This document shows, piece after piece, positions 1 through 64,000 of a DNA stretch of 64,000 nt (position 1 is the stretch's first letter; every line of letters starts with the position of its first letter). The notes below the pieces were generated by a model, which saw only the letters and a list, made by a program, of their open reading frames with translations, was not told the DNA's origin and searched no databases. Made by a program: the position numbers and the translations under genes. Origin of the DNA: Pedobacter hartonius (GTDB lineage: Bacteria > Bacteroidota > Bacteroidia > Sphingobacteriales > Sphingobacteriaceae); NCBI RefSeq assembly GCF_900107535.1, contig NZ_FNRA01000001.1, positions 372,001 to 436,000 of the forward strand, given 5' to 3'.

Positions 1-152
1 TTTATTTGGTGATATCATCATGGGAAGACAGTCTTTTAAAACGAAATAGCTGATATTGATATAGTTTACAAACACGATAGATAACCTCTATATCAGTATA
101 GAAAATAGGTGTTAGGTTACTCCCTGGATAGTGTATACTTTTAGCGAAGCAG

Positions 153-190
153 GCTGCATAAGATTAGCACAAATAAAAAACTTATGCAGC
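153..190 (+). promoter_or_regulatory. inverted repeat upstream of katA
   Basis: A perfect 10-bp inverted repeat (gctgcataag at 153-162, cttatgcagc at 181-190) separated by 18 nt ends 28 nt before the katA start codon. It could be a 5' leader hairpin or a regulator site. The sequence does not decide between them, and no good TAnnTTTG box is seen close by. The first 150 bases of the window hold no recognisable gene. Confidence 0.35.
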
Positions 191-218
191 ATCATCAAAT
201 AGAAGAGCAACACATCAC

Positions 219-1733
219 ATGGAAGAGACAAACAAGCCTAACCGCAAATTAACAACTGCCTCTGGCAGACCTTACGCTGAACATGAAAACACACAATCTG
301 TAGGTAAAAGAGGCCCCCTTTTATTACAGGACTTCGTCTTGCATGAGAAAATGGCGCACTTTAACCGCGAACGTATCCCTGAACGGGTAGTACACGCAAA
401 AGGGACCGGCGCTTATGGTACATTTACCGTTACCCATGATATCTCAAAATATACTAAAGCCAAAATATTCAATCAGATTGGCAAAGAATGCAAAATATTC
501 CTTCGTTTCTCTACTGTAGGCGGTGAAAAAGGAAGTGCCGATTCAGAAAGGGACCCGCGCGGATTTGCATTGAGGTTATACACGGAGGATGGCAACTGGG
601 ATATCGTAGGGAACAACACTCCGGTATTCTTTATCAAAGACCCCAAGAAGTTCAGTGATTTTATCCACACGCAGAAACGTGATCCAAGAACCAACCTGAA
701 AAGCCCGGCAATGATGTGGGACTTCTGGTCGCTGAACCCGGAAAGCCTTCACCAGGTCATGATCCTGATGAGCGACAGGGGAACTCCCTATTCGTACCGC
801 CATATGGACGGGTTCGGAAGCCATACTTTCTCCATGATCAACACCGAAAATGAGCGTGTATGGGTGAAATTCCATTTCAAAACACAACAGGGAATAAAAA
901 ACTTTACAGGCCCTGAAGCTGATGCGATGCGTACCCAGGATATGGACCACTCACAACGCGACCTGGTAGAGGCCATCGATAACGGAGAATTTCCGAAATG
1001 GAGCGTAAAGATCCAGGTGATGACTGAAGAAGAAGCTAAAACTTTTAAATGGAATCCATTTGACCTTTCAAAGGTTTGGCCACATGGCAAATTCCCGCTG
1101 ATCGACGTTGGAGAAATTGAATTGAACCATATTCCTAAAAATTACTTTGCCAACGTTGAGCAGGCAGCCTTCGCCCCTACCAACCAGGTGGACGGAATCG
1201 GTTTCTCTCCGGACAGGATGTTACAGGGACGGATCTTATCTTATCCTGATGCCGCCCGTCACCGCTTAGGTGTGAATTATGAGCAGCTGTCTGTTAATGC
1301 CTGCCCTTTCATGACCAATAACTATCACCGTGACGGGGCGATGAGATTTGATGACAATGGCGAAGACAGCCCTAACTACTTCCCTAACAGTTTTGGAGAT
1401 GTAGTTCCGGATGAAAGTTACAAAGAGCCTGCACAGGAACTGGAATCAAACATTGCCGATTGGTACGATAGAAATGGCGGCGAAGGCGACAATGACCATT
1501 ATACACAACCGGGTGAGCTGTACCGTAAGGTAATGACTGATGCTGACCGCAAAAACCTGATCAACAACATTGTTGGTGCCATGAGCGGAATCAGCGGACC
1601 AAAAAGGACCCAGATCATCAACCTGCAGCTTTGCCACTGGTTCAGGGCAGATATTAGCCTGGGGATGGCTGTCGCCAGCGGCTTAGGCGTAGATGCCGCA
1701 CAAGCCATGCAGCATGAAAGCCATCCTGGGTAA
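219..1733 (+). CDS. katA: catalase KatA (monofunctional haem catalase)
   Basis: Converts hydrogen peroxide to water and oxygen, most likely in the cytoplasm because there is no signal peptide. The 504 residues fit small-subunit haem catalases. Visible motifs are RVVHAKG with the distal catalytic His59, VGNNTPVFF with the catalytic Asn (132/133), and the proximal haem-ligand motif RILSYPDAARHRLG with Tyr342. The whole length is collinear with the family and no residue looks damaged. The ATG at 219 gives the usual N-terminus. The gene is monocistronic and ends in a hairpin terminator. An inverted repeat lies just upstream. The window carries a second, unrelated peroxide scavenger (KatG at 33.4 kb). 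Confidence 0.97.
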   Translation: MEETNKPNRKLTTASGRPYAEHENTQSVGKRGPLLLQDFVLHEKMAHFNRERIPERVVHAKGTGAYGTFTVTHDISKYTKAKIFNQIGKECKIFLRFSTVGGEKGSADSERDPRGFALRLYTEDGNWDIVGNNTPVFFIKDPKKFSDFIHTQKRDPRTNLKSPAMMWDFWSLNPESLHQVMILMSDRGTPYSYRHMDGFGSHTFSMINTENERVWVKFHFKTQQGIKNFTGPEADAMRTQDMDHSQRDLVEAIDNGEFPKWSVKIQVMTEEEAKTFKWNPFDLSKVWPHGKFPLIDVGEIELNHIPKNYFANVEQAAFAPTNQVDGIGFSPDRMLQGRILSYPDAARHRLGVNYEQLSVNACPFMTNNYHRDGAMRFDDNGEDSPNYFPNSFGDVVPDESYKEPAQELESNIADWYDRNGGEGDNDHYTQPGELYRKVMTDADRKNLINNIVGAMSGISGPKRTQIINLQLCHWFRADISLGMAVASGLGVDAAQAMQHESHPG

Positions 1734-1763
1734 TTAAAAACCGTTAATTAAAATTTGATTTTT

Positions 1764-1790
1764 AAAACCCCGCTCAAAAGGCGGGGTTTT
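1764..1790 (+). terminator. rho-independent terminator after katA
   Basis: The stem aaaaccccgc/gcggggtttt closes a 7-nt loop (tcaaaag). Because A and T runs flank both sides it can act in both directions. It ends katA and the DUF6266 gene that converges on it from the right. Confidence 0.85.
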
Positions 1791-1797
1791 ATTTGGT

Positions 1798-2472
1798 CTA
1801 ATCCATTAGTTTCAGCGTTCCGAGGTATTCGGTTTCAGAAACTCTTTTGCCATCGGCAGAAATAAAGAACATCCAGCCACAAAAATCATGACCAACATGT
1901 CTCTCGGCTGCCGTATAACTAAATTTCAGCACACTTCTCAACGGACCGCTTTTAGATGAAGTCCGGGCAACAACCGTATTTTCCGTGATATTGAAAAAAA
2001 CAATAATGCCAATATCATCCTGGCGCGTAGATTTCTGCGGAAAGGAATTGAGCTCCCAATCTATGGAAAGCTTCCTTTCTTCTGCGACAGTAAACCTGGC
2101 ATTCCAGGCCTGCTCCGTTGATTGGAGGGGCCGGCTGAGTTTCACCCGGCTGAAATCAATCTTGTAATCAGTACTTTCCCCTGTAAGCGCATTCATGATA
2201 TGATAAGAAAGCGCAGCATTTCCGGGCGTCATTTTCGCCCTCCTGGAAAGCTGATAACCGTCATTGAGGGTTCGTTCTCCTATCTGTGATAAAAAATCTG
2301 TTACGACGCTAAACAAATCTCTTTGTTTTGCCTGTTTTGGAGTTTTTTTGCCTTTTTTCGGTTTTTTCGGCCGTATTTTAACAACTCCTGTTTTTTTCCA
2401 TCTGGTGACGACAATAGGCCCCACTACTCCGCTCATGTCTCCTAAGACTGAGCCTGCTCCTACTTTTCCCAT
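1798..2472 (-). CDS. DUF6266 family protein, second of a tandem pair
   Basis: A 224-residue protein of unknown function. Its N-terminus (MGKVGAGSVLGDMSGVVGP) followed by a Trp and a lysine/proline-rich stretch (KKPKKGKK, residues 34-43) is the hallmark of the DUF6266 family, which is common in Bacteroidetes. The rest looks beta-rich and ends in an EYLGTLKL-like motif shared with the neighbour (VYLGQFIW). There is no signal peptide and no membrane segment. It starts 2 nt after the stop of the upstream paralog, so the two are almost certainly co-transcribed. The role is unknown. Confidence 0.75.
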   Translation of the reverse strand: MGKVGAGSVLGDMSGVVGPIVVTRWKKTGVVKIRPKKPKKGKKTPKQAKQRDLFSVVTDFLSQIGERTLNDGYQLSRRAKMTPGNAALSYHIMNALTGESTDYKIDFSRVKLSRPLQSTEQAWNARFTVAEERKLSIDWELNSFPQKSTRQDDIGIIVFFNITENTVVARTSSKSGPLRSVLKFSYTAAERHVGHDFCGWMFFISADGKRVSETEYLGTLKLMD

Positions 2473-2474
2473 AA

Positions 2475-3119
2475 CTACCAGATAAATTGTCCGAGGTAAA
2501 CACTGTCGGATATGGCTTCACGGTTATCTGTAATGAAAGACAAATACACCGCTGCCGCATATCCCTGTTTAATTCCAGTCAGCATCAATACGTCTTTACC
2601 AGCATGCCTCTGGGCACCGCCAATCATATAACGCGCCATTTTGAGTTCCGGGAAATAAGCCATCATGACCACCTGGTCGCTAAAATGAAGACCCTCTACT
2701 TTAATCTCCGGGTTCCAGCTGAAAGCCAGTCCTGATCCGGTTAGCTGTACTGCCGCGTCTTCAGGGGGCCGCATATTTCCCCTTGTCATCAGTACACCGG
2801 AAACATCAACGATACGGTTTGGATAGATCCCGGTCAACGCATTTTTCCTGACATAGGAAAGCATAGCATTATAGCCGGTTTGCCTTTCCAGTTTACCCTG
2901 AAGCCTGAATCCGATTTTCGCGAATTCCGCCAGCGGTCTGACAAATGCAGTACATACTGACGTGTCCTGCCGGGTGGAAAGCTGATCTGTTGTTGGTGCT
3001 TTGGTACTTGGAGCAGGTGCTAAACTGACAGTTGTTTCCCTGTCTTCATGCTGTGAAAACACCATGTTTCCAACTTTTCCGGAAAAGCCTTGCGCAATTC
3101 CACTTTTTACAATTCCCAT
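2475..3119 (-). CDS. DUF6266 family protein, first of a tandem pair
   Basis: A paralog of the following gene: the glycine-rich start MGIVKSGIAQGFSGKVGNMVF, a conserved middle (LSYVRKNALTGIYP against LSYHIMNALTGEST) and the YLG ending are shared. The start is placed at 3119 (214 residues) rather than at the upstream ATG at 3155, because the family begins with MG-x-(V/I)-K-x-G and the 12 extra residues look non-homologous. The pair forms a two-gene unit. The function of DUF6266 is not known to me. The 300 bases upstream are AT-rich with no further gene. Confidence 0.72.
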   Translation of the reverse strand: MGIVKSGIAQGFSGKVGNMVFSQHEDRETTVSLAPAPSTKAPTTDQLSTRQDTSVCTAFVRPLAEFAKIGFRLQGKLERQTGYNAMLSYVRKNALTGIYPNRIVDVSGVLMTRGNMRPPEDAAVQLTGSGLAFSWNPEIKVEGLHFSDQVVMMAYFPELKMARYMIGGAQRHAGKDVLMLTGIKQGYAAAVYLSFITDNREAISDSVYLGQFIW

Positions 3120-3460
3120 TTTCTGATAATTTAAGTTTATAATTAGACATTTCAATTCATTATTTTTTTGAAATGATAACCTCGCTTAATATCAAAATGG
3201 TTTAAAAATTACCTGAAGTAAAACAACAACATATCTTTTGAAAGCGAAAATTATCATTTGTTAATTTGTAAACAAACACTGACTCTTTCCATTGACCTAA
3301 AGTTAATTGTTGATTTTGATAAAGAAAAATTTATTTTAAGAATTTTTTTAATGCCGCTGAATATCAGCATACCGGCACAATAGACAATCACATTATATCA
3401 GTCCGTACCACAGCTCGTTCTGAACTCGTTCATAAATTATAATTTGCTGTTATTTTGCTC

Positions 3461-3580
3461 TGCCCGGGCATACCCCGGGCATAGGCTGAAAGCGCCCCGG
3501 CTATACCTCAGCATTACCCATCTGGGTATAGCCGGGGTATAGCCAGCGTATGATGGACGTATCGCCGGGCTATGCCCGGT
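3461..3580. repeat. GC-rich cluster of short direct and inverted repeats
   Basis: The 570-bp gap between the DUF6266 pair and proline dehydrogenase is AT-rich except here. The direct repeat cccgggcata occurs twice (3463-3472, 3474-3483). The arm ccccggctatac (3495-3506) pairs perfectly with gtatagccgggg (3526-3537). A third hairpin is ccgggc-tat-gcccgg (3565-3579). All share the core CCSGGSTATRC in both orientations, so this looks like a compact array of one short palindromic element. No reading frame is present. Confidence 0.6.
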
Positions 3581-3678
3581 CAGACCGTAATACTATCCGT
3601 TAAATCACACAGCTAGTCTTAAACATTACGCATATATCTGTACTTACAGAAGCTCTTTACCGCTGCAATTGGTATGAT

Positions 3679-3710
3679 CCGGCAGTTAATGAACTGTCCG
3701 GCGCCTTTTT
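3679..3710 (+). terminator. possible hairpin terminator
   Basis: The arms ccggcagtt and aactgtccgg pair with one bulge around aatg and are followed by cgccttttt. It reads as a terminator on the plus strand, although the only nearby gene (proline dehydrogenase) ends here from the minus strand. Support is modest. Confidence 0.3.
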
Positions 3711-3726
3711 CCTGAAAAATGATGTT

Positions 3727-4932
3727 TTACGAGTTCCTCCGGTTTTTCTCCCTCGCAATCAGATCCAGCTCTCTGCTGGTTTGCCCCGCAATGGAAGTAT
3801 TCTCCTGGGCGCGTCTGAACAAGTACGGCATTACCGCTTTAACCGGGCCATAGGGAACATATTTGGCTACATTATATCCGGCGTCAGACAGGTTGAAACT
3901 CAGGTTATCGCTCATTCCCAGCAACTGTGAAAAGTAAACATGGGAATGGCTGTGCTGAATGGCATGGGTATCCAGCAGCTCGGCCAGTACTTTACAGCTG
4001 GCTTCATTGTGCGTACCGCAAACAATACCGACCTGCCCGATATTTTCTACACAGTAGGTAATGGCGGCGTTATAATCTTTGTCTGTAGCCGCTTTGTCCG
4101 GCTGTATAGGCGAAGTATATCCTTTTTCCGCTGCTCTCCTGCGCTCTTTTTCCATATATGCGCCGCGAACGATCTTGGCACCCAAAACAAATCCTGCTTC
4201 TTTAGCAATCAGGTGATCTGCTTTGATATGGGCAAGCTTATCATGGCGGTATAGCTGATACGTGTTATAAACAATCAGTTTTTCCTTATTGAACAATATC
4301 ATCATATCTATCGCCAGCGCATCGATGGTTTTCTGTATCCAGCTTTCTTCAGCATCGATCATCACAGGTACATTTTTTTCAAAGGCCGTTCTGCAGATCC
4401 TTTCACAGCGGTTTTTCACCCTGCCAAATTCGGCCGTCTCCTCTGCTGTAAGCTGTAATTTGGCATCCAGTTTCTCCAGCAGGGCAAAACGGGCAATACC
4501 GGTGATCTTAAATACCGTAATCGGAATGCGTTTATCCCCCGCCCCGCGGTCTATCGTGCGGATGATCTCGGCACAGGTAAAGTCAAAAACGTGCTCTTCC
4601 TCTTCTCCCTCTACGGAATAGTCCAGAATGGTACCTACTTTACCGACCGAGAGGTGTTCAATCGTATTTTCACATTCAGCAATGGTTTCGCCGCCGCAAA
4701 ACTGCTTAAAGATGGTGGATTTGATCAGTCCCTGTATCGGCAGCCCGATATTCAGGAATAAATTGGTCACCGGTGGCCCCACCTGGGTTAAAAAATTGCT
4801 GCTCATTACTTTAAATAACCAATAAGCGCTGTTTAGTTCTGATTTTGATTTACTTCGGAAAGCGATTTCAGTATTGTCAAAATTTAATTTTTTCCCCGGG
4901 GATACCTGCATTTGGATGAATAAGTTAGTCAA
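3727..4932 (-). CDS. proline dehydrogenase (monofunctional)
   Basis: FAD-dependent oxidation of proline to delta-1-pyrroline-5-carboxylate, the first step of proline catabolism. The 401 residues match the stand-alone PRODH barrel domain of the PutA superfamily. Diagnostic sequences are IKSTIFKQFCGGET near residue 75, the GTHNEASC strand, and the substrate-carboxylate motif RRAQEN at 373-378 near the C-terminus. No P5C dehydrogenase domain is fused and none lies next to it. A second Met at residue 8 (4911) is an alternative start. The gene is transcribed away from the S4-aroB unit. The 74-nt gap is shared by the two divergent transcripts. Confidence 0.9.
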   Translation of the reverse strand: MTNLFIQMQVSPGKKLNFDNTEIAFRSKSKSELNSAYWLFKVMSSNFLTQVGPPVTNLFLNIGLPIQGLIKSTIFKQFCGGETIAECENTIEHLSVGKVGTILDYSVEGEEEEHVFDFTCAEIIRTIDRGAGDKRIPITVFKITGIARFALLEKLDAKLQLTAEETAEFGRVKNRCERICRTAFEKNVPVMIDAEESWIQKTIDALAIDMMILFNKEKLIVYNTYQLYRHDKLAHIKADHLIAKEAGFVLGAKIVRGAYMEKERRRAAEKGYTSPIQPDKAATDKDYNAAITYCVENIGQVGIVCGTHNEASCKVLAELLDTHAIQHSHSHVYFSQLLGMSDNLSFNLSDAGYNVAKYVPYGPVKAVMPYLFRRAQENTSIAGQTSRELDLIAREKNRRNS

Positions 4933-4991
4933 ACTGCTGCAAAAATATAAATTCCCCGACTATCAAAGGTAAAACCCTTTGTAATTAATTG

Positions 4992-4999
4992 TAAATTTG
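4992..4999 (+). promoter_or_regulatory. TAnnTTTG -7 box, very short leader
   Basis: TAAATTTG matches the Bacteroidetes -7 consensus and ends only 7 nt before the ATG of the S4 gene. No clear -33 TTG is seen at the right distance. If it is used, the mRNA would start within a few bases of the start codon. Confidence 0.45.
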
Positions 5000-5006
5000 C
5001 TGCATA

Positions 5007-5213
5007 ATGATAGAATTTAAATTAGAAGGTGAATTTATCCCTATGATCCAGCTGCTGAAAGCAACCGGACTCGTGCAAAGTGGCGGTGAAGCCCAGACTG
5101 TTGTGGAAGACGGCCTGGTGAAATATAATGGCAGCGTAGATTACCGCAAACGTCTGAAAGTACGTCAGGGTGATCTGATTGATTTTATGGGAAACCAAAT
5201 TAAAGTAGTTTAA
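5007..5213 (+). CDS. small S4-domain RNA-binding protein
   Basis: A 68-residue protein that is essentially one S4 domain of the YbcJ/YaaA type. It runs IPMIQLLKATGLVQSGGEA, then V-DGLVKYNG-V--RK--KVR-GD, the classic S4 alpha-L fold that binds structured RNA, usually rRNA or tRNA. Its stop codon overlaps the start of aroB (TAATG), so the two are translationally coupled. This is the first gene of an S4-aroB-desaturase unit. The target RNA cannot be told from sequence. Confidence 0.85.
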   Translation: MIEFKLEGEFIPMIQLLKATGLVQSGGEAQTVVEDGLVKYNGSVDYRKRLKVRQGDLIDFMGNQIKVV

Positions 5214-6280
5214 TGGATACGATTGAGAGTTCAGGACACAATATATATTTTGATACCAGGTTAGCTCCCCTCGCGGAGATCATCGAAAAAGGAACGTATA
5301 GCAATATCTTCGTTTTTGCAGACCGCAATACGGCTGAAGCCTGCTTACCTGTATTCAGGGAGATGCTGGATGATTTCAGCGGATTTGACCTCATCGAAAC
5401 TGATCCGGGAGAGGAAAACAAAAATATCGATTTTTGTATCGGTATCTGGAAGACCTTACTTGATTTTGAGGCCGACCGCAAATGTCTGATGATTAACCTG
5501 GGCGGCGGCGTCATCACCGATATGGGCGGATTTGTAGCTTCTACCTATAAACGCGGGATCGATTTCATCAATATCCCTACCACGCTGCTCTCACAGGTAG
5601 ATGCCTCTGTGGGTGGAAAAACGGGGATAGATATCGACAACGTAAAAAATATGGTGGGCACTTTCACTTTGCCCCAGGCTGTATTTATTGAAGCTGAATT
5701 CCTGAAAACTGTTCCTAAAAGGGAATTACTGTCGGGTTTCGCAGAGATGATCAAACATGGGCTGATCGCTGACAACAGCTATTACCATGAGCTCAAAGCA
5801 GCAAATTATCAAAATATCACTACCGCAGCAATCCACCGCTCTGTTGAGATCAAAAACACTGTAGTGACCGAAGACCCCCTTGAAAAAGGATTACGCAAAA
5901 TCCTGAACTTCGGGCATACCGTCGGGCATGCAGTTGAAAGTTATTCCCTGAGCAAAGATAAAAAACCGCTTACCCATGGAGAGGCCATTGCTATCGGGAT
6001 AATCTGTGAAGCTTGGCTGTCCCATAAAAACAGTACACTCAGCGCCGATGAACTTGCAGAGATCAGAACGTATATATCCGGCGTTTACCCTGCCTATAAA
6101 ATTAAAGAAAAATCTTTTGCTCAGCTTTCAGCACTGATGCAAAGCGATAAAAAAAATGAACACGGGAATATCCTCTTCTCGCTGTTGCAAAACATAGGCC
6201 AATGCACCTACAATTGCAGAGTTTCAGAAAGTGATATCCGTGAAAGTATGGAATATTACAATTTAACTTATGCTAAGTGA
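5213..6280 (+). CDS. aroB: 3-dehydroquinate synthase
   Basis: Second step of the shikimate pathway: DAHP to 3-dehydroquinate, NAD+ and divalent metal dependent, cytoplasmic. The 355 residues are full length. Visible motifs are LGGGVITDMGGFVAS (NAD-binding), the INIPTTLLSQVDASVGGKTGID block that is nearly invariant in AroB, FAEMIKHGLI (metal-ligand Glu) and NFGHTVGHAVE (metal-ligand His). The start overlaps the S4 stop and the 3' end overlaps the next gene by 11 nt. The other aromatic genes of this window (aroA, aroC, DAHP synthase) are in a separate attenuated operon at 12.8-17.2 kb, so aroB is not under that control. Confidence 0.97.
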   Translation: MDTIESSGHNIYFDTRLAPLAEIIEKGTYSNIFVFADRNTAEACLPVFREMLDDFSGFDLIETDPGEENKNIDFCIGIWKTLLDFEADRKCLMINLGGGVITDMGGFVASTYKRGIDFINIPTTLLSQVDASVGGKTGIDIDNVKNMVGTFTLPQAVFIEAEFLKTVPKRELLSGFAEMIKHGLIADNSYYHELKAANYQNITTAAIHRSVEIKNTVVTEDPLEKGLRKILNFGHTVGHAVESYSLSKDKKPLTHGEAIAIGIICEAWLSHKNSTLSADELAEIRTYISGVYPAYKIKEKSFAQLSALMQSDKKNEHGNILFSLLQNIGQCTYNCRVSESDIRESMEYYNLTYAK

Positions 6281-7175
6281 GACTGAAGATTTAACGGCTG
6301 CATTCTTAGTTGTATTCCTCGTACTGTCATGCCTGCTGGAAATGTATTTCAGTTATGTGCATGACAGGCACCTGTACGAAAAAAGGGATACATGGAATAA
6401 TGTTTACCTGATGGGGCTCGCATTTTTCATTAATCTGGGAACAAAAGCGGTCACCCTGTTCATCCTGGATTGCTGTTATCAGTTCAGGCTCTTTCACATT
6501 CACAATGTATGGGTATACTGGATCCTTCTGGTGCTTATTCAGGACCTGTTGTACTGGTGCCTGCATACTTCGGGACATTATGTAAGGTTCTTCTGGGCAA
6601 TGCACGTTACCCACCACTCATCAACCCTTTTTAACCTGACCACGGGATTCCGCTCCACGGTTTTCGAACCGCTGTACAGGGTATTCTTTTATTTGCCACT
6701 TGCATTTATGGGTTTTTCAGCCCTGGATATCATCCTTGCATACCTGATTACCCAGCTGTATGGCAATATGGTGCATACGCAGACTGTTAAAAAATTACAC
6801 CCCATACTGGAATATATCCTGGTCACCCCCTCCCATCACCGCGTTCATCATGCCAGTAATGTCGTTTACCTGGATAAAAATATGGGCATGATCCTGATCA
6901 TCTGGGACCGGATGTTTGGCACCTTCCAGGAAGAACTTCCGGAGGAAGAAATTGTTTACGGATTAACACACCAGCCTGAAGATACAGGACCGGTAAACAT
7001 CGTGTTCCATGAATTCAGGGCCTTAGTGGCCGACGTAAAACGTGCGCCCGGCCTGAAGAACAAATTCAGATACATGTTTTATCCTCCCGGATGGAGCCAC
7101 GATGGAAGTACGCAGATCGCCAGTGTGATGCAACAGGAATTGCGTGAAGCCCGCCAGATAACAAATGAGCGCTAA
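6270..7175 (+). CDS. sterol desaturase/fatty acid hydroxylase family membrane protein
   Basis: A di-iron membrane oxygenase of the FA hydroxylase superfamily. It has about four hydrophobic helices (residues 10-26, 46-68, 81-96, 136-166) and the three histidine clusters HTSGH (99-103), HVTHH (112-116) and HHRVHH (189-194), which supply the di-iron ligands. It overlaps aroB by 11 nt and is therefore co-transcribed with it, though no metabolic link is obvious. The substrate is unknown; ring hydroxylation of carotenoids or lipid hydroxylation are typical for the family. It is followed by a weak AT-rich inverted repeat (ggattaaaa/ttttaatcc around 7244-7268). Confidence 0.85.
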   Translation: MLSETEDLTAAFLVVFLVLSCLLEMYFSYVHDRHLYEKRDTWNNVYLMGLAFFINLGTKAVTLFILDCCYQFRLFHIHNVWVYWILLVLIQDLLYWCLHTSGHYVRFFWAMHVTHHSSTLFNLTTGFRSTVFEPLYRVFFYLPLAFMGFSALDIILAYLITQLYGNMVHTQTVKKLHPILEYILVTPSHHRVHHASNVVYLDKNMGMILIIWDRMFGTFQEELPEEEIVYGLTHQPEDTGPVNIVFHEFRALVADVKRAPGLKNKFRYMFYPPGWSHDGSTQIASVMQQELREARQITNER

Positions 7176-7350
7176 CCGTAGATTAGCAGACCATGAATAA
7201 CGTCAGTATTAAGAAATAATTGTATTTATTCCGGTTAGTTGTTGGATTAAAAATTTATTTTAATCCCATTTTAATATCATAAACCGTTTTAGTTCAGCTA
7301 CTTGATTAGTTTGCCAACCATACACCCCCTGACACAACACCTCTTCTAAT

Positions 7351-7380
7351 TTGGATTGGATCTAAATAACCATATATTTG
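7351..7380 (+). promoter_or_regulatory. Bacteroidetes-type promoter of the TonB receptor operon
   Basis: TTG at 7351-7353 and TATATTTG at 7373-7380 with 19 nt between them fit the TTG-N19-TAnnTTTG consensus for the primary sigma factor. The predicted transcription start near 7385 lies just ahead of the first leader hairpin. Confidence 0.7.
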
Positions 7381-7392
7381 CGTTATAAAAAT

Positions 7393-7434
7393 GCCACACG
7401 GTTCGGACCCGTGTGGCGTAACGGGATTATCCCG
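7393..7434 (+). promoter_or_regulatory. two tandem leader hairpins in the 5' UTR
   Basis: Hairpin 1 has a perfect 9-bp stem gccacacgg (7393-7401)/ccgtgtggc (7409-7417) with the loop ttcggac. Hairpin 2 is cggga (7422-7426)/tcccg (7430-7434). Both sit between the promoter and the ATG at 7461. There is no U-run after them, so they are not a terminator. They may stabilise the mRNA or act as a binding site. I do not recognise a known riboswitch. Confidence 0.5.
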
Positions 7435-7460
7435 CTAACCTTTAATCGTAGTTAAAAGTA

Positions 7461-9812
7461 ATGCAATTTAAACAAATTTTGCCATTGGCCATATTATGCG
7501 CTAATGTATTTTTCGCGGAGGCTCAAACGCCGCCCTCCAGCATCAGCGGAAGTCTGAAGGGAAATTATGGTGAGCCTGTCCATGCAGCAACCATCAGGCT
7601 CCAGAATACTTCATATGGAACTGTTTCCGACCAGCAGGGTCACTATCTGATTAAAAACGTTAAACCAGGCACTTATAACATATTGATCAGGGCCGTTGGA
7701 TTTAAAGACCAGAAAAAGGAAATTAAACTTGCAGCCGGAGAAAACCGTAACCTTGATTTTAAAGTAACAGAAAGTGTTGAACAAATGGAAACAGTTAACG
7801 TTTTAGGACGCACTGCAGCCCAGGAAACCAACAGACAGGCATTTAACGTAACATCCATTGATGCAAAAAAACTCTACAACACAACGCTTGATATTTCCGG
7901 CGCGCTGGACAGGGTTGCAGGGATACGTGTAAGGGAGTCCGGAGGTGTAGGATCAAACTTTAACCTTTCACTAAACGGTTTTTCAGGAAATCACGTAAAG
8001 TATTTTATCGATGGTATCCCGATGGATAACTTCGGTACTTCATTCCAGATCAATAACATCCCGATCAATATTGCAGACAGGATTGAAGTTTACAAAGGCG
8101 TAGTCCCAATGTGGCTGGGCTCTGATGCATTGGGCGGCGCAATCAATATCGTTACGGGCGATAGGTACCGGAACTATGCGGATGTTTCTTATTCTTATGG
8201 ATCCTTCAACACGCACAGGAGCGTGATCAATGCGGCTGCAACAAGCAAAAACGGACTTACTGTCCAGCTGAACGCATTCCAGAACTATTCAGATAACGAT
8301 TATAAAGTTAAAATTGAAGCTGCAGATATCTTTACCGGAGCCTATGCCCCGGAAGCCCTGCTAAAAAGGTTTAACGATAAATACCACAATGAAACTGTGA
8401 TTGCCAATGTGGGCGTTGTGGGTAAAAGTTATGCCGACAAACTCCTGTTCGGTATCACTATGGGTAAAAACTACAAGGAAATCCAGACAGGCGCCCGCAT
8501 GACGCAGGTATTTGGCGCATGGCACAGAAGGGGTACCATCCTCATGCCTACCCTGAAATACAAAAAAACAAACCTGATCAAAGGCCTGGACGTAACTGTT
8601 AATGCAAATTACAACCTCGGTACCGAGCAAAACATTGATACCGTAAATGCAAGGTACGACTGGTATGGCAATTCAAAACCAACCGGCTCCGGCGGCGAAC
8701 GCTCCAGAAGTATGTATAAATACAAAAACAACAACGGGCTGGCCACAGGTATGTTCAACTACAAGATCAGTGAAAAACAATCTGTAGCACTGAGCAATGT
8801 TTTCTCAACATTTGACAGAAAAGGCAGCGATCCGCTGAACCCTACAAATGCCGAGTATGAAAGACCAAAAAAGACCAATAAGAACGTTTTGGGTCTGGGC
8901 TACAATTTTGACGTAAAAGACAGATGGAGCACCACGATATTTGGTAAATATATCTCACAAACCAATATCAGCGGCAATGGCGGCTCTGCAAAAGCAACCA
9001 CCACCAAATTCGGATATGGTACCGCAGCCACTTATTTCCTCAATAAAAATGTACAGCTAAAAACATCTTATGAGCTGACCAACCGCATGCCGGATGCGCA
9101 GGAGATCTTCGGGGACGTTGAAAACCAGGAAGGAAATCCTTCATTGAAACCTGAAAAAAGTAACAATATAAACCTGGGAATAAGCTATAACTTCAGTATC
9201 AACACCATCAGCAATTTCGCAGTTAATGCGAATGCAATTTACAGACACTCCGATAATTTTATTTACAACAGGCTCAACGCCAACCAATCGAAACTCATTG
9301 CAGATAACAGGGAGGGCGTAAGGACTTGGGGAGGAGATGCAGAAATCAGGTATTCGTATAAAAACTGGTTAAGTGCAGGAACAACGGTTACTTATCAGTT
9401 CCTCAGAAACCTGCAGATGTATGAGCCCGGAGTTTCAGGAGTAAGCCCTGTGTATTTAGACCAACTGCCTAACATTCCCTATCTCTTCGGAAATACAGAT
9501 GTTTCTGTAACGCTGAAAGACGTAGTGAGAAAAGGAAATACACTGAACATCGGCTATAATTTATTGTATGTACATGCCTTCTGGTTATACTGGCCAAGTC
9601 TGGGCAGCAGAGCGGCAAGTGATGGCAAATATGTAGTTCCGCAACAGTTATCACACGATGTGAATTTTGTATACAGCATCAAAAATGGCCGCTACAACAT
9701 TGGCGTGGAGGCTAAAAATATTACCAATGCGTACCTGTATGACAATTTCAGTCTTCAAAAACCAGGACGCGGCTTCTACCTGAATTTACGCTACTTCATC
9801 AACAACCAGTAG
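7461..9812 (+). CDS. TonB-dependent receptor (iron/siderophore type)
   Basis: An outer-membrane gated beta-barrel of 783 residues. A signal peptide (residues 1-22, ending FFAEAQ) is followed by a carboxypeptidase-like regulatory beta-sandwich (about 28-105: GNYGEPVHAATIRLQNTSYGTVSDQQGHY), a plug domain (about 118-225: VAGIRVRESGG, then IEVYKGVVPMWLGSDALGGAINIVT) and the barrel. It is not SusC-like and has no SusD partner. The two genes after it, a DUF4374 lipoprotein and a PepSY membrane protein, are a recurrent Bacteroidetes grouping linked with iron chelate uptake. The ligand is inferred, not shown. The leader has a consensus promoter and two hairpins. No Fur box is evident. Confidence 0.9.
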   Translation: MQFKQILPLAILCANVFFAEAQTPPSSISGSLKGNYGEPVHAATIRLQNTSYGTVSDQQGHYLIKNVKPGTYNILIRAVGFKDQKKEIKLAAGENRNLDFKVTESVEQMETVNVLGRTAAQETNRQAFNVTSIDAKKLYNTTLDISGALDRVAGIRVRESGGVGSNFNLSLNGFSGNHVKYFIDGIPMDNFGTSFQINNIPINIADRIEVYKGVVPMWLGSDALGGAINIVTGDRYRNYADVSYSYGSFNTHRSVINAAATSKNGLTVQLNAFQNYSDNDYKVKIEAADIFTGAYAPEALLKRFNDKYHNETVIANVGVVGKSYADKLLFGITMGKNYKEIQTGARMTQVFGAWHRRGTILMPTLKYKKTNLIKGLDVTVNANYNLGTEQNIDTVNARYDWYGNSKPTGSGGERSRSMYKYKNNNGLATGMFNYKISEKQSVALSNVFSTFDRKGSDPLNPTNAEYERPKKTNKNVLGLGYNFDVKDRWSTTIFGKYISQTNISGNGGSAKATTTKFGYGTAATYFLNKNVQLKTSYELTNRMPDAQEIFGDVENQEGNPSLKPEKSNNINLGISYNFSINTISNFAVNANAIYRHSDNFIYNRLNANQSKLIADNREGVRTWGGDAEIRYSYKNWLSAGTTVTYQFLRNLQMYEPGVSGVSPVYLDQLPNIPYLFGNTDVSVTLKDVVRKGNTLNIGYNLLYVHAFWLYWPSLGSRAASDGKYVVPQQLSHDVNFVYSIKNGRYNIGVEAKNITNAYLYDNFSLQKPGRGFYLNLRYFINNQ

Positions 9813-9892
9813 AGACTCGCACAGGAGGCAAAACATCTTCCTGAAGCCAACTCAAAGACGAATATTCAAACACAAAAAAACCAATAAAAAAA

Positions 9893-11122
9893 ATGAAAAC
9901 AAACTTTACAAAAGTATTGATCATGCTGGCATTTACAGCTGCACTTGCTTCCTGCTCAAAAAAAAATAATGCCGATACAATTGCTGCTGATCCGGGAAAT
10001 TATATTCTTGCCGTAACACCTACTTCCCTTACTGGTGTTGCAGATTATTTACTGACTGCAAGTGACCTTGAAAAAGGTACAATCTCTGCCGTAGGAAACG
10101 GAATAGAGCAGGATGGCTCTTACAGGTATTACGTAACGGCAAACGACAAGTTTTTCAGCATGTTATACGGACAGGGAAATCCGGGTGCCGTTACTACTTA
10201 CAACATTTTAAACGGCAAGCTAAACAAGCTTTCCAACTTCCAGTCTGAAACAGTGCAGGCCTTCGCCCCTGTAAATGACGATATCTTAATGCTGAAGATC
10301 CCAAGGGCGATCACCAACCCACTGGCAAACTTCTACCGCGTGAACACAAACAGCCTGCTGATCGCCGGTGAAGGTACCATCAACACCCAGACGATATTGA
10401 ATAACGGCGAAACGGCATTCTTCAGCTGGATCAAACAGGTAGGTACAAAGGTTTACGCCCCTATCTTCTCTATCAAGGCCTGCTGCGGTGCTGCTTTTGG
10501 AACTGCATTTCCTGACAATGCATGGATAGCCGTATTCTCTTACCCTGACATGAAACTTGAAAAAGTAATCAATGACAACAGGACCAGCTTTATCGGAAGA
10601 TATTTTACAGACGGACTGGCAGTAGTTGAAAACGGCGATACTTACGCTTTCTCTTCTTCAGTTGCCGTAAGCAGTGGTACTACACTTACTTCTACCAAAC
10701 CATCTGCTATTACCAGGATTAAATCAGGTACTACAGAATTTGACCAGACTTACTTCATGGACTTTGAAGCTGCTTCTAATGGTTATGTAATTACGGACTG
10801 GTTGTATTTAGGCAGCAATAACTTTGTTGCAAATGTAATACTGAAAGCTAACAGGGGCGCTTATACTACAGGAACAGCCCTGGCAATCGTAAACGTGGCC
10901 AACAAAACATTTAAACTCGTGTCTGGAATGCCTGATGTGAAAGACATAAAATCTGTTACTTCTAACAACTATACGCCTAAAGATGGCAAAGTGGCTTATT
11001 TCGGTGTGAACTTAAACAGCGGTTTGAACTATGTATATAAAATCGATGCGTCAACTGCTACTGCTACGCAGGGCCTGAAAGTTGAAGGTGGGGTAATTGC
11101 TGCCATTCAGCACTTAAAATAA
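9893..11122 (+). CDS. DUF4374 family surface lipoprotein
   Basis: A 409-residue lipoprotein with a hydrophobic leader and lipobox ending LASC at Cys21, so it is most likely anchored in the outer membrane. The rest has the features of a DUF4374 beta-propeller-like protein: a YILAVTPTSLTGVADYLLTASDLEKGTIS start and many regularly spaced aromatic and Gly residues. It lies 80 nt after the TonB receptor and 31 nt before the PepSY gene, in one operon. Family members accompany siderophore receptors and are thought to help bind the ligand; that role is inferred from neighbours. Confidence 0.85.
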   Translation: MKTNFTKVLIMLAFTAALASCSKKNNADTIAADPGNYILAVTPTSLTGVADYLLTASDLEKGTISAVGNGIEQDGSYRYYVTANDKFFSMLYGQGNPGAVTTYNILNGKLNKLSNFQSETVQAFAPVNDDILMLKIPRAITNPLANFYRVNTNSLLIAGEGTINTQTILNNGETAFFSWIKQVGTKVYAPIFSIKACCGAAFGTAFPDNAWIAVFSYPDMKLEKVINDNRTSFIGRYFTDGLAVVENGDTYAFSSSVAVSSGTTLTSTKPSAITRIKSGTTEFDQTYFMDFEAASNGYVITDWLYLGSNNFVANVILKANRGAYTTGTALAIVNVANKTFKLVSGMPDVKDIKSVTSNNYTPKDGKVAYFGVNLNSGLNYVYKIDASTATATQGLKVEGGVIAAIQHLK

Positions 11123-11153
11123 TAGAAGCACACACGTATAATAGATTAGCGCA

Positions 11154-12503
11154 ATGATTACAGGAACTCAACACAACCCCAAAAAGAAACCAAAAGTTTC
11201 TCTTTTTAACCGTATTAACAAATGGCTGCATTTATGGCTGGGACTGGCTTCTGGAATCATTGTTCTAATTGTGTGCATCACTGGCTGTATCTGGGTATTT
11301 AACGAAGAAATTACCGCCCTCCTTGAGCCTGAAACGAAAGTTGAAAAGCAGGACAAACCTGTACTTACACCTTCGCAGCTTAGTGTTATTGCCGCCCGTC
11401 TTTATCCAGGTAAGGTAGTTGGCTATGCACAATATATCCAGGGCAGAACAATTGACCTGTCGCTGAGAAACCCACAGGAAAAAGGAAGACACGGCGGCGG
11501 AACTACCCTAAAGATCAATCCGTATACCGGGCAGGTAGTTGGCCGGCAAGTCCGCAAAAAGGGCGATGTAGACTTTTTCAGGTTTATCCTTAACGGTCAC
11601 CGCTTCTTATGGCTTCCTTATGGAATTGGCAGGCCGGTCGTAAATTACGGTACCCTGGTTTTTGTAGTATTGCTGGTCACAGGTATGATCTGGTGGTATC
11701 CAAAAAAATGGAATAAAGGAACGGTTGACAAAAGCTTTAAAATCAAATGGGGCGCCTCTTTCAAAAGGGTAAACCTTGACCTGCACAATGTACTGGGGTT
11801 TTACTCGCTGCTGTTCCTGCTGGCAATTGCGCTGACAGGAATGGTATATGGAATCAGCTGGTACAGCGAAGGCCTGTACTGGGCAACCAGCGGCGGCGAA
11901 AAACTTCGGGAGTTCAGGCCAGTGAAATCAGATACGGTAAATGCAAAACATTTGTATACACCGCAGCAGGCCATGGATATTGCCTGGACAAAAGTGACAG
12001 CAAAACACCCGCGTTCGGAAGGATTTTACTATTCGTTTCCAGATACTTCAAAAGCGATGGCTACGATCAGCATCACTGTGTACCCTACCGCCGGGCAGTT
12101 TTACAATAACCAGAGCTACACATTTGGCCAGCATTCACTGAAAGAACTGAAAGGTAACGGCGTATACGCAATCTCCTATGCAGCCTCTGGCTTTGGCGGC
12201 AAACTGCGTAAAATGAACTATGACATTCACGTAGGCAGCATTCTCGGCTTTCCCGGTAAAGTACTGGCCTTCCTGGCTGCACTGATAGGTGCCAGCTTAC
12301 CGATCACTGGTTTTCTGGTATGGTACGGCCGTAAATTCAAGAAAAAGAAAAACACAAAACGCCCTGCATCAGGTGCTGAGTCTGCCGGCAGCCCACATAT
12401 AGCTCTCCCGGATAACCGGCCCTCAAAAGCTGGTTATTCTTTTTTCATCGCAGGTCAAAACACACAAAAAATAATTTTTTTTATTTTACTATTGACAAAT
12501 TAA
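11154..12503 (+). CDS. PepSY-associated transmembrane protein (possible iron reductase)
   Basis: A 449-residue inner-membrane protein of the PepSY_TM family. Helices lie near residues 26-45, 163-180, 205-228 and 360-388, with a large extracytoplasmic PepSY region in between (GYAQYIQGRTIDLSLRNPQ; VDFFRFILNGHRFLW). Histidines near helix ends (LNGHRFLW, LDLHNVLGFY, YDIHVGSIL) suit haem or flavin-linked ferric reductase function, as proposed for this group. It is the last gene of the iron-type operon. The C-terminal ~45 residues after the basic KKKKN stretch look non-conserved and are encoded over a terminator and the next promoter (see findings), so the true protein may be read only rarely to the end. 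Confidence 0.85.
   Translation: MITGTQHNPKKKPKVSLFNRINKWLHLWLGLASGIIVLIVCITGCIWVFNEEITALLEPETKVEKQDKPVLTPSQLSVIAARLYPGKVVGYAQYIQGRTIDLSLRNPQEKGRHGGGTTLKINPYTGQVVGRQVRKKGDVDFFRFILNGHRFLWLPYGIGRPVVNYGTLVFVVLLVTGMIWWYPKKWNKGTVDKSFKIKWGASFKRVNLDLHNVLGFYSLLFLLAIALTGMVYGISWYSEGLYWATSGGEKLREFRPVKSDTVNAKHLYTPQQAMDIAWTKVTAKHPRSEGFYYSFPDTSKAMATISITVYPTAGQFYNNQSYTFGQHSLKELKGNGVYAISYAASGFGGKLRKMNYDIHVGSILGFPGKVLAFLAALIGASLPITGFLVWYGRKFKKKKNTKRPASGAESAGSPHIALPDNRPSKAGYSFFIAGQNTQKIIFFILLLTN
12411..12443 (+). terminator. terminator inside the 3' end of the PepSY gene
   Basis: The stem ataaccggc (12412-12420)/gctggttat (12429-12437), with one G-U pair and an 8-nt loop, is followed by tcttttttc. It is a good intrinsic terminator for the uptake operon but lies about 60 nt before the stop codon of its last gene. 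Confidence 0.6.
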
Positions 12504-12521
12504 ATTTTGTTAGTACATTTG
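12492..12521 (+). promoter_or_regulatory. promoter of the aromatic amino acid operon
   Basis: TTG at 12492-12494 and TACATTTG at 12514-12521 with 19 nt spacing match the Bacteroidetes consensus. The predicted start near 12526 gives a leader of about 235 nt before pheA, which holds the leader peptide and attenuator. Confidence 0.75.
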
Positions 12522-12574
12522 GAAAAATAAAACAATAAAAAACGGGTGCTGATCTTAAGCCCCAACAATAAAAA

Positions 12575-12637
12575 ATGAGAAACATCACTACATATTGGTT
12601 TGGTTACTTCTACTATTTTAGTAAGAGCCGGGACTGA
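12575..12637 (+). CDS. attenuator leader peptide, 20 aa, rich in Tyr/Phe/Trp
   Basis: ATG at 12575 opens a 20-codon frame ending in TGA at 12635-12637. Its residues 7-15 are YWFGYFYYF: eight aromatic residues in nine codons, against a background where such a run is very unlikely by chance. It sits about 50 nt after the predicted transcription start, and a terminator hairpin lies between it and pheA. The stop codon overlaps the segment that can form the antiterminator. It is a sensor of charged Phe/Tyr/Trp tRNA, not a functional protein. It was found by reading the leader in all frames. Confidence 0.85.
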   Translation: MRNITTYWFGYFYYFSKSRD

Positions 12638-12706
12638 TATGCAATCAAAAGAAACAAGATAAATTGTATATGAAAAGTCCCGGCCTAAAGCCGGGACTTT
12701 TTTTTT
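12627..12706 (+). terminator. transcription attenuator of the pheA operon
   Basis: The terminator has an 11-bp stem aaagtcccggc (12674-12684)/gccgggacttt (12690-12700) with a 5-nt loop and a U-run to 12706. The segment gccgggact at 12627-12635 is identical to the start of the terminator's 3' arm, so it can pair with 12676-12684 and block the terminator. A ribosome at the leader stop codon (12635) covers 12627-12635 and lets termination proceed. A ribosome stalled on the aromatic codons 12593-12613 leaves that segment free and favours read-through. Confidence 0.85.
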
Positions 12707-12760
12707 AATGCAAAATTTCAAGCTTCTTTTTACCAAAATAACACAGAGATCAATAAGAAA

Positions 12761-13594
12761 ATGAACACATCAGTAAAAGTAGCAATTCAGGGTATCAAAG
12801 CATCATTTCATGAAGAAGCTGCTTTCAAGTTCTTTGGCAATGACATTCAAACCATTGAATGTAACTCCTTTAAAAAGACTTGTGAGGTATTGGAAGCAAA
12901 TGAGGCCGACTATGTGGTCATGGCTATTGAAAACTCAATTGCCGGCAGTCTTTTACCTAACTACACCCTGATCAGGGAATACAATTTTGCCGTAACCGGC
13001 GAAGTCTACCTGCCGATACAACTGCACCTGATGGGACTGCCGGGCGTAAAACTGGAAGATGCACAGTTTGTAACGTCACACCCTATCGCCCTGCGCCAGT
13101 GCATCGACTTTTTTGATGATTTCCCGCACCTTAAAATTGTAGAAGGTACAGACACAGCTGCCTGTGCTAAAAAGATTAAAGATGAAGGATTAACGGATAC
13201 GCTGGCGGTCGCCAATACACTTGCAGCCAAACTTTACGGCCTGAATATCCTGGAAAGAAGAATTGAATCCAACAGCAAGAACTATACACGTTTCCTGATC
13301 CTGCAAAAGGAAAAAAATGAAACCCTGAAAGAGATCAGCAAAGCTTCGATCGTTTTCCAGGTAGGCAATCATGTAGGTGCATTGTCACAGGTGCTGACCA
13401 TCTTTGCAGAACAAAACGTAAACCTGAGCAAAATCCAGTCAATGCCCGTACTGGGCAAAAGAAACGACTATTATTTCTACGTCGATCTGGAATGGTCGGA
13501 CATGGAAAAATATGATATCGCCATTCGCCGGGCCCTGAAGTATACCGTGAACTTTAACATCATGGGCGAATACCTGAAAAACGACAAAGTATAA
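12761..13594 (+). CDS. pheA: prephenate dehydratase (with ACT domain)
   Basis: Converts prephenate to phenylpyruvate, the committed step to phenylalanine, in the cytoplasm. The 277 residues form a monofunctional enzyme: a periplasmic-binding-protein-like catalytic part (about 1-180; motifs MAIENSIAGSLLPNY and the essential Thr-Arg-Phe at 176-178) and a C-terminal ACT regulatory domain (about 193-270; VFQVGNHVGALSQVLTIFAEQNVNLSKIQS) that binds phenylalanine for feedback inhibition. There is no fused chorismate mutase; that activity is in the next gene. It is the first gene of the operon, 54 nt after the attenuator U-run. Control is therefore both transcriptional and allosteric. Confidence 0.96.
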   Translation: MNTSVKVAIQGIKASFHEEAAFKFFGNDIQTIECNSFKKTCEVLEANEADYVVMAIENSIAGSLLPNYTLIREYNFAVTGEVYLPIQLHLMGLPGVKLEDAQFVTSHPIALRQCIDFFDDFPHLKIVEGTDTAACAKKIKDEGLTDTLAVANTLAAKLYGLNILERRIESNSKNYTRFLILQKEKNETLKEISKASIVFQVGNHVGALSQVLTIFAEQNVNLSKIQSMPVLGKRNDYYFYVDLEWSDMEKYDIAIRRALKYTVNFNIMGEYLKNDKV

Positions 13595-13658
13595 GCAACA
13601 AAAAGTATATCAGCACAACAAACATAAAATCGCAAACCCCCTATTAATTATCCATATC

Positions 13659-14795
13659 ATGAAATTAAATCTTAATATCCAGCCTTTAGAGAGCTGGTTG
13701 AACATTAAAAACGAGCCGCTCATTATCTCCGGACCCTGCAGCGCTGAAACTGAAGAACAACTGCTATCTACCGCTCATTTGCTGGCCGCTACAGGTAAAG
13801 TGTCTGTATTAAGAGCTGGTATCTGGAAACCGCGTACCCGTCCGGGAGAATTCGAAGGAATCGGAAGCATCGGCCTGGAATGGTTGAAAAGGGCAAAAGC
13901 TGAAACCGGCCTGCCTACAGCAGTAGAAGTTGCTACAGCAAAACATGTGGAAGAAGCCCTGGCAGCAGGAGTAGATATCCTTTGGATCGGCGCAAGATCT
14001 ACAGCTAACCCTTTCACCGTACAGGAAATTGCTGATGCCCTGAAAGGTACAGATATCCCTGTATTGATCAAAAATCCGGTAAACCCTGATATTTCCCTGT
14101 GGATTGGCGCCTTAGAACGTATCAACAATGCAGGAATCACTAAAATCGGCGCGATTCACCGTGGCTTCTCTTCATACGAAAAAAGCTCGTTCCGTAATGA
14201 ACCCATGTGGGAACTGGCTATTCAGCTGAAAACTTTATGCCCTACTTTACCGATCATCAATGATCCTTCACATATCTGCGGAAACCGCGAACTCATCCCT
14301 TACATCGCACAAAAAGCACTGGATCTGGATATGCAGGGACTAATGATCGAATCACATATCGATCCTTCTGTAGCATGGACTGACGCCAAACAACAGGTTA
14401 CGCCATCTGCTCTGGAAGAACTGGTTTCAAGACTGAGCGTTCGTGACCCTGAATCAAACAATGCAGATTTCACAGATAAACTGGTAGAATTACGTCAGAA
14501 AATTGATAAGATAGATGATCTTCTGATCCAGAAATTAGGTGAGCGTATGGCTATCGTTGAGAAAATCGGTGAATACAAAAGAGATAACAAAGTCACTATC
14601 CTTCAGGTTAACCGCTGGGATGAGATCCTTAAAAAAGGAAGTGCATTCGCAAAAGCCTTAAAACTGGACCTGAACTTTACAGAGAAGTTCCTGGAGCTTG
14701 TTCATGGAGAATCTATCAGAAAACAAACTGAGATCATGAATGAAGGCAAAACCGAAGAGGAAATAGTTGAAGCTACATCTGGCACAAAAGCATAA
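13659..14795 (+). CDS. bifunctional DAHP synthase/chorismate mutase
   Basis: A 378-residue fusion. The N-terminal domain (about 10-265) is a KDPG-aldolase-like type I beta DAHP synthase (ISGPCSAETEEQL, AGIWKPRTRPGEFEG, WIGARSTANPFTVQEIA, NDPSHICGNR), which condenses PEP with erythrose 4-phosphate. The C-terminal domain (about 278-362) is an AroQ-type chorismate mutase (LRQKIDKIDDLLIQKLGERM, IGEYKRDNKVTI) that makes prephenate. This order is typical of Bacteroidetes, where the mutase also serves as a regulatory domain. The gene lies 64 nt after pheA. The fused enzyme supplies both the start of the pathway and the substrate for PheA. No tyrA or aminotransferase gene sits in the gap. Confidence 0.94.
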   Translation: MKLNLNIQPLESWLNIKNEPLIISGPCSAETEEQLLSTAHLLAATGKVSVLRAGIWKPRTRPGEFEGIGSIGLEWLKRAKAETGLPTAVEVATAKHVEEALAAGVDILWIGARSTANPFTVQEIADALKGTDIPVLIKNPVNPDISLWIGALERINNAGITKIGAIHRGFSSYEKSSFRNEPMWELAIQLKTLCPTLPIINDPSHICGNRELIPYIAQKALDLDMQGLMIESHIDPSVAWTDAKQQVTPSALEELVSRLSVRDPESNNADFTDKLVELRQKIDKIDDLLIQKLGERMAIVEKIGEYKRDNKVTILQVNRWDEILKKGSAFAKALKLDLNFTEKFLELVHGESIRKQTEIMNEGKTEEEIVEATSGTKA

Positions 14796-14857
14796 CAAAC
14801 AGGAAAACCTGCAGGGATTGCTCAAGCGGTTCCTGCACGCTTTACCTTTATAAAAAT

Positions 14858-16120
14858 ATGGTTAAGAAACAAAATGCAGTTGTTTCCTTTACAGGACTAA
14901 AGGATATCCATACAACTATTCATCTGACTGGTTCTAAAAGTGAAAGCAACAGGGCCCTGATCATCGCAGCCCTGAGCAAAGGAATGGTCATGGTAAAAAA
15001 CCTGTCCGATGCCGCTGATACGGTTATTCTCAACAGGATCCTGATCGGCCTGACTACTGCAGCCCTGGAAGAAAGAAGAACGGTAGATGTTGGCCATGCC
15101 GGCACAGCCATGCGTTTTCTGACTGCCTTTCTTTCTACCATTCCTGAAAAGTTTAAACTTACAGGCTCCGGCAGGATGCAGGAACGCCCTATCGGAATCC
15201 TGGTTGATGCGTTGAAAAGCCTCGGTGCAGATATCTCCTATGAGAAAAATGAAGGTTATCCTCCCCTGCTGATCAACGGCGGACTGCAGGATACCCCTTC
15301 GGAAGTTTCCATCCGGGGAAATGTGAGCAGCCAGTACCTGTCGGCTTTGCTGATCATTGCACCTACACTGCCCTCGGGCCTGTCACTGCATATCCTGGGC
15401 GGATTAACTTCCAGACCTTACCTGGAAATGACGCTGAACATGCTGGCCTCTGCAGGGATCAGACACAGCTGGGAAGGCGATACCATCCACATTGCACAGC
15501 AGGTGCATCAGGAAGCCATATTAGTTGTAGAGCCCGACTGGAGTGCTGCCTCTTACTGGTACAGCATTGCTGCCCTAGCCGTTCAGGCTGACATCATCCT
15601 GCCTAACCTGAGGGAAGAAAGCCTTCAGGGAGACAGCGCGATCCAGCAGATCATGATTCCCCTTGGTGTAAGCAGCTCCCGCAGCAAAGACGGCATTCAG
15701 CTGATCTCAGCAGCAGAACAGCCGATCATCGGGGTCATGAATTTGAAAGACTGTCCTGACCTGGCACAAACAATCATCGTTTGCGCAGCAGCAAAGGGAT
15801 TAAACCTGTCGTTCACCGGTTTGGAAACGCTAAAGATCAAGGAAACAAACAGGATCCTTGCTTTGCAAACTGAACTGGCAAAAATCGGGGTGACCCTGAA
15901 TGAGGATAACGAGGTATACACACTGAACTGTGAAGGACTGAACTTCCCTGAGAAGATCAGCATCGCTACATACGATGATCACCGTATGGCCATGGCCTTT
16001 GCTCCGCTGAGCCTGCTGATCAAAGAGGTTGAAATAGAAGATTACCAGGTAGTTGAAAAATCTTATCCTGATTTCTGGAAAGATCTGCAGCAAGCCGGTT
16101 TTACAGTACAAGAACTTTAA
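14858..16120 (+). CDS. aroA: 3-phosphoshikimate 1-carboxyvinyltransferase (EPSP synthase)
   Basis: Adds enolpyruvate from PEP to shikimate 3-phosphate. The 420 residues are full length. Landmarks are LTGSKSESNRALIIAAL (PEP and phosphate binding, residues about 23-40), the VGHAGTAMRFLTAFL loop equivalent to the conserved LGNAGTAMRPL motif, ERPIGILVDALKSLG, SSQYLSALL, and the C-terminal IKETNRILALQTEL and DDHRMAMAFA blocks. It is third in the operon, 62 nt after the DAHP synthase gene and 12 nt before aroC. The hairpin-prone 14800-14840 stretch has no U-run. Confidence 0.96.
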   Translation: MVKKQNAVVSFTGLKDIHTTIHLTGSKSESNRALIIAALSKGMVMVKNLSDAADTVILNRILIGLTTAALEERRTVDVGHAGTAMRFLTAFLSTIPEKFKLTGSGRMQERPIGILVDALKSLGADISYEKNEGYPPLLINGGLQDTPSEVSIRGNVSSQYLSALLIIAPTLPSGLSLHILGGLTSRPYLEMTLNMLASAGIRHSWEGDTIHIAQQVHQEAILVVEPDWSAASYWYSIAALAVQADIILPNLREESLQGDSAIQQIMIPLGVSSSRSKDGIQLISAAEQPIIGVMNLKDCPDLAQTIIVCAAAKGLNLSFTGLETLKIKETNRILALQTELAKIGVTLNEDNEVYTLNCEGLNFPEKISIATYDDHRMAMAFAPLSLLIKEVEIEDYQVVEKSYPDFWKDLQQAGFTVQEL

Positions 16121-16132
16121 CATAAAAATATA

Positions 16133-17224
16133 ATGGCAGGTAATACATTTGGGCATTTATTCAGGATTTCCACTTTTGGAGAATCACATGGGGAAGCCAT
16201 TGGCGTTATCGTTGACGGATGCCCTGCGCAGCTCCCTATAGCTATTGAGTTTATCCAGTCAGAACTGGACAAACGCCGTCCCGGTCAGTCAAAGATCACT
16301 ACCCAGCGTAAGGAGAGTGATACCGTACAGATCCTTTCAGGCACCTTTGAAGGGAAAAGCACAGGCACGCCCATCGCGTTGCTGATCCCCAACGAAGACC
16401 ACCGCTCCAAGGATTATGAGCACAACAAGACTGTTTACCGTCCCTCACATGCCGATTATACTTATGATGCCAAATATGGTATCCGCGATCACCGTGGCGG
16501 AGGCCGCTCTTCGGCAAGGGAGACTGCTGCACGTGTTGCCGCAGGTGCCATTGCCAAACTGCTGCTTCAGCATTACGGAATCAGTGTTTTCGCCCATGTT
16601 TCGGCAGTAGGAACAATCAATGCACCTCACCTGCAACCGCTGCCCGTTGAAGAACTGCTGGCCCAGCGTGAAGAGAATATCGTGCGTTGCGCAGATCCGG
16701 CTACAGCAAAGGAAATGATTGAATTTATTGATCAGATCCGGAAAGACGGCGATACGGTAGGCGGAAAGATCAGCTGTGTGATCCAGAATTGTCCTCCGGG
16801 ACTGGGGGAACCGGTGTTCGATAAATTACATGCCGATCTTGGAAAGGCGATGTTAAGCATCAACGCAGTCCATGGATATGAATACGGCTCTGGATTCTCC
16901 GGTAGTGAGATGAAAGGATCGGAACATAACGATATCTTTTTAACAAATGGCGACAAGGGGCCAAAAACGCTGACCAACTTTTCCGGCGGGATACAAGGGG
17001 GCATTTCAAATGGTATGGAGATCGGTTTCACTGTAGCCTTTAAACCGGTAGCTACGATTATGCATAATCAGCAAACGGTGAATGCCGCTGGTGAAGCTGC
17101 AGAGATCAGTGGAAAAGGAAGGCATGACCCCTGTGTGGTACCAAGGGCAGTAGTTATTGTTGAGGCAATGGCGGCGTTGGTACTGGCAGATCAGTTGCTG
17201 AGACACAGGGCCAGCCAGCTGTAA
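16133..17224 (+). CDS. aroC: chorismate synthase
   Basis: Last common step: EPSP to chorismate, using reduced FMN. The 363 residues contain the chorismate synthase signatures [17 protein letters not shown] near the start, the [20 protein letters not shown] block in the middle, and the C-terminal [24 protein letters not shown]. It begins 12 nt after aroA and ends the operon, and a very long hairpin terminator follows about 100 nt later. With pheA and the DAHP synthase/mutase fusion, the operon holds the first, last-two and Phe-branch steps under one attenuator, while aroB is elsewhere in the window. Confidence 0.97.
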
Positions 17225-17321
17225 GGGATATTTTAGATCATCAATTAGATGTTCAGTTCTATTGATATCTTTATCTGTAGCTTAAGATTTTCTCTATTCT
17301 ATAGATATCCGGGCTTTGCTG

Positions 17322-17402
17322 AAAAAAAGGGACCTCTCTTTCGATGCTGCCTGCTGCTGAAGCGCAGCAGAGAAGGCATCGAAAGAGAGGTCCCTTTTTT
17401 TT
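17322..17402. terminator. very long bidirectional hairpin terminator
   Basis: A 26-bp perfect stem (17322-17347 with 17376-17401) begins with seven A and ends with eight T, so it can terminate both strands. The 28-nt apical part folds again (ctgctg/cagcag). The stem is far longer than a usual terminator and may be a folded repeat element placed between aroC and the converging E1 gene. Confidence 0.8.
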
Positions 17403-17425
17403 ATAGCTGATCCTTTGGACGGTCT

Positions 17426-17649
17426 GTAGCATGACGGCCGGATTCCCCGGTCTGCAATAGGCTTAAAGCCTCCGTTTAAAAAATCCACCGGATAAATAGA
17501 TGTAACATGATGGCCGGATTCCCCGGTCTGCAATAGGTTTAAAGCGGACGTTTAGAAAATCCACCGGATAAATAGATGTAACATGACGGCCGGATTCCCC
17601 GGTCTGCAATAGGTTTAAAGCGGACGTTTAGAAAATCCACCGGATAAAC
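17426..17649. repeat. three tandem 76-bp repeats, non-coding
   Basis: Copies begin at 17426, 17502 and 17578. Copies 2 and 3 differ at one position (atgat/atgac); copy 1 differs at several. Each holds acggccggattccccggtctgc, ttaaagc and aaatccaccggataaa. No reading frame is conserved across the copies, and a 79-codon frame on the minus strand here does not repeat in phase. The array sits between two long hairpins. Confidence 0.85.
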
Positions 17650-17654
17650 TTTTA

Positions 17655-17737
17655 AAATAAATGTGTGCTGTATGACGGCCTCAGCGTTCTTTCGCGCAGC
17701 GAATTAATGCAGCCGGAATACAGTACACATTTATTTC
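17655..17737. terminator. long hairpin beyond the E1 gene
   Basis: The arms aaataaatgtgtgctgtat (17655-17673) and atacagtacacatttattt (17719-17737) pair over 19 positions with about one mismatch, enclosing a 45-nt GC-richer apex. It is the nearest structure downstream of the minus-strand E1 gene and may protect or terminate that transcript. Confidence 0.5.
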
Positions 17738-17788
17738 AGCGAAGCCAGAAAATCCCTTAGACCTTATGCTGCAATGCAAGATATCCAG

Positions 17789-20212
17789 TTAATAAATAGC
17801 CGGATATTTTGTTGAATTATGTTCATTCATCATGCGGTACACCGTTTCTACTATGTCGTCTACTGACGGTTTTGTGAAATAATCACCATCAGTACCATAT
17901 GGGGTGCGGTGTGCCTTTGCAGATAAGGTTTGCGGCTGTGCGTCCAGGTGATAATAACCGCCCTGTACTTCAAGTATCTGCTGTAGCAGGTATGCTGAAC
18001 CGCCTCCAGGTACATCTTCGTCTACGATGAGGAGTTTGCTGGTTTTCTGTAAAGAGGCAGCACACAGGTGATCTGTGTCAAAAGGCAGCAGCGTTTGCGG
18101 ATCAATAATCTCCAAAGAAATTCCCATCAGGGCCAGTTCTTCAGCAGCTTCTTCGACAATGCGGAGCGTGGAACCGTAGGAGACAACGGTAATATCTGCT
18201 CCTTCCCTGATCATTTCGGCCTTGCCCAGGGGAACAGTAAAATCACCTACGTTATCGGGCATCATCTCTTTCAGGCGGTAGCCGTTCAGGCATTCAATCA
18301 CCAGGGCAGGTTCATCTGATCTGAGCAGAGTATTATACATTCCGGCCGCCCGCGTCATGTCGCGCGGCACACAGAGGTGCAAGCCCCTCAGAGAGCCCAG
18401 GATCATTGCAATCGGAGAGCCGGAGTGCCATACGCCTTCAAGGCGGTGACCGCGGGTGCGGATGATCACCGGTGCCTTCTGCCCTGCTTTGGTACGGTAA
18501 GACAGGCTTGCCAGGTCATCACTTAAGATGTTGAGTGCGTACAGCAGGTAATCCAGGTATTGTATTTCAGCTATCGGTTTTAGTCCGCGCAGCGCCAGGC
18601 CTATACCCTGGCCTATGATGGTCATTTCCCTGATACCGGTATCAGTGATCCGCAGGTCGCCATATTTGGCCTGCAGGCCTGCAAATCCCTGGTTTACGTC
18701 GCCAATAGCGCCCAGGTCTTCACCGAAGGCCACCAGGCGCTCGTCACGCGCAAAGTTGGCATCAAAACAGGCGTTCAGCACTTCACGGCCGTCAACCATT
18801 TTGCTGTTCTCCTGATAAGTAGCGGCAGTCATCTCCACCATGGAGATGCTTTCCTTACCATCAGTGAACAATTTTGAGTTGTAACGCTCTTCATTACGGA
18901 GCTTCTCCTTTTGGTACCAGTCCATCAAGCGTTCCCTTTCTTCAGAAGTATGGCCGCGTGTGATACGGAGGGCCCTTCTTGCTGAAGAGATGATCTCTTT
19001 CCGCTGTGCGTCAGGAGTGTTTACCAGTGTGCCGGTAATCCGGGTAAGGAGGGGATTGGAAACCGCCAGGTTATTGATCAGGGCGATTGCCTCATCTTTT
19101 TCTATCTTAATATCAGCCAGGAACTCATTCCATGCTTCTTTCTGGGCATCACGTACAAATTTCCTGGCCTTGTCTTCCAGGATGCCCAGCTGCTCTTCAT
19201 CAACGATGGCAGATTCCAGCATCCAGTTACGCATCTGGCGAAGGCAGTCATATTCCTTCTCCCAGGCCAGCCTGCCCTTGTCTTTATATCTTTCATGGGA
19301 TCCTGAAGTAGAATGGCCCTGGGGTTGTGTAACTTCAGTGACATGGATCATCACCGGTACATGCTCATTCCTGCAAACCTGGATGGCCTGCTGATAGGTT
19401 TCGCATAAAGCCGGATAATCCCATCCCCTTACCTTATAGATCTCAAATCCGGCGTTCTGATCATCACGCTGAAAGCCTTTCAGCACTTCAGAGATATCCT
19501 CTTTGGTAGTCTGGTACTTTGCGGGCACGGAGATGCCATAGGCGTCGTCCCAGATGGAAATAGCCATAGGGATCTGTAATACTCCGGCAGCATTTATAGC
19601 CTCAAAGAACACACCTTCAGAAGTTGAGGCATTGCCAATAGTACCAAAGGCCACCTCATTTCCTTTGACGGAAAAGTTCTTCAGGTAATCCAGTTCAGGG
19701 TTTTTTCTATATAATTTAGAAGCATAGGCCAGTCCTACGAGACGTGCCATCTGTCCGCCTGTAGGCGCAATGTCAGATGATGAATTCTTCATTGCGGTAA
19801 GGTCCTTCCAGGATCCGTCTTCATTTAAAGAACGGGTAGAAAAATGGCAGTTCATCTGACGGCCGGCAGAAGCGGGATCGGCCTGCACATCAGGATTTGC
19901 ATATAACTGTGCAAAAAACTCCTTCATGGTACAAATACCGGTAGCAAAGGCGAACGTCTGATCGCGGTAGTACCCCGAACGCCAGTCGCCATTTTTAAAA
20001 GCTTTAGCCATGGCAATCTGCGGAAGTTCTTTTCCATCGCCAAAAATACCAAACTTCGCCTTGCCTGTTAAAACTTCCTTACGGCCCAATAAACTTGCTT
20101 GCCTGCTTTCGAAGGCAATCTTATAATCCTCGATCACAATCGTTTTAAAGGCCTCAAAACTTAATTCTGAAGCATCGATGGGGTTCGTTGTAAGTTTGTT
20201 ATTTAGCATCAT
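17789..20212 (-). CDS. fused alpha/beta E1 component of a 2-oxoacid dehydrogenase
   Basis: An 807-residue thiamine diphosphate enzyme with both E1 subunits in one chain, as seen in many Bacteroidetes and probably acting on branched-chain 2-oxoacids. Residues about 50-400 are the E1-alpha part (TPP and metal region IGNASTSEG to WDDAYGIS). Residues about 465-800 are E1-beta (FGEDLGAIGDVNQGF, TDTGIREMTIIGQGIGLA, IEIQYLDYL-like, VDEDVPGGGSAYLLQQ). The usual metal-site pair GDG...NN reads GN(194)A...D(222)D, a reciprocal swap discussed in findings. No E2 or E3 gene is adjacent. The start ATGATG at 20212 allows a one-codon shift. Confidence 0.9.
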   Translation of the reverse strand: MMLNNKLTTNPIDASELSFEAFKTIVIEDYKIAFESRQASLLGRKEVLTGKAKFGIFGDGKELPQIAMAKAFKNGDWRSGYYRDQTFAFATGICTMKEFFAQLYANPDVQADPASAGRQMNCHFSTRSLNEDGSWKDLTAMKNSSSDIAPTGGQMARLVGLAYASKLYRKNPELDYLKNFSVKGNEVAFGTIGNASTSEGVFFEAINAAGVLQIPMAISIWDDAYGISVPAKYQTTKEDISEVLKGFQRDDQNAGFEIYKVRGWDYPALCETYQQAIQVCRNEHVPVMIHVTEVTQPQGHSTSGSHERYKDKGRLAWEKEYDCLRQMRNWMLESAIVDEEQLGILEDKARKFVRDAQKEAWNEFLADIKIEKDEAIALINNLAVSNPLLTRITGTLVNTPDAQRKEIISSARRALRITRGHTSEERERLMDWYQKEKLRNEERYNSKLFTDGKESISMVEMTAATYQENSKMVDGREVLNACFDANFARDERLVAFGEDLGAIGDVNQGFAGLQAKYGDLRITDTGIREMTIIGQGIGLALRGLKPIAEIQYLDYLLYALNILSDDLASLSYRTKAGQKAPVIIRTRGHRLEGVWHSGSPIAMILGSLRGLHLCVPRDMTRAAGMYNTLLRSDEPALVIECLNGYRLKEMMPDNVGDFTVPLGKAEMIREGADITVVSYGSTLRIVEEAAEELALMGISLEIIDPQTLLPFDTDHLCAASLQKTSKLLIVDEDVPGGGSAYLLQQILEVQGGYYHLDAQPQTLSAKAHRTPYGTDGDYFTKPSVDDIVETVYRMMNEHNSTKYPAIY

Positions 20213-20297
20213 AGAAACAAAAGTTTATTGGGTAAAGATACATATTTTATAAAATATGCTCGGACAACAGGCGCAATATATAAATTTGTTCGGGGCT

Positions 20298-20326
20298 TTG
20301 AATTATGAAGTAAATCAGTAAATTTG
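20298..20326 (+). promoter_or_regulatory. promoter of the DUF1573 gene
   Basis: TTG at 20298-20300 and TAAATTTG at 20319-20326, 18 nt apart, end 16 nt before the ATG at 20343. This fits the Bacteroidetes consensus. Confidence 0.6.
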
Positions 20327-20342
20327 TTTAAAACATACAAAC

Positions 20343-20735
20343 ATGAAAAAGCTAATTGTACTATTAACCTTTGTCTTAGGCATAAGCGTTGCCTCATTTG
20401 CACAAAGTAAACCGGCGGAATTTAAGTTCGAAAAAGAAACATATGATTTTGGAAAAATTCCAATGGGCAAACCTGTTTCTGTAGATTTTAAATTCACGAA
20501 TGTTGGTGAAGAGCCGCTGATTTTAACCAAGGTTGAAACTACCTGCGGATGTACAGTTCCTACTTATACACAAACTCCTGTTCAGAAAGGACAGTCAGGA
20601 TTGATCAAAGTAACTTATACTCCTGCCGGCACGCCGTTGCCATTCAGCAAAAGCATTACAATCACTTCAAATGCTAAAACAACCACTAAAGTGTTGTACA
20701 TTAAAGGAGAGACTGTAGCAGCTAGCAGCAAATAA
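20343..20735 (+). CDS. DUF1573 domain exported protein
   Basis: A 130-residue protein with a signal peptide (residues 1-20, ending SFAQ) and one DUF1573 Ig-like domain: FKFEKETYDFGKIPMGKPVSVDFKFTN, then CGCTVP and GLIKVTYTPAG. The family is abundant in Bacteroidetes and resembles ASPM/SPD-2/Hydin beta-sandwiches; its function is unknown. The gene is monocistronic between its own promoter and a strong terminator. Confidence 0.88.
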   Translation: MKKLIVLLTFVLGISVASFAQSKPAEFKFEKETYDFGKIPMGKPVSVDFKFTNVGEEPLILTKVETTCGCTVPTYTQTPVQKGQSGLIKVTYTPAGTPLPFSKSITITSNAKTTTKVLYIKGETVAASSK

Positions 20736-20762
20736 TTTTATCAAAAAAATATTTATTTAATA

Positions 20763-20790
20763 AAAACCTCGTTAGTCAGCGAGGTTTTTT
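20763..20790 (+). terminator. terminator after the DUF1573 gene
   Basis: The stem aaaacctcg (20763-20771)/cgaggtttt (20780-20788) has an 8-nt loop and a T-run. The next start codon is only 11 nt beyond it. Confidence 0.85.
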
Positions 20791-20797
20791 ATTTTTG
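20790..20797 (+). promoter_or_regulatory. TAnnTTTG box 4 nt before the aminotransferase start
   Basis: TATTTTTG overlaps the end of the terminator T-run and ends 4 nt before ATG 20802. Any promoter here would give a leaderless or nearly leaderless mRNA. No TTG lies 19-21 nt upstream. Confidence 0.4.
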
Positions 20798-20801
20798 CAG
20801 C

Positions 20802-22001
20802 ATGCCATATATATCAGAAAAAGGGGTTGAAATGCCGGCTTCACCTATTAGAAAGCTCAGTCCATTTGCCATACAGGCGAAAAAGGACGGTAAAAAAGTT
20901 TACCATTTAAATATCGGACAGCCTGATATAGCCACGCCCGAGGGGATGTTAAACGCGATTAAAAATATCGATTTTGATGTATGGGCCTATACTGAATCTG
21001 AAGGCACCTTAAGTTACAGAATTAAACTGACCGAATATTATAACAAACTGGGCTACAATATCAGGCCTGAAGACATCCTCGTTACGCTTGGCGGCTCTGA
21101 GGCAATCACCATTGCTATGCAAACCTGCGTGAATGAAGGTGACGAGATTATTATTCCGGAACCTTTTTATGCAAATTATAACGGATTTGCCTGTATGAGC
21201 AATGTGGTGGTTAAGCCTATTCTTTCTTATATTGAAACTGGTTTCGCACTCCCTCCGATAGCAGAATTTGAGAAAGTGATCACCGACAAGACCAAGGCTA
21301 TCATCATCTGTAACCCAAATAATCCAACCGGCTATCTGTATTCAAAAGAAGAGCTGCAGGCGCTAAAAGAATTATGTCTTAAATATGACCTTTTTCTGTT
21401 CTGTGATGAGGCTTACAGGGAATTCTGTTATGACGGTAAGGACTTTATTTCTCCTATGCACCTGGATGGCCTGGATGAAAATGTAGTGATGCTTGATACT
21501 GTCTCTAAAAGATACAGCGCATGCGGCGCACGTTTGGGCTGCCTGATCACCAAAAATAAGGAAGTGATCAAATCAGCATTAAAATTTGCACAGGCAAGGC
21601 TAAGCCCCGGATTGGTAGAACAAATTGCAGGGTCTGCAGCTGTAGATACACCGGACAGTTACTTTGAAGCGGTAAATAAGGAATATACACTCCGCAGAAA
21701 CACATTGGTTTCAAGGCTGAATAGTATTGAGGGAGTATTTTGCCCTAACCCGGGCGGCGCATTTTATGTAGTTGCCAAATTACCCATTGATGATGCCGAT
21801 AAATTTTGTCAGTGGATACTGGAGAGCTTTGACTACCAGGGCAGAACCGTAATGATGGCACCTGCAACCGGTTTTTACTCTACACCGGGATCAGGAAAAA
21901 ATGAGGTCAGGATGGCTTATGTACTGAACGTTAATGACCTGAATGCGGCAATGGATTGTTTGACAGTTGCGCTGGAGCAATATCCGGGAAGGACAGATTA
22001 G
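20802..22001 (+). CDS. class I/II PLP-dependent aminotransferase (aspartate aminotransferase-like)
   Basis: A 399-residue cytoplasmic fold-type I aminotransferase. Visible elements are LNIGQPDIATPEGM near residue 35, the YTESEGTLSYR stretch, ILVTLGGSEAI, the Asn-Pro-Asn-Asn-Pro-Thr-Gly turn (IICNPNNPTGYLY), FCDEAYREF with the PLP-ring Asp, and DTVSKRYSACGARLG with the Schiff-base Lys. Substrate is not fixed by sequence; aspartate, or aromatic and branched amino acids, are possible. It could supply the transamination that the aromatic operon 4 kb away lacks. It is isolated by a terminator immediately upstream. Confidence 0.92.
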   Translation: MPYISEKGVEMPASPIRKLSPFAIQAKKDGKKVYHLNIGQPDIATPEGMLNAIKNIDFDVWAYTESEGTLSYRIKLTEYYNKLGYNIRPEDILVTLGGSEAITIAMQTCVNEGDEIIIPEPFYANYNGFACMSNVVVKPILSYIETGFALPPIAEFEKVITDKTKAIIICNPNNPTGYLYSKEELQALKELCLKYDLFLFCDEAYREFCYDGKDFISPMHLDGLDENVVMLDTVSKRYSACGARLGCLITKNKEVIKSALKFAQARLSPGLVEQIAGSAAVDTPDSYFEAVNKEYTLRRNTLVSRLNSIEGVFCPNPGGAFYVVAKLPIDDADKFCQWILESFDYQGRTVMMAPATGFYSTPGSGKNEVRMAYVLNVNDLNAAMDCLTVALEQYPGRTD

Positions 22002-22046
22002 GTGTTCCGGGTAGTCTGTTCAGATTGCCGGAATCGCTGAATATAA

Positions 22047-22105
22047 CCGATATGACGGTTCAGCAGCTGAACAGCTTTGCCTGCAGTACTGAACTATCAT
22101 ATCGG
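22047..22105. terminator. long hairpin between converging genes
   Basis: The arms ccgatatgacggttcag (22047-22063) and ctgaactatcatatcgg (22089-22105) pair with about two mismatches around a 25-nt apex. It ends at the stop codon of the converging ATPase gene. There is no long T-run, so it may be an mRNA end-stabilising hairpin rather than a classic terminator. Confidence 0.5.
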
Positions 22106-23260
22106 CTATGTAATATTGTTCCAGCTTAAAACAGTGTACTTATTCCTCTGCTGATCTTCAGTACCCCCATAGATCAGTGTTTTATTTACTTTGGCAGGCT
22201 TCGCTAATTCTTCGAAATGATCCATTTCCTTAAATAAAGAAGTTTTGATGGTCTCTGTCGCTTTTACTTCATAGATATCAAATCCCTGATGGGTTTTAAA
22301 CAGAATATCAACTTCATTGGCATTGCTGTCCTGCCAGAAATAGTACTCCTGGTGCAGGTATAAATGCTCATTTCTTTTCTGAAATTCCGCCATGATCATA
22401 TTTTCGAACAGGGCGCCTTTCAACCTGTTTTCCAGCAGCTCATCAGGGTTTCTGATTCCGAGCAGGTAACTTAATAAACCGGTATCGTAAAAATAGAGCT
22501 TAGGACTTTTTACCAGCCGCTTGTTAAAGTTCTCGTGATAGGGCTGAAGCAGAAAGATGACATAACTACTTTCCAGGATCGAAAGCCATGCTTTCGCAGT
22601 AGGTTGGGATATATTACATTCGTTTGCTAAAGTAGTGATATTCAACAGCTGTCCCGACCGTCCTGCGCATAATCCCAAAAACGTTCTGAATGCCCTAAGG
22701 TCCTTTATATTCAATAATTCAGTAACATCTTTCTCTATATAGGTCTGGACATAATTTGCGTAGAATATAACTGGGTCTATTTCCCTGTCAAAAATAGCCG
22801 GATAAAATCCTCTTACCAGCGTTCGCTGATAGGAACTGCCCAGTAAAGATTGCGTCTTCATTTCTGAAAAATCCAACGGCAGTAATTTGAACAATGCAAC
22901 CCTGCCTGCCAGCATCTGTGTAATACTTTTTAACAAGTGAAAATTTTGTGATCCGGATAATATAAACTGCCCCATTTGCCCTGAAGCATCAACCCGGGTC
23001 TGGATGTATGAAAACAATGCCGGTACACGTTGAACCTCATCAAAAATAACTTTTTCGTTATAAACATTCAGAAAGGCAACAGGGTCTTCAAGTGCGAACG
23101 AACGAACATTGGGATCTTCGAGCGAGACATACCTGTAATCCTTAAATAATTCTTTTAACAGCGTAGTTTTACCCGATTGCCGTGGTCCGGTTAAGGCAAT
23201 TACTGGGAATTTTAAACTCTGAGATTGAATGAGGTGAGTGAGTTGCCTGAAAATAAACAT
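22106..23260 (-). CDS. AAA ATPase with DUF4143 domain
   Basis: A 384-residue member of the AAA_14/DUF4143 family. Walker A GPRQSGKT (25-32) and Walker B KVIFDEVQR (near 70) are followed by ILSGSQNF (sensor-like) and LLPLDFSEM. The C-terminal DUF4143 part (about 200-384) has NISQPTAKAWLSILESSYVIFLLQPY (HTH-like), a restriction-nuclease-like strand (EYYFWQDSNANEVDILF) and YEVKAT. Family members are widespread, patchily distributed and of unknown role; some authors treat them as accessory or defence genes. The gene is alone. Its promoter region holds a TAAATTTG box (minus strand, 23284-23291) abutting a six-fold 22-bp repeat, which suggests dedicated control, possibly by itself. Confidence 0.88.
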   Translation of the reverse strand: MFIFRQLTHLIQSQSLKFPVIALTGPRQSGKTTLLKELFKDYRYVSLEDPNVRSFALEDPVAFLNVYNEKVIFDEVQRVPALFSYIQTRVDASGQMGQFILSGSQNFHLLKSITQMLAGRVALFKLLPLDFSEMKTQSLLGSSYQRTLVRGFYPAIFDREIDPVIFYANYVQTYIEKDVTELLNIKDLRAFRTFLGLCAGRSGQLLNITTLANECNISQPTAKAWLSILESSYVIFLLQPYHENFNKRLVKSPKLYFYDTGLLSYLLGIRNPDELLENRLKGALFENMIMAEFQKRNEHLYLHQEYYFWQDSNANEVDILFKTHQGFDIYEVKATETIKTSLFKEMDHFEELAKPAKVNKTLIYGGTEDQQRNKYTVLSWNNIT

Positions 23261-23298
23261 CGCCGTAATATATTATATATCAGCAAATTTACTCTTTC

Positions 23299-23423
23299 AT
23301 TTTGAAATTACATAACTTCTATTTTCAATTTACATAAATTCTATTTTCAATTTACATATCCTATATTTTAAATTTACATAGATTATATTTTCAATTTACA
23401 TAACTTCTATTTTGAATTTACAT
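23299..23423. repeat. six tandem 22-bp repeats upstream of the DUF4143 ATPase
   Basis: The core attttcaatttacat recurs at 23299, 23321, 23343, 23365, 23387 and 23409, spaced exactly 22 bp (two helical turns). The copies vary by one or two bases in the core (ttttgaaattacat, ttttaaatttacat) and more in the 7-nt tail. The first copy reaches the expected -33 region of the ATPase promoter. The layout suits cooperative protein binding along one face of the DNA. No spacers are present, so it is not CRISPR. Confidence 0.85.
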
Positions 23424-23476
23424 TGAAAAAACTGAAAACCTCCTCAATTCCAACAGGTTAATTAAATGACATATTT

Positions 23477-23539
23477 TTGATTTTATTTCTGGTATAACAT
23501 CTACCTTTGTAAGGTAAACTTATAAGTTTACCTTACAAA
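23477..23539 (+). promoter_or_regulatory. marR operon promoter and 34-bp palindromic operator
   Basis: TTG (23477-23479) and TACCTTTG (23502-23509) form a promoter with a 22-nt spacer. A perfect 34-bp palindrome at 23506-23539, with half-site tttgtaaggtaaactta, covers the end of the -7 box and the transcription start. It ends 4 nt before the marR ATG. This is the arrangement expected for an autorepressed MarR regulator. Confidence 0.8.
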
Positions 23540-23543
23540 GATC

Positions 23544-23972
23544 ATGAAAGATACACATCTGGCTTCCTCACTGAGAAACGTGACCTCTAAATTATTTAAA
23601 AGGCTCAGACAACAGATCAATACGATTGATAACCTGTCAATAACGGAGATCAGCACGCTCTCCAACTTATACAATCATCAGCCGCTGTTTCCTTCGCAAA
23701 TGGCAGAAATGGTGAAAATTAAAGCCCAGTCCATGTCGCAGATCATCAACAAGCTGGAAGAAGCAAACCTCATTCTCAAAACACCTTCGGAAACAGACAA
23801 AAGAAAAGTCTCTGTTTCACTGAGCGGTTTTGGAAAAGAAATGGTAGATAAAACAAGGTTTGAGCGTGATGAATGGCTGAATGAAGCGATAGAGCATCAT
23901 CTATCAGTAGCAGATAAAAAGCTGCTTCAGGAAGCGGTTGCGTTAATGGAAAAACTGGCAGAATACAAATAA
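23544..23972 (+). CDS. MarR family transcriptional regulator
   Basis: A 142-residue winged-helix regulator. The DNA-binding part is visible around residues 45-95 (FPSQMAEMVKIKAQSMSQIINKLEEANLI, then the wing SETDKRKVSVSLSGFGKEMV), flanked by dimerisation helices. MarR proteins bind palindromes as dimers and release on ligand binding. The perfect palindrome over its own promoter is the obvious operator. The next two genes, an isochorismatase-like hydrolase (15 nt later) and an MFS exporter, are likely its regulon, so it may sense the exporter's substrate. Confidence 0.92.
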   Translation: MKDTHLASSLRNVTSKLFKRLRQQINTIDNLSITEISTLSNLYNHQPLFPSQMAEMVKIKAQSMSQIINKLEEANLILKTPSETDKRKVSVSLSGFGKEMVDKTRFERDEWLNEAIEHHLSVADKKLLQEAVALMEKLAEYK

Positions 23973-23987
23973 GAAACACACAAAATT

Positions 23988-24590
23988 ATGATCACTCAAA
24001 TAGACCCCACCACAGCTTTAGTACTCATTGACCTGCAAAAAGGAATCGTATCACTTCCTGTTGCCCACCCTGTGGCAGAGGTTATTGGAAAGGCAGCTCA
24101 GCTGACAGATGCCTTTCACGCCAGGAATATGCCGGTGGTTGTGGTCCATGTAAACCCGCTTGGCGCAAAATGGACACTAACCCGGGTAGAAAGCTCAACT
24201 ACGCCAAAGGATGAAGAATCTATTAAACAAGCGAGAGAGGCGATGGAAAAAGGCGGCTTTTTCACCATCGTTCCTGAAATCAAAACCACAACTGAAGATA
24301 TCTTTATTACGAAAGACAGCTGGAATGCCTTTTACAATACAGGTTTACACGAAAAGCTTCAGCGCCTGAATATCACGAGCATCGTACTGGCCGGGGTGGC
24401 CACCTCAATTGGTGTTGAAGGCACGGCAAGAGAAGCCAGCCAGCTGGGCTATAACATCACTTTTGCAAAAGATGCCATGACGGATATGCACCTCTCCGCC
24501 CATGAAAACAGCATGCAATTTATTTTTCCACGCATAGGAGAAGTTGACAATACCGCTGCCATCATCAAAAAACTTACAGAGGCAGTTTAG
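23988..24590 (+). CDS. isochorismatase family hydrolase
   Basis: A 200-residue alpha/beta cysteine-hydrolase fold. The conserved Asp is D15 (LVLIDLQKGI) and the conserved Lys is K109 (ITKDSWNAF). The position of the nucleophilic Cys in amidase members reads Gly142 (GVATSIGVEGTAREA), as in true isochorismatases, which hydrolyse a vinyl ether without a nucleophile. The cis-peptide region GVATS is intact. Nicotinamidase-type chemistry is therefore unlikely; the real substrate is unknown. It is co-transcribed with marR and directly abuts the MFS gene (TAGATG). Confidence 0.88.
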   Translation: MITQIDPTTALVLIDLQKGIVSLPVAHPVAEVIGKAAQLTDAFHARNMPVVVVHVNPLGAKWTLTRVESSTTPKDEESIKQAREAMEKGGFFTIVPEIKTTTEDIFITKDSWNAFYNTGLHEKLQRLNITSIVLAGVATSIGVEGTAREASQLGYNITFAKDAMTDMHLSAHENSMQFIFPRIGEVDNTAAIIKKLTEAV

Positions 24591-25961
24591 ATGGGCAACC
24601 AGGCAGAGAAAGAGCCGGTTCCCTACCAATTCATGTTGCCTATTGTATTGGGCACCATGATGAACCCCCTGAATTCCACTATGCTCGCAACAGCATTGAT
24701 CCCCTTATGCAATTCATTTAAGATCAGCGTAGGATCAGGGGCAATACTGGTTACTTCCCTTTACATGACTTCTACTATCGCCCAGCCGCTGATGGGGAGG
24801 TTGGCAGACATCTTTAGTGCAAAAAAGATCAATACCTTTGGTTTTATCTTAAGCCTGGCGGCAGCACTGATCGGTATGTTCGCACCGGGCTTTTCCTGGC
24901 TGATAGTCTCCAGGATTATGCTCGGACTGGGCACCTCAGCAGCTTACCCATCGGCAATGGCATTGATCAATAAAAAATATGCACAGGCACAGCGGCCCGT
25001 TCCAGGTAATGTATTGGGGATAGTGGGCATCTCTGCACAGGTCAGCATGATCCTGGGGCCGGTATTGGGTGGGTTACTTACGCAATGGCTGGGATGGAAA
25101 GGTATATTTTTTATCAATATCCCCTGGGTACTGATAGCCCTCTACCTCTCTAAGGCTATTCCGGCTGATCCGGTACCGAAAACGGCAAATGCAGTCAATC
25201 TGTTTAAAAAGCTGGATGTTCCGGGCATTCTTATTTTCAGCCTGTTCTTACTGTCACTCCTGTTCCCGCTGATCCAGCATTCGTTCTCCTGGCAGCTCAC
25301 CCTGCCGGCCATACTGCTGCTCGTTTTACTGGTGGTTTGGGAACGCGGTCAGGACAGCCCCTTTATCGATGTCAGGCTTCTGGCAAATAAACCTGCCCTG
25401 TTACTGGTATATATCCGGGCCCTTGCTACAAGTTATATTCTGTATGCGATGTTATATGGATTTCCGCAATGGCTGGAAGGTGTCAGGCATTTTAATCCGG
25501 CAGAAACAGGCTTGTTCATGCTGCCAGACTCCATCGTGGCGATAGCTGTGGGACTACTCATCTCTAAAAGCACAAAACTGTTCAGACAGAACTTTCTTGG
25601 CGTACTCTTCATGGCGGCAACCTGTGCCGGGATGTTTATGCTGAACGAAAGTGTAGGGATGTTCGTCATTGTTGCTGTGACGATCGTGATGGGGGTAGCT
25701 GAAGGACTGAACCTGATTGCCAACCAGGCCTTGCTGAACGCCGAAGCACCTTTAGCCCGAAAAGGTGTTTCTTTTGGCCTGTACCGGACTTTTGCTTACC
25801 TCGGTGCAATCCTATCCAGCTCGCAGTTAAAGGTACTTTTTCATACAGGAATAACCGACCATAAATTCCATATTTTAAGTTATTCGACGGCTATTTCCTG
25901 TATGATACTGGTTGTTCTGCTCATCCCCTTATGGAGGAGGAGCCGCTTAATTCTCAATTAA
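24591..25961 (+). CDS. MFS transporter (drug:H+ antiporter DHA2-like)
   Basis: A 456-residue polytopic inner-membrane exporter with some 12-14 predicted helices. The N-terminal half shows family landmarks: LNSTMLATALIPL in helix 1, TSLYMTSTIAQPLMGRLADIFSAKK (motif A between helices 2 and 3) and LGPVLGGLLTQWLGWKGIFFINIPW (motif C and the following helix). It starts immediately after the hydrolase stop codon. In a MarR-controlled operon it most likely expels a toxic small molecule. Its last 15 nt overlap the 3' end of the converging ABC gene. Confidence 0.9.
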   Translation: MGNQAEKEPVPYQFMLPIVLGTMMNPLNSTMLATALIPLCNSFKISVGSGAILVTSLYMTSTIAQPLMGRLADIFSAKKINTFGFILSLAAALIGMFAPGFSWLIVSRIMLGLGTSAAYPSAMALINKKYAQAQRPVPGNVLGIVGISAQVSMILGPVLGGLLTQWLGWKGIFFINIPWVLIALYLSKAIPADPVPKTANAVNLFKKLDVPGILIFSLFLLSLLFPLIQHSFSWQLTLPAILLLVLLVVWERGQDSPFIDVRLLANKPALLLVYIRALATSYILYAMLYGFPQWLEGVRHFNPAETGLFMLPDSIVAIAVGLLISKSTKLFRQNFLGVLFMAATCAGMFMLNESVGMFVIVAVTIVMGVAEGLNLIANQALLNAEAPLARKGVSFGLYRTFAYLGAILSSSQLKVLFHTGITDHKFHILSYSTAISCMILVVLLIPLWRRSRLILN

Positions 25962-27731
25962 GGCATCCAGTTTATTGAGTTCTTCCACTAACTTACGTTT
26001 ACCAACCTGCTGACGCCACATAGCATAATAAAGGCCTTTCTGATCCAGTAGCTGCTCATGGTTACCACTTTCAATGATATGCCCGTTTTCAAGCACATAT
26101 ATGCGGTTGGCATGCATAATCGTAGACAACCTGTGTGCAATGATCAGCGTGATATGGTCTTTCAGGTCTGACAGCTTATTCACCGTCTTAGTGATCTCTT
26201 CTTCCGTCAGTGAATCAAGGGATGAAGTAGCTTCATCAAACAGCAGAATATTCGGATTGCGCAGCAGCGCTCTTGCAATGGACAAACGTTGTTTCTCACC
26301 GCCAGACACCTTTACGCCGCTTTCACCGATTAGCGTATCCAAGCCATCAGATGCCCTTGATAAAAGCGACTGACATGCCGCCTTATTCAGCGCAGCCATA
26401 CATTCCTCATCCGTCGCATTGGGTTTAACAAACCTCAGGTTATCCCTGATGTTACCGGAGAAGAGTTGGGTATCCTGGGTTACAAAACCTATTTTCCGGC
26501 GCAGTTCATCCAGATGGATATCATCGGTATGTGTATGATTGTACAGAATATCACCTTTAAACGGTTTGTATAAACCTACCAGTAATTTAATCAGGGTAGT
26601 TTTACCCGATCCGGAAGGTCCTACAAATGCAACGGTCTCTCCTTCTTCTGCATGGAAGCTGATTCCGTTCAGGGCATTACGGTTACTGTTTTTATACTTG
26701 AAAAATACATTTTCAAACTTGACGTGTACAATTTTATTCAACTCGGTAGGGTCATCAGGTATGTGCTCTACCGGCATGTTCATGATCCTTTTGAAATTAC
26801 CCAAAGAGATCTGGGCTTCCCTCCAGGTAAGGGCCATATGGCCAAATTCCTGCAATGGACCAAATAAGAAGTAAGAATACAACAGGAAACTGAAATACTG
26901 ACCGGCAGATATTTCCTTGTCAAAAATCAGCATCAGCATGACTACCACCATTGTACTGCGTACAATGTTTACCGTACTGCCCTGTATAAAACTTAACATT
27001 CGCAGGATCTTGGTTTTGACGATCTCCAGGTTCAGGATCTTATAGGTAGCCATATTTAAACGTTCGATCTCCTGATCGCCCAGTCCATGACTTTTTACCA
27101 GTTCAATATTTCTTAATGATTCCGTAGAGCGGCCTGCAAGTACGGATGTCTTCAGGATGATCGCACGGTGTATTACCTTCACCTTTTTTGATAGTACCCA
27201 GCTCAGATAAGTAATAATCGGAACTGACAGCACAAATACAATGGTTACTTTATAACTGATAAAATATGAATAAACACTAACGAATATGATGCCGAATAAG
27301 GCCATGAACGTCACGTTGATAGATGATTTGATAAAATTCTCGGAATCGCTTCTTACACGCTGCAAGGTATCCAGCTTTTCCCCGCTGCGCTGTTCCTCAA
27401 ACACATAATAAGGCATTGCCAGGGAATGTTTCATTCCATCAGCATACATTTCTGCACCGGTCTTTTGTGCAACTGTGATGGTGAAAAAATCCTGGAAGTT
27501 ATTGGCAATACGCGACAGAAAAGCCGCCCCTATTCCTAATCCGATCAGCGTTAAAATTCCGGAAAAATACTCATGCCTGGATAGCAACTCACGTTTATTA
27601 ATATATTCATCGACAATTTTACCAGTGATCAGCGGTTCGACCAGAGAAAAGCTTTGATTAATGGCGGTCATTAATAATGCGAGCAAAACTGTCCATCGAT
27701 GCTTCTTGAGGTAACTTAGCAGGATCTTCAT
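25947..27731 (-). CDS. ABC transporter, fused permease and ATPase (MsbA/multidrug type)
   Basis: A 594-residue half-transporter that would act as a homodimer in the inner membrane. Six transmembrane helices fall within residues 1-310, followed by a nucleotide-binding domain with Walker A GPSGSGKTT (about 370-378), the signature KVSGGEKQRLS (about 474), Walker B ILLFDEATSSLDS (about 497) and an H-loop IIAHRLST. All catalytic residues are present. The type exports lipids, peptides or drugs; the substrate is not deducible. It is monocistronic, and the 665-bp region upstream is empty of genes. Confidence 0.92.
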   Translation of the reverse strand: MKILLSYLKKHRWTVLLALLMTAINQSFSLVEPLITGKIVDEYINKRELLSRHEYFSGILTLIGLGIGAAFLSRIANNFQDFFTITVAQKTGAEMYADGMKHSLAMPYYVFEEQRSGEKLDTLQRVRSDSENFIKSSINVTFMALFGIIFVSVYSYFISYKVTIVFVLSVPIITYLSWVLSKKVKVIHRAIILKTSVLAGRSTESLRNIELVKSHGLGDQEIERLNMATYKILNLEIVKTKILRMLSFIQGSTVNIVRSTMVVVMLMLIFDKEISAGQYFSFLLYSYFLFGPLQEFGHMALTWREAQISLGNFKRIMNMPVEHIPDDPTELNKIVHVKFENVFFKYKNSNRNALNGISFHAEEGETVAFVGPSGSGKTTLIKLLVGLYKPFKGDILYNHTHTDDIHLDELRRKIGFVTQDTQLFSGNIRDNLRFVKPNATDEECMAALNKAACQSLLSRASDGLDTLIGESGVKVSGGEKQRLSIARALLRNPNILLFDEATSSLDSLTEEEITKTVNKLSDLKDHITLIIAHRLSTIMHANRIYVLENGHIIESGNHEQLLDQKGLYYAMWRQQVGKRKLVEELNKLDALIEN

Positions 27732-28396
27732 AAATTCGGCAGATTAAAATATAATTTTCTTTATTAAAAAATATTCAAACAAATACATTTTAATAAGTAT
27801 GATGAGTTAATTTATTGCAAACATTAAAAAGACAAGCCAAATAATCCAGTAAACAAGACAGTAAAGCTTTATTTTACTTTAAATCTGCTAAAAACAGGCT
27901 GCCAATGCCTTAGATATCTTTCCCCGCAAATAATGCTTTACAATAATTATGCTTTGACTAAAATTATGCCAGAATGGTATAAATAAACAGTAATAAGCGG
28001 TTGCGGGGAATAATAATCAGATAAAAAACTAAAAATCACAAATATGACGCTATGTGATTAGTTATGAACGTATTTAGATATTGTAATATGAACACTATTG
28101 AACATTAAATAACAATTGTAAGATATGGGTAATAAGCCAATCAGTACAGCCTGATAGCCCTGCCATGAAATGTAGATACATGACACAGATTGACCTTAAT
28201 GTCTACATTATGCAAAAATATTGAATATTAGTCCAGATTTCCTTCTATTTTTTCCGCAGGTACCAGGTGGTCATGCATGGAGGTTTTGTACATTTTTGTT
28301 TTGACGCCAAACCTCCCCCTTAACAATTTGTTAACACCGATCAACAGTGATTATCCGATTGCTCAGACGTAATTTGAACAAAAAATAATTCAATAA
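27732..28396. other. 665-bp AT-rich intergenic region
   Basis: No reading frame of note on either strand. It separates two divergent genes. Inverted segments are present, tccccgcaa near 27919 with ttgcgggga near 28002, and a small palindrome ttaacaatttgttaa near 28320, but nothing forms a clear terminator, RNA gene or consensus promoter. Confidence 0.5.
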
Positions 28397-29629
28397 ATGA
28401 TGTTTAAGAATAACAGCAGGACGAAGCAGATCACCGGCATGGTCTATAGCGGATTACTGGCAACAATTGCAGGCTGCATGACGCTTCCGGCGTCGGCCCA
28501 ACAGGCACACGTTAACCCATGGGCACCTAAGAAAATCAAGGCATTTCCACCTGTTGCCAGCCTTACCAAAGGCGTATGGCTGAAGGGCGATCTTCACCTC
28601 CATTCCAACCACAGCAAAGATGCCTCAAACAATCCGGTGGCAAAGATTGTCGCCTTTTCTGAGTCAGTAGGCATGGATTATATCTGCATTACAGATCACG
28701 ACAATCATGTCAACGGCGATGTAGCCAGCAACACCTGGGCAGACCCGGAATTCAAATCAGACTCCCTCCTGCTGCTTTACGGTGCAGAATGGACAACTAC
28801 CCGCGGCCATGGCAATGTTTTTTCTGCTAAACCATATGACAACCAGCGTTTATATGATGTCCGTGATCAGCGTGATGTGGCTGTAGGGGCTGTAAAAAAA
28901 GAACTTGGCATACACCTGTCGGCCAATCATCCCAGTGGAAAAGATCACTTCGGCTACTCCTATGATATGATTAACTCAATTGAAGTCTGGAATTCCGCGG
29001 TATGGCCAAAAAATGCCGATGCCATCATGATCTGGGACGACATGCTCTCCTCGGGCCGTAAACTTACCGGCAGGGGCGGAAGCGACTCACACCACGGGGC
29101 GCCGGATTCACCGGATAAAGCAACGAAAAACAGCTACCAAAATAAAGTGAACTATGTAGGTACCCCTACCACCTGGGTATTTGCTACCTCGCGGACAACA
29201 CAGGCTGTAGTAGATGCCCTTACCAACGGACGCGTTGCAGTCAGCGCAAACCCTTATGCGCCGCGTGTAGAGTTCTATGCAGACCTTAACCAGGATGGAA
29301 AGATGGATATGATGATGGGAGATAATGCCAAAGCAACGGGCAAACCTGTCAAATTCCGTATTCAGCTAACCGGAAACACAGCAGCGGGAGCAGCTTACAC
29401 GGTTAATGTAGTAAAAAATGGCAATCCATTCCAAACCTTACAGGCCGGCGGAAAAACACCTGTGGTTGAGTTCTCAGATACGCCGGAGGCAATTGGCCGC
29501 AGCTATTACCGCATTGTAGTTGAAGGGCCGGCGACAGCCTACCCGCAGGTTCCAGGGTCAGCATCCTTAAGCGGAAACATGATCGGATTGTCCAACCCTA
29601 TCTGCTTCAACTTCGACCCGAACTTTTAA
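28397..29629 (+). CDS. exported CehA/McbA-type metallohydrolase (PHP fold)
   Basis: A 410-residue secreted protein: a hydrophobic signal region (about 12-36, ending ASAQQ) and a PHP-type phosphoesterase domain. Metal-binding motifs are KGDLHLHSNHS (His67, His69), ITDHDNH (Asp100, His101), ANHPSG and RGGSDSHHG. These are the four PHP motifs, as in CehA/McbA carbaryl hydrolases and related phosphoesterases. The last ~130 residues are beta-rich and include a calcium-like DLNQDGKMD loop. The natural substrate is unknown and hydrolysis of a phosphodiester or ester in the periplasm is inferred. Confidence 0.87.
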   Translation: MMFKNNSRTKQITGMVYSGLLATIAGCMTLPASAQQAHVNPWAPKKIKAFPPVASLTKGVWLKGDLHLHSNHSKDASNNPVAKIVAFSESVGMDYICITDHDNHVNGDVASNTWADPEFKSDSLLLLYGAEWTTTRGHGNVFSAKPYDNQRLYDVRDQRDVAVGAVKKELGIHLSANHPSGKDHFGYSYDMINSIEVWNSAVWPKNADAIMIWDDMLSSGRKLTGRGGSDSHHGAPDSPDKATKNSYQNKVNYVGTPTTWVFATSRTTQAVVDALTNGRVAVSANPYAPRVEFYADLNQDGKMDMMMGDNAKATGKPVKFRIQLTGNTAAGAAYTVNVVKNGNPFQTLQAGGKTPVVEFSDTPEAIGRSYYRIVVEGPATAYPQVPGSASLSGNMIGLSNPICFNFDPNF

Positions 29630-29642
29630 CCGCAACGTGATA

Positions 29643-30251
29643 TTACTTGTATTTCCAGTTCCTTATTTTCCCTTCGCTTATCCATTCAATGGCAGTTTCC
29701 AGTCGTTTATTTCGTGTGGCTTCAGTTTTAGCCTCTTCAAACCAGCTGATGTATTCTTTCTTTTGCGAGGGGCTGAATTTTTCAAATTGTTCCTTCAGGA
29801 GCAGATTTTTGTCAAGTATTTCAGCAAAATAAACAGGGACAACCACTGCGCCTTTGTCCGCGGGTACTTTGGGGCGGGGAGGCGTTTTAATCCCCTGCAG
29901 ATTCAGTGACAGGGCCTGCCGGATATACTGAATAAGAATATCATCGGCAGGAAGATCTGCAAGGCTGGTGATACGCCCAAGGCTGCCCGCAGTGTCAGCC
30001 TGCTGATTTAATATTTTATAGGGGTCATCCATCAGCCCTGCTTTCCAGAAACCGAAGGCGCAATGCTGCTTGAATGCCGCCAGCTGACATACGGGTCCTT
30101 CATGATCAAAAAACGGACAGCTCCATTTGATCGTCTCCTTCAGTTCAGGTGAAGCCTGGTGCACAAGGTCACGAAGATGGGTAAGAATAGGTTTTGCAAA
30201 ATCTGCACTCTTAGCGATATATGCATCAACGCGGCTATCATATTGTTCCAT
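29643..30251 (-). CDS. YdeI/OmdA family protein with DUF1801 domain
   Basis: A 202-residue cytoplasmic protein. The N-terminal half is a DUF1801 domain (IKWSCPFFDHEGPVCQLAAFKQHCAFGFWKAGLM), a YdhG/frataxin-like fold. The C-terminal part carries the bacteriocin-protection OmdA motif (FEKFSPSQKKEYISWFEEAKTEATRNKRLETAIEWISEGK). The biochemical role is not established. It converges on the metallohydrolase gene and is monocistronic. Confidence 0.87.
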   Translation of the reverse strand: MEQYDSRVDAYIAKSADFAKPILTHLRDLVHQASPELKETIKWSCPFFDHEGPVCQLAAFKQHCAFGFWKAGLMDDPYKILNQQADTAGSLGRITSLADLPADDILIQYIRQALSLNLQGIKTPPRPKVPADKGAVVVPVYFAEILDKNLLLKEQFEKFSPSQKKEYISWFEEAKTEATRNKRLETAIEWISEGKIRNWKYK

Positions 30252-30356
30252 ACTGCAATATAAGAAATTGGCATAATTGTAAAGAATGCAGTGATAAAGA
30301 TACGAGAGGAGATCAATGGTCTGTAAATTGTTAGGGATAAACCATAATTACCTAAT

Positions 30357-30887
30357 ATGACGCATCAGGACGAACTACAGGAAAATAACACCAAAAAAAA
30401 CGAACAGCTCAGCCTGCTGTTTGCCCATTATGGCAGGGCCATATATGTTGCCCAGGTATTGGAGCAGCAGACCATCAATATGGTTGCCATCGATGAAATT
30501 GTCAGCTCTCAGGCGGATTCTGAAAATGCTTATGACACGATATGGGCCAAGTATGATATCGGTAAAATGATGATGGGGATAATGACAAATTTACTGCAGC
30601 AGGCCTATCAGATTGATGAGAACGATATGGAAGAACTGAGAAGTCTGCTGTCCACTAAAAATGATCTGGCAAACAGGTATTTCAGATGCAACGACCTGAC
30701 TGCTGCTGCTGAAGAAGATGGTGACCGGATGATCAGGGATTTCGTAGATTTTACGCAGCGCGTCCAAATCATCAATGAACACTTAGATCTGTACAGAGCA
30801 GCCTACAACAGGCGGTCAGGAGTAACTGAAGAGACTATCGCGGCGGCTGTTTCTGCCAGGAAAGAAGAGTGGCAGAGCATTGGCTGA
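30357..30887 (+). CDS. hypothetical protein, all-helical
   Basis: A 176-residue soluble protein I do not recognise. It looks mostly alpha-helical, with an acidic middle (ENDMEELRSLLSTKNDL) and an early helix LFAHYGRAIYVAQVLEQQTINMVAI. It has no signal peptide or membrane segment. The ATG at 30357 follows a gap of about 100 nt, so it is likely expressed on its own. Good codon structure over the full length supports a real gene. Confidence 0.65.
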   Translation: MTHQDELQENNTKKNEQLSLLFAHYGRAIYVAQVLEQQTINMVAIDEIVSSQADSENAYDTIWAKYDIGKMMMGIMTNLLQQAYQIDENDMEELRSLLSTKNDLANRYFRCNDLTAAAEEDGDRMIRDFVDFTQRVQIINEHLDLYRAAYNRRSGVTEETIAAAVSARKEEWQSIG

Positions 30888-30968
30888 TTTTCAGACGTAG
30901 CGAGACTGTTACGCTGTGGCTGACAAGCATTTGCCATGAATTATTATTTTTGAATAAAGTCTATTAAT

Positions 30969-31856
30969 ATGAGCCAGATTAATAAAGAAGACATCAAACA
31001 GGAAGTGTTTGATCTGTATGATGACTACGCACACAACCGTCTGAACAGGCGTTCCTTTGTGCAAAAGTTGTCTGCATATGCAGTTGGCGGGTTAACGGTA
31101 CCTGCACTAATGAGTTTCCTGATGCCCGACTACCAGGGCAACATGCAGATCAAGCCAGATGATCCCCGCTTAAAATCTGATTATATCAATTACTCTTCAG
31201 CAAAAGGCGGCGGAACGATCAAAGGATTGTTATCAAAACCTAAAGATGCTAACAAGAAACTTGGCGGCATCATCGTGGTCCATGAAAACCGGGGGCTGAA
31301 CCCATATATCGAAGATGTGGCCAGAAGAGCTGCCCTTGCCGGATTTATCTCGCTTGCGCCGGATGCACTGACACCACTGGGCGGTTATCCCGGTAATGAC
31401 GACGAAGGACGTACCCTGCAAAGCAAAAGGGACAAGGGCGAGATGGAAGAAGATTTTATTGCCGCATACGAGTACCTTAAACACCACAAGGACTGTAACG
31501 GCAAGGTGGGTGTAGTAGGTTTTTGTTTTGGCGGCGGCATCGCCAATATGATGGCCGTTCGTATACCTGACCTGGCAGCAGCAGTACCTTTTTACGGAAG
31601 CCAGCCTGCCCTGACAGACGTACCTGAAATTAAAGCACCCCTGATGCTGCACTATGCATCCCTGGATACCAGGATTACAGAAGGATGGCCTGCCTATGAA
31701 GCTGCATTAAAAGAAAACGGCAAAAAATACGAGGCCTTCGTTTATGAAAACGTAAACCATGGATTTCATAATGATACCACTCCCAGATATGACAAAGCCG
31801 CAGCAGAACTTGCCTGGAAACGCAGCATAGATTTTTTCACTGCGCATCTGGCATAA
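30969..31856 (+). CDS. dienelactone hydrolase family protein, Tat-type leader
   Basis: A 295-residue alpha/beta hydrolase. The catalytic triad is visible: Cys186 in VVGFCFGGG, Asp233 in SLDTRI and His264 in ENVNHGF. An N-terminal extension carries NRRSFVQK at residues 26-33 followed by a hydrophobic stretch ([14 protein letters not shown]), which looks like a twin-arginine export signal. The enzyme would then act in the periplasm, unlike the classic cytosolic carboxymethylenebutenolidase. The gene ends in a strong terminator. Confidence 0.88.
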
Positions 31857-31870
31857 AGTATTCATGACTG

Positions 31871-31920
31871 AAAAAGCGTTATTCTATCCACCATGCTGAT
31901 GCATAGAATAACGCTTTTTT
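31871..31920. terminator. bidirectional terminator
   Basis: A 17-bp perfect stem aaaaagcgttattctat (31871-31887)/atagaataacgcttttt (31903-31919) with a T-run. It serves the hydrolase gene and the converging aldehyde dehydrogenase remnant. Confidence 0.9.
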
Positions 31921-31939
31921 TATTTCAATTTCCGGCTGG

Positions 31940-33163
31940 CTACATCGCTATGGATTTAGTTTCCGTAAAAACTTCCAGGCCGGCGGAGCCATACTCCCGT
32001 CCTACACCACTTTGTTTGTAACCACCGAATGGGGTGTCAAAGCCTGCCTGCGCACCGTTGATGCTGAAAACCCCTGTCCGGATCTGCCTTGCAATCTCCA
32101 GGCCTTTTTCTTTGTCAGCCGTCCATACAGAACCCGAAAGGCCATAAGGATAATCTACTGTAGGTTTTACGTACCATCCATTCTCAAATTCAGCGCCCAG
32201 GGGTTTACCTAAACCACCTGTAGCAATAGCAGCACCTTCCTGCAGACCCAGTTCGAGGTAAGAATTGACGCTCTCGTATTGTGTCTTGTTAAAGATCGGA
32301 CCCTGAAAGGTTTCCGGGTCTGCCCGGTCACCTACCCTGATTGCGGCCACCATTTCGGCCAGCGCATTACTGATTTCTTCATATCTGCTTTCCGGTGCAA
32401 GAATACGGGTTTGCCCTACGCACATCTGCCCGTTGTTAGCAAATGACAGGAACTTTAACTTTTCTACGGTATCCGCCAGATCAGCATCTTCGAGAATAAT
32501 GGCGGCCGACTTACCGCCCAGCTCCAGGCTGAGGCGTTTCATCTGTTGTCCGGCGATCGCAGCAATTTACTGTCCGGCACGGGTGGAACCGGTAAATGAG
32601 ATCTCATCTATACCCGGATGGCGTACCAGGTATTCGCTCACTTCGCGTTCAGCAGGAACGATATTCAGCGCGCCATCAGGCAGACCTGCCTCTTTGAACA
32701 GTTCTCCGAGGGCAATGCCATCTAAGGCAGTAGCCGGCATAGGCTTGAACACCACCGTGCAGCCGGCAAGAAGAGCGGGGATCATCTTGACCAGTGCAGA
32801 TTGCTGAGGTGCACTCCAGGGAATAATTGCAGCCACTACCCCTACTGATTCACGGCGTATCAAATTGGTACCACCTGTTGCTGAAGGCTGCCGCGATTCC
32901 CAGGTAAAGGACTTAGCTGCACGTAGAAAAGCATTTGTCTGCTCGGTAACTGCATGTTGCAGCATTCCTGTAAACCAAATGGGTGCTCCGTTCTCTGCTG
33001 TAATTAACCCGGCCAGTTCGGTGGCATGGCTGCGATGTATACTATTGAACTTCTCTATCACTGCAATTCTATCTTCCGGGCTTGTTTTAGGCCAGGGCCC
33101 ATGATCAAATGCATCACGGGCGGCAGCAACGGCAAGATCAATGTCCTGCTCTGCTGCCAGCAA
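31940..33163 (-). pseudogene. aldehyde dehydrogenase, broken by an in-frame stop and lacking its N-terminus
   Basis: Two collinear pieces of one NAD(P)-dependent aldehyde dehydrogenase in the same frame: 33163-32567 (DLAVAAARDAFDHGPWP to EISFTGSTRAGQ) and 32542-31940 (MKRLSLELGGKS with the catalytic Glu; NGQMCVGQTRI with the catalytic Cys; the C-terminal GGYKQSGVGREYG). They are joined by GQ-stop-IAAIAGQQ: a single TAA at 32567-32569 where a sense codon (CAA or AAA) is expected. Upstream of 33163 the frame stays open for about 30 codons but has no ATG and no normal ALDH N-terminus. Both faults point to a decayed gene. A readthrough product cannot be excluded. Confidence 0.85.
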
Positions 33164-33363
33164 AGTATAACTTGTTATGGATTGGTCATGTGGTATCCTT
33201 ATTGCCGATATTTTATCCAGACGTTCAGGTTTATTGTTGTGAAACGTTCAGGCAGGTGATGGACCAATAGACTTTAACTATTAAGTATAGAATTAATTGA
33301 TTATGATTATCACATCCAATATCATAAATTTATAATGTTTTACAATTAGCGAGGCTCAAATAA

Positions 33364-35664
<2,301 letters not shown>

Positions 35665-35715
35665 TCATCAATCTTTGATTTATAGATAATATCTATAAAA
35701 AATTAGTATATCATT

Positions 35716-35742
35716 AAGGCACCGGAGTCCGGTGCCTTTTTT
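35716..35742 (+). terminator. terminator after katG
   Basis: Stem aaggcaccgg (35716-35725)/ccggtgcctt (35729-35738), loop agt, then a T-run. A very similar stem (aaggcaccg/cggtgcctt) is used after the permease gene at 42.7 kb. The 290 bp that follow are AT-rich without genes. Confidence 0.9.
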
Positions 35743-36090
35743 ATTTTATCAGTTCCTTTTTGCCCTTTCGTATTTTCAATAGAATAAGTCGATCTCTAAA
35801 CTTTTAGATTTGATTGATCAATTATTTTAACCTTTACTTCCATCAATTATAAATATATATCAGCTTTTGCTATATATTTTACCATAATAGCGATTTTATT
35901 ACTCATTTTTCAAATTAAATCAGCCCTATAATCAAACTAAAAACAGACATATAAGCCTCATAAAGACACAATTTAAAAAAAACAGAGACTTTAGCCTCAA
36001 AATAAAATTTAATCTATTTATTTCTACGTTTAATTGCAGACAACTGTTATATTTGACACCTCCCACTCTATTTATTCCCTTACAAAGTTT

Positions 36091-37260
36091 ATGAAACAAT
36101 ACGCTTGTACAAAAGAAATCGCGGAAGCGGCTAATCGTCATTTCGAAAGGGAAGTATACAATTTTTTGTACACTTGGGTACACGATCATGAGGACGAAAC
36201 ACTGCTCCGTTTTGATCAGCCATTGGAGCAGTACCTTGAAAATGATGCCCTGCGGGACTTCTTTTTGAATACGCAACAGTCAATGCAGAAGCTGTTGAAA
36301 AACCGCTTCATAGCCTGTCACCTTGGTAGGCGTGTGGGAGCCGTGTATTTTGATCCGGCTAGCGGAGATCCTTTACTGGCGCCTACGGAACAGCGGATAT
36401 ACAACCTGACCCGCAGGATGGATACTGAGCGCATGCACGTTCCGTTTCGTTCGGTTCATCCTAATAAACAGACTGATGCAGGTGATACGGCCGACATCAG
36501 CAGCTACCCGGTTAATTCAGAAGAAATCAGGTACAATAGCGGCAATCATTTTATCAGTTGCCCGGCCAATAGCAATGTATTTGATGAAAACAGTAAGCAC
36601 TGCACGGCAAAATCAGAAGGCAACCTGCACGTGCTTTTCAAACGCGGATTTCTGGAAGACCGGCTGCATGATGTAAAGGTACTTACCGCCGCCATGCATG
36701 AGGCAGGTGAGACCCAGCCACAATTTTTTGTCATATACAGCAGACATTCACTTCAGGAAGGACATTTTGGGACCTCCCTTGTGATTATGGACCCATCAAA
36801 CTCCGAATTTCCCAGGCGCGTTCTGGTTTGTGATACCCTGCTGAAGGAGCTGCCGCAGCATCCACGCTGGTGGAATCACTTTATAGCGGAATTTTCGCAT
36901 GTGTTTGGTGATGCAGTAACGGAAATCGTGGAGGACCTTTCGCATCCGCTGCAGAAGGTAAATATCAAAGGTGATGCCCCTTACCGTCATGATTGGGATT
37001 GCCCTTACTATGCGGCCAGTATGGCAGATGCACTTTCGGATTTAGTGAAAAACAATACCGCACTCCCTTTAAACGGAAGCGCGGCCGATATCCATAATGC
37101 GATGAAAGACCTCATGCAGGATTATTATCAGCCAGATCAGGAAATCAAGGACAGAGCGGGCATCCAGCACAGTAACTTGTTAAAGCGATGGAAAAGCGGA
37201 CGCGAACTGATCAAAGAGCTGGTGCTCGAGAACAGCCGCAAATCATCCTACGAACTTTAA
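36091..37260 (+). CDS. uncharacterised protein, possible CE-clan (Ulp1/YopJ-like) cysteine protease fold
   Basis: A 389-residue soluble protein from ATG 36091. An upstream TTG at 36034 would overlap a TATATTTG box at 36048-36055 and is not chosen. I do not recognise a named family. The C-terminal half has the order His-Asp-Cys seen in CE-clan cysteine proteases and acetyltransferases: EGHFGTSLVIMD (His225), RRVLVCDTLLKELP (Asp248, like the DSL strand of Ulp1) and HDWDCPYYAASMADAL (Cys304 at the start of a helix), with a Gln at 288. No signal peptide or secretion signal is seen. The next two genes are PqiA-like membrane proteins. The protease idea is an inference from motif order only. Confidence 0.6.
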   Translation: MKQYACTKEIAEAANRHFEREVYNFLYTWVHDHEDETLLRFDQPLEQYLENDALRDFFLNTQQSMQKLLKNRFIACHLGRRVGAVYFDPASGDPLLAPTEQRIYNLTRRMDTERMHVPFRSVHPNKQTDAGDTADISSYPVNSEEIRYNSGNHFISCPANSNVFDENSKHCTAKSEGNLHVLFKRGFLEDRLHDVKVLTAAMHEAGETQPQFFVIYSRHSLQEGHFGTSLVIMDPSNSEFPRRVLVCDTLLKELPQHPRWWNHFIAEFSHVFGDAVTEIVEDLSHPLQKVNIKGDAPYRHDWDCPYYAASMADALSDLVKNNTALPLNGSAADIHNAMKDLMQDYYQPDQEIKDRAGIQHSNLLKRWKSGRELIKELVLENSRKSSYEL

Positions 37261-37408
37261 ACAACTGAACATAACCCTGTAAGGCATTGACCAGGTGCAG
37301 ATACAGCTCCCCTGAGATATCGCACTCTTAAAACGTGTATTTTTTGTAAGCGGCCAAACATCTGCAGAATTTTCCGGTTATATGGCATTCCACTAATGCT
37401 AAACTGAT

Positions 37409-38734
37409 TTGGCCGAAGAACAACACACCTATGCCGTTAAGGAATTTAACGTCACGAAATTATTATTAATCCTCGGCCTGAGCATCCTGTTAGCCGGGGA
37501 AGGCTATTTTGGCTTCCGTTTATATACGCTTTCACACCAGCAGAAGGAAATTAAGGAAGATTACTCCGATGTGAATAATATCACGCTCGGACTTTTTTCT
37601 GTAGACCAGTGGCATGACGAAGTAGCCGGCATCATCAACCACCAGGTTCGTCACTTCACCATGACCCGGAAACAAAAAAGGCAGCTTCAGCTGGAAGTGG
37701 AACAAATTATCCTGGCACTGATCAATAAAGCCGAAGCACTGGTCAACAAACCCCAGACATCCGTAGGCGGAAAGCTGAAAAAATTCGCCATCAAAACTTT
37801 CGTTAATACCGATAAGATCAAAGCTCAGGTCCCCGCTTTTGCGAAAACTGTAATTGCGAAGGTTGATAACGGTGAGAATAAAAAGCAGTTGAGCACAATG
37901 GCCATGGGTAAGTTCACAGCGATGGAACATAGTGGGTATTTTGACAGTACTGCGACGGTGAATAACGCCATAACCGGTAAAATGTACCGCAAATACCACG
38001 CTTCCTCTCCCGATGAATTTAACAGTAAAATAACCGCATCGCTGGGCAGCATCAGGACGACCACCTATAACTACTCGTTTGGGATGCTTGGCTGTATCGT
38101 GGTTGTTTTATCACTGTGGTGGATATTCCGGAAACGGGTAGAGCTACACGCCACACTTTTTGTGATGTCGCTGATGTTTGCCTTTATTCTACTGGCAGTC
38201 GGTTTAACCGCATCGATGATTGAAGTGGACGCGCGTATCAGGTCGCTCGACTTTGTATTATTGGGGGAACATGTGGTTTTCAAAAACCAGGTGTTATTCT
38301 TCCAAAGTAAAAGCATCCTTGACGTCGTTGAGATCCTGGTGAAACAGCCTGAGGTGGATTCGATCCTTGTCGGTATTTTGATCCTCATTTTCAGTATCCT
38401 CTTTCCGATCATGAAACTGAGTTCTACCGGTATACACTTACTGGGCAAAAAGAAACTGGCGGAAAATAAATTTATCAAATACTTCGCCTTCCAATCAGGT
38501 AAATGGAGTATGGCGGACGTGATTGTTATCGCCATCATGATGACCTATATCGGCTTAAATGGATTACTGGAAAACCAGTTATCCAGCCTGAACATCCGCA
38601 GTGATTTTTTAACGATCATCACCACTAATAATACGGCTTTGCAGCCCGGCTTTATCATATTCATCAGTTTTGTATTATACGGACTTATTTTGTCTACCAT
38701 TCTGAAGTTTATCACACCGCATGATTCGCATTAG
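37409..38734 (+). CDS. PqiA-like (paraquat-inducible protein A) membrane protein, first of two
   Basis: A 441-residue inner-membrane protein. One N-terminal helix (about 17-37) is followed by a ~185-residue extracytoplasmic, largely helical region, then four to five helices in a PqiA-type C-terminal domain (about 220-440). Signatures are VLFFQSKSILDVVEILVKQPEVDSILVGILILIFSILFPIMK and SGKWSMADVIVIAIMM. The start must be a TTG at 37409, because the next ATG lies beyond the first helix. Unlike proteobacterial PqiA it has one PqiA domain and no MCE-protein (PqiB) neighbour. Its paralog follows 45 nt later. The role in envelope lipid traffic or stress is inferred. Confidence 0.78.
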   Translation: MAEEQHTYAVKEFNVTKLLLILGLSILLAGEGYFGFRLYTLSHQQKEIKEDYSDVNNITLGLFSVDQWHDEVAGIINHQVRHFTMTRKQKRQLQLEVEQIILALINKAEALVNKPQTSVGGKLKKFAIKTFVNTDKIKAQVPAFAKTVIAKVDNGENKKQLSTMAMGKFTAMEHSGYFDSTATVNNAITGKMYRKYHASSPDEFNSKITASLGSIRTTTYNYSFGMLGCIVVVLSLWWIFRKRVELHATLFVMSLMFAFILLAVGLTASMIEVDARIRSLDFVLLGEHVVFKNQVLFFQSKSILDVVEILVKQPEVDSILVGILILIFSILFPIMKLSSTGIHLLGKKKLAENKFIKYFAFQSGKWSMADVIVIAIMMTYIGLNGLLENQLSSLNIRSDFLTIITTNNTALQPGFIIFISFVLYGLILSTILKFITPHDSH

Positions 38735-38779
38735 ATTCTGCCAAATCCAAAGTTCAATTACAATCTAATCCATAAGACA

Positions 38780-40138
38780 TTGACAACCCAGCAGACCACC
38801 ACAACGCCTAACACATTCGGACTGGCCAAGATCATACTCATTCTTGGATTAAGCGTCCTGCTTTGCGGCGAGGCTTACTTCGGCTACCGTCTGGATGCAC
38901 TTTCCACTGAGCAGGAGCAGATCAAAGAGGACTATAGTATGTCGAATAACATTACATTCGGACTTTTTTCTGTGGATCAGTGGCGTGACCGGATATCGGC
39001 AGTGGTAGATCGACAGGTACACGGCTTCAGTATGACCCGCGCACAAAAGAAAGCCCTGCAGGCCCAGGTGGAACAGCAGCTTCATGGCCTGATCAATAAT
39101 GTGGTTAAGGAAATCAATAAACCTCAGGAATCTTTCAGCGGTAAACTGAAAAAATTCGCATTCAACAACCTTGTGAATGCAGATCAGATACAGGCACAGG
39201 TGCCCTCCTTTTCGAAAACGATCATTGACAAAGTGAACAGTCCTACCAGTACAAAAAGGCTGAAAAATATCGTTACCAGTAAAATTGATCAGCTTGAAAA
39301 AGAAACTTATGACAGTACCAGTGTAGCCAATGCTGCCGTTACAAAATACCTGTACCGTAAATACCACGTTTCTGGTGTAGCTGAATTTGATAAACGGATC
39401 AATTCGCGGTTGGCTTCCATTAGAACAGTCACTTACAACTACGCTTACGCCATGCTGGGCTGCGTTGCGCTAGCACTTGGTTTATGGTGGCTGATGAGGA
39501 AACAGGTGCAGCTGCATAAGACGCTGTTTGTCATCTCGCTATTCTTTGCATTTATCCTGTTGGCGGTAGGCATAACAGCGTCTATTATAGAGGTTGATGC
39601 ACGTATCCAAACCCTTAGTTTCACGCTTCTGGGCGAAAAAATAGCCTTTGAGAACCAGGTATTATTTTTCCAGAGTAAAAGTATACTGGGCATAGTGGAA
39701 ACGTTGCTGAAACAGCCGAAGCCCGATGCCATCGTGGTAGGCGTCCTGATTCTTGTATTCATCATTGTGCTACCTGTTTTAAGGATCATTGCGAAGGGCA
39801 TTCATATCCTGAGCGGGAAAAAACTGGCTGAAAATAAGGTGGTGAAATATCTAACTTTTGAGTCGGGCAAATGGGATATGGCCGATGTTATGGTAGTAGG
39901 TATCCTGATGACTTACATTGGCCTGAATGGCATTTTACAAAGCCAGCTGTCTAATTTGAATATCCATAACAGTTTCTTAAACACCAACACGGTCAATGAT
40001 ACCTCGCTGCAACCCGGGTATTTCATATTTGTTGGTTATGTAGTGTTTGAAACTATTTTGTCATACCTTTTAAAACGCATTGACCCTGTATTGCAGCATG
40101 TCGGCGAAAGTGATCCTGAGCAATTGCCACTGAGATGA
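38780..40138 (+). CDS. PqiA-like membrane protein, second of two
   Basis: A 452-residue paralog of the preceding gene, alignable over its whole length: LGLSVLLCGEAYFGYRLDALS against LGLSILLAGEGYFGFRLYTLS; FFQSKSILGIVETLLKQPKPDAIVVGVLILVF; SGKWDMADVMVVGILMTYIGLNG. It too begins at a TTG (38780) with no usable ATG before the first helix. The extracytoplasmic region keeps a repeated pattern (KPQ-S--GKLKKFA--NLVN-D-I-AQVP-F-KT). A tandem duplication with both copies kept suggests a hetero-oligomer or divided function. Confidence 0.78.
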   Translation: MTTQQTTTTPNTFGLAKIILILGLSVLLCGEAYFGYRLDALSTEQEQIKEDYSMSNNITFGLFSVDQWRDRISAVVDRQVHGFSMTRAQKKALQAQVEQQLHGLINNVVKEINKPQESFSGKLKKFAFNNLVNADQIQAQVPSFSKTIIDKVNSPTSTKRLKNIVTSKIDQLEKETYDSTSVANAAVTKYLYRKYHVSGVAEFDKRINSRLASIRTVTYNYAYAMLGCVALALGLWWLMRKQVQLHKTLFVISLFFAFILLAVGITASIIEVDARIQTLSFTLLGEKIAFENQVLFFQSKSILGIVETLLKQPKPDAIVVGVLILVFIIVLPVLRIIAKGIHILSGKKLAENKVVKYLTFESGKWDMADVMVVGILMTYIGLNGILQSQLSNLNIHNSFLNTNTVNDTSLQPGYFIFVGYVVFETILSYLLKRIDPVLQHVGESDPEQLPLR

Positions 40139-40303
40139 TCTCAACTGTCCGGCAGTGTACGCTTAGCGTCCGATAACGAACGCTCCTATTACTTCGTTAA
40201 AATTAACTCACTGTACAACAACTGGTTAAAATATTATCTACTCTTGGCATAAACTTGGTAAATTGCAGATCAATCGTATTACACAATTGATAAAAAAGCT
40301 GCT

Positions 40304-42676
40304 ATGTTCAAACTCAATCTTAAAATCGCGTTGCGCAACCTCTGGAGAAACAAAACATCTTCTGTTATTAATATTGCTGGCCTTGCGGCTGGCTTGTCGG
40401 CCTGCCTACTTCTCCTCCTGTATATCAATTACGAAATGAATTTTGACCGTCACTTCAGGGATGCAGACAAAATTTATCAGGTGATGACCAACTTTCAGGA
40501 TGCTTCCGGAAAGATTACGAGCACGGGAGGCTCTCCGGGAGATGGGATTGCAATGGCCATTAAAGCTGAAATACCTGAGGTGGACGTCATTGCCCGGATT
40601 GGCGGTTTTGATCAATCGCTCATAGCAAATCAGCAAAAAGGGTTTAAGAAAACAGATCTCTTTGCCGACCCGGATATCCTGAAGGTTTTCAATTACGAGT
40701 TCATAGCCGGCAACCCCAATTCTGCGCTAAGTACACCAGATGCTATTGTGTTGACTGAGACGACTGCAAAGCTTTTATTCGGCACTACAGATGTACTGAA
40801 CAAAACGGTCAGGTATAAAAACTCTAATGATTTAAAAGTTACCGGTGTGATTAAAGATCTGCCTGCCAATACTTCAATCAGGTTTGACTATTTGATGCCC
40901 TGGTCTTTTTTTGAAAGCATCAACGAATATGTCAGAAAACCGAGCTGGGGAAATTTCAACTTCCTGGCAATGGCCAGGGTTAATGATCCGGACAAGATTG
41001 ACCTGGTCAATGCTAAAGTGAAAAAGCTGTTCAATGCAAATTATACCGACCAAAGGAATGAGAACTTCTTATTCCCTCTGTCAGACAAACATCTGCATGG
41101 TGAGTTTATGAACGGCAAGAGCGTGGGCGGCGATATCGCGCGTATTTATCTTTTTATGGCATTGGCATTCGGAATTTTGCTGGTTGCCTGCATCAATTTC
41201 ATCAACATGGCTACTGCCAAATCAGAGCGCCGGGCAAAGGAAGTGGGTATCAGAAAAACTATCGGTGCTACACGCAGTTCTTTGATTATCCAGTTCCTGA
41301 CCGAGACTATAGTGCTCACTATGGTGGCTGTGCTGATAGCTGTCTGCATCGTTGAAGCCAGTTTACCTGCATTCAAGAACCTGCTGGGTATGGAGATTAC
41401 AATTGCTTATGACAACACAAGCTATTGGCTGGGCATACTGACGGTAGCATTGCTGACCGGCCTTTTGTCAGGAACCTATCCGGCATTGTTCCTTTCGTCC
41501 TTTAACCCTATCCAGACCTTAAAAAAGAAAACAGCTAGGGCAAATCTCATTCCTATTAATTTAAGGCAGGTACTGGTGGTCGTACAATTTAGCTTTGCCA
41601 TTATGCTGATCATAGCCACGCTTGTGATCTACAAACAGGTGCAGTTTATAAAAAACAAACCGGTGGGATACAATATCCATTCCCTTGCGGAGGTGCTTCA
41701 GGATGGTGAACTGAACAATAAGTTTGATCTGTTTAAAGAGCAGGTGCTCAAAAGCGGTGCAGTGACATCCGTCAACAAGTCGTCCCGCAGCATGACTGAC
41801 GTAGGCAGTTGGTTTTATGGCTTTAAATGGCCCGGAATGGAAGAATCAGGGAAAGAAATTGTTTTCAACCGCCTGGAGACCCACTATGATTTTGTGAAGA
41901 CAAACGGTGTGGAGATGGTATCAGGGCGTGATTTCTCCAGGGATTTCGCCTCAGATAGCGCAGGAATTTTACTGAGCAGTACTGCCGTGAAGGCGATGAA
42001 GCTTAAAAATCCTTTAGGAATGAACGTAACCCTCTTTGGCAGCCAACTAAAGGTTATCGGTGTTTTTAAAGATTTCATCTGGGATTCTCCGTATCGTTCC
42101 GGACGCCAGATGGTGATCATCTTCAATAAAAATCCCGGAGGAGTCATTAATATGCGGCTAAATCCTGTTAACAGTCTGAGTAAAAATATGGAGATGATCT
42201 CAGGTATTGTCAGAAATATCAATCCGGAATTTCCGATAGAGGTTAGGTTTGTAAATGATCTGTTTGCCAATAAACTGCAGTCAGAAAAAACACTGGGCAT
42301 TCTGGCCAACCTATTTGGCGGCATCGCGATACTGATCTCCTGTCTGGGGCTTTATGGCCTGGCTGCATACACGGCAGAACAGCGTACAAAAGAGTTTGGC
42401 GTACGCCGTGTTCTGGGTGCTTCAGTTGGCAATATCATGAAACTACTCTCCACTTCTTTTCTGAAAATGGTGTTCATCGCTGTATGTATTGGTGTACCGC
42501 TGGCTTATTCCCTGATGAACAGATGGCTCACAAGTTTTGAGTTCAGGACAACCATATCACTGGCAATTGTATTGATAGCAATAGCGGGGATTATAGTCAT
42601 TGCATTTTTGACGGTGGGTTTTCAGGCTTACAAGGCTGCAAAAGCCAACCCTGTTGAAGCCCTGAAGTACGAATAA
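40304..42676 (+). CDS. FtsX-like ABC transporter permease (MacB type)
   Basis: A 790-residue permease with the Bacteroidetes double-FtsX layout: N-terminal helix (NLWRNKTSSVINIAGLAAGLSACLLLLLYI), MacB-type periplasmic domain, three helices around 280-390, a mid helix (LVVVQFSFAIMLIIATLVIYKQV), a second periplasmic domain, and three C-terminal helices. The conserved ERRAKEVGIRKTIGATRSSLIIQFLTE and RTKEFGVRRVLGAS coupling motifs are present. No ATPase gene is adjacent. Such permeases usually export peptides or act in mechanotransmission; the substrate is unknown. Confidence 0.9.
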   Translation: MFKLNLKIALRNLWRNKTSSVINIAGLAAGLSACLLLLLYINYEMNFDRHFRDADKIYQVMTNFQDASGKITSTGGSPGDGIAMAIKAEIPEVDVIARIGGFDQSLIANQQKGFKKTDLFADPDILKVFNYEFIAGNPNSALSTPDAIVLTETTAKLLFGTTDVLNKTVRYKNSNDLKVTGVIKDLPANTSIRFDYLMPWSFFESINEYVRKPSWGNFNFLAMARVNDPDKIDLVNAKVKKLFNANYTDQRNENFLFPLSDKHLHGEFMNGKSVGGDIARIYLFMALAFGILLVACINFINMATAKSERRAKEVGIRKTIGATRSSLIIQFLTETIVLTMVAVLIAVCIVEASLPAFKNLLGMEITIAYDNTSYWLGILTVALLTGLLSGTYPALFLSSFNPIQTLKKKTARANLIPINLRQVLVVVQFSFAIMLIIATLVIYKQVQFIKNKPVGYNIHSLAEVLQDGELNNKFDLFKEQVLKSGAVTSVNKSSRSMTDVGSWFYGFKWPGMEESGKEIVFNRLETHYDFVKTNGVEMVSGRDFSRDFASDSAGILLSSTAVKAMKLKNPLGMNVTLFGSQLKVIGVFKDFIWDSPYRSGRQMVIIFNKNPGGVINMRLNPVNSLSKNMEMISGIVRNINPEFPIEVRFVNDLFANKLQSEKTLGILANLFGGIAILISCLGLYGLAAYTAEQRTKEFGVRRVLGASVGNIMKLLSTSFLKMVFIAVCIGVPLAYSLMNRWLTSFEFRTTISLAIVLIAIAGIIVIAFLTVGFQAYKAAKANPVEALKYE

Positions 42677-42694
42677 AGCAAGTTGTGTAAAATT

Positions 42695-42722
42695 AAGGCA
42701 CCGCAATACGGTGCCTTTTTTA
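42695..42722. terminator. terminator between converging permease and GH92 genes
   Basis: Stem aaggcaccg (42695-42703)/cggtgcctt (42709-42717) followed by ttttttat. It closes the permease transcript and lies just beyond the GH92 stop codon. Confidence 0.85.
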
Positions 42723-42728
42723 TTTCAA

Positions 42729-44996
42729 TTACTCTTTTCCGCTGAGTGAAAACGGTTGATCTGCCGGAGCCAGTCCGCGGGTAAGTGCAGGACTGGCTGA
42801 CATTTCAAGTTTTAAGACACCCCCTTTGAGAAAGTTCCCATGTGTCAAATAATTATGCGTGAACGGCTCGCCGTTTAACGTTGCAGATTGAATATATACG
42901 TTTTCTTTATTATTTGCCGGGGCATCAATTACGAATTTTTTCCCATTTTCCAGGTTCAGCGTGATCTTCTTAAACATCGGGCTTCCCAGAACGTACTGGT
43001 CTGTCCCCGGGGTCACACTATAAAAACCCATTGCACTCAGTACATACCAGGAACTTGTTTGCCCCTGATCTTCGTCACCAGGATAGCCGTTTTCAGTTGC
43101 ATTGTACAATTTGCTCATGATCTCCCGGGTATGATACTGGGTTTTCCAGGGCTGTTCTGCATAAGTGTAAAGATAAGCCATATGCTGAATAGGCTGGTTC
43201 CCATGCGCATACTGTCCCATATTTGCCATTACCATCTCCGTCATTTCGTGGATCATGCCCCCATAACTTCCAACATTGACCCTGTTAGGTTCAGAAAAAA
43301 CAGAATCCAGCTTCGCTGTAAAATTCTGATTCCCACCCATTAAGCTGATCAGCCCATGGATATCCTGCAATACTGACCACTGCCAGTGCCATGCATTCCC
43401 CTCTGTAAAGGGGCCTCCCCATTCTGCAGGGTCAAAATTCGGTTTCCAGTTACCTGCACCATCTTTCCCCCGCATAAACCGCGTTGAAGGATCATAGACA
43501 TTTTTATAGTTATACATCTGGCGTTTAAAAATATCAGCGTAAAAATCCCTTCCAGTCATTTTTGCCAGGTTATATCCGCAAAAATCATCATAGGCATATT
43601 CCATGGTCTTTGCGGTAGCCTCTCTGAATTGCGGATAGGGTACATACCCCAGCTGATAATATTCCTTCCATCCGTCGCGCCCATTTGCCGGCCCCCAGGG
43701 ACCTTTATGGGTAGCCTCATGTAAATAAGCTTTCAGTGCGAGATCGGGATCAAACGTATGAATCCCCTTTGCCCAGGCATCTGCGAGTAAGGAAATAGCA
43801 TGGTTGCCGATCATACTGCCTGCCTCACTTGGAAATGACCAGGATGGCAGCCAGCCGCATTGCTGATAAGCTTCAAGCAGGGCATTCATATATCTGCCGT
43901 GCATTTCCGGATGAATGAGCGTGTTCAACGGGAACTGGGCCCTGAAGGTATCCCAGAAGCCGGTATCTGTAAACATGTAACCAGGATGGATTTTGGCATC
44001 ATAGGGACTGAAATAATAAGGTTTTCCATCCTTATCTATTTCATAATATTTCCTGGAAAACAAACTGGCCCTGAAAAAACAGGAGTAGAACGTTGCTTTG
44101 TCTTCTTCTGAACCACCTTCCACTACTATTTTCCCGAGCGACTTATTCCATACCCCTGCCGCCTTCGCTTTGGTGTCTTCTAATGTATGATCCTGTCCCA
44201 GCTCATTGATCAGATTCAGGGCAGCCTGTTCTTCACTGATATACGAAGAAGCCACTTTTACCTGGACTTTGGATCCGGCCGCAAACTCCACATAAGCACC
44301 TTTGCCCTCTCCTTCCGCTGCTGTGGCATTGGCCTGAACAGTATTTACTTTGTTCTCCCAGGTACCATAAGACTTAAAAGGATGATCAAATACAGCGATA
44401 AAATAGTTCCGGAAACCTTCCTTAAATCCTTCTCCATTGTGTACATAACCAGTGATTTTATTTTCTTTCGGATAGATCCTGATGCCACTCATGCCTGTAT
44501 AACCATCTAAAACCAGGAAGCTTTTCCTTCCCTTAGGATAGCTGAAGCGCAAATGTGCGCCACGTTCTGAAGGAGAGATTTCTGTAGTAATATTATTCTT
44601 AAATTTTACCTTATAATAATTTGGTTTAGCAATTTCATCAGCATGACTGAACTCAGCTTCGCGGTCATTCTCGTTCAGGGTCAACCGGTCCGTCATCGGC
44701 ATAAATGAGAACACAGCGTAATCGCGGGTCCATGAACTGCATTGATGTGCCTGCTGAAACCCACGGATATGATCTTTTTGGTATTGATATTTCCAGCCAT
44801 CACCATTTTTTCCGGTTTGCGGGGTCCAGGTATGCATACCAAAGGGCAGCGCAGTAGTAGGATAGGTATTTCCCCTGGTCAGTTCATGCCTGGAGTTTGT
44901 GCCCTGCAAAGTATTTACATAGCTTACAAGATCTTTATGTTGTGCAGAGGCAGCATAACTCCATAAAAAGATAAAAATTACTGATTTAAATTTCAT
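42729..44996 (-). CDS. GH92 family alpha-mannosidase, exported
   Basis: A calcium-dependent exo-alpha-mannosidase family, typically alpha-1,2 or alpha-1,3. The start is placed at 44996 (MKFKSVIFIFLWSYAASAQ, 755 residues, signal peptide of about 19) rather than at the more distal ATG at 45119, which would overlap the GH76 gene. GH92 features are GNTYPTTALPFGMHTWTPQTG, HIRGFQQAHQCS, FTDTGFWDTFRAQFPL, ANGRDGWKEYYQLGYVPYP, EGNAWHWQWSVLQD and GYPGDEDQGQTSSWYVLSAMGFY. It is the last gene of the mannan-type locus and would trim side chains or oligosaccharides, most likely in the periplasm. Confidence 0.93.
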   Translation of the reverse strand: MKFKSVIFIFLWSYAASAQHKDLVSYVNTLQGTNSRHELTRGNTYPTTALPFGMHTWTPQTGKNGDGWKYQYQKDHIRGFQQAHQCSSWTRDYAVFSFMPMTDRLTLNENDREAEFSHADEIAKPNYYKVKFKNNITTEISPSERGAHLRFSYPKGRKSFLVLDGYTGMSGIRIYPKENKITGYVHNGEGFKEGFRNYFIAVFDHPFKSYGTWENKVNTVQANATAAEGEGKGAYVEFAAGSKVQVKVASSYISEEQAALNLINELGQDHTLEDTKAKAAGVWNKSLGKIVVEGGSEEDKATFYSCFFRASLFSRKYYEIDKDGKPYYFSPYDAKIHPGYMFTDTGFWDTFRAQFPLNTLIHPEMHGRYMNALLEAYQQCGWLPSWSFPSEAGSMIGNHAISLLADAWAKGIHTFDPDLALKAYLHEATHKGPWGPANGRDGWKEYYQLGYVPYPQFREATAKTMEYAYDDFCGYNLAKMTGRDFYADIFKRQMYNYKNVYDPSTRFMRGKDGAGNWKPNFDPAEWGGPFTEGNAWHWQWSVLQDIHGLISLMGGNQNFTAKLDSVFSEPNRVNVGSYGGMIHEMTEMVMANMGQYAHGNQPIQHMAYLYTYAEQPWKTQYHTREIMSKLYNATENGYPGDEDQGQTSSWYVLSAMGFYSVTPGTDQYVLGSPMFKKITLNLENGKKFVIDAPANNKENVYIQSATLNGEPFTHNYLTHGNFLKGGVLKLEMSASPALTRGLAPADQPFSLSGKE

Positions 44997-45012
44997 TTGT
45001 ATGTATGTTAAT

Positions 45013-46164
45013 TTAAATTGGGTTAAATAATTGCATAAAAGCAACTGCACTACTCGATTCGTAGGATTGAACAATACCAGTTGGGCAAGGAATTTTGTAA
45101 TTTCTGTGCATGATACCACGGCTTTGGTCGCGGTTTTGCCAGGCAGTATTGATATTGTTGTCTATCCATGTGGCATATTGTCCTGAGGTGTCTTCCGGTA
45201 ACAGCTGGATCAGGTACTGTGCCAGGATCGCTTTCAGGACTCCCTGCTCATTAAAATCACCTTCTGCCGGCAGGATACCATTACTATCGCTCATCGTATT
45301 TTTCACGTAATTTGCACAAAGTTTTGCATCAGCCAGGTAACTCTGTGTACCGGTAGCTTTATACAATGCCATTGCAGAACCAATACAGGTTCCGTAATTG
45401 TAGGTATAATCGGCATATCCAGGCACGTTTCCTATTTTATTGTCGGCCACTCTCCCGCTATTCGTATCAAATAAATTGGCCCTGGACCAGGCGTAAATGC
45501 TTGTGGCTTTGGTAAAGTATGCTTCATTTTTGGTCACTGCATAAAGCTTCATTGCTGCGATCACAGTAGGATAATTGATACAGGAGTTTTTTCCGCTATG
45601 TTGAAAATCCCAGAACATACCTCCTGCTACCGGATCATATGAGCCATTCCACACCCTGTCGAATCCAGCTTTCGCTTTATCCAGATAAACGGTATTACCG
45701 GTGATCTGATAGGCATTGGTTAAAGCAATGACCCACCACATCATATCATCATATATAAACCAGGTAGTGGTATTGTTCCAGTTGTAACCGTCATACCTGT
45801 TAAAACCACCGGTATAGATATCGTTTATCATTTTCAGATCAGCCGGATCTTTAGTACGCTGGTAGGCATTCATGACCATATCCCAGTAAATTGCCTGGGT
45901 CCAGATCGCTCCTATCGAATTCCTTTCTGTAGTTGCATAGTATAATTTATCTGTGCTGCTGTAGTAGATGTTATTAAAAGAATGGAATGCTGCAGTGGCA
46001 TCGGCTGGCGTAAATAGCTGTTTTTTTGTCAGCAGAGCTGAAGGTTCAGTTACTTCTGTTGCTTTTTTACTGCAGGAGGAAATGCTGCAGGCCATCATTG
46101 TCACCAGTATTATGTAATATCTTTTACGTAAAAAGAAGAAATGGATCATATTCATCATTAACAT
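45013..46164 (-). CDS. GH76 family endo-alpha-1,6-mannanase, lipoprotein
   Basis: A 383-residue (alpha/alpha)6-barrel enzyme of the GH76 type, which cuts alpha-1,6-mannan backbones. The leader ends in a lipobox (ISSC around residue 30, or MMAC slightly earlier), so it is lipid-anchored and probably on the cell surface. The paired catalytic aspartates are in WFIYDDMMWWVIAL around residue 138. Other matches are YYSSTDKLYYATTERNSIGAIWTQAIYWDM, TYNYGTCIGSAMALYKATG and EGDFNEQGVLKAILAQYL. Several Met codons precede the leader, so the exact start (46164 or 46149) is open. Its stop is 17 nt from the GH92 start. Confidence 0.92.
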   Translation of the reverse strand: MLMMNMIHFFFLRKRYYIILVTMMACSISSCSKKATEVTEPSALLTKKQLFTPADATAAFHSFNNIYYSSTDKLYYATTERNSIGAIWTQAIYWDMVMNAYQRTKDPADLKMINDIYTGGFNRYDGYNWNNTTTWFIYDDMMWWVIALTNAYQITGNTVYLDKAKAGFDRVWNGSYDPVAGGMFWDFQHSGKNSCINYPTVIAAMKLYAVTKNEAYFTKATSIYAWSRANLFDTNSGRVADNKIGNVPGYADYTYNYGTCIGSAMALYKATGTQSYLADAKLCANYVKNTMSDSNGILPAEGDFNEQGVLKAILAQYLIQLLPEDTSGQYATWIDNNINTAWQNRDQSRGIMHRNYKIPCPTGIVQSYESSSAVAFMQLFNPI

Positions 46165-46222
46165 TTTAGATGGTTTAAAGGCCCGGAAGATCCTTTCTTC
46201 CGGGAGTCAATTCAGTTTATTA

Positions 46223-48034
46223 TTACCAGCCTGGGTTTTGAACCAGCAGGTTATCAGAGTTCACATCTTTTGATGGTATCGGGAACAAATAATGCCGTTT
46301 AGTAAATACCCTGGTTTCAAACGGGACAACCCTCAGGAAATCTGGCAGGTCTGCGCCAATATTCAGTCCCGGCATCGGGCCGTTGTCGGTCTGTTCTGCG
46401 ATTTTCCATCGGCGTGTATCAAAGAAGCGGACATTCTCAAAACAAAGCTCTACCCTGCGTTCCTTCCTGATCGCTTCGCGCATAGCTGACTGGTCTTGCG
46501 GAACAGCAAGGTTTGCCGAACCATATTGCGGGATACCTGCCCTCTCCCTGATCAAGTTCACATACCGGAGGATATCCGGATCGCCAGGTGTGGACTCATT
46601 GAGGGCTTCGGCATAATCCAGATACACATTGGCGAGGCGGTAGAGAATAACAGGGCGGTTGTTCTCGTCCCATTTGCCTAAGCCCATGGCTTTACGTACT
46701 ACATAACCGGTAGGGCAATAATCGCCACCTCCGGTTTTTTTACCCGAATTACCTGTATTATACAACCTTGTGGTAATTAAACCATTGTTTACGTTTAACC
46801 AGATGCTGTTATCATAAGTAATATTTACATAAAAACGTGGTTCACGGTTCACCCACTGGTTATACACGCTCCTTGCTTCCGGAGCGCCCACCGGTTTATA
46901 ATCCGTAAAACCTGAGGTTACATAACCGGAGGTCGCGTCATCAATACTTTTACCATTCGCCATAAAAAAGGCATCAACCTGTCTCTGGGTAGCGCCCAAC
47001 GCACCTGAAGCCCTGGAATCAGAATTTGAGCCGCTATGGTACGGAGTAATTTCATACTGACGCGGACCTACAGATGAGCCAGGACGTGCAAAAATCACTT
47101 CAGAATTCCATTGAACCAGGAATACATTGCGGCAGGACAGGTAAGCTGCCAGGGCCGGATCAGCATTGGCTTCTTTATAGAGGCTATAGGTACCGCCAAA
47201 CTGCGTCAGGAAATCTTTATAGGCATCACTTGCTTTTTTCCATTTGTTCAGGTCAGAAGTCTGGCTCACCAGCGGCTTGCCATCTTTATTCTTGAGGGCA
47301 GCCAGGTCGCCGTTTCCATTATATAGCGGACTTGCGCTTAAAAGCAGGGCCTGGGCTTTAAAAGCAAGTGCAATTCCTTTGGTGATACGCCCGTAATTAT
47401 TATCATTAGCCGGCGCAACCGGAAGGCTGGCCGCTGCGGTTTGCAATTCTGTGGTGATGTAATCGATACATTCGTCAAAGGTATTACGTGGCAAACGGAA
47501 GCTGTCAGCAGATGCGTCCGGCTCAATCACATTTTCACCAACAATGACTACTGGCCCATATAACCGCACCAGATAAAAGTAATACATTGCTCTTAAAGCA
47601 CGGGCTTCTGCCTTGTACTGAACGATAAGTTCCGGTGAGATATCCTGGTTCACCTTATCGATATTGGCCATAAAGAAACTGGCAGAACGGATTGCCCTGT
47701 AGAAGTTATTCCAGTAATTATTGACAAAATCAGAATTTGAATCCCAACTGCCCAGGTTCATATTATTGCTTTGCACAAAACTCCACAGAAATTCGGCTTC
47801 ATCTGATCCCCCTGTCCACATTCCTGCGTTGCTGGCACCAGCAGGATTACGCTGGCCAAATTCATCTGGCACACTGGAATAGACATTGTTCAGAAATTTT
47901 TCGGCCGTTGCCCGTGTTGTAAAGGTCTGGTCTAAAGTTAACCTGTCATCAGGAACCTGATCCAGAAATCCCTTTTTACAGGAGGTAGCCATTGTTAAAC
48001 AGCTGATCACTAAAATATAAATATATCTTTTCAT
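46223..48034 (-). CDS. SusD/RagB family nutrient-binding lipoprotein
   Basis: A surface glycan-binding partner of the SusC-type transporter. The start is taken as ATG 48034 (MKRYIYILVISCLTMATSCKKGFLDQVPDD, 603 residues), 8 codons inside the longest frame, so that it begins after the susC stop region. The lipobox Cys follows MATS. N-terminal TPR-type helices (ALRAMYYFYLVRLYGPVVIVGE) and the C-terminal block (YRLANVYLDYAEALNES, IRKERRVELCFENVRFFDTRRWK) are canonical SusD. It pairs with susC immediately upstream and precedes the mannan hydrolases. Confidence 0.95.
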   Translation of the reverse strand: MKRYIYILVISCLTMATSCKKGFLDQVPDDRLTLDQTFTTRATAEKFLNNVYSSVPDEFGQRNPAGASNAGMWTGGSDEAEFLWSFVQSNNMNLGSWDSNSDFVNNYWNNFYRAIRSASFFMANIDKVNQDISPELIVQYKAEARALRAMYYFYLVRLYGPVVIVGENVIEPDASADSFRLPRNTFDECIDYITTELQTAAASLPVAPANDNNYGRITKGIALAFKAQALLLSASPLYNGNGDLAALKNKDGKPLVSQTSDLNKWKKASDAYKDFLTQFGGTYSLYKEANADPALAAYLSCRNVFLVQWNSEVIFARPGSSVGPRQYEITPYHSGSNSDSRASGALGATQRQVDAFFMANGKSIDDATSGYVTSGFTDYKPVGAPEARSVYNQWVNREPRFYVNITYDNSIWLNVNNGLITTRLYNTGNSGKKTGGGDYCPTGYVVRKAMGLGKWDENNRPVILYRLANVYLDYAEALNESTPGDPDILRYVNLIRERAGIPQYGSANLAVPQDQSAMREAIRKERRVELCFENVRFFDTRRWKIAEQTDNGPMPGLNIGADLPDFLRVVPFETRVFTKRHYLFPIPSKDVNSDNLLVQNPGW

Positions 48035-48044
48035 CTCAATTCTA

Positions 48045-51000
48045 TTAAAATTTAACATTCAGACCAAGCGACAAGGTGGCATTGATAGGATATTTGGAAC
48101 CATCGGCCGTATTGTTACTGTTATTTGTATTCAGTTCAGGGTCCCACAACTTGAAACCACTCCAGGTGAATAAATTGGCACCAATGAGGTAGATCGCAGT
48201 GTTACCCACATGCATTTTTTTCGACAGGCTTTTCGGCAGGTTATAGCTGAGCTGGGCAGATTTCAACCTGATGAAATCAACTTTTTTAATCCACCATGAA
48301 CTGTTCTGTACATTGTTGAAATTCTGGTCCTGTCCAAAAGCTAAACGCGGATAAAACACATTCTGACTGGGATTTTCAGGCGTCCAGCGGTCTGATATAA
48401 TTGCGTATGCGTTACTCAGTCCGCCATTTCCGTTAAAAGGCTGTATGGCAGACCCGCCCAGGGCAATGTCAGCACCGCTGATCCCCTGGAAAAAGGTACT
48501 GAGGGACAATCCTTTATAACCAACGTTTACACCAAAGCCATAAACTTTATTGGGCACATCTCCCCTTCCGATCTTCGTCTGGTCAAACGAGTTGATCAGG
48601 CCATCGCCGTTCAGATCTGCATATTTGATGTCCCCCGGTTTCACGAGCGACTTAGATCCGGGAACGGGACTGGCATCAATTTCTGCCTGACTGGTAAACA
48701 ACCCGAGAGCCTGATATCCATATCTTGCCAGGATATTATTGCCCTTGTGGTTCATCCAGGGGTAGGGCTGTGGAGGCAGATCGTCCTCAATCAGTTTATC
48801 CCGGTTATAGGTAAAAGTTCCGTGGAAACCCAGGTCTACCTGTCCCAGTTTGGCATTATAGTCTAAAGTCAGGTCAATACCCCTGTTATCAACAACCCCA
48901 AGGTTGCCATAGGGCTGGGAGATCAGCCCGACATATCCCGGAATGGATTGCCGCTGCAGGAAGATACCGGTCCTGTTCTCCTTAAACAGATCAACGATCA
49001 GGCTCAGGTTACTATTCAGTGCCTTAATTTCTATCCCCAAATCCTGCTTGCGTGATTCGGCCCAGCGGATATCCACGCCGTAGTCACTTACCTGGATTCC
49101 GCCCGGGTTATTGAAATTCTTACCCAGCTGATAACCTGTTGCACCATCAGAGACCAGTGTTAAATAGGCAAAGCGACGGCCCACCAAACTGGCATTGGCA
49201 ATTCTTCCTATCCCTGTTTTTCCATTGGAATACCTGAATTTCAGAAAGTTAATTACATTCTTTACAGGCTCAAAGAATTTCTCATTAGAGGGCACCCATC
49301 CCAGACCAAAAGCCGGAAATGACCCATACCGGTGTTGCGGGGAAAAAAGTTCCGCACCGTTGTACCCAAAGTTAAGCTCCGCAAAGTAGCGGTCGTTGTA
49401 AGAGTAGGTAACGCGGGTAGCCAGACCAATCTGGCGGAATGGAATGGAAGACGTAAAATCACCAGCGAAAGGATAAACCTGATCAATAGAATAGCCCAGT
49501 GCCAGTCCGCTGATGCGATGTTTTCCATACGTCCGGTCGTAATTGACCGCAGCCTCATTGTAAAACTGACGGTTTCCGTCCCTTGAGGGATCATATCCCA
49601 GATAATTTTGCATACTGGTAAAAGTTTCCTGCAGGTTTAAACTTCCATCGGGCTTATAAGGTGAATCAGTACCAGGCACGTTGACGGGGAAGTAGGTGCT
49701 CTGTCGCTTGGACCTGTTCACATCGTTACTGTTTTTTGAATCAAACGCTACCATAGCTGTTGCACTTAAGCCTTCTGTAATAAATTTCAGGTCCTGTGTT
49801 ACTCTCAGATTTGTATTGAGCAAGCTCTCGAATTCAGTTCTGTAACCGCGTGTAGTTAAATCTGCATAAGGATTTCTAAAACCTCCGTTAGATGATTGTC
49901 CGGGAACAAAGCCTCCGGGATACATGATAGGGTATGCCACCGGTGATGCATCCAAAGCAGAACGGAAGATATCTGCGGTATTGATCGACGGGTAATTTCC
50001 GGTAGAGACATAACCCTGAATACCCAGGTCCAGTTTTGTAGTGCCGGTGAGTTTCAGATTAAGGTTACTGGTAAAATTGTACCGTTTAAAATTGAGATCT
50101 GAATTGTACTGTGACAAGTCATCAGTCTTCAGGTAACCTGTTTCATTGTAATAAGCAAGTGAAACATAATATTGCGCATTGTCTACACCGCCCGAAGCAT
50201 TTAAGTTCGCTCTTCTGGTATGGCTGTATTTATTGAACAGCGCATCAATCCAGTCTACATTTGGATACAGAAGCGGGTCTGCACCTGATGCAGTTTTATT
50301 GATATAATCCTGTGTGTAAGCAGCAGGCAGGCCCCTGCCTAAACTTGCTTCATTGGCAAGGTTCAGATAGGTGATTCCGTCAGCCAGTTCAGGACGGCGT
50401 GTAAAAGTGCTGACGCCTTCATTGTAATCAAACAGGATCTGTGGTTTTCCCACTTTGCCTACCTTAGTTTTAACAATGATTACCCCGTTTGCTCCCCTCA
50501 CGCCATATACTGCTGTACCGGACGCATCTTTCAATACGGTGAAGGATTCAATATCCTCCGGGTCAATATTATCGATTGATCTTTCTACCCCATCTACTAG
50601 AACCAGCGGGCTGCTTGAGTTTCCGCCAAAAGTTGCAATACCACGAATGTATATATCAGCTGTTGTTCTGCCAGGTTCACCACTTCTCTGTACCCCTACT
50701 ACCCCTGCAAGCCTGCCCGCCAGCGATTGCGTCACACTTCCTACCGGTTGTTTGAGTTCTGTTCCGGTGATGGTAGATTGTGCACCGATCAGCGATACTT
50801 TACGCTGAGTTCCAAATCCCACTACAGCAACTTCTTCCAGCGCGTTGTCATTGGGTTTGAGCTGTATTGCAATCGTCTTTTGGGTACCTACTGTGATTTC
50901 TCTGGTATCGTATCCAACATAAGTAATCACCAGTACCGCCTCTTCGGAAGGTACATTGATGCTGAAACTTCCGTTTACATCAGTAGCAACGATGATCTGT

Positions 51001-51455
51001 GTTCCTTTTACCCTCACACTCGCTCCCGGAATCGCCAGTCCTTTCTCATCTTTTACGAGACCACGGATGACAATCTGAGCCGGTTGTTCAGAAAATGTGC
51101 TGTTTTTGGTCAGCAGAATCGTTTTATCAACTATGTTGTAATTAATATTGAGTTTCCTTAAACAAGCTGTCAACGCCTCTGCAAGCGTTGCATTATGTAA
51201 GTCTACCGAAACCATTTCTCTAGCCGGGTCGAAATCACTGCTGAGAAAAACATAGCCGGTCTGATTTTTTATACTCTTCAATACCGCAGAAAGCGGCTGA
51301 TTATTTTGTTTTAAATTAATTCTTTGCGCCACGACGGAAGCGCTTGCCTGTACGAGGGCTATCATGAGAATGAAAGTTGTAAGTTTCATGATCAATAGCA
51401 GTTTAGGGCATATCTTTAGTTTAGACATACCAGGGTTGAAAGCATTTATTTTCAT
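48045..51455 (-). CDS. SusC/RagA family TonB-linked outer-membrane protein with STN domain
   Basis: A 1136-residue glycan importer. The signal segment (about 20-44) is followed by an STN signalling domain (about 60-115: LSAVLKSIKNQTGYVFLSSDFDP), a carboxypeptidase-like regulatory domain (about 128-205), a plug (about 213-330: EVAVVGFGTQRKVSLIGAQSTI) and the barrel ending in NVKF. The STN domain indicates signalling to the FecR-type anti-sigma factor just upstream, so substrate binding should switch on the locus through the ECF sigma. A small hairpin (51536-51564) lies in its leader. Confidence 0.95.
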   Translation of the reverse strand: MKINAFNPGMSKLKICPKLLLIMKLTTFILMIALVQASASVVAQRINLKQNNQPLSAVLKSIKNQTGYVFLSSDFDPAREMVSVDLHNATLAEALTACLRKLNINYNIVDKTILLTKNSTFSEQPAQIVIRGLVKDEKGLAIPGASVRVKGTQIIVATDVNGSFSINVPSEEAVLVITYVGYDTREITVGTQKTIAIQLKPNDNALEEVAVVGFGTQRKVSLIGAQSTITGTELKQPVGSVTQSLAGRLAGVVGVQRSGEPGRTTADIYIRGIATFGGNSSSPLVLVDGVERSIDNIDPEDIESFTVLKDASGTAVYGVRGANGVIIVKTKVGKVGKPQILFDYNEGVSTFTRRPELADGITYLNLANEASLGRGLPAAYTQDYINKTASGADPLLYPNVDWIDALFNKYSHTRRANLNASGGVDNAQYYVSLAYYNETGYLKTDDLSQYNSDLNFKRYNFTSNLNLKLTGTTKLDLGIQGYVSTGNYPSINTADIFRSALDASPVAYPIMYPGGFVPGQSSNGGFRNPYADLTTRGYRTEFESLLNTNLRVTQDLKFITEGLSATAMVAFDSKNSNDVNRSKRQSTYFPVNVPGTDSPYKPDGSLNLQETFTSMQNYLGYDPSRDGNRQFYNEAAVNYDRTYGKHRISGLALGYSIDQVYPFAGDFTSSIPFRQIGLATRVTYSYNDRYFAELNFGYNGAELFSPQHRYGSFPAFGLGWVPSNEKFFEPVKNVINFLKFRYSNGKTGIGRIANASLVGRRFAYLTLVSDGATGYQLGKNFNNPGGIQVSDYGVDIRWAESRKQDLGIEIKALNSNLSLIVDLFKENRTGIFLQRQSIPGYVGLISQPYGNLGVVDNRGIDLTLDYNAKLGQVDLGFHGTFTYNRDKLIEDDLPPQPYPWMNHKGNNILARYGYQALGLFTSQAEIDASPVPGSKSLVKPGDIKYADLNGDGLINSFDQTKIGRGDVPNKVYGFGVNVGYKGLSLSTFFQGISGADIALGGSAIQPFNGNGGLSNAYAIISDRWTPENPSQNVFYPRLAFGQDQNFNNVQNSSWWIKKVDFIRLKSAQLSYNLPKSLSKKMHVGNTAIYLIGANLFTWSGFKLWDPELNTNNSNNTADGSKYPINATLSLGLNVKF

Positions 51456-51682
51456 ACTTTTGATTGGGTTTGGGTTAATGCAGAAATTCAGATTTTTTCC
51501 GGTTCATGATCGGATTGGGTTAGCTCAAATCTTCCGCCGGGCAATGGTTCCAACATTGTCCGGCTTCATTTAAGTCCCGTGTAGCATCAACTACAACATC
51601 GTAGACGTATTTTCATTTTCATACTGATTTTAAGTTTATAATTTGGTTATTGAGAGTGGTGTTATTTAATTTAAGCGCATTC

Positions 51683-52936
51683 TTAGTTCTGTGTGATGAC
51701 GATCCTCCTTCTTCCCTGGTTATTTACTGGCGTTTCTATCCTGAAATTAATTTTGGCAAGGCTTAAAATTCTGAATGCTTTTGAAGCATCCATATTGCGG
51801 TACACCTCACCATTAAATTTATTAGCGGGCAATTTGCCCTGGTATGCTACATCTATATCGTACCACCTTGACAACTGGTTCATCACGGTATGTATATCGG
51901 CATCATCAAATTTAAAGATGCCATTCTTCCAAGCTACGGCAATGGCTGTATCTACTCTGCTTACTTTTATATGCTCATTGACTACGGCCTGCTCACCGGG
52001 AGCAATAATCTCTTCAGATACAGCAGATCTGCGCACGCGTACACTTCCTTCCAATAGGGTTGTTACTGAAGTTTTTTCTTCTCTATAGGCGTTGACGTTA
52101 AAATGAGTACCGAGCACTTCTACTTCCTGCCCCCTGCTGGTCACAATAAAAGGCATTCTGCCATCAGCCTTGTGTATTTTTGAAACTTCAAAATAGGCTT
52201 CACCTGTTAGTTCAACCCTGCGTTCTTTTAAATCAGCGAATGAGATGGGGTATTTTAAAGAAGAAGCCGCATTCATCCAGACATGTGTACCGTCCGGCAA
52301 AAGAACCTGATACTGACCACCGGCAGGTGTTGAGATCGTATTGTATTGGATTTTCGCATCTGTTCCTGGCCTGGTTTCCTGAGTACCTTCCTTGGCCTGA
52401 TAGACTAAACGGCCATCTGCTGTTTTACTGACACGTACATTTTCTTCCTCTGCAAGTTGACCATTCGCTGCATCGGTCAGGCATAATTTTGTGCCATTTG
52501 CCAATATTAAAATTGCCTTGTTCCCTCCAGGTTTAAGTTCTCCCTTGTAACTGCTATACGCTATCCGTTTTCCCTGTTGCTGTCTGTTTGAGAAATAGAA
52601 GGCAACGGAAAGTGCAATCAGAACGATTGCGGCCCCCATCATTTTTGTCCATAAAGGTAACAAACGGACAGCCGCTGAGCTTTGTACCGGCGGCGCTGGT
52701 GCTAAAATTTCGGGTTCTGAAAACTGAAAAACCCGGCTTAGAACTTTAGTTTTCTGCTCTTCATCCAGTCCGTTGTTAAATTTTGTTTTCGCGAGATACT
52801 GATCCATCAGTTTATACAAAAGAATTTTGTACTGCGGGTTATTTATCATCATCATAAACTCAGCAGTTTCCTCCGGGGTGGAGGATCCGCTTACATACTG
52901 TTTAAACAAAAAATTCAGTCTTGTATCAATATTCAT
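51683..52936 (-). CDS. FecR family anti-sigma factor
   Basis: A 417-residue inner-membrane regulator. The N-terminal cytoplasmic part (about 1-90) would hold the sigma factor. One transmembrane helix lies near 92-112 (MMGAAIVLIALSVAFYFSN). The periplasmic FecR domain (about 180-280: YNTISTPAGGQYQVLLPDGTHVWMNAASSLKYP) and C-terminal DUF4974 (about 345-415: FKFDDADIHTVMNQLSRWYDIDVAYQGK) follow. It receives the signal from the STN domain of the SusC protein. It lies between the sigma gene (91 nt upstream) and susC (about 230 nt downstream). Confidence 0.94.
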   Translation of the reverse strand: MNIDTRLNFLFKQYVSGSSTPEETAEFMMMINNPQYKILLYKLMDQYLAKTKFNNGLDEEQKTKVLSRVFQFSEPEILAPAPPVQSSAAVRLLPLWTKMMGAAIVLIALSVAFYFSNRQQQGKRIAYSSYKGELKPGGNKAILILANGTKLCLTDAANGQLAEEENVRVSKTADGRLVYQAKEGTQETRPGTDAKIQYNTISTPAGGQYQVLLPDGTHVWMNAASSLKYPISFADLKERRVELTGEAYFEVSKIHKADGRMPFIVTSRGQEVEVLGTHFNVNAYREEKTSVTTLLEGSVRVRRSAVSEEIIAPGEQAVVNEHIKVSRVDTAIAVAWKNGIFKFDDADIHTVMNQLSRWYDIDVAYQGKLPANKFNGEVYRNMDASKAFRILSLAKINFRIETPVNNQGRRRIVITQN

Positions 52937-53027
52937 TAGAGCACGTTATTTCCACTATTCTACTGCTTGACGCATAGAATGGGAAACAGGGGTAACGGAA
53001 AAATAAATAAATTTACAAAAGGAGTAA

Positions 53028-53630
53028 TCACCTCTTTATGAAGAAGATAAAAATTATGATTGTGGCATCCATATAATGAAAATATGTTCTGATGGATTTA
53101 AGTGCCAGCTTCATGTGTGTATGAACTGTCCCGGGAGAGATGTTTAATTTTGCGGCAACCTCATCATACTTCAACCCTTGCTCATGGCATAGCTCATATA
53201 CCAGTTTGCGCTGAGGGGGCAGAACATCTACCGCTGCTTTTAATATTTTAGTAGATTCATTGTATAAGATCCTGTGTTCTGAACTGTTAGACCCAACTAG
53301 TTCAGGCTGCGTCAATTTTGCCATCCGCAGCGATTCTGCAGCAATCTTCCTTAAGGCAGTATAACTTTGGTTTCTTGCCATCCGGTTGATGTATCCGCCA
53401 AAATTCTGAATGTTCTCCATGTCTCTGCGGTTTACCCATATTTTAATGAAAATATCCTGAACGATCTCTTCAGCCTGGGATTTTGAACGCGTTAACCTGA
53501 GCGCATAGTCATAAACCAAAGTCTGATACCTTTCAAATAGTTCGGTAAAAGACTTTTGGTTACCTGAAGCAACTTTGTGCAATAGTTCTTTTTCCAGGTT
53601 TTCATCGTATGATTTATCTGCGTACATCAA
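53028..53630 (-). CDS. ECF sigma factor (FecI-like)
   Basis: A 200-residue extracytoplasmic-function sigma factor. Region 2 is at about 20-90 (ELFERYQTLVYDYALRLTRSKSQAEEIVQDIFIKIW) and region 4 at about 130-185 (LPPQRKLVYELCHEQGLKYDEVAAKLNISPGTVHTHMKLALKSIRTYF). A short hydrophobic C-terminal tail (IIIFIFFIKR) is present, as in some Bacteroidetes members. With the FecR gene it forms the control pair of the mannan-type locus. IS21 remnant sequence starts about 120 nt upstream, so the locus's left flank has been disturbed. Confidence 0.93.
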   Translation of the reverse strand: MMYADKSYDENLEKELLHKVASGNQKSFTELFERYQTLVYDYALRLTRSKSQAEEIVQDIFIKIWVNRRDMENIQNFGGYINRMARNQSYTALRKIAAESLRMAKLTQPELVGSNSSEHRILYNESTKILKAAVDVLPPQRKLVYELCHEQGLKYDEVAAKLNISPGTVHTHMKLALKSIRTYFHYMDATIIIFIFFIKR

Positions 53631-53750
53631 TTTTTGTCAGAATAGATAACGAATATAACTAATCGGGTTGAATTTCAGTTCTGTCATTAAAAAAAACGAA
53701 AATTTAATTGACATCCATTTCCAAGTTGATGCTGTGACACCAGTGAAACA

Positions 53751-54217
53751 GTACTCAAAGCCCATGAACAGGCATTTGAGTACCTTGGAGGTATGCCGCA
53801 GGAAGTGGTGTATGATCAGGACCGGCTCTTTTTGGTCAATGAGAATCTTGGAGAGCTGATGCTAACCGAACGCTTTCGAAGCTATGTTTCCCAGCGCTGC
53901 TTCAAGACCTATTTCTGCCGAGCCGCTGATCCTCAAAGTAAGGGAAAAGCAGAGAATATGGTCAAATATGTAAAACAAAACTTTCTGGCAGGCAGGTCTT
54001 TTAAAGATCTGGAAACGCTCAACCAGGAGGCTCATGCCTGGCTTGCACGTACCGCGAATGCCTTGGCACACGGAACCACTATAAAGAATACCCGCAAGGG
54101 AAATGGAAGAAGAGGCTTATATCCCCTATACAGTCCGTAAAGACAATACCATCAGCTGAAAGAGTAACTTTTACAGCCTGCCCTTAAGAACCTATAAGGG
54201 ACATGATATTCATATCC
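53751..54217 (+). mobile_element. IS21-type transposase (IstA) remnant
   Basis: A decayed 3' part of an IstA transposase. From 53760 the frame reads AHEQAFEYLGGMPQEVVYDQD, then the catalytic-core stretch ADPQSKGKAENMVKYVKQNF and WLARTANALAHGTT. At about 54085 the frame shifts by one. In the new frame AREMEEEAYIPYTVRKDNTIS is followed by a TGA (54157-54159) where a sense codon is expected, then KSNFYSLPLRTYKGHDIHI. The 5' half, the IstB gene and both terminal repeats are missing. It ends within a truncated antitoxin-like gene on the other strand. Confidence 0.85.
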
Positions 54218-54315
54218 TCAGCCCAGATTGCGTCACTAAGTTCCAGTTTTTCAGAAGGTGATAATTTTTTCACCGCATCTTTTAATTGTCCAAATGATAA
54301 TTCTACTGCGATCAT
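54184..54315 (-). pseudogene. truncated antitoxin-like small gene
   Basis: A 43-codon frame starts MIAVELSFGQLKDAVKKLSP and continues SEKLELSDAIWAEDM, which resembles the N-terminus of small Bacteroidetes addiction-module proteins that normally continue for another 30 or so residues. Here the last residues (NIMSLIGS) are encoded by IS21-derived sequence, so the gene was cut by the insertion or a later deletion. A TAAATTTG box lies upstream on the minus strand. No toxin gene is adjacent. Confidence 0.6.
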
Positions 54316-54368
54316 AATATTTTCTTTATGCCTTTAACAAATTTAGCTAAATTTTTCTCTAATAAAAA

Positions 54369-54550
54369 AGGCCTTTGAAAGTATCTCAAAGGCCTCTGTG
54401 GAGCTGAGGAGGGCTTAAATGAACCCTTTGTACGGCTTTTAATGCTTGTTAGGGCGGTAAATGAGGAAAATGTTTTGGAAAAAGAGGTTGAAGAGGGGAT
54501 TGAATATTGAGCAGTTTTGATAGGTTAGAGGGATTCCAACGAACACCAAC
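54369..54550 (+). repeat. module end repeat R1, with 17-bp att-like core
   Basis: It begins with a copy of the ssrA terminator hairpin (aggcctttga 54369-54378/tcaaaggcct 54386-54395), then the core caaaggcctctgtggag (54387-54403) and ~147 bp that align with R2 at 57683-57848 at roughly 75-80% identity, with one stretch of 43/45. Within it an open frame to TGA 54508-54510 encodes a C-terminus shared with R2 (RLLMLVRAVNEENVLEKEV). It marks the left end of cargo module 1. Confidence 0.75.
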
Positions 54551-54651
54551 TAAATTTATCAAGAGCAAATTGTCCCTTTTCAAGACAAAGATTAGTTTTC
54601 CACAATTACTTAAGATTATATATTTTTGGTACTACTAACTTTTTTCATTTA

Positions 54652-55143
54652 ATGATACTTGCAAATAATAAAAGCAGCCACGATCTGCAGCTCCGTGACC
54701 TGAAACTTATCATGAATATCTTTGAAAAAATGAATAGGCTTGAATATGATTTTGCATGGGCCAATCAGATTACTGATGAATTGATGGTTCACCAGCCTTT
54801 TCTCGCCTCAATGATGGCAGGCTATAAATTTGATTTGCCACCACAAGAAATGGATGAAGTACTTAAATTATATGTTGCTGTTTGGGAGTTCTTCAAGACC
54901 GATCCTATGGCAAAAGTTACAGCGATTACCGAATCACAATTTGATCGTTTGCACACGTTCAATGTCAACTTAATGGCAAAAAATGATTCAGTGGATGGGG
55001 GAACGATCAGTGTATTGCTGAGTGTAATAATACAGCGTTTTGGAACACGACCGACTTTCCAACAAATGAATGTCCAAAAATTGGGAGCGCTGATAGTTGG
55101 GATAAGAAGTACCATTGAGTGCTTTCAGGAGCTAGTTATGTAG
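54652..55143 (+). CDS. hypothetical protein, cargo module 1
   Basis: A 163-residue soluble, predominantly helical protein without recognisable domains. It has no signal peptide or membrane segment. TATTTTTG at 54621-54628 is a plausible -7 box. It lies 48 nt upstream of the 311-residue unknown gene. The AT-rich codon use resembles the rest of the module and differs from the GC-richer chromosome genes on either side. It could act with the next protein; that is inferred from adjacency only. Confidence 0.65.
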   Translation: MILANNKSSHDLQLRDLKLIMNIFEKMNRLEYDFAWANQITDELMVHQPFLASMMAGYKFDLPPQEMDEVLKLYVAVWEFFKTDPMAKVTAITESQFDRLHTFNVNLMAKNDSVDGGTISVLLSVIIQRFGTRPTFQQMNVQKLGALIVGIRSTIECFQELVM

Positions 55144-55191
55144 AATTCATAATTCTATATTTGTAAATTATCACATATCAACACAATTAAA

Positions 55192-56127
55192 ATGGGTATA
55201 GCAGATGACTTCATGAATTCATTCCTTGCCGCCTATCCTCAAGCGGGTGACGGCAAGCTAAGTATGGAAGAACTTAACGGGCTCATGGAAAAACATCAAC
55301 AAAAGATAAACAAGAGCCCGCTTGATGATTTCGATGGTTTGAGTCCGGAGCAGATGAACTTTCTGCTGTATGCCCCATTTTCCCCAGGAGGTTTATTGCA
55401 GTTTAGAAAAAATATAGATGTCCATCTTGGTAAAGTACCTTTTTTTAAGCTTTCAGAGATACTCGTAAATGAAATACAACAGGCAGGCAGTTTAAAACTA
55501 ACTGTAAATGGTAATCTCCCTGTGCGTATATGCGAACTATTGTGTAAGCAAAACCTGATCTACTGGCCCTACATGAAATTTGTGAAAAGAATCCGTGAAG
55601 AAGAGATACCATATCTCTGGCCATTAAAGCAATACCTATTGGATTCAGGGATGGTGAAAAAACGAAACAATGCTTTGTCTCTGACAAAAACCGGAGAGAA
55701 AATGCTCAAAGAGTCTACGGCTGCTCGTTTTATCCAAATATTCAATTATGTAGTCACACGCTTCCATTGGGGTAATTTCTATGGTCTTCAAGACGACGGA
55801 AAATCCGGTCAAATGGGCTGGGCATATTCATTGGTACTTTTGGCAAAATATGGAGATAGCCCCCGGAAAAGCGATTTCTATAGCTTTAAGCTGATTCAGG
55901 CATTTGAAAGAGACTTATGGAATGCACATCAGAAAGCCAAAGAAGAAAAAGCTACTGAAGATTATCAACGTGCCTATAACATTCGTTTCTTTGAATGTTT
56001 TGCAAACTGGTTTGGGCTTGTAACCATTGAGCGTAAAAAGGATCATAGTATTTCCTACTTAGATCAACTGATCATAACTAAATCAGAACTATTCGACCAA
56101 CTTTTTGAAGCGAATTATACTCGATAA
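55192..56127 (+). CDS. hypothetical protein, cargo module 1
   Basis: A 311-residue soluble protein I cannot name. The segment FDGLSPEQMNFLLYAPFSPGGLLQF (residues about 46-70) resembles a short motif (GLSPEQM..LLY.PF) seen in scattered bacterial proteins of unknown role. The centre looks helical with a winged-helix-like feel (ELLCKQNLIYWPYMKF, LLDSGMVKKRNNALSLTKTGEKML). A TATATTTG box at 55156-55163 gives it its own promoter. It is mobile-module cargo; a defence or regulatory role is possible but unsupported. Confidence 0.65.
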   Translation: MGIADDFMNSFLAAYPQAGDGKLSMEELNGLMEKHQQKINKSPLDDFDGLSPEQMNFLLYAPFSPGGLLQFRKNIDVHLGKVPFFKLSEILVNEIQQAGSLKLTVNGNLPVRICELLCKQNLIYWPYMKFVKRIREEEIPYLWPLKQYLLDSGMVKKRNNALSLTKTGEKMLKESTAARFIQIFNYVVTRFHWGNFYGLQDDGKSGQMGWAYSLVLLAKYGDSPRKSDFYSFKLIQAFERDLWNAHQKAKEEKATEDYQRAYNIRFFECFANWFGLVTIERKKDHSISYLDQLIITKSELFDQLFEANYTR

Positions 56128-56287
56128 AAGACTATTATCAAATTGATCTAAAAGCGCTTCCGTGCAGAATACTGGCAGAATTCGTCAGATCAATAAATAT
56201 TACACGCCACCTAACCTTTCCTATTCACCAAATTTACAAGCATATAATCTATATTTGTCAAAAGTCCTTATCGACCACTAAAGAAAC

Positions 56288-56824
56288 ATGTTAACAGCCT
56301 CAGATATACAACTCATTATTGCCGGCGGAGAAGGATACAATGCAGAATTTAAAATATCTGTACCTTCTAAAGTAAAAGAGCTTACGGAGGAAATTTGTGC
56401 TTTTGCTAATGCCGCAGGCGGCACTTTACTGATTGGGGTGAATGATGATAATGAACTTAAAGGTGTTCATATTGATAATGCGAAGCGGTCTGCTATACAA
56501 AATAGTATACGTGAGATTACACCCATGCTGGACACTAGTTTTTCTTTAGTAGAAGTTGATGGAAAAATTATAGCAGTAATTGAGGTTCCATCCGGAATGA
56601 ACAAACCATATGTATTATCTGGGGCCATCTATGTTCGAGTTGGGCCAAACTCGCAGAAGCTGACCACAGCAGAGCAGATGCGCGATTTTTTTCAGCAGGC
56701 GGACAAAATTCATTTCGATGAAATACCTTGCAAGCAATTTAACCCTCTTAATGACATTGACCAGCATATGCTGAGTGAATTCAGGCATGCAGCAAAATTA
56801 GAACCAAGCACACCAGATTTATAA
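56288..56824 (+). CDS. AlbA_2 (Schlafen-type) DNA-binding domain protein, N-terminal part of a frameshifted gene
   Basis: A 178-residue frame with the AlbA_2 domain: AEFKISVPSKVKELTEEICAFANAAGGTLLIGVNDDNELKGV, then YVLSGAIYVRVGPNSQKLTTAEQ. It stops at TAA 56822-56824. The matching C-terminal part of the same kind of protein follows in another frame 10 nt later, so the two were most likely one ~450-residue regulator interrupted by a one-base frameshift near 56800-56825. TATATTTG at 56250-56257 is a likely -7 box. Such proteins are putative transcription regulators and are frequent in accessory islands. Confidence 0.75.
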   Translation: MLTASDIQLIIAGGEGYNAEFKISVPSKVKELTEEICAFANAAGGTLLIGVNDDNELKGVHIDNAKRSAIQNSIREITPMLDTSFSLVEVDGKIIAVIEVPSGMNKPYVLSGAIYVRVGPNSQKLTTAEQMRDFFQQADKIHFDEIPCKQFNPLNDIDQHMLSEFRHAAKLEPSTPDL

Positions 56825-56834
56825 TAGCTTAAAA

Positions 56835-57644
56835 ATGCTGGCAGGAAATGGTAGTTTTAAAAATGGCTCTGTTCTCTTTTTTGGTAAGGCACCTGAAGAT
56901 TATTTCGATAAAGCAATTATACGTTGTGTAGCGTTCCGTGGTACCGACAAAAGATTCATTACTGACGATAAAAATTACCGCGGACCATTGTACCTCCAAT
57001 TTCTTAAAGCTATGGAATGGGTCAGAGGTAAACTTGATGTTGCTTACGATATAGAAGGACAAGGTTCAAGTCCAAGAAAAGAAATATGGGAAATTCCTGA
57101 AAATGCGTTCAAAGAAGCTATTATTAATAGTCTATCTCACCGTGACTATTACGACAAGGGGGCTACTATAACGGTAGAAATTTTTGATGACAGGGTAGAG
57201 ATCAGTAATCCTGGTGGGCTGGTCAGCGCAATCGATCAGGCGGATTTTGGTACACGCAGCCATTCCAGAAACCCACTTATATTTGGTCTATTTAATAGAA
57301 TGAACATGGTTGAGCAAATTGGTTCGGGCATCAGCAGAATGAATAAACTGATGAATGAGGCAGCATTGCCGCAACCGGAATACAGGATTAAAGGAATGTT
57401 TACAGTAATTTTCAAGCGGCCGATAAAAACTGTGGTAAAACCAGATGATACTGTGGTAAAAACTGTGGAAGAAATCATATTTCAACTTATAAGAATGAAT
57501 TCTAAAGCGTCTAGCAGGGAGATGGCAGAAGCTACAAACCTAACCATAAGAGGAGTCGAATATCAGCTCAATAAGTTAAAAAGCTCTGGTAAGATCGAAA
57601 GAGTTGGCCCTGCAAATGGAGGGTATTGGCGAATAACTGATTAA
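56835..57644 (+). CDS. ATP-binding regulator, C-terminal part of the frameshifted AlbA_2 gene
   Basis: A 269-residue frame continuing the AlbA_2 protein: FFGKAPEDYFDKAIIRCVAFRGTD, then the HATPase_c_4 region (PENAFKEAIINSLSHRDYYDKGATITVEIFDDRVEISNPGGL, with the Asn and Gly of a GHKL ATP site) and IFGLFNRMNMVEQIGSGISRM. A C-terminal winged helix (about 205-265: SKASSREMAEATNLTIRGVEYQLNKLKSSGKIERVG) follows a repeated linker TVVKPDDTVVKTV. Whether it is still made from its own ATG (56835) is unclear. Confidence 0.72.
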   Translation: MLAGNGSFKNGSVLFFGKAPEDYFDKAIIRCVAFRGTDKRFITDDKNYRGPLYLQFLKAMEWVRGKLDVAYDIEGQGSSPRKEIWEIPENAFKEAIINSLSHRDYYDKGATITVEIFDDRVEISNPGGLVSAIDQADFGTRSHSRNPLIFGLFNRMNMVEQIGSGISRMNKLMNEAALPQPEYRIKGMFTVIFKRPIKTVVKPDDTVVKTVEEIIFQLIRMNSKASSREMAEATNLTIRGVEYQLNKLKSSGKIERVGPANGGYWRITD

Positions 57645-57682
57645 TAAGATTTAGTCGTAAGAATGTGAGCCAACCTAATAAA

Positions 57683-57848
57683 CAAAGGCCTCTGTGGAGA
57701 TTGGGATGATTTAGACGAACCCCTCGTGCAGCTTTTGATGCTGGTTAGGGCGGTTAATGAGGAAAATGTTTTGGAAAAAGAGGTGAAGGAAGAAATTGAA
57801 TATTGATCGGTTTTTAGAGATGAGAGGGATTGTATCGAACCCTATCTG
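57683..57848 (+). repeat. module end repeat R2, with 17-bp att-like core
   Basis: The core caaaggcctctgtggag at 57683-57699 is identical to R1's core. The following ~150 bp align with R1, including an open frame to TGA 57804-57806 that encodes QLLMLVRAVNEENVLEKEV, and a final gagggattgtatcgaaccct that resembles a T-arm sequence. It marks the left end of cargo module 2 (Fic). Confidence 0.75.
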
Positions 57849-57870
57849 TTTAAAGGATCACTTAGATTTC

Positions 57871-58034
57871 TCATGTAAAGAATTTATACATGAGAACCTT
57901 ATCATGTATAAAAAAATCATAAATATTTACATGAGACCATATATCATCTAAAAGCACCATCAAAATTCATCATGTAAAGAATTTGTACATGAGAGTCTTA
58001 TCATGTACAAAAATATTGATTATCTTTACATGAC
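57871..58034 (+). promoter_or_regulatory. array of eight TCATGTA half-sites upstream of the Fic gene
   Basis: Two ~64-bp direct repeats (from 57871 and from 57969) each contain two inverted pairs of the half-site TCATGTA: one with a 9-nt spacer (tcatgta-N9-tacatga) and one with a wider spacer. The last half-site (tttacatga) overlaps a TATCTTTA sequence close to the -7 consensus, 25-30 nt before the Fic start codon. This looks like an operator array for a dimeric regulator, perhaps the Fic protein's own C-terminal helix-turn-helix. Confidence 0.7.
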
Positions 58035-58059
58035 AACCACGAAGACTTAAAGGCCGTGA

Positions 58060-59157
58060 ATGAAAAAGCAGATAAAACAGATTAACGAAAAGCCTTATAA
58101 TAACTTACCATTACTACCTCCAGCAATAGAGGATATTGAAAGCATATTGATACTTCGACAAGTAAATAAATCGTCTATAAGACTGGCAGAACTAAAAGGA
58201 CTTGCTCAAACATTACCAAACCCAAACATTCTCCTTAATGCTGTTATTTTGAAAGAGGCTCGTGTCAGCTCAGAGATAGAAAATGTAATAACTACACATG
58301 ATCAGCTTTATCAGGCCTTGTCAACAAATAATTTGAATGTTAATAGTGCTACAAAGGAAGTTTTAAGATACCGTGAAGCAATATTGATGGGCTACAATCT
58401 GATTCAGAAAAAAGGCTTCTTGAATACCAATTCAATTATTGATATTCAGGAGGTCTTGGAAGAAAATAATGCAGGATTAAGGAAACTACCTGGTACTTCC
58501 TTAAAAAATGCACTAACAGGTGAAGTCATATATACGCCTCCGGATGACAAAGACAAAATCCTGGACTTAATGAAAAACCTAGAGCACTATATTAATGATC
58601 AGGATGATTTATCGCCTTTAATTAAGCTTGCCGTTCAACATTACCAATTTGAAAGTATTCATCCATTTTATGATGGTAATGGGCGAACAGGAAGAATCAT
58701 AAATGTATTGTATTTGATTTTAAATGGAATGCTAAATAGCCCCATACTCTACTTAAGTAATTACATTATTAAGCACAAAACCGATTACTACAGGTTACTC
58801 CAGGAAGTTCGTGAAAAGAATAACTGGGAAGAATGGATAATCTTCATGTTAAAAGCTGTAGAAGAAACTGCTGAGGAGACAATTAAACAGATTGAAGAAA
58901 TCAATTACTTCTTTAATGCAATGAAGGCGGAAATACGAGAAAAAGCACCAAAATTATATAACAAAGAACTTCTTGAATTATTATTTGAACAGCCTTATTG
59001 TAAGGTGGAATTTTTAGTTGATAGGTTACAAATATCAAGGGTGACAGCGGCAAAATATTTAAAAGGATTAGAACTAACTGGACTACTAAAGTCAAAGAAA
59101 ATTTGGAAAGAGACTATTTATATCAACATTGGATTATTTGAAATATTGAAGCAGTAA
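58060..59157 (+). CDS. Fic family protein with inhibitory helix and C-terminal HTH
   Basis: A 365-residue probable protein AMPylase. The active-site motif HPFYDGNGRTGR (201-212) is complete, with the catalytic His201. An N-terminal inhibitory motif S70-x-x-x-E74-N75 fits the (S/T)xxxE(G/N) consensus of class II Fic proteins, which blocks ATP until relieved. The C-terminal part (about 305-365) is a winged helix (EFLVDRLQISRVTAAKYLKGLELTGLLKSKK). The only gene of cargo module 2, preceded by an eight-half-site array. A self-regulated toxin-like or signalling enzyme is likely; the target protein is unknown. Confidence 0.92.
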   Translation: MKKQIKQINEKPYNNLPLLPPAIEDIESILILRQVNKSSIRLAELKGLAQTLPNPNILLNAVILKEARVSSEIENVITTHDQLYQALSTNNLNVNSATKEVLRYREAILMGYNLIQKKGFLNTNSIIDIQEVLEENNAGLRKLPGTSLKNALTGEVIYTPPDDKDKILDLMKNLEHYINDQDDLSPLIKLAVQHYQFESIHPFYDGNGRTGRIINVLYLILNGMLNSPILYLSNYIIKHKTDYYRLLQEVREKNNWEEWIIFMLKAVEETAEETIKQIEEINYFFNAMKAEIREKAPKLYNKELLELLFEQPYCKVEFLVDRLQISRVTAAKYLKGLELTGLLKSKKIWKETIYINIGLFEILKQ

Positions 59158-59212
59158 CACATCTATCGTAGTACCATTATTAAATTAAAATCATCAAATA
59201 ATTAACATAAAA

Positions 59213-59241
59213 AAAGGCCTTTGAGATGATCTCAAAGGCCT
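59213..59241 (-). terminator. ssrA terminator
   Basis: On the minus strand the stem aggcctttgaga/tctcaaaggcct (plus 59215-59226 with 59230-59241) and a U-run end the tmRNA transcript. The hairpin is duplicated, imperfectly, at 54369-54395. Confidence 0.85.
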
Positions 59242-59244
59242 GTG

Positions 59245-59607
59245 TGGAGCCGAAGGGGTTCGAACCCTTGTCCAGTTGTGTGGCAAATTATGCCTTCTAC
59301 ATGCTTATTTTCCACTTTATTTTCGGGATCAGACGGGCCGGAAACCTACCTTGCCTTTCTCCTTAGATACTTTATCTCACAACTGTACCGTACCTTACAA
59401 TTGCCAGCGTAATTATTTCGATGCCCCAGATTCTGGCCTAAAAACGCAGCAACCAGAGGGACAAAAGCTATTTAATTCTAAATTAAGCAGCTAAGGCGTA
59501 GTTATTTTCGCCAATCAAAGTGTGAACGTTCTCTTTAAAGTGCTCTCCGTACAACGCACTGCATGCTAACATACGTACCTCCACCCTGTCAAATCCAAAA
59601 CGGCCCC
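59245..59607 (-). ncRNA. ssrA: transfer-messenger RNA (tmRNA)
   Basis: Rescues stalled ribosomes by trans-translation. The 5' end GGGGCCG (from 59607) pairs with the 3' end CGGCTCC (to 59246) to form the tRNA-like acceptor stem, and the T-arm GGGTTCGAACCC is present. The tag reading frame on the minus strand (59512-59483) encodes GENNYALAA and a TAA stop, the usual Bacteroidetes tag. The 3' CCA is not encoded intact. A plus-strand frame of 72 codons inside the gene is spurious. The 3' end is the apparent integration target of the cargo modules. Confidence 0.97.
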
Positions 59608-59615
59608 AGTACGCA

Positions 59616-59666
59616 CATAATGGTTGTGGCTAACTAATCCTTTCCAACCATTATGCTACAAAAATA
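59616..59666 (-). promoter_or_regulatory. ssrA promoter box and leader hairpin
   Basis: A minus-strand TATTTTTG (59659-59666) is a consensus -7 box. Just downstream a perfect 11-bp inverted repeat (plus: cataatggttg 59616-59626, caaccattatg 59645-59655) would form a hairpin in the 5' leader of pre-tmRNA, removed by RNase P to give the 5' end at 59607. Confidence 0.6.
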
Positions 59667-59689
59667 CGAAAATTATGCCAGAACAGACA

Positions 59690-60000
59690 TAAAAAAGAAA
59701 ATACAGTCCCTTTTACCCGGCCAGCAAGCCGAAAAAGAAAGTATAACCCACCCCTTTTTCACTTTCAAGCCAGATCCTTCAGCCATATACTGAACGATTT
59801 CAGCAGACAAATACAAGCCGCTTCCAAATCCGGAAATATGCTTTATTATGAGCAATTTATACCCTGTAAAAGCGCCCATATAATTTTTCCTTATCCTGCG
59901 GACGAATGCAGATACCTTTATCTCTTACGCTGATCTGTACGGAATTGCCTGTCCGCCGACACCTGAGTTCCACTACCCGACCCCGGGTGCTTTGCCCCTA
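59690..60000 (-). pseudogene. histidine kinase C-terminal remnant
   Basis: Pieces of a HATPase domain in several frames. VVELRCRRTGNSVQISVRDKGI continues as RPQDKEKLYGRFYRV (N- to F-box region, minus 59976-59855). The G2-box piece ISGFGSGLYLSAEIVQ is in the next frame, and RIWLESEKGVGYTFFFGL in a third. At least two frameshifts and stops are needed to join them, and the N-terminal kinase domains are absent. The two short frames annotated by length here (68 and 72 codons) are fragments of this decay rather than genes. Confidence 0.75.
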
Positions 60001-60077
60001 CATTTCGCGGTATGGGATTTAGCGGATTAATAATAGTGTATTCTATTATCTCTGCATCGGGCAATAAGCCAAACCTA

Positions 60078-61040
60078 TTAAAATAACATTTTTTTCCCCT
60101 GAACCGGAAATACCAGATTAAGGTGGAGCTGGTCATCCTTTTTAAGTTCCATGATCAATTCCTGTTTTTCCTGGCCGAAAGCTTTCATATGGGTAATCAC
60201 AATGGGTACCTTTTGTAATTTTTCCAGCCCCGACAGTTTCCCCAGTTTTTCCAGCTCCTGTATCAGCAAATGTGGGGTCAGGTGACCGAACAACAGTTTT
60301 TCAGGCTGCTTATCAAAAAACGATGTTTCTATAAATATTGCTTTCAGCCTGTTTTCTTTTACCAGAGGGGCAATCTGCTCCCAGAGTTTTTGAAGGTCGC
60401 CCGACTTTTCAATCTGATCAGCACCTGTATCACCAAGATACAACAGGTACTTGTTCTCATGACTGATGAGGAAAGCAGTGCTCTCATAAGAAGGGCCATG
60501 ACTTAGCGGAAAGGCTATCACCTCCATCTCAGTGCCCATAAGCGCTATCTTTTCCTTTTCCCGGAGATATACATAAGTGTATTTATCCAGGTGGGGAAGC
60601 TCTCCCTCATTGGTGAAATTTGCCCATGCTTTCCAGGTGAAATATTTATCCTTCAATACTGCCGCAACAGACGGTAGCGCATAGATGTTTTTTGGTGAGT
60701 CTTCGGGAGAATTCATGATCAGACCCGCAACATGGTCGAGATGTGGATGTGAAACCAGGTAACCTCTGATATTTTTTTTCAACACCATCTCAGCAGGACC
60801 TTCTATTGCCTTGTTAGCGATGGCCACATCAATCCCATGTCTGATGGTGCCGGCATCTGCACAAATAAAATTATCGCTTCCCGATGCTGCGATCATATAA
60901 GCCGAAAGGTTGCTTTCATCAAGCCCTCCCATGGTGCCCAGAGGAATTACCTTAAAAGAGTAATCCAAATGCTGCGCATGCAGACTAGCTGAACATAACA
61001 TAAACAAATAAAAAAGTAGAGCACCTGTTCTTTTGATCAT
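60078..61040 (-). CDS. class II cyclic-nucleotide phosphodiesterase-like metallo-hydrolase, exported
   Basis: A 320-residue MBL-fold enzyme related to class II 3',5'-cAMP phosphodiesterases (yeast PDE1, Vibrio CpdP). A signal peptide (residues 1-22, ending SLHAQ) places it in the periplasm. Motifs are FKVIPLGTMGGLDESNLSAY, the metal-binding VSHPHLDHVAGL (around 95-105), the HGPSYESTAFLI strand, YLGDTGAD, FIETSFFDKQ and the C-terminal VITHMKA. Length and motif order fit the family. It is monocistronic; the 270 nt upstream hold small ORFs on the other strand. Confidence 0.88.
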   Translation of the reverse strand: MIKRTGALLFYLFMLCSASLHAQHLDYSFKVIPLGTMGGLDESNLSAYMIAASGSDNFICADAGTIRHGIDVAIANKAIEGPAEMVLKKNIRGYLVSHPHLDHVAGLIMNSPEDSPKNIYALPSVAAVLKDKYFTWKAWANFTNEGELPHLDKYTYVYLREKEKIALMGTEMEVIAFPLSHGPSYESTAFLISHENKYLLYLGDTGADQIEKSGDLQKLWEQIAPLVKENRLKAIFIETSFFDKQPEKLLFGHLTPHLLIQELEKLGKLSGLEKLQKVPIVITHMKAFGQEKQELIMELKKDDQLHLNLVFPVQGKKMLF

Positions 61041-61146
61041 ACCCGAAAACCGCAGCTTAACGTTAATAACTGCGTATAAACAAATATATATTTTTTATCA
61101 TACCCCAAAAAACATCATCAGTGTTTAAATATTAGGAGGAGGAAAG

Positions 61147-61302
61147 ATGATCTCCCGTATTTTTATGCTTTCTGGCGGTGAAAAAAATCAGACCCTATTT
61201 TATCGGAATGCTGATGCACAACCCCGCGTGTTCCTGCGCAAAACTTTCCTGTTTAATGGCAGGATTAGTGCATATGTAAACTACATCCGCGTATTAAAAT
61301 AA
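61147..61302 (+). CDS. possible 51-residue small protein with strong Shine-Dalgarno
   Basis: ATG 61147 to TAA 61300-61302 encodes a basic 51-residue peptide (begins MISRIFMLSGGEKNQTLFYR, ends VNYIRVLK). A purine-rich ggaggaggaaag immediately precedes the ATG, unusual in this genome where clear Shine-Dalgarno sequences are rare. The stop is 5 nt from the next ATG (61308), so the two could be coupled. No family is recognised; chance is possible. Confidence 0.35.
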   Translation: MISRIFMLSGGEKNQTLFYRNADAQPRVFLRKTFLFNGRISAYVNYIRVLK

Positions 61303-61307
61303 GAATC

Positions 61308-61532
61308 ATGAGAAGTATAAATATCAGAGTGAACCACGAAATCTATAAAGTGGAACAACTTGTTTCAACCATCAATATCTATAAAATCATTCACTCAAAG
61401 GGTTTCTACGAGATTACAAGGAATAGATTTAGCGGAAAATGGAAGCTGTTAGTACAAACCGATCACTCGGCAGAATTGCCTTTAACATCTATCGGTAAAG
61501 CAATAGAAGAGAACCTGGGGGTGCTGAATTAA
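61308..61532 (+). CDS. hypothetical 74-residue protein
   Basis: A small basic protein (INIRVNHEIYKVEQLVSTINIYKI, then FSGKWKLLVQTDHSAELPLTSIGKAIEENLG) with a predicted beta-alpha pattern. It has no known domain, no signal and no membrane segment. It sits 5 nt after a possible 51-codon ORF. The even amino acid composition supports a real gene. Confidence 0.6.
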   Translation: MRSINIRVNHEIYKVEQLVSTINIYKIIHSKGFYEITRNRFSGKWKLLVQTDHSAELPLTSIGKAIEENLGVLN

Positions 61533-61648
61533 TTTCCACATCGATAAACTGTTGATTTTGTTACCCACATTGTTCTTAAATTTCCCATATTTTACTACTT
61601 TTGATCCGAAATACATTCATTAGCAAAATACCAATAAAATCATATCAT

Positions 61649-61762
61649 ATGTCCAACACTGAAGTAACCACCATCATACTTATTCTTTGTATCATAATCG
61701 CGGTAGCGGCTTACTCTCTTTCTTTTTTAATCAAAAAGAAAAATACAGAAGATAACCACTAA
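61649..61762 (+). CDS. 37-residue single-span membrane protein
   Basis: ATG 61649 to TAA 61760-61762. A short polar start (MSNTEVTT) leads into a 20-residue hydrophobic helix (IILILCIIIAVAAYSLSFLI) and a lysine-rich tail (KKKNTEDNH), the profile of a small bitopic inner-membrane protein with its C-terminus in the cytoplasm. TACTTTTG at 61596-61603 is a consensus -7 box. The function is unknown. Confidence 0.55.
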   Translation: MSNTEVTTIILILCIIIAVAAYSLSFLIKKKNTEDNH

Positions 61763-61886
61763 AAGCACGTCACTACTATTCATTTCTTTTAAATGCTTTA
61801 TGAGACCGTTGACAAATGGCTCCTCATGAGGAATAAAAGATATGCATCAATTTTTCCCACAGATTCAATCAAGGGAAAGCTATTCA

Positions 61887-63344
61887 TCAATAGCTTTCTT
61901 CCGCCGGTTCGGCAAACAGGTTTGGTGCAAAGTTCACCAGGAAAAGTTCCATTTTGGACCTCGTCACCGCAGTATACAACCATCTTAAGAATTCAAGGTC
62001 TATCATTTCATCAGTCAGGTAACCCTGATCAACAAATACAGCATCCCATTGACCGCCCTGGGCTTTGTGACAGGTAACTGCATACGCGAATTTAATCTGC
62101 AACGCATTATAGTAGGGGTCTTCCTTGATGGCCAGCATGCGCTCACGTTTATTAGCGATATGGATATAATCTTCTGATACCCCTTCAAACAGCTTTTTAC
62201 TATCTTCATAAGATAAGTTTGGCGTTTCTCCCTGTAACGTATCAAGCATCACCTTACAGGTAACATGCCCCGCATCCGGGTAATCCAAAAATTCCAGCTG
62301 TACTTCCGAGAAACGGAACCCATAACGCTCCTCTTCATTTCTCACCCTGACGATCCGCGCCATATCACCATTGGCAATAAAGGATGTCGCTTCGTTATCC
62401 GGCAGCCAGAAGTAATTGTTCCGTACCACCATAATCTGATCTCCGCCCGTCAGCTCTTCTTCACGGTATAATAACCTCGCCCTGATTTGCTGGTTGTACA
62501 CATTGGCCGATTTGTTGGAGCGGCATACCACCAGCGAGTTTTCGATATCAAATTTGCTGTAAGCATATTCCAGCCCCTCCACAAGCTTTAGTCCCGTCAT
62601 GCGGAAAATATCCTTATATCCTTTCGTGATAAATCTTGGCAAAGCCATTTTTTCTGTTTCAAGCCCCTCTTCAACCTTTTCTATATGGGTATTGATCAGG
62701 TCCCGCAGCATCGAGGCATTGGCAAGTATACCCGATTTCTGCCCCTGTCTGACAACCTCCCGCAGCTCCGTCTCCATTACCCGTAGCCCGAAGCTCTGCT
62801 CAATATAGGTTTTGTTTAATGCCGGTGAGTCAAGACTGCCCACAGGTGGCAGCTGCGCCGTATCGCCTACGAACAGTACGCCGCAATTCTTGCCATTGTA
62901 AATGAACTCCATGACATCTTTCAAAAAAGATGAGCCGTTCCGGCTATTCCACTCATCTGCGATCATAGATGCCTCATCTATGATAAAAAGGGTGCGCTCA
63001 GCCAGGTTTGGTGCCAGCTGGAAAGCCATATCTGTGGAGACGGCAGACCGCTTTCTGTAAATCTTTTTATGAATGGTAAGGGCCATTCTGCCCGAATAGC
63101 TGGTCATCACTTTCGCCGCACGCCCTGTTGGAGCCAGCAAAACAGCACGAAGTTTAAATCCCGGAAGCGCTTTTACCAGTGCAGCAACCGAAGTAGTCTT
63201 CCCCGTACCGGCGTATCCGCGTAAAATAAAACAGCCATTATCAAGGTCGCCCGATAAAAATTCGGCCATCTGCCGGCAGAAAACAAGCTGCTCAGCCGTG
63301 GGCTGGAACTGATAAGACTGGGCAATTATTACGGCTTTATCCAT
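61887..63344 (-). CDS. RecD-like/UvrD-type ATP-dependent DNA helicase
   Basis: A 485-residue superfamily 1 helicase. The start is set at 63344 (MDKAVIIAQSYQFQPTAEQ), since the 58 extra residues of the longest frame are hydrophobic, look non-homologous and run through the divergent promoter. Walker A is RGYAGTGKTTS, with motif Ia LLAPTGRAAKVM, motif II LFIIDEASMI, motif III FVGDTAQLPPVG, and the C-terminal UvrD_C_2 motifs including AVTCHKAQGGQWDAVFVD and LYTAVTRSK. There is no RecB/RecC context, so it is a stand-alone RecD2/Dda-like enzyme of DNA repair or replication. Confidence 0.92.
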   Translation of the reverse strand: MDKAVIIAQSYQFQPTAEQLVFCRQMAEFLSGDLDNGCFILRGYAGTGKTTSVAALVKALPGFKLRAVLLAPTGRAAKVMTSYSGRMALTIHKKIYRKRSAVSTDMAFQLAPNLAERTLFIIDEASMIADEWNSRNGSSFLKDVMEFIYNGKNCGVLFVGDTAQLPPVGSLDSPALNKTYIEQSFGLRVMETELREVVRQGQKSGILANASMLRDLINTHIEKVEEGLETEKMALPRFITKGYKDIFRMTGLKLVEGLEYAYSKFDIENSLVVCRSNKSANVYNQQIRARLLYREEELTGGDQIMVVRNNYFWLPDNEATSFIANGDMARIVRVRNEEERYGFRFSEVQLEFLDYPDAGHVTCKVMLDTLQGETPNLSYEDSKKLFEGVSEDYIHIANKRERMLAIKEDPYYNALQIKFAYAVTCHKAQGGQWDAVFVDQGYLTDEMIDLEFLRWLYTAVTRSKMELFLVNFAPNLFAEPAEESY

Positions 63345-63383
63345 TTTACAAATATGCAATGGTGTGGTTATAGAAAAAAGAAT

Positions 63384-63391
63384 TAATTTTG
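63384..63391 (+). promoter_or_regulatory. TAnnTTTG box 5 nt before the DUF3822 gene
   Basis: TAATTTTG matches the -7 consensus and ends 5 nt before ATG 63397. Use of this box would give a leaderless mRNA. The -33 TTG is not evident. Confidence 0.4.
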
Positions 63392-63396
63392 CTAAG

Positions 63397-64000
63397 ATGA
63401 ACAATAGTAAAAACAGCATCCTATTAGTGGATCCAGAGTTTGATCCCAATACTGCCGCAGACTGTAATTTGTTATTGAAAATTACCGCAGACAGCTTTTC
63501 GTATGCAGTAATAGACAAGAACAGCAGGCAGCTGAAAGCTGTTTTTGACCAGCAGGAATGTGACGATACAGCCGCTGAACTGGCTTCTGCCCTGAAAAAG
63601 GATAGTTATCTGCAGCTGCCTTTCCGCGAGATCAAAGTCTCGGTATATACACCAAATACAATTGCCGTTCCTAACGGGATTTTCAATGGCAGTGAGTTGG
63701 AAAGTTATGCCAATTTCTTTGCTGACGCAACTTCAACCCAAGTAAATACCTCCCTTTTTGCCCAATTTGGATTTACTTCAGTATTTAAACTGGAACAATT
63801 TACGGAGGAAACCCTGAATACTTCTCTGGCCAGTGCTGCCAGGTACGAACATCATGCTCCCTTGCTCGCCCTTGCATCTGATGCTGAAGGAACTGCCCTC
63901 CTGCTGGATTTTACTGCAGGCTCTTTCAATGCGCTGCTGCTGCAAAACCATAAAGTGATCTTTCAGAACAGCTTTCAGATCGATACACCCGACGAATTCA
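63397..64000 (+). CDS. DUF3822 family protein (partial, runs off the window)
   Basis: The first ~201 codons of a DUF3822 protein, a Bacteroidetes family with an actin-like/FtsA-type ATPase fold suggested by its alternating strands. It begins NSKNSILLVDPEFDPNTAADCNLLL, with a later SVYTPNTIAVPNGIF and LLLDFTAGSFNALLL. The role is not established; it is often found ahead of rsmD and coaD in Bacteroidetes, genes that would lie beyond the window. It is divergent from the helicase with a 52-nt gap. Confidence 0.85.
   Translation, partial: MNNSKNSILLVDPEFDPNTAADCNLLLKITADSFSYAVIDKNSRQLKAVFDQQECDDTAAELASALKKDSYLQLPFREIKVSVYTPNTIAVPNGIFNGSELESYANFFADATSTQVNTSLFAQFGFTSVFKLEQFTEETLNTSLASAARYEHHAPLLALASDAEGTALLLDFTAGSFNALLLQNHKVIFQNSFQIDTPDEF

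Follow-up and report, generated by a model that had tools for sequence, protein, structure and literature searches.

A probable phenylalanine and tyrosine attenuator ahead of pheA in Pedobacter hartonius and its relatives

What decides whether pheA and the aromatic genes behind it are transcribed in Pedobacter hartonius? The window (the whole 64,000-nucleotide stretch analysed here) holds four such genes in a row, and the first is preceded by a short reading frame loaded with aromatic codons and by a terminator. A sequence-only reading had proposed that this is a ribosome-mediated attenuator, a proposal that now draws support from the leader, from its pairings and from their conservation. We consider it very likely that the element is a classical four-segment attenuator of transcription, in which a ribosome would sense the charging of Phe- and Tyr-tRNA. 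Its parts and the genes that follow are these:

12491-12521, plus strand: promoter, with an ATTG(ACA) -33 element (12491-12494) and a -7 element TACATTTG (12514-12521), 19 nt apart
12544-12563, plus strand: small 5' UTR hairpin, GGGUGCU...AAGCCCC (from folding)
12575-12637, plus strand: leader peptide ORF, MRNITTYWFGYFYYFSKSRD* (from translation and aligned relatives)
12591-12612, plus strand: segment 1, inside the aromatic codons; pairs with segment 2 as the 1:2 hairpin
12619-12641, plus strand: segment 2, across the end of the leader ORF and its stop codon; its core, 12627-12635, pairs with segment 3
12637-12671, plus strand: extension of the antiterminator, AUAUGCAAU (12637-12645) with AUUGUAUAU (12663-12671) (from folding; near relatives only, by eye)
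12672-12684, plus strand: segment 3, the terminator 5' arm, of which 12676-12684 doubles as the 3' strand of the antiterminator
12690-12706, plus strand: segment 4, the terminator 3' arm (12690-12702) and the U tract (12698-12706)
12761-13594, plus strand: pheA, prephenate dehydratase with an ACT domain (Pfam PF00800, PF01842), first gene of the presumed operon
13659-14795, plus strand: DAHP synthase fused to chorismate mutase (PF00793, PF01817)
14858-16120, plus strand: aroA, EPSP synthase (PF00275)
16133-17224, plus strand: aroC, chorismate synthase (PF01264)

The leader, its codons and its genes

The leader frame, the terminator and a nine-nucleotide copy of the terminator's 3' arm, all listed in the earlier reading, are present in the sequence as claimed. 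The frame has 20 codons, with aromatic residues at codons 7-9 and 11-15 of MRNITTYWFGYFYYFSKSRD, so that the leader is rich in codons of the regulated amino acids. Exactly one ORF of 10-40 codons on both strands of the window carries eight aromatics in nine codons, and when the upstream 145 nt were dinucleotide-shuffled with the terminator kept fixed, an ATG frame of that kind arose in 0 of 20,000 trials. Conservation is stronger evidence for the leader than these shuffle statistics.

The survey covered 167 loci upstream of pheA, made up of the window, 24 named loci and 142 other genomes, with some duplicates. The named loci were assigned to the same family on the strength of the organism's name or of a pheA identity of 66% or more. 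From a draw across the order, 70 of the 150 genomes with pheA were examined, the window's genome included; outside the order the sample was non-random, with 29 of the 30 best-match loci (the thirtieth, L025, is the window's own genome), 40 hand-chosen loci and four more. Because the genome sets overlap (named and other genomes coincide, for example, in L012/L077, L013/L078 and L008/L028), locus counts include duplicates; the same genomes also stand twice as L055/L100, L075/L097 and L087/L098. Counted in this way, a leader with at least six aromatics in ten codons lies upstream of pheA at 138 of the 167 loci (duplicates included), the other 29 reaching five at most. It is found at all 100 same-family loci, at 34 of 41 from other families of the same class, and at 4 of 26 outside the class.

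Which amino acids would be read emerges from the 110 distinct leaders, obtained from 123 loci by setting aside L105, L108 and L123 (no terminator), L112 (another hairpin had been picked) and nine identical ones. All 110 hold at least two Phe and at least two Tyr codons, and a Trp codon is present in 53 and missing from 57; the totals are 455 Tyr, 425 Phe and 54 Trp codons. For alignment, diverse subsets of 43 (A1) and 50 (A2) leaders were picked by hand from the 110. In the 40 aligned leaders of 20 codons, codons 6, 7, 9, 11, 12 and 13 (Thr, Tyr, Phe, Tyr, Phe, Tyr) are unchanged or change only synonymously, and codon 8 encodes Trp in 27 leaders and Tyr in the other 13. Insertions and deletions in the first part of the aromatic run measure 3 or 6 nt; those of a single base are confined to its last codons or lie beyond it. 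Since Phe and Tyr codons are kept and the Trp codon varies, the signal read would be Phe plus Tyr; Trp was rejected as a conserved signal, and the sensor of the classical attenuator would be the charging of Phe- and Tyr-tRNA, not the pan-aromatic device with Trp that had been put forward.

The putative transcript would begin at a promoter of the Bacteroidota type, for which the consensus is TTTG-N19-TANNTTTG. A promoter scan picked up TTGACA at 12492-12497, in a total of promoter-like sites that equals the chance number, and promoter-like elements also show by eye in upstream sequences of Pedobacter and Mucilaginibacter. The small hairpin of the 5' UTR has GG..CC counterparts, of other letters and alike in shape, in several near relatives (upstream regions L001-L007, by eye); the 5' UTR of Mucilaginibacter appears too short for it. 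On the upstream side, a PepSY-type ORF (11154-12503) crosses a terminator-like hairpin at 12410-12439 and reaches into the leader promoter at its -33 element; this ORF may really end further upstream.

Downstream, the earlier reading had placed under one control pheA, the DAHP synthase/chorismate mutase gene, aroA and aroC. For pheA the evidence supports this, and for the other three gene order points the same way; the four are probably co-transcribed. In the 24 named relatives, within the DNA available, pheA is followed by DAHP synthase/chorismate mutase in 24, by aroA in 23 and by aroC in 20. A consensus scan of the plus strand from 13500 to 17900 found no terminator-like site there, and promoter-like sites in that stretch came to the number expected by chance. 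Among named pheA proteins the closest, at 94% identity, are those of P. westerhofensis and Pedobacter sp. MC2016-15.

Pairings that exclude one another

An intrinsic terminator stands between the leader ORF and the first structural gene, with a stem of 12672-12684 and 12690-12702 and nine T at 12698-12706. Upstream of it, GCCGGGACU (12627-12635), which covers the last part of the leader ORF up to the first base of the stop codon, is a copy of the terminator's 3' arm. More precisely, GCCGGGACT at these positions is exactly the start of that arm and the full complement of AGTCCCGGC at 12676-12684, which bears out the antiterminator that had been suggested from nine nucleotides. Because 12637-12645 can pair with 12663-12671, this antiterminator is longer than 9 nt. 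Any nine-mer of the 3' arm turned up upstream in 24 of 20,000 dinucleotide shuffles (145 nt, terminator fixed). The frame of L019, L021, L066, L076 and L080-L082 stops 2-4 nt upstream of the antiterminator core; with these early stops the core is still inside the ribosome footprint.

Segment 2 has a second partner. When the transcript before the terminator (12526-12660) is folded, the main hairpin joins 12591-12612 with 12619-12641, so that the control codons lie in segment 1; similar 1:2 hairpins can be seen by eye in most of the 110 leaders. Their folding energy, compared with 60 shuffles each, has a mean z of -3.1, falling below -2 in 90 of the 110 and below 0 in 109. In 50 aligned family leaders the stem counts 19 pairs, formed in 87.6% of cases against 41.6-49.6% in a slid control, and double changes occupy 22 cells against 9.4 in shuffles, none of 500 shuffles reaching 22. 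The clearest covariation turns C-G into U-A in 13 of the 50, where a Tyr codon changes synonymously and segment 2 changes along with it. In the middle helix pairing is weak, with 67.8% of cells paired and one of its pairs open in 34 of the 50 leaders, and the RNAalifold consensus retains only the inner 8 pairs.

The 3:4 stem has 13 pairs, with 94.1% of cells paired and double changes in 12 pairs (0 of 500 shuffles). The 2:3 pairing is formed in 88.6%, and the slid control in 17.1-57.5%. Within the family, double changes in 2:3 are not above shuffles (4 cells; 110 of 500 shuffles), nor do pair types (470 of 500) or the covariation score (66 of 500) stand out there.

A partner swap asked of each strand how well it pairs with its own counterpart and with those of other leaders. 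It used the first leader for each distinct terminator 5' arm, 69 of 132, the terminator finder having missed 6 of 138. Own partners pair at -14.3 kcal/mol against -10.9 for foreign ones in 2:3, and at -14.3 against -10.95 kcal/mol in 1:2, with 0 of 5000 permutations in either case, numbers that are not probabilities because the loci share ancestry. A control swap of 1:3, two segments that are not expected to pair, has no overall preference across the 69 arms (-3.95 against -3.91; 1952 of 5000), and for the 31 arms outside the family it leans weakly in the same direction (284 of 5000). The preference is an effect of averages; the own partner comes first for 8 of 69 arms in 2:3 and for 7 of 69 in 1:2, with median ranks of 14 and 10.

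An alignment of related leaders had been named as one way to check the sequence-only reading. It upholds the kept aromatic codons, the double changes in the terminator and, through the swap, the match of partners in 2:3 and 1:2; it fails to show double changes in 2:3 above the level of shuffles within the family. Taken as they stand, the comparisons describe segments 2, 3 and 4 that co-vary and keep their alternative pairings, and a segment 1 that pairs with segment 2, which is how a classical attenuator is built.

A translating ribosome as the proposed switch

In the mechanism that we propose, the 1:2 hairpin would be made first, probably pausing the polymerase and holding segment 2. With charged Phe and Tyr tRNAs at hand, the ribosome would reach the stop codon and mask segment 2 (12627-12635); the 3:4 terminator would then form and transcription presumably end before pheA. 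If Phe or Tyr were scarce, the ribosome would stall in the aromatic run and mask segment 1, leaving segment 2 free to pair with segment 3 as it emerges. The terminator being blocked, read-through would let pheA, DAHP synthase/chorismate mutase, aroA and aroC be transcribed, in a response to starvation.

Masked folding, that is, equilibrium folds with an assumed ribosome footprint of 31 nt, agrees with these states. Masking 31 nt for a ribosome that has reached the stop codon abolishes 2:3 and lets 3:4 stay: by computation the two pairings are mutually exclusive, and the 5' strand of 2:3 is covered by the ribosome at that codon. Placing Tyr7 or Tyr11 in the A site exposes segment 2 and lets 2:3 form; a ribosome stalled with Phe15 there would already shorten the 2:3 antiterminator, which counts against the model.

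The 1:2 stem is where an alternative has to be weighed. In a three-segment attenuator it would offer no protection of the terminator, read-through would be the default for an untranslated leader, and termination would require a ribosome at the stop codon. Left to fold freely, a transcript that reaches as far as segment 3 does adopt 2:3 instead of 1:2. In the window species the best fold reaches -18.1 kcal/mol with segment 3 blocked (1:2 allowed) and -23.9 kcal/mol with segment 1 blocked (2:3 allowed), and by equilibrium energies 1:2 is the stabler in only 34 of 137 leaders, 66 lying within 3 kcal/mol (the looser terminator finder of this comparison missed L138, whose terminator shows by eye). 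However, the 1:2 stem is kept with double changes, has a lower folding energy than its shuffles in 109 of the 110 leaders, has partners that match within genomes, and is transcribed first. We regard the three-segment alternative as unlikely. As a full description, the compact three-segment design of the earlier reading was dropped once the 1:2 stem was found, since this stem makes four segments, as in E. coli attenuators.

In the classical four-segment attenuator that we prefer, 1:2 may last until 3:4 forms because it is transcribed first. It may also act mainly as a pause hairpin, by analogy with the trp attenuator of E. coli, where 1:2 is the pause hairpin. An untranslated leader could give read-through, an outcome that is uncertain because 2:3 is computed to be stabler than 1:2 in the window species.

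The ribosome might conceivably halt for another reason: a nascent aromatic peptide could arrest it on sensing a metabolite, with no waiting for charged tRNA. Strong conservation of the C-terminal SKSRD among near relatives speaks for such an arrest, yet that stretch is accounted for by the base pairing of segment 2, it becomes SKSQD or SESRG, some frames stop before it, and what persists across the class is the aromatic content. We give peptide arrest a very small chance.

That the ORF is accidental, the RNA being a constitutive terminator or a ligand-binding element (riboswitch or T-box), agrees with the existence of a terminator and of structured RNA, but is next to impossible in our estimation: the leader codons are kept in frame, shuffles yielded the aromatic run in none of 20,000 cases, and a scan of the 64-kb window at Rfam gathering scores, riboswitches and T-boxes included, matched only tmRNA, on which ground the riboswitch or T-box was rejected. 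The 35 Rfam matches at a low threshold were treated as chance.

Spread, precedent and meaning

Seven loci of the class lack the leader: L105, L108, L123 and L178-L181. In the first three, of one genus (family f8), pheA lies by eye directly behind an aroA-like gene, without a leader of its own; an attenuator may stand at the head of that operon, or may have been lost. In L178-L181 pheA has other gene contexts. The four leaders outside the class (L104, L109, L111, L127) belong to the four best-scoring pheA found there (209-237 bits, the next having 182), and pheA may have been transferred horizontally together with its attenuator. Searched with a covariance model of the leader, 35 of 41 genomes give a match at E <=0.01; these include all 25 genomes of the genus, the window's among them, each with a match above 100 bits. 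Many of the hits that score under about 45 bits are probably due to chance. The model covers an element that has no Rfam match at cut-off in the window.

One of the nearest known systems is that of E. coli, where pheL is a short Phe-rich leader ORF with exclusive 1:2, 2:3 and 3:4 pairings and a terminator before pheA. The E. coli pheA attenuator (RF01859, Phe_leader) shares with the present element the four-segment plan, the short leader ORF and the terminator before pheA, but in the present leaders Tyr codons are roughly as numerous as Phe codons, and the cluster adds DAHP synthase/chorismate mutase, aroA and aroC. The RF01859 model, spanned whole, gives the leader a non-significant 22.2 bits (cut-off 55; E 0.14).

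Further putative leaders accompany this one. Ten of the further matches of the leader model were inspected and comprise six Thr/Ile leaders (L187, L188, L189, L191, L192, L196; for example MNFNTSITTIIITTGKNLRG) before an aspartokinase-like gene, two aromatic leaders (L193, L194) and two that look unrelated (L190, L195). In the window's own genome, MKTNLTITSIITTTTGELGGR and a terminator precede a gene whose domains are those of aspartokinase and homoserine dehydrogenase (L197 1352-1417, C20). These Thr/Ile leaders, in the window's genome and in the six matches, are strikingly like E. coli thrL, perhaps by convergence. Upstream of ilvD, an Ile/Leu leader MNTSFTANLNVIINLTTLLILQDNKAL is followed by a terminator AAGCGCC...GGCGCTT (L177, reverse strand, about 313-444, C18), and AAGGCGCTG, just before the stop codon of that leader, resembles the terminator 3' arm. 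A trpE-like gene is preceded by MIYNIHTWQWRGYSEKSIVVALCTL, with Trp codons, and a terminator (L176, reverse strand, 745-876, C42). Finally, MNKHLNHHLHLHHRQLWR, with a run of His, lies before hisG (L174, reverse strand, 1223-1279, C32); no terminator was found between this leader and hisG at that locus, and the control there is perhaps translational. A pattern search for runs of His codons was too unspecific to be of use. With thr, ilv, trp and his leaders present as well, attenuation would seem to be a habit of this genome rather than an isolated case.

As to precedent, attenuation of amino-acid operons in proteobacteria was reportedly the subject of a 2004 study by Vitreschak et al., whose abstract is said to mention Bacteroidetes/Chlorobi too; those attenuators share the general mechanism. 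In the phylum itself, a putative cis-regulatory RNA of Bacteroidetes, the Bacteroid-trp motif (RF01692), figures in Table 1 of PMC2864571; it has no gathering-score match in the window, nor at the locus of the trpE-like gene (L176). A 2021 transcriptome paper on Flavobacterium psychrophilum points to strong clues that amino-acid operons are attenuated through leader peptides lying upstream, and describes structured 5' elements at pheA, hisG and other genes that are common to other Flavobacteriaceae genera (PMC9723704). These candidates resemble ours in phylum and in the 5' element at pheA, a likeness of description in passages that give no sequence, leader peptide or four-segment model. Because that report holds such clues, the idea of attenuation is already in print for the phylum, and since the leader is also conserved across families of the class, the earlier view of the locus as exceptional in its phylum does not stand. 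Our search of open-licence papers turned up no account of this leader, its four-segment layout or how widely it occurs.

This is a textbook mechanism for which the phylum already offers a precedent; the case is of value for how deeply it is conserved and for what it implies for coupling. There is about an even chance, in our view, that one ancestral Phe/Tyr attenuator, converged with pheL and not derived from it, was inherited through much of the class (which we take to be Bacteroidia) and moved occasionally with pheA to other classes, and that it belongs to a set of thr, ilv, trp and his leaders implying tight coupling in a phylum whose translation does not depend on Shine-Dalgarno sequences. 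Control of this type needs a ribosome close behind the RNA polymerase, and for that reason the attenuator offers a direct genetic test of transcription-translation coupling. The comparative evidence speaks for classical attenuation as an old and common control of aromatic synthesis in the class, and not as a proteobacterial speciality.
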